Virus record (IMG/VR): IMGVR_UViG_3300002835_001420
Span: 1 to 20,043 of that record
Source of the DNA: a virus
Direction: 5' to 3' (one strand)
Length of the DNA: 20,043 nt
Under the pieces are notes generated by a model. That model did not search any database, was not told where the DNA came from, and was given only the letters and a program-made list of their open reading frames with translations. The translations under genes and the position numbers were made by a program. Within the stretch, counting starts at the first letter, position 1; each line of letters starts with the position of its first letter. Below, one piece after another: positions 1-20,043 of the stretch.

Positions 1-83
1 TACGATTCATCAATTTCCGACGTGTCACCCTTAACTAGTGACGTCACACTCAACTTCTCATATTATAAATTAGAGGCAATTTA

Positions 84-1394
84 ATGTTATCTTTCACAAA
101 ATATCTAGTAGAAGCTCAAGGTTTAACAGGTAGAAGACCTGGTGAAACATTCACCGATAAGGATGGGAATACACTAGTATTCCAGAAAGTCGAATTTTTC
201 GATGCCGCAGAAGATGCTGGGGACGTCTCTGATGCTACTCCAGTGAATAAACCACTATCTAATCTAACAGGATTGGGTGTTGTTGAATTCAAAACTCAAA
301 TGGGTAATACGGTAAGATTCATCAAATTCATCAAACCAAAAACAGCTAAGTGGGATAATTCTAATCCAGGTTATTTTGAGTACAAATCGAAAGCGACCGC
401 AAAAGAACAATCCGGTTTAAAACCATCTGACTTCTTAACAAAGATGGATAATCTATCACAAAACGATCTTTTGAAACAAGTTGAGAAAGCATTCGGCAAA
501 GATTCGCCTCTATATACAGCAACTAAACAAGCCATCAATAGTAAAAACAATACATATCCAATTTCGATCCCAATCGGAGATCTATCTGAAACTGGAATCA
601 CAAACTACTTTGCTGAGATTTTACAACCAATTGCTTTAATTAGGGGCGATTATACTGGTAATGCAGCAGATGGAATCAAATCTTTAGTTGGAACTGAAGA
701 TATTTCTGATTTCAAAATCAATTTTCCTAAAGGTGTGACTCAAGGTCTTTACGATTCTTACTTAACTTCTGGTGATTCGCAAATCAACATTTCTTCTAAG
801 TTTGGATCCGCATCACAATCAGCAAAAGCAAGTGTCACAAATCTATATAAGATCTATAAAGATTACAAAGATAAAGAAGCTTTCGAAGAATTTGGAACAG
901 AGATCGAGATTACTAGAATTATCACTGAAATTGATGCAGAACAATCTCCTCTTGAACTAGCACTACTGATATCTAACATAGATACTAATTTCAAATTCAC
1001 TAAAAAAGAAAAAGAATTAGTATTGAAATTGAAAGAAGATCCGAACCTAAAATTAACTCCAAATATCATCAAACTCAGAGATACAATTAAACCTGGTTTG
1101 GGAAAGACTCCTCCACCATTCTATCATGTACTTGCTGGTGTTGCTAAATCTGTTGCAACAGCAATTAACGAATCAGAAGATATACAATTTAGCAGATTCG
1201 CATCATTACTATTGAACGGAACAGTTATTCAAGTCTACACAAAAGCAAAAACCAGAAATGGTATGGTTGTATTTGATGAATTTGATACAAAATGGCCTGA
1301 TGATGCTGTAACGAATGTATTGATTGAATCTGGCACAAGATATAAAACTGATAGAGTAGATGGCAAGTTTGGATATGTAGTAAAATCTAAATAA
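84..1394 (+). CDS. Putative internal head (injected) protein, 436 aa
   Basis: No family is recognised with certainty. The N-terminus MLSFTKYLVE|A resembles T4 internal-protein capsid-targeting sequences, which end at a prohead-protease site of the form (L/I)-x-E followed by cleavage; LVE|A at residues 8-11 fits. This suggests a protein packed in the head, trimmed by a gp21-type protease and injected with DNA. Residues 160-255 contain an acidic helix (E178), D224/D231 and an ISSKFG strand (K239), loosely like the core of PD-(D/E)xK nucleases; this is only a hint. The rest is charged and Lys-rich, without membrane segments. The start at 84 has an AGAGG ribosome site at the right distance. The next gene begins 19 bases downstream and has a similar N-terminal design, so the pair probably forms one transcription unit. 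It could instead be an ordinary virion structural protein. Confidence 0.8.
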   Translation: MLSFTKYLVEAQGLTGRRPGETFTDKDGNTLVFQKVEFFDAAEDAGDVSDATPVNKPLSNLTGLGVVEFKTQMGNTVRFIKFIKPKTAKWDNSNPGYFEYKSKATAKEQSGLKPSDFLTKMDNLSQNDLLKQVEKAFGKDSPLYTATKQAINSKNNTYPISIPIGDLSETGITNYFAEILQPIALIRGDYTGNAADGIKSLVGTEDISDFKINFPKGVTQGLYDSYLTSGDSQINISSKFGSASQSAKASVTNLYKIYKDYKDKEAFEEFGTEIEITRIITEIDAEQSPLELALLISNIDTNFKFTKKEKELVLKLKEDPNLKLTPNIIKLRDTIKPGLGKTPPPFYHVLAGVAKSVATAINESEDIQFSRFASLLLNGTVIQVYTKAKTRNGMVVFDEFDTKWPDDAVTNVLIESGTRYKTDRVDGKFGYVVKSK

Positions 1395-1413
1395 ATATAA
1401 AAGAAAAACGAAT

Positions 1414-1854
1414 ATGAACCTAGAAAATTTTAAAGAAATATATAAAAAGACGATTGTCGAATCATCACAAGATGATTCGAATTTAAAAGAGTATATCAGA
1501 TCTATTGTAGAAGAAGTAATCTCAGAAAATGCCATTGATGGACTCTCTGATGAAACAGGTTCTGCAGGTGAATGGTTCCAACTAGCTGGAGAACTGATTC
1601 TTAGTGATTTGGAGTATTCAGAGGATGATTTCAAGAAAAATGTGCTTCCACTTTATACAAAAGATTGGAAACGCAATGGTTTCGACAAAAAATTCGCAGA
1701 TGCGATAGCATCAAATGTGAAAAAATTCGGTGATTATGGTGCATATCAAGTAGCGAAATGGTATGGTACTGGTAATCTTGGCAGTCGTAATCATAAAATG
1801 CCAATTTGGTGGAGCGCAAAAAATAGAAATGTTAAACCACAATACATCAAGTAA
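1414..1854 (+). CDS. Putative internal head protein sharing a domain with the early gene at 11890
   Basis: A 146-aa acidic protein of unknown function. Residues 1-17 (MNLENFKEIYKKTIVE|S) again look like a T4-type capsid-targeting peptide ending in an I-x-E cleavage site. Residues about 71-136 match the 82-aa product of 11890-12138: F-K-x-x-VLPLY-x-x-DWK-x-x-G, then FADA-x-x-S-x-VK-x-FG-x-Y, and near the end P-x-WW-(N)SAK. The early paralogue lacks the first 70 residues, which supports reading this N-terminus as a separate targeting and linker segment. The gene follows the 84-1394 gene by 19 bases with a weak ribosome site. It ends just before a hairpin shared with the converging regA operon. 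The function of the shared domain is not recognised; it is small and rich in aromatic residues. Confidence 0.82.
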   Translation: MNLENFKEIYKKTIVESSQDDSNLKEYIRSIVEEVISENAIDGLSDETGSAGEWFQLAGELILSDLEYSEDDFKKNVLPLYTKDWKRNGFDKKFADAIASNVKKFGDYGAYQVAKWYGTGNLGSRNHKMPIWWSAKNRNVKPQYIK

Positions 1855-1870
1855 ATATAAGAAATAAAAA

Positions 1871-1891
1871 AAGGAGGCCAAAAGCCTCCTT
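1871..1891 (-). terminator. Rho-independent terminator of the regA operon
   Basis: Perfect 8-bp stem AAGGAGGC/GCCTCCTT with a 5-nt loop. Read on the minus strand it is followed by seven T residues, so it is strong in that direction; the stem overlaps the regA stop codon. Read on the plus strand the tail is only TAAACAATTTT, so it may weakly stop transcription of the gene ending at 1854. Confidence 0.85.
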
Positions 1892-2351
1892 AAACAATTT
1901 TCTTTCCGATTGTATATTTTGTTACAAGATCCCAATTAACTTTATCTGCATAAGGAATAATCTTGATCTTGTTCAGAGAACAGAATACAGACATCTTCTG
2001 TGGAAAACGATAGATCTTCTTTCCAGTCTCAACATCTTCACCCACATATTCAGCCCCAACAATCTTACAAAGTCCCCATTCATGAAGTAACTTTGCAATA
2101 GTATTTCTTCTAGATTCATCTTCTTCATCAAGACCAGAAGCTCTATTATCGAGAGTAAATAATTCCTTGAAATGTACAAGATAATATTTACCTTTCTTGT
2201 GTAAGATATGACATGATTGATATAACTTCTTGTCTTTATTTGAAGAAATTCCAATCCTAGTAAGTGTCTCTTTACAAAGAAGAAATGCTTCCTGATTATC
2301 TAATTCTACTTCTATGAATGTGTCAACCAAATTAGTAATTCTGTCATTCAT
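1890..2351 (-). CDS. regA: RegA translational repressor
   Basis: Clear homologue of T4 RegA, the RNA-binding protein that blocks ribosome access to many early phage mRNAs. The conserved stretch KETLTRIGISSNKDK, then LYQSCHILHKKGKYY and VHFKE, matches T4 RegA almost word for word, as do the EEDE-x-RR and LLHEWGL segments and the C-terminal KYTIG. At 153 aa it is longer than the 122-aa T4 protein, with extra N-terminal and central residues. The start at 2351 was chosen because AAGGA lies 7 bases upstream; a longer reading from 2390 would run deep into gp62. It overlaps the end of gp62 by 8 bases, which implies translational coupling. It is the last gene before the terminator at 1871-1891. Confidence 0.96.
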   Translation of the reverse strand: MNDRITNLVDTFIEVELDNQEAFLLCKETLTRIGISSNKDKKLYQSCHILHKKGKYYLVHFKELFTLDNRASGLDEEDESRRNTIAKLLHEWGLCKIVGAEYVGEDVETGKKIYRFPQKMSVFCSLNKIKIIPYADKVNWDLVTKYTIGKKIV

Positions 2352-2757
2352 TAATATTTCCTTTTTTAGAAGATCCTTTGGATCCACCAATATCTAAATA
2401 TTTTCGCATATTGTCTAGATCTTCGGAAGTAATCATATCAGATATTTCTTTGGCTTTATTAACGGATATATTGTAATATTTCGATATAATCAGGATATCC
2501 TCTGATGGTTTAGAATTTTTTAACCATTTAGAGAATCGTTTCTTCTTTTTGACCGCAGACAAATAATATTTATATTGTAGAATTCTATCTAATTGAGCAT
2601 TAGAATTCAGGAAATTAGCATGTAATATTGTTTCAGGATAGAAAGACATTCCTCTATTAATGAGGAATGGCACATAATCAGTGACATTATAATCATCGAT
2701 CAGATCTGAATCTTTAGTTATATTGATAGAATTAAGAATGTCTCCTAATTTCGGCAT
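2344..2757 (-). CDS. 62: Clamp loader small subunit (gp62-like)
   Basis: A 137-aa protein between gp44 and RegA, exactly where T4 gene 62 lies. In T4 one gp62 and four gp44 subunits form the ATP-driven loader that opens gp45 and places it on primer-template DNA. Sequence similarity is weak by eye: an acidic N-terminus (MPKLGDILNSIN), a central YYLSAVKKKKRFSKWL basic helix and a Lys/Ser/Gly-rich tail. It is shorter than T4 gp62 (187 aa). The assignment rests mainly on position and general character. The ATG lies 1 base after the gp44 stop, as expected for the tight translational coupling known for 44-62 in T4. An upstream in-frame extension to 2862 overlaps gp44 and is rejected. Confidence 0.85.
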   Translation of the reverse strand: MPKLGDILNSINITKDSDLIDDYNVTDYVPFLINRGMSFYPETILHANFLNSNAQLDRILQYKYYLSAVKKKKRFSKWLKNSKPSEDILIISKYYNISVNKAKEISDMITSEDLDNMRKYLDIGGSKGSSKKGNINE

Positions 2758-2758
2758 T

Positions 2759-3700
2759 TTATACCTTCTTAAATAAGCATTCTGCCATAATATTAACAAA
2801 CATAGCAGTAATGTTAATTTCTTGATCTGCAACGAACGCAGACTTATAAGAATAATCCGCAAGAATTACAATAGCAGTTGGAATAGATGATGGTTCTAGA
2901 TGATTCTCAAGATTATCGAAAACCAAACGAACAATAGAACTGGGATCTGAATCTAAATTCTCATTCACCCACTTCCTCATGCCACTAAAATCCTTTTCAC
3001 GAAGAGATTTAATCAGCTCACGAATTGACACATCTTGAATAGACGATAATGCCCCAAGATCGATCTTTCCATTTGAGATATAATATCTCTGAATCTCAGA
3101 GATAGTCTTACGAAAATCTGGAAAGAACTTCATGATAATCTCAGCCAAGACTTTCTTATCATATTCAACAGATTCTTTCTCAAGAATCCCCTGAATCCGC
3201 TTCATCATTAGAGATGCCAATTTAGTCTTCTGAGTAGAAGGAATAGTAAATTCAAATACAGTTAACCTTGAAATAAGTGGTTCAATGATCTTCTTCTTAT
3301 AATTGCAAGTAAGAATGAATCGGCAATTCTTAGAGAATTCTTCCATGAAGTTTCTAAGTGCAGGTTGAACTGCAGAAGACATATAATCTGCCTCATCAAG
3401 AATCACAATCTTCTGTCCACCAGAGAGCGAAATAGAAGAAGCGAATACTTGAATCTTATTCCTCAATGTATCAATATTCCCATCAGAAGAAGCATTGATA
3501 ACCATAACGTCACAACCAAGTTCATTACAAGTTGCTTTTGCAATTGTAGTCTTTCCCATTCCTGGTTTACCAGTCAATAACATATTGGGAATATCTTTGT
3601 TTTTTACAAAGTTTTTGAAAGCTTTCTTAACATCTTCTGTAAGAACACAATCATCGATAGTCTGTGGTCTGTAAAGTTCGGTCCATAATGTATTTTTCAT
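2759..3700 (-). CDS. 44: Clamp loader large subunit, AAA+ ATPase (gp44)
   Basis: Sliding-clamp loader ATPase, 313 aa (T4 gp44 is 319 aa). Visible motifs: N-terminal WTELYRPQTIDD (clamp-loader box), Walker A GKPGMGKTT at 44-52, Walker B IVILDEAD at 98-105, sensor 1 TCN at 131-133, and the SR arginine finger at 144-145. The usual SRC is SRL here, an unusual third residue. The C-terminal collar domain follows. It acts with gp62 at the replication fork to load gp45. Start 3700 has a GAGGA ribosome site. The gene lies between gp45 (upstream, with a hairpin in the gap) and gp62. Confidence 0.97.
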   Translation of the reverse strand: MKNTLWTELYRPQTIDDCVLTEDVKKAFKNFVKNKDIPNMLLTGKPGMGKTTIAKATCNELGCDVMVINASSDGNIDTLRNKIQVFASSISLSGGQKIVILDEADYMSSAVQPALRNFMEEFSKNCRFILTCNYKKKIIEPLISRLTVFEFTIPSTQKTKLASLMMKRIQGILEKESVEYDKKVLAEIIMKFFPDFRKTISEIQRYYISNGKIDLGALSSIQDVSIRELIKSLREKDFSGMRKWVNENLDSDPSSIVRLVFDNLENHLEPSSIPTAIVILADYSYKSAFVADQEINITAMFVNIMAECLFKKV

Positions 3701-3721
3701 AATATCCTCATAAATGAATAT

Positions 3722-3748
3722 GGACGGTACACTACAAATATACCGTCC
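3722..3748 (-). other. Hairpin between clamp and clamp-loader genes
   Basis: Perfect 8-bp stem GGACGGTA/TACCGTCC with an 11-nt loop in the 68-base gap between gp45 and gp44. There is no T-run on either side, so it is not a standard terminator. It could lower read-through, stabilise the gp45 message 3' end or mark an RNA-processing site, giving the excess of clamp over loader that replication needs. The role is inferred. Confidence 0.55.
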
Positions 3749-3768
3749 GCAATAATCAACAAATCAAA

Positions 3769-4455
3769 CTAGAACTTCGAATCAGCTTCCGCAGCAATGT
3801 AATAGCGTACATCATTAGTCAGATGCTTGAAGCAAGACAGACCCTTGTTAGAAATAGAGATTTGATAATCGCCTTCCAACAACTTCAGATTTGAGATCTT
3901 CATATATACAGTAAACTCTGAATTGAAATCACCAGAAGTCTTAGTCTCCCATGTATTAGTAGAAGAGTTAGTCTTGTCTAGAACTTCAATGTGAATATTA
4001 TCGTCACTAGAATAGATCTTGAGATCGTCTACTCCAAGAATAGACGCAGACTTAGTGATCTTCTTCAAATTATCTTCTGAAATCTGAAAAGTGATGTCTT
4101 CTGAAGGCATTGTGATTCGCTTAGAAGGAGAAGAAATCAGATCAGAATTACAATAGAAAATCTTAGTAAGATCACTACCACTTGAGATCTCAACATACTT
4201 AGAAGAGAAATTCATAGTCGGTTTATCGAACAGACTAGAGATAAAATTCAGCATCTGTCGAAGATCATAAATAGCAAAATCTACAGGAAATGTATCTGGA
4301 AGAGTTGCTTCGGCCAAGACTGTCTTACCTTCAGTCATGGTACGAATCTCATTACCAGCAGAAACCACTAGACCATTATTAATCGATGCGAAGTTTGCAA
4401 GAACTCTGAGAGTAAATGGATCTAGTGTTAGTTGTGTCTTTGTTTTGGTTGTCAT
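3769..4455 (-). CDS. 45: Sliding clamp, DNA polymerase processivity factor (gp45)
   Basis: A 228-aa homologue of T4 gp45 (228 aa), the trimeric ring that tethers the polymerase to DNA and, in T4, also activates late transcription. Similarity is clear at the N-terminus (LANFASINNGLVVSAG versus T4 LKNFATINSGIM), in the first domain (VDFAIYDLRQMLNFIS versus T4 FDVAIYDLNGFL) and at the end (YYIAAEADS versus YVVALEADS). Start 4455 has an AAGGTG ribosome site. It is followed by gp44 after a hairpin-bearing gap and preceded by a DUF6433-like gene and RNase H, so the whole block is a replication operon. Confidence 0.96.
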   Translation of the reverse strand: MTTKTKTQLTLDPFTLRVLANFASINNGLVVSAGNEIRTMTEGKTVLAEATLPDTFPVDFAIYDLRQMLNFISSLFDKPTMNFSSKYVEISSGSDLTKIFYCNSDLISSPSKRITMPSEDITFQISEDNLKKITKSASILGVDDLKIYSSDDNIHIEVLDKTNSSTNTWETKTSGDFNSEFTVYMKISNLKLLEGDYQISISNKGLSCFKHLTNDVRYYIAAEADSKF

Positions 4456-4502
4456 ATTATATCACCTTATTATATTATACTACTGAATTCACTATAAGTA
4501 AA

Positions 4503-4937
4503 TTACTTTCTATCTAGAGAATATGTAAGAACTTGTGGGAAGTACTTCTTAATAAAATTCTTGTTTAGATTCTTGTATGGATTCTTCTTCTGGATTAGAT
4601 GATTGTATACCAAATCCGATTCTTCAGCATACATACTCTCAAGAATTTGAATTAATTTCTGCCTCTTTCTCTCAGTTGTAAGAGCATTATCTTTTGTGAA
4701 GATATAAATTCTTTTCATCTCGTGATCTAATGTAGAGTCTGAGATACCAGCTTTGTTGTGTTTTGTGGCATAAACCACATCTTTAAACTTATCAAACTCA
4801 ATAGTGTCGTTATGGAAACATGCAAGCACTTTGAATAGCGGTTCACGCATATGGATCCTGAGGAATTTCGCACGTTCCTCAGGATCTTCGATCTCATTTG
4901 CAAGTCTTAGTACTTCTGGAATTGGTTTCTGGTACAT
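4503..4937 (-). CDS. T4-type conserved protein of unknown function (DUF6433-like)
   Basis: A 144-aa charged, mostly helical protein. It resembles small conserved proteins found beside the clamp genes of T4-like phages (the DUF6433 type); this is a recollection of family and position, not a confirmed match. N-terminal MYQKPIPEVLRLANEIEDP is followed by an R/K-rich body with no metal or nucleotide motif. ATG at 4937 was chosen over an in-frame TTG at 4952: GGAG lies 9 bases upstream and the start falls 1 base after the RNase H stop. It is co-transcribed with RNase H and gp45. Confidence 0.85.
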   Translation of the reverse strand: MYQKPIPEVLRLANEIEDPEERAKFLRIHMREPLFKVLACFHNDTIEFDKFKDVVYATKHNKAGISDSTLDHEMKRIYIFTKDNALTTERKRQKLIQILESMYAEESDLVYNHLIQKKNPYKNLNKNFIKKYFPQVLTYSLDRK

Positions 4938-4938
4938 T

Positions 4939-5793
4939 TTAAAAATCTCCAATATTATTTAATAGATTTTTTAATCCGTTTTTCATGAGATAACGATAAA
5001 CTTGTGTTGAAGTATTTTCAAGTGGTTTATCGTATTCTTTTAGAATCACTTCCTGAAGGTCATCAGGAATAAAATCGAAATCTATTAGATACTTATTGCG
5101 CATGTATCCAGACAATTCTGTTGAAGTCATCACAGACTCTGGTTTGAAGGAAGAAAGAATTAAGTCGATCTTCTTCTTAGTTAGTCTCTTCTGCCTCTTA
5201 CCTTCAGTTACAAATGTATCATCGTCTGAAAGGAAATTCGGAATACCGTCTCCAGAATCTCCATTCAACACTTTCTCAAGAAGATATATCTTTGGATGTT
5301 CTTCTTTAATCCAAGACTTCATGATAGTTGAATATTGTGAGACGTTGGGATATTTCTGTAATTGAACGAAATCCTTATCTCCAGAAATAATAAGAACCTT
5401 CTCAAATGAAGAATACTTCTTAGTTAGAATTGCAATAACATCATCAGCTTCACATGTTGGTATTTCAATATATCGATAAGGGAAATTCTCACGAATCTCG
5501 TTTTTGATTTTGTTGATGTTCTTGAATATAGCATTCCAATCAAAGATTGAAGCGTCTCTGGATTTCTTTCTATTAGCCTTATAATAAGGAAAGAGTGTCT
5601 TTCGCCAATAATTAAACGAATCAGAACAAATTACCAACTCACCATAATCTTCACCAAACTTGGACTTAACAGAACGAATTGAATTGAGGATCATGTGGCG
5701 AAGAAAGTCTTCCTCAACAGTATCGTTCTTCGATATGTTAATCTGCTGCATTATGTTAGAAATAACGATTTGATTTAAATCCAATAGGATCAT
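4939..5793 (-). CDS. rnh: RNase H / 5'-3' flap exonuclease (T4 Rnh-like)
   Basis: A 284-aa homologue of T4 RNase H (305 aa), the FEN-1/RAD2-family nuclease that removes RNA primers and adjacent DNA from lagging-strand fragments. Metal-binding residues in order: D5 (LLDLNQ), D58 (VICSDS), the EADD box at 115-118, SGDKDF at 137-142 and GDSGDGIPN at 178-186. YYKANRKKSR at 70-79 matches the T4 YYKKNRGKAR segment. The C-terminus (LIDFDFIPDD and YRYLMKNGL) parallels T4 LIDFDYIPDN and YSYFVKAGL. The last motif, GDGIPN, is closer to cellular FEN/Pol I 5'-nucleases than the T4 version. Start 5793 has AAGG upstream; the gene leads into the DUF6433-like gene with a 1-base gap. Confidence 0.95.
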   Translation of the reverse strand: MILLDLNQIVISNIMQQINISKNDTVEEDFLRHMILNSIRSVKSKFGEDYGELVICSDSFNYWRKTLFPYYKANRKKSRDASIFDWNAIFKNINKIKNEIRENFPYRYIEIPTCEADDVIAILTKKYSSFEKVLIISGDKDFVQLQKYPNVSQYSTIMKSWIKEEHPKIYLLEKVLNGDSGDGIPNFLSDDDTFVTEGKRQKRLTKKKIDLILSSFKPESVMTSTELSGYMRNKYLIDFDFIPDDLQEVILKEYDKPLENTSTQVYRYLMKNGLKNLLNNIGDF

Positions 5794-5819
5794 ATATTTT
5801 ACCTTTGAGATTACTTATA

Positions 5820-5993
5820 TCACCAAATCCAATCGTAACGATCATTGATTCTTTGGTTAGCTTCTTTATCTGAGATCAGAATTGCAATTCTATCTAGAGC
5901 ATCATGAATTAGCTCTTCATTTGGACGACCTTCACGATTCAGAAAATCGAATAATAAGCTTTCGATCTTTCTCAACTCTTCTAGTTCATACAT
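5820..5993 (-). CDS. Small conserved-looking protein, 57 aa
   Basis: A short acidic reading frame between the terminator at 6028 and rnh. It begins MYELEELRKIESLL and ends in DRYDWIW. It is almost certainly helical (heptad-like Leu/Ile), with no recognised family. Codon use resembles its neighbours and it fills the gap neatly, which supports it being real. There is no Shine-Dalgarno. The -10 of a good promoter ends only 3 bases before the ATG, so either translation is leaderless and tolerates a start at or beyond +1, or the true start differs. Twenty-six bases separate it from the rnh ATG. Confidence 0.6.
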   Translation of the reverse strand: MYELEELRKIESLLFDFLNREGRPNEELIHDALDRIAILISDKEANQRINDRYDWIW

Positions 5994-5996
5994 ATT

Positions 5997-6025
5997 ATTA
6001 TAATATATTAATCATGAAACGTCAA
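5997..6025 (-). promoter_or_regulatory. Sigma70-type promoter for the rnh-45-44-62-regA block
   Basis: Minus strand: TTGACG (6020-6025), 17-bp spacer, TATAAT (5997-6002). It lies directly downstream of the UUCG hairpin that ends the previous gene. The predicted start site is near 5990, inside the first codons of the 57-aa ORF. Confidence 0.7.
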
Positions 6026-6027
6026 AT

Positions 6028-6045
6028 GGGGTGCCGAAGCACCCC
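6028..6045 (-). terminator. UUCG-loop terminator hairpin
   Basis: Minus strand GGGGTGC-TTCG-GCACCCC: a 7-bp GC-rich stem with the very stable UUCG tetraloop, 20 bases past the stop of the gene at 6065-6574. Only ATTT follows, so termination may be partial, or the hairpin may mainly protect the mRNA 3' end. Confidence 0.75.
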
Positions 6046-6064
6046 AGGATAGATATTGATTCAG

Positions 6065-6574
6065 TTATTCAGAAGTCTCAGTCGCATCAGCCGTCTTCGC
6101 CTTCTTCTTTGCGATCTCGGCCTTCGCCTTCTCGAAAAGTTCCTTCTTCGTCAACGCCTTCTTATTGTTCTTTTCGATATTCTTCTTAACTGTAGTGGTG
6201 ATCGTTTCTGCGACTTCAACAACCTCAGGTTCGACTGTCTTCTTGGCACGCTTCGCCTTCGGGGCAACATCACCGTCAGCAGCAACCTTCTTGGTCTTCT
6301 CAACCTTAGCAACAGGAATCACTTCTGTGATACCATCCCAAGGAGATTCACCATTCATCCAGGAGTCGGGAATGGTATACACACCCTGCCGAACACGAGT
6401 CAACTTACCATATACTGTGGCAAAGGTAATGAAACCTAATTGACCAGTCTTCTTTGCAATGGCATCTACATTTTCACGAATGAAAATATTATTGCCTCCA
6501 CCACCAAAAGTCTCTTTCAGAGACATCACGAAACCCTTCAGGGCCAATTCACGAGAAACCTTAACACGAGCCAT
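6065..6574 (-). CDS. Basic winged-helix-like DNA-binding protein, 169 aa
   Basis: Residues 1-75 look like a winged-helix fold: helices, then FITFATVYGKL and the strand R-x-GVYTIPDSW. A similar pattern (FLTTNKIGRGVYDIS) starts the AAA+ ATPase at 10656-11645. Residues 85-169 form a low-complexity Lys/Ala/Glu tail (KRAKKTVEPE, KKALTKKELFEKAKAE) typical of nucleic-acid-binding or histone-like phage proteins. It probably binds DNA, but the role is unknown. Codon use is more GC-rich than in neighbouring genes. Start 6574 has AAGGA upstream and a normal leader of about 35 nt behind its own promoter. It ends at the UUCG hairpin. Confidence 0.85.
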   Translation of the reverse strand: MARVKVSRELALKGFVMSLKETFGGGGNNIFIRENVDAIAKKTGQLGFITFATVYGKLTRVRQGVYTIPDSWMNGESPWDGITEVIPVAKVEKTKKVAADGDVAPKAKRAKKTVEPEVVEVAETITTTVKKNIEKNNKKALTKKELFEKAKAEIAKKKAKTADATETSE

Positions 6575-6615
6575 AATTTATAATTTTCCTTTTTGAGAAT
6601 TTTCTCTACTTAACC

Positions 6616-6644
6616 AGTATACCTTAGAATTCCGAATTTGTCAA
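6616..6644 (-). promoter_or_regulatory. Sigma70-type promoter for the 6065-6574 gene
   Basis: Minus strand: TTGACA (6639-6644), 17-bp spacer, TATACT (6616-6621). It overlaps the last codons of the upstream gene. The -10 context AAGG-TATACT-GGTT is shared with the promoter at 7007-7035. Confidence 0.85.
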
Positions 6645-6998
6645 GTACTTCGGAAGATTAATTTTCGTTAAATCTTCGAAAGGAACTGAAATTTTAGAAC
6701 CGACAGGATAATTTTGCGGCAAATTATACTTGTTGTCGCAGTCGATCACTTCGATGTGAGCACGCTTGCTCTTTTTTGCAACAACTAAACCACGATAGAC
6801 GAATGGCTTGGAATTGGCTTTCACACTACGAAAAGAAACAACATCTCCAACAGAAATATTCTCTTTAGCAACCTTACAGTCGATTTTAGTGACACGTTCA
6901 ATATTCGAACGAATAAGTCGAAGTTCGGGATCTCCAGCTTTCCAAATAAAATCAATCACATCTTTTAATGTAATCACATTTTGTTTCTTCTTCGTCAT
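6624..6998 (-). CDS. Small protein with SH3/KOW-like beta domain, 124 aa
   Basis: Function not recognised. N-terminal residues 1-40 are basic and helical (LKDVIDFIWKAGD). Residues 46-115 read like a small beta-barrel: ISVGDVVSF, FVYRGLVVAKKSKRAHIEVID, YPVGSKISVPFEDL, the alternation seen in SH3-like or KOW nucleic-acid-binding domains. There is no Shine-Dalgarno: the promoter -10 at 7007-7012 puts +1 within about 1-3 bases of the ATG at 6998, so the mRNA is predicted to be leaderless. Probably an early gene. It lies between the beta-solenoid gene and the basic DNA-binding gene, each with its own promoter. Confidence 0.82.
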   Translation of the reverse strand: MTKKKQNVITLKDVIDFIWKAGDPELRLIRSNIERVTKIDCKVAKENISVGDVVSFRSVKANSKPFVYRGLVVAKKSKRAHIEVIDCDNKYNLPQNYPVGSKISVPFEDLTKINLPKYLTNSEF

Positions 6999-7006
6999 AT
7001 AGAACC

Positions 7007-7035
7007 AGTATACCTTTTCTAGAATCAGTTGTCAA
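7007..7035 (-). promoter_or_regulatory. Strong early promoter, predicted leaderless start
   Basis: Minus strand: consensus TTGACA (7030-7035), 17-bp spacer, TATACT (7007-7012), then 8 bases to the ATG at 6998. It sits just past the stop of the beta-solenoid gene. Confidence 0.88.
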
Positions 7036-7049
7036 GGAATTCTGAAAAA

Positions 7050-7436
7050 TTATTTCTCTCCAGAAATCCAAGCACTCCCGAAGACCTCTGCTTCCCCGAA
7101 GACCAGAGCGATTCCAAAGATTCGAGCGTTCCCAAAGACCCATGCGTCTCCGAAGACATGAGCTTCCCCAAAGACCTGTGCAGACCCAAAAACCCGAGTG
7201 TTTCCATAGACCCAAGATTCCTCAAAGACCTGAGCCCTCCCAAAAACATGAGCGTTCCCAGAGACCCGAGCGTTTCCAGAGACCTGAGACATCCCATAGA
7301 CCAGAGCTTCTGGTCCGACATAAGCAGTCTCAACTACCGAAGCAGTATTCTGGACCCAGCCTCCTCCATTCGGGTGCTGGTGCCAGGTCTCTAAATTTGC
7401 GTCAGGAAACTTTTCTTTCAATTGTTCGAGAGTCAT
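7050..7436 (-). CDS. Hexapeptide-repeat beta-solenoid protein, 128 aa
   Basis: After an N-terminal segment (MTLEQLKEKFPDANLETW, then a Gly-rich turn), residues 33-126 are about 15 imperfect hexapeptides of the type V-x-G-(N/S/E)-A-(R/Q/H), for example NARVFG and SAQVFG. This pattern gives a parallel beta-helix like YdcK-type solenoids and phage 'VYGNARV' proteins. It has no enzyme-specific residues, so it is probably a scaffold or binding protein. The repeats are visible in DNA as degenerate 18-bp units. The end (SAWISGEK-stop) and the 3' flank match the partial gene at 19886-20043, showing a gene duplication. Its ATG lies 9 bases after the -10, so the mRNA is predicted leaderless. Plus-strand frames across it are artefacts of the repeat. 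Confidence 0.88.
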   Translation of the reverse strand: MTLEQLKEKFPDANLETWHQHPNGGGWVQNTASVVETAYVGPEALVYGMSQVSGNARVSGNAHVFGRAQVFEESWVYGNTRVFGSAQVFGEAHVFGDAWVFGNARIFGIALVFGEAEVFGSAWISGEK

Positions 7437-7445
7437 ACTAGAACC

Positions 7446-7474
7446 ATTATAGCGTATAACGGAATTCGAAGCAA
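7446..7474 (-). promoter_or_regulatory. Early promoter of the beta-solenoid gene
   Basis: Minus strand: TTGCTT (7469-7474), 17-bp spacer, TATAAT (7446-7451). The -10 context GC-TATAAT-GGTT also occurs before the AAA+ gene at 11645, and both put the ATG 8-9 bases past the -10. Confidence 0.78.
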
Positions 7475-7485
7475 ATATTTTCGAA

Positions 7486-7746
7486 AGAATATCTCCTTTG
7501 TTTTCAACAGTCGATCGTATCTATAACAAAACACAGGGAATATTTTTTTGGAATCGTCGAATCTCCAGAATCGGATCCGATTCTGAGTTCCCTCCATGAT
7601 CCTCCAGCGGGTCCAGACGAATCGGAATCGGTTTGAGGTACAATATCCCTCAGAGAAGAATCGGATCGTCTGGAGGTCGAAAAAGAATATCTCCTTTGTT
7701 TTCAGTAGTTTAGTGCAAGTTGTTGAAACTAAAGGAGATATTCTTT
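7486..7746. repeat. Inverted-repeat control region between divergent promoters (copy 1)
   Basis: Holds a single AGAATATCTCCTTTGTTTTCAA unit at 7486-7507; an 18-bp perfect palindrome AGAATCGGATCCGATTCT (7567-7584); an inverted pair TCCAGACGA (7612-7620)/TCGTCTGGA (7666-7674); and a 23-bp inverted repeat, 7682-7704 with 7724-7746, differing at 2 positions around a 19-nt loop. All lie between a leftward and a rightward promoter. The same 22-24 bp unit recurs at 11701-11845. No gene is supported here, although an open frame runs through from 7596. Confidence 0.8.
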
Positions 7747-7755
7747 CTAAAAAAT

Positions 7756-7784
7756 TTGGTTTTCTAGAAGATTCGAGGTATACT
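7756..7784 (+). promoter_or_regulatory. Early promoter of the 7791 gene
   Basis: TTGGTT (7756-7761), 17-bp spacer, TATACT (7779-7784), then 6 bases to the ATG. The segment CTAGAAGATTCGAGGTATACTGA is conserved at 11861-11885, before the 11890 gene. Confidence 0.75.
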
Positions 7785-7790
7785 GAATGT

Positions 7791-8063
7791 ATGAAGACGA
7801 CTGGTGATTTCGAAACTGACGTTCAGAGGAACTATTATGCTTGGATTCAGGACCAACGTTGGTTGAACCGCAAAAATCCAGAGGTTCTGAACACTCTACC
7901 TGTTAACAACTTTCACCAAGATTTCACTGACTACCTGATCAGAATGGGTGTTCCAGTACAGTATGCCAGCAAGGTTGCTTCTTATGCCTGGCAGGAAGGA
8001 CATTCCAGTGGATATCAAAACGTCTTGAACGTTGCTGGTGATCTTATCGAGATCTTCAAGTAA
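7791..8063 (+). CDS. Small early protein, 90 aa, leaderless
   Basis: No family recognised. The product (MKTTGDFETDVQRNYYAWIQ...) is soluble and rich in Tyr, Trp and Asn, with predicted helices at 40-75 and an amphipathic C-terminal helix ending LIEIFK. The frame is open from 7596, but the only sensible start is 7791: the conserved early promoter element ends 6 bases upstream, and there is no ribosome site and no other Met until residue 52. It shares its promoter leader with the 11890 gene, so the two are probably expressed at the same time, perhaps to take over the host. A stable hairpin (8086-8115) follows. Confidence 0.8.
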   Translation: MKTTGDFETDVQRNYYAWIQDQRWLNRKNPEVLNTLPVNNFHQDFTDYLIRMGVPVQYASKVASYAWQEGHSSGYQNVLNVAGDLIEIFK

Positions 8064-8085
8064 AGCAAAATCAAATCCTAAAATA

Positions 8086-8115
8086 GTGAATGCCTAGTTT
8101 ACGCTAGGCATTCAC
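8086..8115. terminator. Hairpin between converging genes, probable terminator
   Basis: Perfect 12-bp stem GTGAATGCCTAG/CTAGGCATTCAC with a 6-nt loop, 22 bases past the 7791 gene. T-runs are weak on both sides. Its position between converging genes fits a two-way terminator. Bases 8116-8187 hold nothing else visible. Confidence 0.65.
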
Positions 8116-8187
8116 ATCACGCATTTTAAGCATCATTTATCAAGAATAACACGATAAGAAAATCATAATATTGAACTCGGACACTCA

Positions 8188-8457
8188 CTAAGGATGCTCA
8201 GATACCTTATTCCGAATCTGAGCATTCAAGGCTGTAGTCAACATAAGAACCTTGGTGACATCTTCTGAACAATAAATTGGATAATCTGTTCTCCAATTAA
8301 TGTCGGCATACACACAATATATTGTTACAAAACCAGAAGAGGTAGTCATATAATACGATTCCGGCTTTCCTGTTGCCAAGGCCGAATTCAAAAAAATAAA
8401 TAAGACGATAACTAGAGCGATCGACAATGCAATTTTGAAAATATTTTCCGTTTCCAT
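8188..8457 (-). CDS. Small exported or membrane-anchored protein, 89 aa
   Basis: Residues 7-27 are a hydrophobic segment (IFKIALSIALVIVLFIFLNS) after an acidic start, ending SALA|TG, which fits a signal peptide or an N-terminal anchor. The remaining 60 residues would then lie in the periplasm; two Cys (YCVYAD and YCSED) could pair. Family not recognised; membrane-linked functions such as superinfection exclusion or lysis control are possible. Start 8457 has GAGGA 3 bases upstream, a tight spacing; that site lies across the stop of the HNH gene (6-base gap), so the two are coupled. Confidence 0.75.
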   Translation of the reverse strand: METENIFKIALSIALVIVLFIFLNSALATGKPESYYMTTSSGFVTIYCVYADINWRTDYPIYCSEDVTKVLMLTTALNAQIRNKVSEHP

Positions 8458-8463
8458 AATTCC

Positions 8464-8970
8464 TCAATTATACAAAAATTCCGACCAATCAGGATAGATC
8501 TCACTCTTGTTGCGCAAGATAGTAGTATGTGTATAGATGCTCAACTTAGTTGGTTTCACTGCCAATTTCATCCCAGCTTCTTCTGGTGTTCGATCAGCTT
8601 TGAATGCATTGCATCTTTTGCATGCAGCAACTAGATTATCCCACTTAGAAGAACCGCCTCTAGATTTTGGTATGATGTGATCAATAGTCAGTATTCGCTC
8701 AGAGAATTTTTCTTTGCAATACTGACAAGTGTTCTTATCACGAATCAAGATATTCTTCTTCGATAATTTATTATTCCTTGTTGGTAATTTGTGAAAGTTA
8801 ATTAGACGAATTACGGATGGAAGAATAAATTCTGAAGAGATAGATTTCCATACTTGTTCAGAATACTTCTCTGCGACAGCCACACCACGATAGATAAGCT
8901 TGATCGCTTTCTTTACAGAAGTAGTTTGTATTGGCAAATATTGAGAATTTAGAACTAGTACAGACAACAT
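8464..8970 (-). CDS. HNH endonuclease
   Basis: A 168-aa HNH nuclease of the McrA-like type common in bacteria and phages. The C-terminal half has CQYC (82-85), the catalytic TIDHIIPKSRGG (H98), WDNLVAACKRCN with N112 and the second Cys pair (117, 120), then FKADRTPEEAGM, so the zinc ribbon and metal site are complete. The N-terminal half (LVLNSQYLPIQTTS, AIKLIYRG) matches the usual N-terminal domain of this family. It cuts DNA; it may be a free-standing homing enzyme or act in DNA processing. Start 8970 has GGAGGG upstream. It has no sign of insertion inside another gene, and it shares an operon with the downstream signal-peptide gene. Confidence 0.93.
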   Translation of the reverse strand: MLSVLVLNSQYLPIQTTSVKKAIKLIYRGVAVAEKYSEQVWKSISSEFILPSVIRLINFHKLPTRNNKLSKKNILIRDKNTCQYCKEKFSERILTIDHIIPKSRGGSSKWDNLVAACKRCNAFKADRTPEEAGMKLAVKPTKLSIYTHTTILRNKSEIYPDWSEFLYN

Positions 8971-8996
8971 CTATCCCTCCAATGTTTTTATTTATA

Positions 8997-9281
8997 CTAA
9001 GTGGCTGCTTGCATCTGGCGTTGTGCGCCACGATTATGATAAGCAGTCCAAACAATAGTTCGCTCTCGCCGAGACATCTTGTTATTCTGCATTAGACGAC
9101 GGAGAGCAATCTTTCGACCAGTCTCCTTCACATCTCGATCACGTGTATCCTGTGTTGCAAATCCTAGATATTGCACATTATTCTCATCCAAGATCTTAGC
9201 AATAGTGATCCGTGAACCACTCGCCATGTCATAGGTGAAGTCAATAGCCATATTCTTGCCGTCCATATCAAATCGAATCAT
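8997..9281 (-). CDS. Small basic protein, 94 aa
   Basis: Not recognised. Residues 1-45 look beta-rich (MIRFDMDGKNMAIDFTYDM, then SRITIAKIL), and residues 46-94 are a very basic helical part (RDRDVKETGRKIALRRLM, RRERTIVW) that would suit nucleic-acid binding. GGAGA lies upstream of 9281. It follows the exonuclease gene by 14 bases and precedes the HNH gene, so it is probably part of one operon of nucleic-acid enzymes. Confidence 0.78.
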   Translation of the reverse strand: MIRFDMDGKNMAIDFTYDMASGSRITIAKILDENNVQYLGFATQDTRDRDVKETGRKIALRRLMQNNKMSRRERTIVWTAYHNRGAQRQMQAAT

Positions 9282-9295
9282 AATATATCTCCTAT

Positions 9296-9865
9296 TTAAT
9301 CAATTCCCAAAACAATTTTACGATAGATCGATCTTGTTAGGATCGAATCATACAAAGCTTCATGCAACCTACTCTCATCTACTTCAATTCCAAAAGCTTT
9401 TGCTACAGTTGCTAATTTGAAATTAGAGAACTTCGCTCTCTCTTCTTTCAAGAATTCTACGGCAAATGGAGCCACGTCAATAGTCGGCCACCAGATCCAC
9501 GAGCCATAATAATTGTCCCCACAATTAATAAAAAATTGCCGTAAGAAAGTATCATCGAAAGTAGAATTGTATCCAACCAAAAAGAATTTATCAGTCTTGT
9601 CGAATTTCGAAACATACTTAGAAAGAATTTCTGTAAATTTTGCATGTCCTTCCTGTGGTTTGTTATATCCTTTGAGGTCTTCAATAGAAACTCCATTAAT
9701 TTCCATGGACTCTTTTGAGATTAATTGATTCTTGAATGGTTGAATCTTAATGTCGAATGTTTCTTGAATCTCGCCGTCGATATCTACAATTCCAGCAATC
9801 TGGATAACACCATGTTTAGATGGATCGATTCCTGATGTTTCTGTATCGCAAAATAAGTATTTCAT
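9296..9865 (-). CDS. DEDDh 3'-5' exonuclease (DnaQ/RNase T-like)
   Basis: A 189-aa single-domain exonuclease. Exo I is FCDTETSG (D7, E9), Exo II is YNSTFDDTF (D104), and Exo III is HEALYDS (H168, D173), giving the full DEDDh set that holds two metal ions. It is close in size to the proofreading epsilon domain and RNase T, and could trim DNA or RNA 3' ends. Because tRNA genes surround this operon, tRNA trimming is possible but unproven. ATG 9865 was chosen: it overlaps the stop of the zinc-protein gene as ATGA, and the motif-I strand starts at residue 3. A longer frame to 9886 overlaps the upstream gene and adds seven unlikely residues. Confidence 0.92.
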   Translation of the reverse strand: MKYLFCDTETSGIDPSKHGVIQIAGIVDIDGEIQETFDIKIQPFKNQLISKESMEINGVSIEDLKGYNKPQEGHAKFTEILSKYVSKFDKTDKFFLVGYNSTFDDTFLRQFFINCGDNYYGSWIWWPTIDVAPFAVEFLKEERAKFSNFKLATVAKAFGIEVDESRLHEALYDSILTRSIYRKIVLGID

Positions 9866-10098
9866 CGTCGTCTCAACCTCTTCCAAATTGCTTGTCGTTG
9901 TATTAAAGTTGTCGATACTTCGTCAAATGTGACAGAAATGATACTACCAATATGGTCAGTACACAAATCAAATGCACCATTAATGTAAATTGTTCTACCA
10001 TCAGCTGGGTCTTTCATAGAATCCACGGAAGGAATCTCGAGATGAATAGCTCCCTGTTTTCCACAAACGTCACAAGTATATGTTTTGTATTCTGCCAT
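9862..10098 (-). CDS. Small zinc-binding protein, 78 aa
   Basis: Carries CDVC (residues 9-12) and CTDH (46-49), a CxxC...CxxH arrangement likely to bind one zinc, followed by a helical tail ending in RLRRR. No family name can be given. The start lies 13 bases beyond the encoded CCA of tRNA-His and there is no clear ribosome site, so the mRNA 5' end may be made by tRNA 3' processing. It overlaps the exonuclease start by ATGA, suggesting translational coupling and perhaps joint function. Confidence 0.75.
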   Translation of the reverse strand: MAEYKTYTCDVCGKQGAIHLEIPSVDSMKDPADGRTIYINGAFDLCTDHIGSIISVTFDEVSTTLIQRQAIWKRLRRR

Positions 10099-10111
10099 AA
10101 ATTTTGTTCAT

Positions 10112-10187
10112 TGGTTGGAAGTATGGGATTCGAACCCATGTGTACGGTTTCACAGACCGTCCTCTGAGACCACTCGAGTAACTCCCA
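10112..10187 (-). tRNA. tRNA-His (GTG)
   Basis: Full cloverleaf: acceptor TGGGAGT/ACTTCCA (one G-U), D-arm CTC/GAG with GG in the loop, anticodon stem ACGGT/ACCGT with loop CTGTGAA, T-loop TTCGAAT, and encoded CCA. A G lies at -1 (10188) as tRNA-His needs, but the discriminator is A, not the C usual in bacterial tRNA-His. It sits inside an operon between the lipoprotein and zinc-protein genes. Confidence 0.95.
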
Positions 10188-10196
10188 CACAAACCT

Positions 10197-10475
10197 CTAA
10201 TGCTCTACGAAAATAACAGATCCCTGCATCATACCAAAATCTGACTTCTCACGAAAGATATGTGTCTTGGGTGTCTCACCAGGTTCACGCTTTCGAGTCA
10301 GATACCAGAGACTCGCTGATGCTTTATTGGCTTTCCAGGTCGCATTTTCGAGTACTTCTCCTGCCGGAAGATCGATCTTCATCTCACCGCCATAATGCAT
10401 GGCAACTTGATTATCTGTACAGCTAGATAGAAAAGCAAAACAAGCAATAACACCAATCAAAAGGACTCGCTTCAT
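10197..10475 (-). CDS. Small lipoprotein, 92 aa
   Basis: N-terminus MKRVLLIGVIACFAFLSSC is a typical lipoprotein signal: positive start, hydrophobic core, and lipobox LSSC with the lipidated Cys at 19. The +2 Thr does not signal inner-membrane retention, so outer-membrane sorting is likely in a Gram-negative host. The mature part is about 73 aa, without a recognised domain. Phage lipoproteins often act in superinfection exclusion or lysis, but nothing here decides. Start 10475 has AAGGAG 5 bases upstream and overlaps the stop of the 40-aa ORF as ATGA; the longer frame to 10529 is rejected. Confidence 0.85.
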   Translation of the reverse strand: MKRVLLIGVIACFAFLSSCTDNQVAMHYGGEMKIDLPAGEVLENATWKANKASASLWYLTRKREPGETPKTHIFREKSDFGMMQGSVIFVEH

Positions 10476-10594
10476 ACACACTCCTTGATAAGGAGTAGCA
10501 TACCATCTTCGATGCAGATAATCTCCCAACCAGAATCAATAACAGTCTTGTCGAAATCTTCGACAGGAAGCCAACGCTCAATGATTCGTTCCAT
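10472..10594 (-). CDS. Short leader protein, 40 aa
   Basis: Reads MERIIERWLPVEDFDKTVID and ends LLLIKECV. It has a good ribosome site (AGAGGA, 4 bases before ATG) and a consensus promoter upstream, and its stop overlaps the lipoprotein ATG. Translation of this frame should deliver ribosomes to the lipoprotein start. The ribosome site of the lipoprotein (AAGGAG) lies in its last codons. No homologue is known to me. Confidence 0.7.
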   Translation of the reverse strand: MERIIERWLPVEDFDKTVIDSGWEIICIEDGMLLLIKECV

Positions 10595-10612
10595 ATTATC
10601 CTCTTTTATTCT

Positions 10613-10641
10613 AGTATATCTTAAAACTGTTCTAGTGTCAA
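10613..10641 (-). promoter_or_regulatory. Consensus sigma70-type promoter
   Basis: Minus strand: TTGACA (10636-10641), 17-bp spacer, TATACT (10613-10618). It drives the 40-aa ORF, the lipoprotein, tRNA-His and probably the nuclease operon downstream. A 7-bp hairpin (TACTTGC/GCAAGTA, 10657-10677) at the end of the AAA+ gene lies just upstream, with an A-run rather than a T-run after it. Confidence 0.88.
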
Positions 10642-10655
10642 ATTCTTTTTTTTGA

Positions 10656-11645
10656 CTACTTGCGGCGGAGGCAAGTATCCTCGAAGGTCTCTTCGAATTC
10701 CGAACGGGAATCAGAAGCAGCCAGGATCTTCGCAGCCTTCAACATTGCCCGCAAAGACAACTCACGCATACGATTCGCATTCGAACGAATGAACTTCATC
10801 AGATAATTGCTATCCGATTCCGTCAGACCCAACGTATAAGCCATATCCGTATTCTTCAGAACGTCTTCCATGCGAAGAAGATATTCACGAGTCGAATTCA
10901 TATTCAAGTCGATGTAGAAAGACCGGGAGATCAAAGCCTGAAAGTGAGGAGCGAGTGACTTCCCCTGCGCAATCGCAGTTTCGAAATTCTTGTTCGTGAT
11001 GAAGATCATCGAACCACGATACTCGAATTCGTTAGGAATTGCGTCACCCATTTCGTCAATAAACACCTTCTCAGAAGCCCAGGAGATCACCCGACGCTTC
11101 GAAGAATCAAGAGCAGCCTTCAGGATATTGAGAGCAATTTCATCATCGAAAGCGGAGTCGGCGTCGTCGATAAGGATAACGGAATTTTCATGACGATTGT
11201 CCCAGAGTGCCTTGAAGAGACCAGTTGCCTTAACGAATCCGGTGATCTTCTTGTACTGGATCTTTCCTTCGATCTCAGCGTTCTCGAGCATCCCTTCGAT
11301 CGTATAGGTCTTGCCGATACCAGCCGGACCGGAAACAATCATCGACCGAAACTTTCCAGAAACAACACCGGAAGCCATCCGATCGAGAGTCCGGAAACGA
11401 CGGCGTTGACCATCAAGAATTTCTTCGTCGCTCAGTTCGACAGTTACCGTCTGAGTCTTGACATCAGATCCACCGGAAACGAAAGCGGAGATGTCGTAGA
11501 CACCACGTCCAATCTTGTTCGTTGTCAAGAAGGCATGATTCACATTGAACTTCGATGCGACGGCGACCAATTGTTGGCGACTCACGGTCGTACCGAAATT
11601 CGCAACCAGTTCGTTTATCAGAGAGATCTTTTTCGTGTCATTCAT
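10656..11645 (-). CDS. AAA+ ATPase with N-terminal winged-helix-like domain
   Basis: A 329-aa protein. Residues 1-55 look like a winged helix (ISLINELVANFGTTVSRQQL, FLTTNKIGRGVYDIS), similar to the start of the 6065-6574 product. The ATPase core follows: Walker A GPAGIGKT (106-113), Walker B VILIDDAD (156-163), sensor 1 ITN (216-218) and a candidate arginine finger SR (240-241), then a helical lid. It probably forms a ring on DNA or remodels a DNA-protein complex; no exact partner can be named. It is more GC-rich than its neighbours. The ATG lies 8 bases after the -10, so the message is predicted leaderless and early. Confidence 0.9.
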   Translation of the reverse strand: MNDTKKISLINELVANFGTTVSRQQLVAVASKFNVNHAFLTTNKIGRGVYDISAFVSGGSDVKTQTVTVELSDEEILDGQRRRFRTLDRMASGVVSGKFRSMIVSGPAGIGKTYTIEGMLENAEIEGKIQYKKITGFVKATGLFKALWDNRHENSVILIDDADSAFDDEIALNILKAALDSSKRRVISWASEKVFIDEMGDAIPNEFEYRGSMIFITNKNFETAIAQGKSLAPHFQALISRSFYIDLNMNSTREYLLRMEDVLKNTDMAYTLGLTESDSNYLMKFIRSNANRMRELSLRAMLKAAKILAASDSRSEFEETFEDTCLRRK

Positions 11646-11653
11646 ACAAAACC

Positions 11654-11682
11654 ATTATAGCGCACCCTATAGAGAAACGCAA
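11654..11682 (-). promoter_or_regulatory. Early promoter of the AAA+ gene
   Basis: Minus strand: TTGCGT (11677-11682), 17-bp spacer, TATAAT (11654-11659). The -10 region GCGC-TATAAT-GGTT is nearly identical to the promoter at 7446-7474. Confidence 0.8.
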
Positions 11683-11700
11683 GGAAATCGAGAAAAAAAT

Positions 11701-11845
11701 AGAAAGATTATCTCCTTTGTTTTCAATAGTTTACTGCAAGTTGTTGAAAACAAAGGAGATATTCTTTTTTATGACTAGAAGAATTATATCTCGTGTGTTT
11801 TCAATAGTTTACAAAATTGTGTTGAAAACAAAGGAGATATTCTTT
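11701..11845. repeat. Inverted-repeat control region between divergent promoters (copy 2)
   Basis: Two successive inverted repeats built of the same unit as at 7486-7746. The first pairs about 11702-11726 with 11744-11767 (TTGAAAACAAAGGAGATA, then one mismatch, then TCTTT). The second pairs a degenerate arm at 11780-11805 with an intact arm at 11821-11845. It lies between the leftward AAA+ promoter and the rightward 11890 promoter. No gene is supported in 11646-11889. Confidence 0.82.
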
Positions 11846-11854
11846 CAGAAAAAT

Positions 11855-11883
11855 TAGGTTTCCTAGAAGATTCGAGGTATACT
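11855..11883 (+). promoter_or_regulatory. Early promoter of the 11890 gene
   Basis: TAGGTT (weak -35, 11855-11860), 17-bp spacer, TATACT (11878-11883), then 6 bases to the ATG. Bases 11861-11885 match the segment before the 7791 gene almost exactly. Confidence 0.72.
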
Positions 11884-11889
11884 GATTCT

Positions 11890-12138
11890 ATGAGAAAGAT
11901 TAAACGAAACGAAGAAGCGAGAGCCAATTTCAAGAATATCGTTCTTCCTCTATACAATCCGGATTGGAAGACACCTGGTCGCAGGGGAGGTCTCAGCGAA
12001 GAGTTCGCAGATGCAGTCGAGTCTCATGTGAAAGAATTCGGTGAATATCAACTCTGGAATTTCCTAGGTGAAGCTGATGGTAGTCTACCAGAATGGTGGA
12101 ACTCTGCCAAAGTCGAAGTCAGGAAGGAACTTTTCTAA
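11890..12138 (+). CDS. Small early protein, paralogue of the 1414-1854 domain
   Basis: An 82-aa basic-to-neutral protein that is essentially one domain, shared with residues 71-136 of the putative head protein at 1414: NFKNIVLPLY, DWK, EEFADAVESHVKEFGEY, and LPEWWNSAK. Function not recognised. It lacks the targeting N-terminus of the paralogue. The start at 11890 is fixed by the early promoter 6 bases upstream; with no room for a ribosome site, a leaderless mRNA is predicted. The pairing of an early cytoplasmic copy with a virion-delivered copy suggests a job needed right at infection, such as blocking a host factor (inference). Confidence 0.82.
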   Translation: MRKIKRNEEARANFKNIVLPLYNPDWKTPGRRGGLSEEFADAVESHVKEFGEYQLWNFLGEADGSLPEWWNSAKVEVRKELF

Positions 12139-12179
12139 TCCCGTATTCTAAGATTAATATATTTTAATTCTTCAGAGCA

Positions 12180-12208
12180 TTGACTACCTTGACACACTAC
12201 GCTATACT
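12180..12208 (+). promoter_or_regulatory. Sigma70-type promoter for the 12271-13653 gene set
   Basis: TTGACT (12180-12185), 17-bp spacer, TATACT (12203-12208). A leader of about 55 nt with AAAGGA precedes the first ATG. This promoter has a normal leader, unlike the early set. Confidence 0.82.
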
Positions 12209-12270
12209 AAGTATGTAGCGATTTTAAGTAATAGATATACTTTAGTAGTACTGAGGTAAAGGAATTCTAT

Positions 12271-12462
12271 ATGTACATTTTCGAGAAATCTTTTAAAATT
12301 TGGAATGATGATCTTGAGTATCGAATCGAAGTTTGTGATGACTCAGGTGGTTTGGGTATGGTCGAGATTCGATATGTTGAAAATAACAAGATCGGTCAAA
12401 GAGTCACTATTGAAAAGGGTATGATTCCTTTCCTCATCGAAGCATTGAAGGAGAAGATTTAA
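12271..12462 (+). CDS. Small protein, 63 aa
   Basis: Not recognised. It has a beta-rich first part (MYIFEKSFKIWNDDLEYRIE, then GMVEIRYVE) and a C-terminal helix (IPFLIEALKEKI), a compact alpha/beta layout. AAAGGA lies 7 bases before the ATG. Its stop overlaps the next ATG as TAATG, so it heads a tightly coupled run of small genes leading to the phosphoesterase. Confidence 0.75.
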   Translation: MYIFEKSFKIWNDDLEYRIEVCDDSGGLGMVEIRYVENNKIGQRVTIEKGMIPFLIEALKEKI

Positions 12463-12590
12463 TGAGTGTTATCTTAGATAAGATCTCTGTTTGGTTTTGT
12501 CGTGAGTTCCACGACCAGATTACTCGTCCAGTGAATGGTAAGTATTATTGCCTCAAGTGCGGAAAAGGATTCAACTCTCCCTGGAATTAA
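12462..12590 (+). CDS. Tiny zinc-ribbon-like protein, 42 aa
   Basis: Starts in the TAATG overlap with the previous gene. It has one clear CLKCGKGF knuckle (Cys 30 and 33) plus Cys13 and His17 further up, which could complete a zinc site. It ends 1 base before the next ATG. A different frame open across this stretch from 12535 begins inside it and looks less natural. Confidence 0.6.
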   Translation: MSVILDKISVWFCREFHDQITRPVNGKYYCLKCGKGFNSPWN

Positions 12591-12591
12591 T

Positions 12592-12900
12592 ATGATATAC
12601 TATCAACAATTATATTATTCGATATCTCATCTGAAGAAGATTCTGATCAGAGAAAAGGGATCTGAATCAGTTCGAATCTTCTCTTATCTTTACGATACAG
12701 AAAAGAATAATGAATGTCTCGGAATATATCTACAGGATATTTCACATAAAGAATTCATTTGGAAATTGGCTTTCTTCTATTCTTGTTTCTTGGGTGATAA
12801 ATGGTTCGAAGTTCTTGAAGTTCCGAATTATGGCATCCTAGAATTAGGAACATATTCTATTGTATTCTTCCCTGCTCTCTCTTTCAGAGAGAATCTTTAA
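12592..12900 (+). CDS. Hypothetical protein, 102 aa
   Basis: Not recognised. Aromatic-rich, with alternating strands (RIFSYLYD, CLGIYLQDI, FIWKLAFFYSCFLGDKW) and an N-terminal basic helix. Probably soluble, though the FFYSCFL stretch is hydrophobic. ATG 12592 was chosen because it follows the 42-aa stop by 1 base; the frame stays open upstream to 12535. There is no good ribosome site, so it depends on coupling. Its stop directly abuts the phosphoesterase ATG. Confidence 0.7.
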   Translation: MIYYQQLYYSISHLKKILIREKGSESVRIFSYLYDTEKNNECLGIYLQDISHKEFIWKLAFFYSCFLGDKWFEVLEVPNYGILELGTYSIVFFPALSFRENL

Positions 12901-13653
12901 ATGAGATACAACATTGTTATTCCAGACATTCATCAGCAATATGAACGATTGATTCGAATCACGAATAGTGAAATTGTGCGTGGAGCAGAAAAGGTTATCT
13001 TTCTTGGTGATTATTTCGATTCTTTCGATTATCCACACGAAACACAAAGAACCTGCGAATTCTTGAACAAGAATATTGATAAGGAGAACTGGATTTTCTT
13101 AATCGGCAATCACGACGTTCACTATTTTTCTCCTAATAGATCATATCGTTGTTCTGGTTGGAATTCTTTATCACAAACTATTATTGATTCTTCCCTTTCT
13201 TTCAAACCATACGAGAAGATGCGATGGCTCTATCGAGAGGAGATTGCAGGAAAGGATGTTATGTATTCGCATGCTGGATTACATAATGATCTATATAAGA
13301 GATTGCGAACTTCTTTTTCCGATTTCGCAAAATTTAGTGATTTCGTAGATTATCTGAATTCCTCTATCGACGCAACTTGTATACAATTCGCTGATCCTTA
13401 TATCTCTGCAGGTAGAGATCGTGGAGGAAAAGAACTAGTTGGTGGAATTACTTGGGTTGATTGGTATACTTTTTCACCAATTCCAGTTGTAGATCAAATT
13501 GTCGGTCACTCAACATTCACCAATCCAAATTGGTTAAACGATAATTATATTGGATCGAAGAATGTTTGTATTGACACAAATCTCAAACACATTCTTAAAG
13601 TCGAATTGGATACAAATGCATGGATTGTGTGTAATGTCAATGAATTAGATTGA
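12901..13653 (+). CDS. Calcineurin-like metallophosphoesterase
   Basis: A 250-aa phosphoesterase with all the two-metal motifs in order: PDIHQ (D9, H11), GDYFDS (D37), GNHD (69-72), SHAG (H123) and GHST (H202). The family includes Ser/Thr phosphatases such as phage lambda PP, and nucleases or nucleotide phosphatases, so the substrate cannot be fixed. The compact size and D-x-H/GDYFD/GNHD layout fit phage PP-type enzymes that dephosphorylate proteins or 2',3'-cyclic ends. It starts directly after the previous stop and is the last gene before tRNA-Met. Confidence 0.9.
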   Translation: MRYNIVIPDIHQQYERLIRITNSEIVRGAEKVIFLGDYFDSFDYPHETQRTCEFLNKNIDKENWIFLIGNHDVHYFSPNRSYRCSGWNSLSQTIIDSSLSFKPYEKMRWLYREEIAGKDVMYSHAGLHNDLYKRLRTSFSDFAKFSDFVDYLNSSIDATCIQFADPYISAGRDRGGKELVGGITWVDWYTFSPIPVVDQIVGHSTFTNPNWLNDNYIGSKNVCIDTNLKHILKVELDTNAWIVCNVNELD

Positions 13654-13692
13654 CTATTTCGTTCGTATATATTATAATAAAAATGTGATTGT

Positions 13693-13771
13693 GCTCCCAT
13701 AGCTCAATTGGTTAGCAGCGCCCTGCTCATAACAGGTGAGGTTCTAGGTTCAAGCCCTAGTGGGAGCACCA
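13693..13771 (+). tRNA. tRNA with CAT anticodon (Met, or Ile2 if lysidine-modified)
   Basis: Acceptor GCTCCCA/TGGGAGC, D-loop with TTGGTTA, anticodon loop CTCATAA on a CCTG/CAGG stem, T-arm CTAGG/CCTAG with TTCAAGC, A73 and encoded CCA. It is the only plus-strand tRNA in the window. Anticodon CAT alone does not separate elongator Met from AUA-reading Ile2. Confidence 0.95.
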
Positions 13772-13789
13772 AAGTTAAAAGGATAGATT

Positions 13790-14908
13790 ATGTCTTATTT
13801 TGTGAGATCTGGAAATCGTTACACTGTTGCATCTAAGAATTCTTTCGTATATGAGACTTCAGTTCCTGTAGGAACTTACGTCGTAAAATACGATGACAAT
13901 AACAAACAATATTATTTAGAGATTATTGAAGATTTCTCTATCAGTCACAAGTTGTATGGTGATACGATCAAGAATGCAGATCGAGTGATCAATACATTTA
14001 AGCAGAGACCTGCTTCTACTGGTGTGATGTTGTCAGGAGAAAAGGGTTCTGGGAAAACACTTTTGGCGAAAGCCATCTCTATTTTTAGTAGAGATTCTAA
14101 TATCCCAACATTCATTGTCAATGAACCGCATTGTGGTGACACGTTCAATACTTTTCTTCAGACAATCGATCAAGAATGCGTTGTTATTTTCGATGAGTTT
14201 GAGAAAGTGTATTCTGATAAGAAAGATCAAGAAGCCATCCTCACTCTACTAGATGGTGTCTATCCTTCTAAGAAGTTGTTTATTTTAACTGTCAACGACA
14301 AATACAAGGTTGACATTAATATGAAGAATCGTCCGGGAAGAATCTATTACATGTTAGATTTCGAAGGTCTGGATCTAGGATTCATCAGAGAGTATTGTGA
14401 AGATAACCTTATCTACAAGGATAAAATTGATTCGATCTGCAAATTCTCACAAGCTTTCGATTCTTTCAATTTCGATATGCTGAAGGCTATGGTTGAAGAG
14501 ATCAATCGTTATAATGAATCTGTGAATGATGTTATGCGATTCCTTAATACAAAGCCGGAATTTAATTCTGGTACAGAATATGAGGTCAAAATTACTCTTG
14601 CTAAGACTAAAGAAAGAATTGATAGAATTAAAGAAGACTCTCTAGATCCTGAGTTGGTGTTGAATAGCGAATTAGAGCACGGCAACTCTATTATCATTAA
14701 TCCTCTGTCTGTTGGAAAGGATGGTTATGGAATTGGTGTTGATTTTAAGAACGAGAAGTATGATGATTATCATTACTATGTTGTTTTCTTTAATCATGAT
14801 CTAATCGATGTTGATATTCGAAATCATTCGTTCAAATTTAAGAATAGCGATGGTGATGTTATTTCCTTAACAAAAGCGAAGAAGACGAAATTCCAATACG
14901 CATTCTAA
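13790..14908 (+). CDS. AAA+ ATPase, BCS1-like
   Basis: A 372-aa protein. Residues 1-55 form a small beta domain. The core has Walker A GEKGSGKT (83-90), Walker B VVIFDEFE (131-138), sensor 1 ILTVND (165-170) and NRPGRIYY (180-187), the arginine region typical of BCS1/classic AAA proteins. Residues 230-290 are helical and charged; residues 295-372 form a second beta-rich domain. The layout suggests a hexameric remodelling ATPase acting on proteins. Similar genes occur in large T4-related phages without a firm role. GGATAG lies before the ATG, and tRNA-Met is 18 bases upstream. Confidence 0.9.
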   Translation: MSYFVRSGNRYTVASKNSFVYETSVPVGTYVVKYDDNNKQYYLEIIEDFSISHKLYGDTIKNADRVINTFKQRPASTGVMLSGEKGSGKTLLAKAISIFSRDSNIPTFIVNEPHCGDTFNTFLQTIDQECVVIFDEFEKVYSDKKDQEAILTLLDGVYPSKKLFILTVNDKYKVDINMKNRPGRIYYMLDFEGLDLGFIREYCEDNLIYKDKIDSICKFSQAFDSFNFDMLKAMVEEINRYNESVNDVMRFLNTKPEFNSGTEYEVKITLAKTKERIDRIKEDSLDPELVLNSELEHGNSIIINPLSVGKDGYGIGVDFKNEKYDDYHYYVVFFNHDLIDVDIRNHSFKFKNSDGDVISLTKAKKTKFQYAF

Positions 14909-14909
14909 T

Positions 14910-15101
14910 ATGTATTTGATTATTGTTTGCATTGCCTTGACATCCATCCTCTCATTCAAATTGGGAGGATGGATTGAAAGACAAAACTGGAAATATGGAG
15001 TCTATTTCTTAGACAAGAATGGGATCGCCAAAAAGGTGATCCCATTCAACAGAAGAAGACAACAAAATGGTAAGATAATTAGTATCGAGTCATTAGACTA
15101 G
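14910..15101 (+). CDS. Small membrane protein, 63 aa
   Basis: One N-terminal hydrophobic segment (residues 2-19, YLIIVCIALTSILSFKLG) followed by a charged, basic tail that would face the cytoplasm. It begins 1 base after the AAA+ stop, so it is translationally coupled and could anchor that ATPase at the membrane (inference). A perfect 9-bp inverted repeat (AATGGGATC/GATCCCATT, around 15018-15046) lies inside the gene and may form an mRNA hairpin. Confidence 0.72.
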   Translation: MYLIIVCIALTSILSFKLGGWIERQNWKYGVYFLDKNGIAKKVIPFNRRRQQNGKIISIESLD

Positions 15102-15111
15102 GAGATGTTAA

Positions 15112-15297
15112 ATGGATCTATCTGGATGGATTGGTAAACCTGTAGAAGAAGCAATGCAATATTCAAAGAGAATTGGATTCTCAGCTAGAATTATTCAAGT
15201 TGATGGTGAACCGATGATTCTGACATGTGATTTCAATCGCAGCAGAGTTGGACTAGTTGTTCAAGATGGTATTGTACAATCAGTTAGTTTTGGGTAA
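15112..15297 (+). CDS. Small protein resembling the I78/potato-inhibitor-I fold, 61 aa
   Basis: The pattern WIGKPVEEAMQYSK, ARIIQVDGEPM, T-x-DFNRSRVGLVVQDG, IVQSVSFG follows that of small peptidase inhibitors of the I78 and potato inhibitor I folds: a helix after G-K-x-x-E-A, then a loop, then N-x-x-R-V-x-L-x-V-D-x-G and a final strand. A protease-inhibitor role would be interesting in a phage but is inferred from this pattern only. GGAG lies 6 bases before the ATG. It is followed after 1 base by the next gene. Confidence 0.72.
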   Translation: MDLSGWIGKPVEEAMQYSKRIGFSARIIQVDGEPMILTCDFNRSRVGLVVQDGIVQSVSFG

Positions 15298-15298
15298 T

Positions 15299-15499
15299 AT
15301 GTGGTCGAAAGAAATTGTCAATTATTTGGAGAGGATTCAAAATAATCCTCTCCATCATTCATATACATGTGGAACTGAAGGATGTGGAATATGGATTAGA
15401 TCTGATTGTGGTGTAGAAGTGTTTTCCGGAACAAACTTAGTGGCAACATCAGAATATTTGTATTGTCCTAAATGTGCTTATATACAATTATGGTACTAA
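15299..15499 (+). CDS. Small zinc-ribbon protein, 66 aa
   Basis: Cysteines are placed as CGTEGC near residue 25, a lone Cys in SDCG, and CPKC near residue 55, which would suit a zinc ribbon. Family not recognised. The start at 15299 was chosen over 15257 because it follows the previous stop by 1 base and removes a long overlap. It ends directly before a palindromic terminator. Confidence 0.72.
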   Translation: MWSKEIVNYLERIQNNPLHHSYTCGTEGCGIWIRSDCGVEVFSGTNLVATSEYLYCPKCAYIQLWY

Positions 15500-15500
15500 A

Positions 15501-15524
15501 AAGGGACTCAATATTGAGTCCCTT
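15501..15524. terminator. Palindromic two-way terminator
   Basis: Perfect 24-bp palindrome AAGGGACTCA-ATAT-TGAGTCCCTT between converging genes. On the minus strand it is followed by TTTTTAG, making a good rho-independent terminator. On the plus strand the tail is CATCG, and a T-run comes only 12 bases later. It overlaps the end of the 15508-15654 gene. Confidence 0.8.
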
Positions 15525-15654
15525 CATCGCAGATCTTTTTGTGTTTTCTCTTACGCAATGCTTTTCTTTTTTGCTTCTTAGGTACAATAATAGATCCGGT
15601 TTTTATGCCGGATCTTATTTTTGATGGATCTATTTTAGGTATCTTTATTGTCAT
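15508..15654 (-). CDS. Very basic small protein, 48 aa
   Basis: MTIKIPKIDPSKIRSG followed by a Lys/Arg-rich stretch (KKQKRKALRKRKHKK). Probably binds nucleic acid. The frame is open further upstream, to 15708, inside the preceding gene; the 20-base overlap start at 15654 is preferred. Its ribosome site is weak. The C-terminal codons double as the terminator palindrome. It could be non-coding sequence, but the strongly biased composition argues for a real peptide. Confidence 0.5.
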   Translation of the reverse strand: MTIKIPKIDPSKIRSGIKTGSIIVPKKQKRKALRKRKHKKICDEGTQY

Positions 15655-15898
15655 CTTTTCTTGTTTTGATTTGACTGTATTTGATATTGTAGAATTTTTC
15701 TGCTGCAATCATTGCATAATCTTTAGTTTGATATTTGTCTGAAGAATATGGATATGTGACATCATGCCAATAATAGATCTGATATACGTTAGATACTTTG
15801 CGATGCATAATTTCTGCTAATAGAATTCCACTATCTAGATCAAATAATCTATCACCATCCCAAATACCATTCTTCTTTTTCTTGAATAACGAAAACAT
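15635..15898 (-). CDS. Hypothetical protein, 87 aa
   Basis: Not recognised. The product begins MFSLFKKKKNGIWDGDRLFDL, continues with HRKVSNVYQIYYWHDV and YPYSSDKYQTKDYAM, and ends basic. The motif of two aromatic strands plus D-x-D pairs resembles a small beta fold. AGGTG lies 7 bases before the ATG at 15898; a GTG at 15907 is the alternative. It is the last larger gene downstream of the tRNA cluster, 24 bases after tRNA-Gly, so it may be read through from the tRNA transcript. Confidence 0.7.
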   Translation of the reverse strand: MFSLFKKKKNGIWDGDRLFDLDSGILLAEIMHRKVSNVYQIYYWHDVTYPYSSDKYQTKDYAMIAAEKFYNIKYSQIKTRKDDNKDT

Positions 15899-15921
15899 AA
15901 TTATCACCTAAGAAATATGTT

Positions 15922-15996
15922 GGAGCTGCCAGTCGGATTCGAACCGACACCAAGAGTTTGGAAGACTCCTGTGCTACCATTAAACACCATGGCCGC
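15922..15996 (-). tRNA. tRNA-Gly (TCC)
   Basis: Acceptor GCGGCCA/TGGCAGC (one G-A mismatch), D-arm GTG/CAC with AATGGTAG, anticodon loop CTTCCAA, T-arm GTCGG/CCGAC with TTCGAAT, T73, encoded CCA. Reads GGA/GGG. Confidence 0.93.
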
Positions 15997-16010
15997 AAAT
16001 TTTAAAATTT

Positions 16011-16101
16011 TGGTGCTCAGATTCGGACTTGAACCGAAACTAACCTCTGATCTGGAGTTCGGGTTTATAAGACCCGTCGTGCTACATTACACTATCTGAG
16101 C
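16011..16101 (-). tRNA. Long-variable-arm tRNA with anticodon TAT (Ile AUA codon, Leu-like body)
   Basis: 91 nt with a perfect 7-bp acceptor stem (GCTCAGA/TCTGAGC), A73 and encoded CCA. The anticodon stem is perfect (CGGGT/ACCCG) with loop CTTATAA, so the anticodon is TAT (AUA, Ile). The variable region is about 20 nt and can pair (AACTC with GAGGTT, one bulge), making this a class II tRNA like Leu or Ser. Class II with A73 is typical of tRNA-Leu, whose synthetase does not read the anticodon in E. coli. The D-loop (TAATGTAG) has only one of the usual two Gs. Which amino acid it carries cannot be told from sequence. Confidence 0.85.
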
Positions 16102-16201
16102 AAATTTTCTATAAATTCTTTATTGATTTGTTCTTTAGATAATACGATCACTTTAATGTTATTTAGTTAATGATATTGTTACACCATAGGAGCACTATTA
16201 T

Positions 16202-16262
16202 TTAGTGGCGGTTTTTTGGTTACCATTGCGTCTTTATCTTCCAACAGATAAAGAACCACTAA
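16202..16262 (-). ncRNA. Structured spacer element E1 (tRNA-like size, no CCA)
   Basis: 61 nt closed by TTAGTGG/CCACTAA (7 bp) with an internal 8-bp hairpin TCTTTATC/GATAAAGA. It directly follows tRNA-Ile(GAT) in the transcript. It has no anticodon arm, T-loop or CCA. Bases 16102-16201, beyond it, hold no clear feature. Confidence 0.5.
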
Positions 16263-16268
16263 GAAATT

Positions 16269-16346
16269 TGGTTGGCCTGATCTGATTCGAACAGACGACT
16301 TCCTTGTTATCAGCAAGGTACTCTAAACCAACTGAGTTACAGGCCA
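16269..16346 (-). tRNA. tRNA-Ile (GAT)
   Basis: Acceptor TGGCCTG/CAGGCCA, D-loop with TTGGTTTA, anticodon loop CTGATAA on CCTTG/CAAGG, T-loop TTCGAAT, A73, encoded CCA. Confidence 0.95.
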
Positions 16347-16361
16347 ATGCATTTACCAGTA

Positions 16362-16679
16362 TCAATAAGAAGAAAATTCTACTTGCAGATTATCTAATTT
16401 AATAAGATCAGGATAAATTGTAGATAGATCGATTCCATCTACAATGAAAGCCTTTTCTGTTTTCTTATGATCCATTCCACAAGATCCATTACAGGAACAA
16501 CCTGAAGAATAACACCATAGGATATCACCATTTTGATTGATTCCGATTCCTTCATATGAATGATGACCATATCCATAGTCTTCATTTTGGATCTCTTTCA
16601 CAATTACACACTCTTCCTCATCGAAAGTAGATTTCGGAAGTGAAGGATAATTTTGTACAACGTAGTCAATGATGTTCAT
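16362..16679 (-). CDS. Cys-rich hypothetical protein, 105 aa
   Basis: MNIIDYVVQNYPSLPKSTFD, then EEEC, a beta-rich middle (GYGHHSYEGIGINQNGDILW) and a dense Cys cluster CYSSGCSCNGSCGMDH, which could bind zinc or an iron-sulphur site. No family recognised. ATG 16679 has AAAGGTG upstream; a GTG 9 bases earlier overlaps that site and is less likely. It lies between tRNA-Ile(GAT) and a 55-aa gene, embedded in the tRNA transcript. Confidence 0.78.
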   Translation of the reverse strand: MNIIDYVVQNYPSLPKSTFDEEECVIVKEIQNEDYGYGHHSYEGIGINQNGDILWCYSSGCSCNGSCGMDHKKTEKAFIVDGIDLSTIYPDLIKLDNLQVEFSSY

Positions 16680-16757
16680 ATTACACACCTTTTGATAAAG
16701 ATAAGAGGTTTAACATTAAAATGTTATTTATGTTGTGATTGAGATTTTTACAATTCG

Positions 16758-16925
16758 TCAATCTGAATGTGTACTGCCATCTAACACATACTTCAATCTT
16801 TCTGTTGCGGATTCGATATCACCATAAAGAATTTCATAATTGTGAAAAGTGTATACACAAAGCTGATTATTACTTTCTGGCCAAATCCTTGCGATACAAA
16901 AATTGAATTTTTCTGAGTTACCCAT
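16758..16925 (-). CDS. Hypothetical protein, 55 aa
   Basis: MGNSEKFNFCIARIWPESNN, then QLCVYTFHNYEILYGDIES and a short helix ending STHSD. It reads like a small alpha/beta protein; no family recognised. GGAG lies 5 bases before the ATG, and codon use matches its neighbours, so it is probably real. A different frame open to 17005 starts inside the E2 structured element and is rejected. Confidence 0.68.
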   Translation of the reverse strand: MGNSEKFNFCIARIWPESNNQLCVYTFHNYEILYGDIESATERLKYVLDGSTHSD

Positions 16926-16943
16926 AAACACTCCATAAAACGG

Positions 16944-17068
16944 TTATCTGAATGCTGGTATCGAACCAGTTGCATCCAATGCACTTGTGGAATCGAACCA
17001 CCCAATAGACCTCTCTATTGGTGTCTCAGTGCGCAACCGAGACTAGCACCACACTGCCATTCAGATAA
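16944..17068 (-). ncRNA. Expanded tRNA-like element E2 with two T-arms, no CCA
   Basis: 125 nt closed by an 11-bp perfect stem (TTATCTGAATG/CATTCAGATAA). Inside on the minus strand: a D-like arm GCA/TGC, a 7-bp stem GTCTCGG/CTGAGAC with 7-nt loop TTGCGCA (would read GCG), hairpin CCAATAG/CTATTGG, a T-arm GTGG-TTCGATT-CCAC, hairpin TGCAT/ATGCA, and a second T-arm CTGG-TTCGATA-CCAG. The acceptor is followed by TAACC rather than NCCA. It looks like a tRNA with about 55 nt added in the variable region. Confidence 0.6.
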
Positions 17069-17082
17069 ATTCTTGAATATTT

Positions 17083-17161
17083 TGGTGGCTCCGTCCGGAT
17101 TCGAACCGGAATCTTATGCTCTTCAGGCATATGCTGCATACTAATCCAGCTACACAGAGCC
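17083..17161 (-). tRNA. tRNA-Phe (GAA)
   Basis: Acceptor GGCTCTG/CGGAGCC, D-stem GCTG/CAGC, anticodon loop CTGAAGA on TATGC/GCATA, T-arm TCCGG/CCGGA with TTCGAAT, A73, encoded CCA. Confidence 0.94.
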
Positions 17162-17176
17162 ATTAAAATTTTGCGC

Positions 17177-17257
17177 TTCTCAGTGGATTTCACTATAGTT
17201 CCGAATCTTGACTAGATACCTTGAGTTCAGTATCAATCGCACGTCTATCACTAAGAA
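17177..17257 (-). ncRNA. Structured spacer element E3
   Basis: 81 nt closed by TTCTTAGTG/CACTGAGAA, 9 bp including one G-U that pairs only on the minus strand, which supports transcription from that strand. Inside: hairpin GATAC/GTATC and GATT/AATC. It begins 2 bases after the CCA of tRNA-Ala in transcript order. No T-loop and no CCA. Confidence 0.52.
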
Positions 17258-17259
17258 TT

Positions 17260-17338
17260 TGGTGGAAAACATCGGATTCGAACCGATCTGATATCCGCAT
17301 TGCAAGTGCGGCGAACACCCCAAGCATTCCCGTTCCCC
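17260..17338 (-). tRNA. tRNA-Ala (TGC)
   Basis: Acceptor GGGGAAC/GTTTTCC (two G-U), D-arm GAA/TTC with GGGG in the loop, anticodon loop CTTGCAA on CCGCA/TGCGG, T-arm ATCGG/CCGAT with TTCGAAT, A73, encoded CCA. The G3-U70 pair that marks tRNA-Ala is present. Confidence 0.94.
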
Positions 17339-17347
17339 GAAAATTTT

Positions 17348-17420
17348 GGCGGTTCATGAGATAATCGAAATCTCGATTCTCCGTAGACAGCGGAGCGTTT
17401 TGCCACTAAACTAATGAACC
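17348..17420 (-). tRNA. tRNA-Asp (GTC)
   Basis: Acceptor GGTTCAT/ATGAACC, D-arm GTTT/AAAC, anticodon loop CTGTCTA on CTCCG/CGGAG, T-loop TTCGATT, G73 as expected for Asp, encoded CCA. It is the first tRNA after the internal promoter. Confidence 0.94.
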
Positions 17421-17436
17421 GTTTATCAACATATTT

Positions 17437-17465
17437 AGTATACTACATTTAGATCTTTTTGTCAA
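17437..17465 (-). promoter_or_regulatory. Consensus promoter inside the tRNA cluster
   Basis: Minus strand: TTGACA (17460-17465), 17-bp spacer, TATACT (17437-17442). The predicted start near 17430 is about 10 bases before tRNA-Asp, so it drives the Asp-Ala-Phe-Ile-Gly half of the cluster. Confidence 0.88.
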
Positions 17466-17470
17466 TCTGA

Positions 17471-17644
17471 TTAATACTTCGTTAAATCGAACAAAGTAAT
17501 TATTCCGTCACGATCAACACCGAATTGCATTTCTCTATAAGAGAAGAACCAGACTTCAAATAGATTAGAATATCTAAGTTCAGGAATTACTTCTGATAAT
17601 CCCATTTCTGTTAAAGCAGCAATAACTGTATTAGTTGGTTTCAT
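17471..17644 (-). CDS. Hypothetical protein, 57 aa
   Basis: MKPTNTVIAALTEMGLSEVI followed by ELRYSNLFEVWFFSYREMQF and GVDRDGIITLFDLTKY, a helix plus beta hairpins. No family recognised. The frame is open to 17740, but ATG 17644 lies 4 bases after the stop of the 77-aa gene and is the natural coupled start. Its stop sits directly before the internal tRNA promoter. Confidence 0.7.
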   Translation of the reverse strand: MKPTNTVIAALTEMGLSEVIPELRYSNLFEVWFFSYREMQFGVDRDGIITLFDLTKY

Positions 17645-17648
17645 ATGA

Positions 17649-17882
17649 TTATCGACACAATTGCCCGCAATAGGCACAATAAAAACCAGAACTTCTTCCA
17701 GACATACAATACAATAGCCAAGGTTCGTTACACTTAACACACCCAGCGTTGTTTTGCTCTAGTATGTTTTCTTCGGGAATATGTGTAGTTCCGACAAGAA
17801 TGAACCCATCGCACGTGATGCGGAATTGTTCAATCCCTTGTTGAGAAATTGTGTATTCATTGTTATTCTGTAGTTGGTTCAT
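17649..17882 (-). CDS. Zinc-ribbon protein, 77 aa
   Basis: The C-terminal half carries CVKC and CAYC pairs plus further Cys (LLYC, QLC), a typical four-Cys zinc ribbon; the N-terminal half (ISQQGIEQFRITCDGFILVG) is beta-rich. Function unknown. No clear ribosome site. It lies downstream of the E4 element in the tRNA transcript and is coupled to the 57-aa gene. The two neighbours could be two halves of one older gene, but no frameshift is needed to explain them. Confidence 0.72.
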   Translation of the reverse strand: MNQLQNNNEYTISQQGIEQFRITCDGFILVGTTHIPEENILEQNNAGCVKCNEPWLLYCMSGRSSGFYCAYCGQLCR

Positions 17883-17922
17883 ATATTTTATTGTTAACTG
17901 CCCTTCTGAAATCTTAGTTACT

Positions 17923-18117
17923 ATTACTGTGCCACGGATTCTTACCGTGTGTAAGGCTCCCAGTACCTATCTCCACGAGCATTGATCGTTTACACGTTGT
18001 TAGTCGTTTGGGTTGTATTCGTGGCTTTCACAGAAGGAGAAGCTTACTATTTCTGTCCACAGGTTAACTACCTGATGGTGATTTTCGAGGTTCGGGCATG
18101 ACCTCCCACACAGTAAT
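17923..18117 (-). ncRNA. Large structured RNA element E4 (195 nt)
   Basis: Closed by a perfect 9-bp stem ATTACTGTG/CACAGTAAT lying 2 bases from tRNA-Cys. On the minus strand it contains GGG-AGGTCATG-CCC, CAGGT/ACCTG, ACAGAA/TTCTGT, CCACGA/TCGTGG, and, next to the 3' closing strand, a T-arm-like CACGG-TAAGAAT-CCGTG. No open reading frame explains it. It has no CCA and no tmRNA tag frame that I can see. The strand is inferred from its neighbours and the T-arm-like end. Confidence 0.5.
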
Positions 18118-18119
18118 TC

Positions 18120-18193
18120 TGGAGCGTTCTATGAGATTTTAACTCATCTAAATCTGCTTTGCAGGCAGATGCCTAGTCACTCGGCCAAGAACG
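18120..18193 (-). tRNA. tRNA-Cys (GCA)
   Basis: Acceptor GCGTTCT/AGAACGC, D-stem GCC/GGC, anticodon loop CTGCAAA on TCTGC/GCAGA, T-arm ATGAG/CTCAT with TTAAAAT, T73 as expected for Cys, encoded CCA. Bases 18194-18351 after it hold only an AT-rich spacer with a short palindrome CTCTAATATTAGAG. Confidence 0.93.
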
Positions 18194-18351
18194 CAAATAT
18201 CTTTTTGAACCAAGAAGTCAAACTATTTGTTGGTTTTGTTGGTTTAATATTTTTATTATAACAACAAATCTTAAGACGATTCTCTCTAATATTAGAGATC
18301 GACTTATAAGGAGAATATTTTAAATGGAGTTCACGTTTCATAATTAGAATT

Positions 18352-18427
18352 TGGTGCGCCCTGTGAGACTCGAACTCACGACCCTTGCATTAAAAGTGCA
18401 ATGCTCCACCAACTGAGCTAAGAGCGC
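18352..18427 (-). tRNA. tRNA-Lys (TTT)
   Basis: Acceptor GCGCTCT/AGGGCGC, D-arm GCTC/GAGC with GTTGGT, anticodon loop CTTTTAA on TTGCA/TGCAA, T-arm GTGAG/CTCAC with TTCGAGT, A73, encoded CCA. Confidence 0.95.
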
Positions 18428-18435
18428 AAAATTGT

Positions 18436-18484
18436 TTTCATCCTTTCTGTTTACTCCCCAAACTGGGAGAGTCAGGCGATGAAA
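18436..18484 (-). ncRNA. Structured spacer element E5
   Basis: 49 nt closed by TTTCATC/GATGAAA with an internal CTCCC/GGGAG hairpin. It fills the gap between tRNA-Gln and tRNA-Lys. No tRNA consensus and no CCA. Confidence 0.42.
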
Positions 18485-18504
18485 GATTGTATAACATTTA
18501 AATT

Positions 18505-18580
18505 TGGTAGCCAAACTAGGGGACGATCCTAGAACCTTCTGAGTCAAAGTCAGACGCTCTACCAATTGAGCTATTTGGCT
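18505..18580 (-). tRNA. tRNA-Gln (TTG)
   Basis: Acceptor AGCCAAA/TTTGGCT, D-arm GCTC/GAGC, anticodon loop CTTTGAC on TCTGA/TCAGA, T-stem CTAGG/CCTAG, A73, encoded CCA. The T-loop is ATCGTCC: positions 54 and 58 are A and U instead of the usual U and A. Confidence 0.93.
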
Positions 18581-18588
18581 AGAAATTC

Positions 18589-18643
18589 GTTGTTTGTAGC
18601 GTCCCTTCCATCGCTTCTTTGGGAGAGATCATACCCAAACAAC
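18589..18643 (-). ncRNA. Structured spacer element E6
   Basis: 55 nt closed by GTTGTTTG/CAAACAAC (8 bp) with an AGCG/CGCT hairpin; an alternative 7-bp pairing GATCATA/TATGATC competes with the closing stem. No tRNA consensus and no CCA. Confidence 0.42.
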
Positions 18644-18660
18644 AGAGATATGATCGAAAT

Positions 18661-18737
18661 TGGTGTCGATGACGAGATTCGAACTCGCAATACCCACCTT
18701 GAAAGGGTGGTGGCTTAACCAATTTGCCTACATCGAC
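18661..18737 (-). tRNA. tRNA-Glu (TTC)
   Basis: Acceptor GTCGATG/CATCGAC, D-stem GGC/GCC with TTGGTTAA, anticodon loop CTTTCAA on CCACC/GGTGG, T-loop TTCGAAT, A73, encoded CCA. Confidence 0.94.
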
Positions 18738-18787
18738 AATTCAAATTATATGATATTATAAGTTTTAGATGGTGTTCAGGCCATATA

Positions 18788-18876
18788 GATGATTATCGAG
18801 AATTACGTCTCTAAAGGAATTGAACCTTTGACCAGTTCAGGTTGGTTTGCTCCCAGCAATTTAACCTATAATCATC
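18788..18876 (-). ncRNA. tRNA-like element E7 with extra arm, no CCA
   Basis: 89 nt closed by a perfect 9-bp stem GATGATTAT/ATAATCATC. Arms in transcript order: TTGCT-GGG-AGCAA, ACCA/TGGT with an 8-nt loop, a true T-arm AAAGG-TTCAATT-CCTTT, then an extra hairpin GAGA/TCTC between T-arm and closing stem. No usable anticodon loop. Confidence 0.58.
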
Positions 18877-18882
18877 ATCGAT

Positions 18883-18951
18883 GTATCCTGCCCGAGTCGA
18901 ACGGACGTTGACCTTCACTTGAACCAACCTGCGCCCGGCAGTTTTGGATAC
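18883..18951 (-). ncRNA. tRNA-like element E8, no CCA
   Basis: 69 nt closed by GTATCC/GGATAC, with a D-like arm CTGC-CGGGC-GCAG, a middle arm GTTG/CAAC whose loop is far longer than 7 nt, and a T-arm GTCCG-TTCGACT-CGGGC. It ends CATCGA, not CCA. It may be a decayed tRNA. Confidence 0.58.
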
Positions 18952-18982
18952 GTTCTATTGTACTTATTTCAAAACAATATTT

Positions 18983-19110
18983 TGGTTGTGGGAGTTGGAT
19001 TTGAACCAAAACCGGACTATCTATCAGTATTCGTTTTCCCGGGTCGAATACTTACCTGTCGTCGCCACGTCTCAGAATGACGTCGCTCTATCCATTTGAG
19101 CTATCCCAAC
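18983..19110 (-). tRNA. tRNA-Arg (TCT) with about 55 nt inserted in the variable region
   Basis: The D-arm (GCTC/GAGC, AATGGATA) and anticodon arm (ACGTC-ATTCTGA-GACGT, anticodon TCT) are normal, as are the T-loop TTCAAAT and encoded CCA. Between anticodon arm and T-arm lie about 55 extra bases with a perfect hairpin (AGTATTCG/CGAATACT). The acceptor stem pairs well only in its inner part (TGGGA/TCCCA); the outer pairs fit only with a bulge. A normal tRNA-Arg(TCT) lies at 19445-19521. It may be decaying, carry a large variable arm, or hold an intervening sequence. Confidence 0.72.
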
Positions 19111-19124
19111 ACGATAAAATCTAA

Positions 19125-19253
19125 GATGTATGAGTCAGATTTGAACTGACACGCATTTTAATCCTCTAATCAGTTATCCTAGGTTCTAGATTAGATTCAT
19201 AAAATATGTCACGACTCTCGCCGCCGCACTGACCATTTATGCTATCATACATC
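19125..19253 (-). ncRNA. tRNA-like element E10 without anticodon loop, no CCA
   Basis: 129 nt closed by a perfect 9-bp stem GATGTATGA/TCATACATC. The D-arm GCAT/GTGC with AATGG and the T-arm GTCAG-TTCAAAT-CTGAC are normal. Where the anticodon arm should be is CGGC-GAGA-GTCG, a GNRA tetraloop hairpin. A long hairpin with arms ATTTTA...CTAATC and GATTAG...TAAAAT takes the place of the variable loop. Confidence 0.62.
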
Positions 19254-19259
19254 AAACTG

Positions 19260-19345
19260 TGGAGGAAGAATACAGCATCGAACTGTTATCCCGTAGGATA
19301 CTCTAGTTTTCAAGACTAGTTGAGGAGCCAACCTCAGATTCTTCC
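19260..19345 (-). tRNA. tRNA-Ser (TGA)
   Basis: Acceptor GGAAGAA/TTCTTCC, D-arm TGAG/CTCA with TTGGCTC, anticodon loop CTTGAAA on CTAGT/ACTAG, class II variable arm TATCC/GGATA, T-loop TTCGATG on ACAG/CTGT, encoded CCA. The discriminator is T, not the G usual for Ser. Confidence 0.92.
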
Positions 19346-19354
19346 AAAATTGTA

Positions 19355-19441
19355 TTAGAGTAGCTAGTAACCGAAAACTAGATGTTTTCTTTTATACTGA
19401 CTAGTTCAGCTCGATTATTTATCGTTTATAAGTTACTCTAA
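19355..19441 (-). ncRNA. Cloverleaf-like spacer element E11
   Basis: 87 nt closed by TTAGAGTA/TACTCTAA (8 bp) with three hairpins: CGAT-AAATA-ATCG, CTGA-ACTAG-TCAG and CTAG/CTAG. The layout and size match a cloverleaf, but no loop has tRNA consensus and there is no CCA. Confidence 0.5.
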
Positions 19442-19444
19442 AAT

Positions 19445-19521
19445 TGGTAGTCCCGCCTGGGCACGATCCAGGAACCGCCGACTTAGAAGGTCGGAACTCT
19501 ATCCAATTGAGCTACGGGACC
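19445..19521 (-). tRNA. tRNA-Arg (TCT)
   Basis: Acceptor GGTCCCG/CGGGACT (one G-U), D-arm GCTC/GAGT with TTGGATA, anticodon loop CTTCTAA on CCGAC/GTCGG, T-stem CCTGG/CCAGG with loop ATCGTGC (A54/U58 as in tRNA-Gln), A73, encoded CCA. It is the first tRNA of the cluster in transcript order. Confidence 0.94.
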
Positions 19522-19574
19522 AAAACTTGTTTTTAGTGAGAGGAATCTCAGAGACTCAACTCAATCACTTATTT

Positions 19575-19603
19575 ATTATACTACTTTCTATTTATTTTGT
19601 CAA
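19575..19603 (-). promoter_or_regulatory. Main promoter of the tRNA cluster
   Basis: Minus strand: TTGACA (19598-19603), 17-bp spacer, TATAAT (19575-19580), about 54 bases before tRNA-Arg. Confidence 0.88.
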
Positions 19604-19607
19604 CTAC

Positions 19608-19675
19608 AGGTGACACTTTATTTCCATACCTTAAACACAAGTTTCCATGCGTAGATGGTTGTAAAGTGTCACCAT
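19608..19675 (-). repeat. 68-bp structured repeat, copy A
   Basis: Identical to copy B at 19712-19779, period 104 bp. Ends form a 12-bp perfect inverted repeat GGTGACACTTTA/TAAAGTGTCACC; inside are AAAC/GTTT and CCAT/ATGG hairpins, so the RNA could fold as a three-way junction. The strand is inferred from the flanking promoters. Confidence 0.85.
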
Positions 19676-19711
19676 TTCGGACGTCTAGAGAAGACTTATA
19701 ATTTATATTTT

Positions 19712-19779
19712 AGGTGACACTTTATTTCCATACCTTAAACACAAGTTTCCATGCGTAGATGGTTGTAAAGTGTCACCAT
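19712..19779 (-). repeat. 68-bp structured repeat, copy B
   Basis: Exact second copy of 19608-19675. It lies downstream of the promoter at 19837-19865 and upstream of the tRNA promoter, so it should be transcribed. The 36 bases between the copies are unrelated AT-rich sequence. Confidence 0.85.
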
Positions 19780-19836
19780 CATTCATATTTATTTTCGTTA
19801 TTCAGTTGTCAAAGACCAACATTTCACTACTCTTTC

Positions 19837-19865
19837 AGTATACTACTTATTGTTTCTGAAGTCAA
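19837..19865 (-). promoter_or_regulatory. Sigma70-type promoter upstream of the 68-bp repeats
   Basis: Minus strand: TTGACT (19860-19865), 17-bp spacer, TATACT (19837-19842). It follows the stop of the solenoid gene at the same distance as the promoter at 7007-7035 follows the other solenoid gene. No gene of useful length starts behind it before the tRNAs, so its product is the repeat-bearing RNA and possibly the tRNA transcript. Confidence 0.78.
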
Positions 19866-19885
19866 GGAATTATGGAAAATTATTT

Positions 19886-20043
19886 CTATCCAGAGACCTG
19901 AGCGTACCCAGAGACCTGAGCGTACCCAGAGACCTGAGCGTACCCAGAGACCTGAGCGGACCCAGAGACCAGAGCGGACCCAGAGACCAGAGCGGACCCA
20001 GAGACCAGAGCGGACCCATAAACCCGAGCGGACCCAGAGACCT
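19886..20043 (-). CDS. Second hexapeptide-repeat beta-solenoid protein (partial, start outside window)
   Basis: The last 51 codons of a gene entering from the right. It consists of near-perfect 18-bp tandem units, each coding one hexapeptide of the form V-S-G-(S/Y)-A-(L/Q), ending VSG and TAG. The 3' flank (GAAATAATTTTC, then AATTCCTTGAC) matches the flank of the solenoid gene at 7050-7436, so the two are duplicates including their downstream promoter. There the protein ends GEK; here a base change makes the stop three codons earlier. The repeats are far more uniform than in the other copy, so expansion is recent or ongoing. Confidence 0.85.
   Translation of the reverse strand, partial: VSGSARVYGSALVSGSALVSGSALVSGSAQVSGYAQVSGYAQVSGYAQVSG

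Follow-up and report, generated by a model that had tools for sequence, protein, structure and literature searches.

Why phages carry arrays of tRNA genes has been debated for decades. The tRNA cluster of T4 also gives rise to two stable small RNAs, RNA C (species 1 RNA) and RNA D, to which, to our knowledge, no function has been assigned since their discovery. RNA C possesses one canonical T-arm (CCGGGTTCGAATCCCGG) and a long central helix, and does not encode CCA. A tag-less form of tmRNA from phage DS6A inhibits the host tmRNA when it is expressed, and thus provides a precedent for phage tRNA-like inhibitors (PMC11915505). GOLLD and ROOL are much larger phage RNAs of unknown function that often lie near tRNA islands and assemble through kissing loops (PMC12286853).

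The window analysed here is a stretch of 20,043 nucleotides from an environmental T4-like phage. The tRNA cluster described in the original prediction is real and lies on the minus strand (Table 1): ARAGORN recognises 11 tRNAs within it, and besides these it contains a tRNA-Ser(UGA) at approximately 19253–19344 and a tRNA-like RNA that we call tX. All 13 ARAGORN tRNAs of the whole window encode CCA, as had been stated for every canonical tRNA.

Table 1. Features of the tRNA cluster and of the elements between its tRNAs (window coordinates).
Feature	Position	Strand	Description
tRNA cluster	15921–19521	-	Gly, Ile, Ile, Phe, Ala, Asp, Cys, Lys, Gln, Glu, Ser, Arg and tX
Truncated tRNA-Ile(UAU), 5' half	16102–16195	-	tRNA-Trp of contig L023 deleted here
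E1	16202–16262	-	7-bp closing stem over a 9-bp hairpin
E2	16944–17068	-	Double T-arm tRNA-like RNA without CCA; homologues in contigs L028 and L291; family comparison
Tandem T-arm cores of E2	16957–16999	-	GGTTCGATTCC...GGTTCGATACC; pattern match
E3	17177–17257	-	9-bp closing stem with one U-G pair; internal hairpins but no T-arm
E5	17923–18117	-	10-bp closing stem around ~195 nt; its 3' hairpin, in the T-arm position, has the loop UAAGAAU
Lys-Gln spacer element	18436–18484	-	7-bp stem over an inner hairpin, p = 0.16
Gln-Glu spacer element	18588–18644	-	9-bp closing stem
E7	18788–18876	-	9-bp acceptor-like stem, GGG-loop hairpin, one T-arm (AAAGGTTCAATTCCTTT), no CCA
E8	18883–18951	-	6-bp stem only, one weak T-arm, no CCA
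tX	18983–19113	-	tRNA-like; D-arm, T-arm and CCA present; centre enlarged and irregular
Eb	19125–19253	-	9-bp acceptor-like stem, D-arm-like hairpin, T-arm and a long variable arm; no CCA
Ea	19355–19441	-	8-bp closing stem, three hairpins; homologue in contig L010

At least ten of the spacers had been predicted to carry strong closing stems. Several are indeed flanked by inverted repeats and encode no CCA, and some are structured, tRNA-like RNAs, but the number was too high: when each spacer was compared with its own dinucleotide shuffles, E2 (p = 0.015) and the Gln-Glu element (p = 0.03) alone had stems that were individually significant at p < 0.05. Most of the others gave p = 0.06–0.16, and the spacers at 18195–18351 and 18872–18984 gave no stem signal, while the stems taken jointly were significant (Fisher combined p = 0.001). 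Comparison with relatives, not stem statistics alone, decides on these elements. The spacers do not constitute one family, as had been proposed; they mix a conserved double T-arm RNA with elements unrelated to it, with tRNA-like RNAs and with decayed tRNAs. The predicted T-arm with a TTCRA-type loop was found in E2, E7 and Eb, whereas that of E8 is weak.

E2 is closed by an 11-bp acceptor-like stem and contains a small D-like hairpin whose loop carries UGG (GCA-GUGUGG-UGC), a hairpin in the anticodon position (GUCUCGG-UUGCGCA-CUGAGAC), an extra hairpin, a T-arm, a UUGG hairpin and a second T-arm. The stems of the T-arms are GTGG/CCAC and CTGG/CCAG; their tandem arrangement was not part of the original prediction. 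This pattern matched the window once, at E2, and was absent from 100 shuffles of the window. The 7-nt loop of the anticodon-position hairpin has C at position 37, where an anticodon loop fit for decoding (7 nt with U33) would have a purine. Unlike the neighbouring tRNAs, E2 does not encode CCA at its 3' tail (...CAGATAACCG). Homologues were found in L028 (11416–11529) and L291, and the loop sequence UGCGCA is shared with L072 and L260. Between E2 and its L028 homologue, none of 19 pairs compared was broken and five showed two-sided, compensatory changes; helices were set by hand for this comparison because a plain MAFFT alignment misplaces the stems.

Judged by its architecture, E2 belongs to a widespread and apparently undescribed family of phage RNAs with two T-arms and no anticodon. 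The double T-arm plan occurs at 101 IMG/VR loci, corresponding to 73 distinct sequences and 48 clusters at 80%. These counts rest on a stricter pattern scan, which returned 116 stretches from the 2.9 million viral contigs scanned, since a first wide scan was full of ordinary tRNA pairs and chance matches. In 84,980 prokaryotic genomes the same pattern gave 39 stretches, only one of them a clear member. Carriers include the Synechococcus phages S-CREM1 and B23 and an N4-like contig; other subtypes of the family matched, among isolated phages, nothing or S-CREM1 only. In S-CREM1 (OP535465), which infects Synechococcus CB0101, the predicted RNA of about 91 nt occupies 44481–44571, with tRNA-Phe and tRNA-Ile on either side. 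Rfam 15 holds no such family and gave no match at these positions at gathering or permissive thresholds, and a search of the open-access literature found no description of an RNA with two T-arms.

Covariation supports the shared fold. In an alignment of 80 hits (A4; 57 distinct sequences), which was itself fitted to the model, 93.1% of cells are paired, 23 of 27 pairs show two-sided changes, and variation affects both sides of each of the six helices. The covariation score is 0.845, compared with 0.174 for shuffles and no more than 0.124 for slid controls. Because the scan itself required the core letters of both T-arms and the linker GG, part of the conservation seen there follows from the search. 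The TGG-loop hairpin was not imposed by the search, and is present in 36 of the 48 clusters (24% in shuffles). Scanning with the linker and T-arm 2 alone returned 34 contigs, of which 33 were already known and have a canonical T-arm 1 loop; the one new contig has the loop UUCGAUU. The T-loop of T-arm 1 is thus preserved also where the scan did not ask for it. Absence of conservation and covariation in related phages had been named as evidence against structured RNAs; neither E2, with its intact pairs and covarying family, nor Ea, with one two-sided change in its homologue, shows this pattern.

E2 is an enlarged member of the family. It has two tandem canonical T-arms, a closing stem within the family range (7–11 bp) around both, a D-like UGG-loop hairpin and an anticodon-less hairpin. 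Its covariance model scores (21.1 and 26.4 bits; 26.6 and 33.1 for the L028 homologue) lie within the range of ordinary tRNAs, which reach 37, and it carries two hairpins more than typical members, so that its membership rests on shared architecture. Automatic alignment of all family members together with E2 gave no usable result.

As the comparison shows, the family RNA keeps an acceptor stem and two T-arms, with a short hairpin replacing the anticodon and CCA usually absent. Each T-arm possibly has its own G-G partner: the D-like hairpin would supply one through its UGG loop, and the YUGG linker the other. The loop of the central hairpin is a tetraloop in most members, most commonly GACG. 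A minority encode CCA, including three in 18 arrays in which at least 70% of the tRNAs do so. Where tRNAs lie nearby, the RNA is on the same strand at 74 of 74 loci and within 20 nt of a tRNA at 52. At 27 of the 101 loci there is no tRNA, and some of these adjoin an exonuclease, UvsX, terminase or portal gene; the family thus seems independent of tRNA processing. No conserved partner gene was found among the neighbouring reading frames. The frames most often shared lie opposite to these RNAs, and probably represent tRNA clusters read in antisense.

Like the T4 RNAs, E2 would be a small RNA of a T4-like tRNA cluster, and the earlier comparison with RNA C and D was apt. RNA C differs in its single T-arm and long central helix, and with the family model (R2) it scores 22 bits, the tRNA background level, sharing one T-arm. 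With tRNA (RF00005) the double T-arm RNA has in common the acceptor stem, the adjoining T-arm and a D-like hairpin with GG, but it places a second T-arm in the variable-arm position, has no usable anticodon and usually lacks CCA; Rfam does not list RF00005 at its positions. The long-variable-arm tRNAs (Ser, Leu, Tyr, Sec) also have a hairpin between anticodon arm and T-arm, but in the double T-arm RNA the hairpin at that place is a second T-arm and has a canonical loop. The tRNA-like domain of tmRNA and the DS6A form are similar as phage-borne, tRNA-like RNAs without an anticodon, but the double T-arm RNA has no tag reading frame, pseudoknots or visible G-U identity pair, and has two T-arms; the best score with the Rfam tmRNA model, 16.5 bits against a cut-off of 47, was non-significant. 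The GOLLD and ROOL models gave no gathering-score match in the window, its relatives or the loci scanned.

That these RNAs are double T-arm, anticodon-less tRNA mimics is very probable on this structural evidence. Our preferred reading of structure and mechanism together, an elbow-presenting mimic that acts as a competitor or sponge, is tentative and falls a little short of an even chance. In tRNA clusters, the RNA would be co-transcribed with the tRNAs and cut at its 5' end by RNase P, which reads the stacked acceptor and T-arm. The mature RNA would not decode, and in most cases would probably not be aminoacylated. It would present tRNA elbows to elbow-reading proteins, most likely host enzymes or defence effectors that act on the tRNA core, and may be a decoy for enzymes that read the elbow or variable region. 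Elbow-reading proteins include TruB, TrmA, RNase P, the CCA enzyme and EF-Tu. With similar reserve, we propose that double T-arm RNAs represent a new class of phage non-coding RNA, with two elbow modules, that captures tRNA-handling host or defence proteins during infection, some members perhaps dimerising by palindromic loops. A family that keeps the elbow, lacks the anticodon and duplicates the T-arm suggests that at least part of the phage tRNA arrays does not serve decoding. It also offers defined molecules, including those of the culturable S-CREM1 and B23, for directly testing sponge, processing and scaffold models.

The structured spacers could instead be processing or stability elements: they would keep the tRNAs of a polycistronic precursor apart, and RNase P, RNase E or RNase Z would recognise and discard them during maturation. 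Only a few nucleotides separate them from same-strand tRNAs, and in several the last hairpin directly abuts the closing stem, an arrangement that constitutes a minimal RNase P substrate. This seems unlikely, as the double T-arm loci without a tRNA in the available sequence do not fit it, most tRNA pairs of the same arrays have no such element, and the family is far too elaborate for a mere spacer. Decay of tRNAs that lost CCA and anticodon accounts well for the truncated tRNA-Ile and probably for E8, of which L022 retains the 5' part alone and which is therefore probably decaying; L020, in turn, lacks half of E3 together with two tRNAs. As a general account, decay is distinctly unlikely. E2 and its family maintain all stems by compensatory change across large distances, which contradicts a pseudogene; decay would not add a second T-arm; and E3 shows 98–100% identity across 106 nt in three further contigs.

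A dimeric or scaffolding RNA, in which palindromic kissing loops join two molecules and four T-arms, in principle like GOLLD and ROOL assemblies, is improbable. When the loop is read together with one closing pair, 9 of the 62 distinct central hairpins carry one of the palindromes TGCGCA, TGCGCGCA, GCGCGC or GCATGC; among loops of at least 6 nt, 6 of 12 do so, compared with 10% in shuffles, and UGCGCA is carried by E2 itself; but the pattern was noticed post hoc, the commonest loop is not palindromic, and the L028 homologue has only GCGC. We give very little credence to a working non-standard tRNA, for example for serine, that uses T-arm 1 as its anticodon arm (UUCGAUU, anticodon CGA). ARAGORN does label some members tRNA-Ser, tRNA-Leu or tRNA-Asp, miscalls of which users of annotation tools should be warned, and the B23 loop UUUGAUU would read UGA, again serine. 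However, U would then occupy position 37, although A37 follows anticodons that end in A; the T-loop pattern is maintained, N59 and Y60 being variable; and CCA is mostly absent where the real tRNAs of the array encode it. Phage tRNAs have been linked to evasion of anticodon nucleases (PMC10264068), which favours the original suggestion of a decoy for these enzymes, PrrC among them. For E2 this is highly unlikely, since neither E2, with its unusable UUGCGCA loop (C37), nor its family offers an anticodon loop that such nucleases could read.

Among the other elements, Ea and tX are conserved structured RNAs of types other than E2, and E3 is likewise conserved. The Ea homologue is 84% identical, and its two-sided change converts CUGA/UCAG to CCGA/UCGG. 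Homologues of tX occur in L010, L022 and L011, and share the motif AGAACCNNGGATAACTRAYTAGA with Eb. Homologues of E5, E7 and the Lys-Gln and Gln-Glu elements were sought and not found. The U-G pair in the E3 stem forms only on the minus strand, as predicted. E3 has no match in isolated phages; with tRNA-Phe it forms a block that is 96–100% identical in L021, L022 and L028. Ultraconservation of E3 by selection alone is a weakened explanation, as the adjoining tRNA-Phe is also 96–97% identical, so that the two may have been exchanged together. E1 is present beside a tRNA-Trp in the near-identical contig L009/L023. This tRNA-Trp has been deleted between GCTCC repeats at 16102–16195, a decayed locus whose identity as the 5' half of a tRNA-Ile was not part of the original prediction.

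The original prediction held that at least ten spacers between the tRNAs of this cluster are each bracketed by a near-perfect closing stem. Compared with dinucleotide shuffles, these stems reached significance as a group (Fisher p 0.001), but singly only two had p<0.05, those of 16944-17068 (E2) and 18588-18644, and two spacers gave no closing-stem signal. The ten-spacer statement is therefore too strong to make from one sequence, and comparison with other sequences was needed. The spacers do hold something real: one element, E2, fits by its architecture a widespread phage RNA family, which we call the double T-arm RNA family, and the others vary, some being conserved RNAs, some unverified hairpins and some decayed sequences.

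In the predicted fold of E2, an 11-bp closing stem encloses all hairpins and both T-arms. Inside it follow a small UGG-loop hairpin, a hairpin at the anticodon position (loop UUGCGCA), one more hairpin, the first complete T-arm, a UUGG hairpin and the second complete T-arm, flush against the closing stem. Such a tandem T-arm pair was absent from 100 of 100 shuffles of the window. A homologue of E2 lies in the related contig L028 (11416-11529), where tRNA-Phe precedes it, as in the window. None of the 19 compared pairs is broken between the two, and five carry two-sided changes, of which the closing stem and the D-like stem hold two each and the anticodon-position stem one. E2 and the family have in common two T-arms under one stem, the UGG hairpin, the lack of an anticodon and a UUGG linker; the UGCGCA loop of E2 recurs in contigs L072 and L260. 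Family covariance models scored E2 at 21-26 bits and its L028 homologue at 27-33 bits, both within the tRNA background, because of two inserted hairpins. With this reservation, we regard E2 as an enlarged family member, by architecture though not by model score.

Features of the window in and around the tRNA cluster
Feature	Position	Strand	Remark
tRNA cluster	15921-19521	minus	
Truncated tRNA-Ile	16102-16195		
E2	17068-16944	minus	predicted fold -51 kcal/mol
E3	17177-17257	minus	
E8	18883-18951	minus	
CCA-bearing tRNA-like RNA	18983-19113	minus	large irregular centre
Ea	19355-19441	minus	
tRNAs (His, Met)	10112-10187 and 13693-13771	opposite strands	outside cluster

An initial IMG/VR scan for tandem T-arms found many contigs with both arms beneath one closing stem, and a covariance model was built from 12 of these contigs. 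A stricter scan gave 116 stretches in IMG/VR and 39 in prokaryote genomes (257 Gb), one of the latter, L183, at 67 bits. The family comprises 101 loci with 73 distinct sequences, which group into 48 clusters at 80% identity. Every helix shows strong covariation, in an alignment that was fitted to the model and with the T-loop letters and linker GG as search criteria. The stems, the UGG-loop hairpin and the anticodon-position hairpin lay outside the DNA-scan criteria, and the UGG-loop hairpin is present in 36 of 48 clusters (vs. 24% in shuffles). When the linker and T-arm 2 were sought with T-arm 1 unconstrained, 33 of the 34 contigs found had been recovered before and have a canonical T-arm 1; the remaining one has the T-arm 1 loop UUCGAUU. 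Among isolates, Synechococcus phage S-CREM1 carries an unannotated family RNA (105 bits), and B23 also has a member (72 bits, with UUUGAUU in T-arm 1). The family is described neither by Rfam 15 nor by the open literature searched.

Family members keep the features that elbow-reading proteins recognise and discard those needed for decoding. We treat them as predicted RNAs with a putative tRNA-mimic function, and favour a non-decoding mimic that would bind an elbow-reading host or defence protein; as a precedent, a form of the phage DS6A tmRNA without the tag inhibits host tmRNA (PMC11915505). Where tRNAs are present, the family RNA and its nearest tRNA are always on the same strand, usually ≤20 nt apart; 27 loci are tRNA-free, evidence against the RNA being nothing but a spacer. 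Of 18 members in arrays whose tRNAs encode CCA, only 3 do so themselves. Neighbouring genes show that the family is not restricted to a single phage group: one carrier adjoins an N4-type virion RNA polymerase gene, and others lie next to genes for UvsX, terminase, portal or endolysin. No conserved partner gene was found in the neighbourhoods. An unplanned observation was a palindromic loop in 9 of 62 distinct central hairpins (TGCGCA, TGCGCGCA, GCGCGC, GCATGC), a feature that would permit dimerisation through loop-loop pairing; the commonest central loop, GACG, lacks such a palindrome. Kissing loops mediate the assembly of GOLLD and ROOL, two phage RNAs located near tRNA islands (PMC12286853); no match to either was found in this analysis. 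One phage tRNA array with a double T-arm RNA also holds a cyanobacterial-type tmRNA gene (L120:776-1034, 103 bits).

For the cluster elements, comparison with relatives gives a mixed picture. Related genes occur in contigs L009/L023, L010, L020-L022, L024-L028 and L291, most with a homologous tRNA cluster. The truncated tRNA-Ile adjoins a tRNA-Trp in L023 that the window has lost, and only the 5' part of E8 remains in L022. Ea is 84% identical to its L010 homologue, with one pair changed on both sides, and the CCA-bearing tRNA-like RNA is kept in L010, L022 and L011. E3 and tRNA-Phe form a block with 96-100% identity among the window, L021, L022 and L028, while the neighbouring tRNAs and ORF reach just 60-89%; exchange as a unit and selection are equally probable explanations. 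Half of E3 is lost in L020.

Some further unusual genes were seen. L010:2780-2905 resembles a tRNA-Asn(GUU) gene; it encodes CCA, carries a ~49-nt hairpin insertion inside the anticodon loop and still scores 54 bits with Rfam. This is either a tRNA with an unusual short intron or one with an ablated anticodon. A tRNA-like gene with a GCCA end (L028:11055-11152, L020:9741-9837) has its anticodon arm lengthened by a ~29-nt hairpin. A tRNA-Arg(UCU)-like gene, kept in both L022 (8415-8493) and L010 (2490-2580), has a CCCGAC/GUUGGG stem around the anticodon arm in place of a D-arm. Another phage tRNA array, L012, holds three larger RNAs (2466-2723, 2719-2848 and 3178-3590), without a match in Rfam; closing stems are ~16-17 bp in the first two.

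The window, a complete IMG/VR record of 20,043 nt, is of T4-like phage origin by PHROGs matches for clamp loader, sliding clamp and exonuclease; its clamp loader is at best 56% identical to that of an isolate (Pelagibacter phage Mosig). An imperfect inverted repeat (GTGACACTTTATTTCCATACC...GGTTGTAAAGTGTCAC) lies directly upstream of the tRNA cluster as two identical 68-bp copies (19608-19675 and 19712-19779), possibly promoter or terminator elements. The contig end (19887-20043) is a short tandem repeat of CCAGAGACCTGAGCGGA type that resembles the repeat-coding region 7031-7307.
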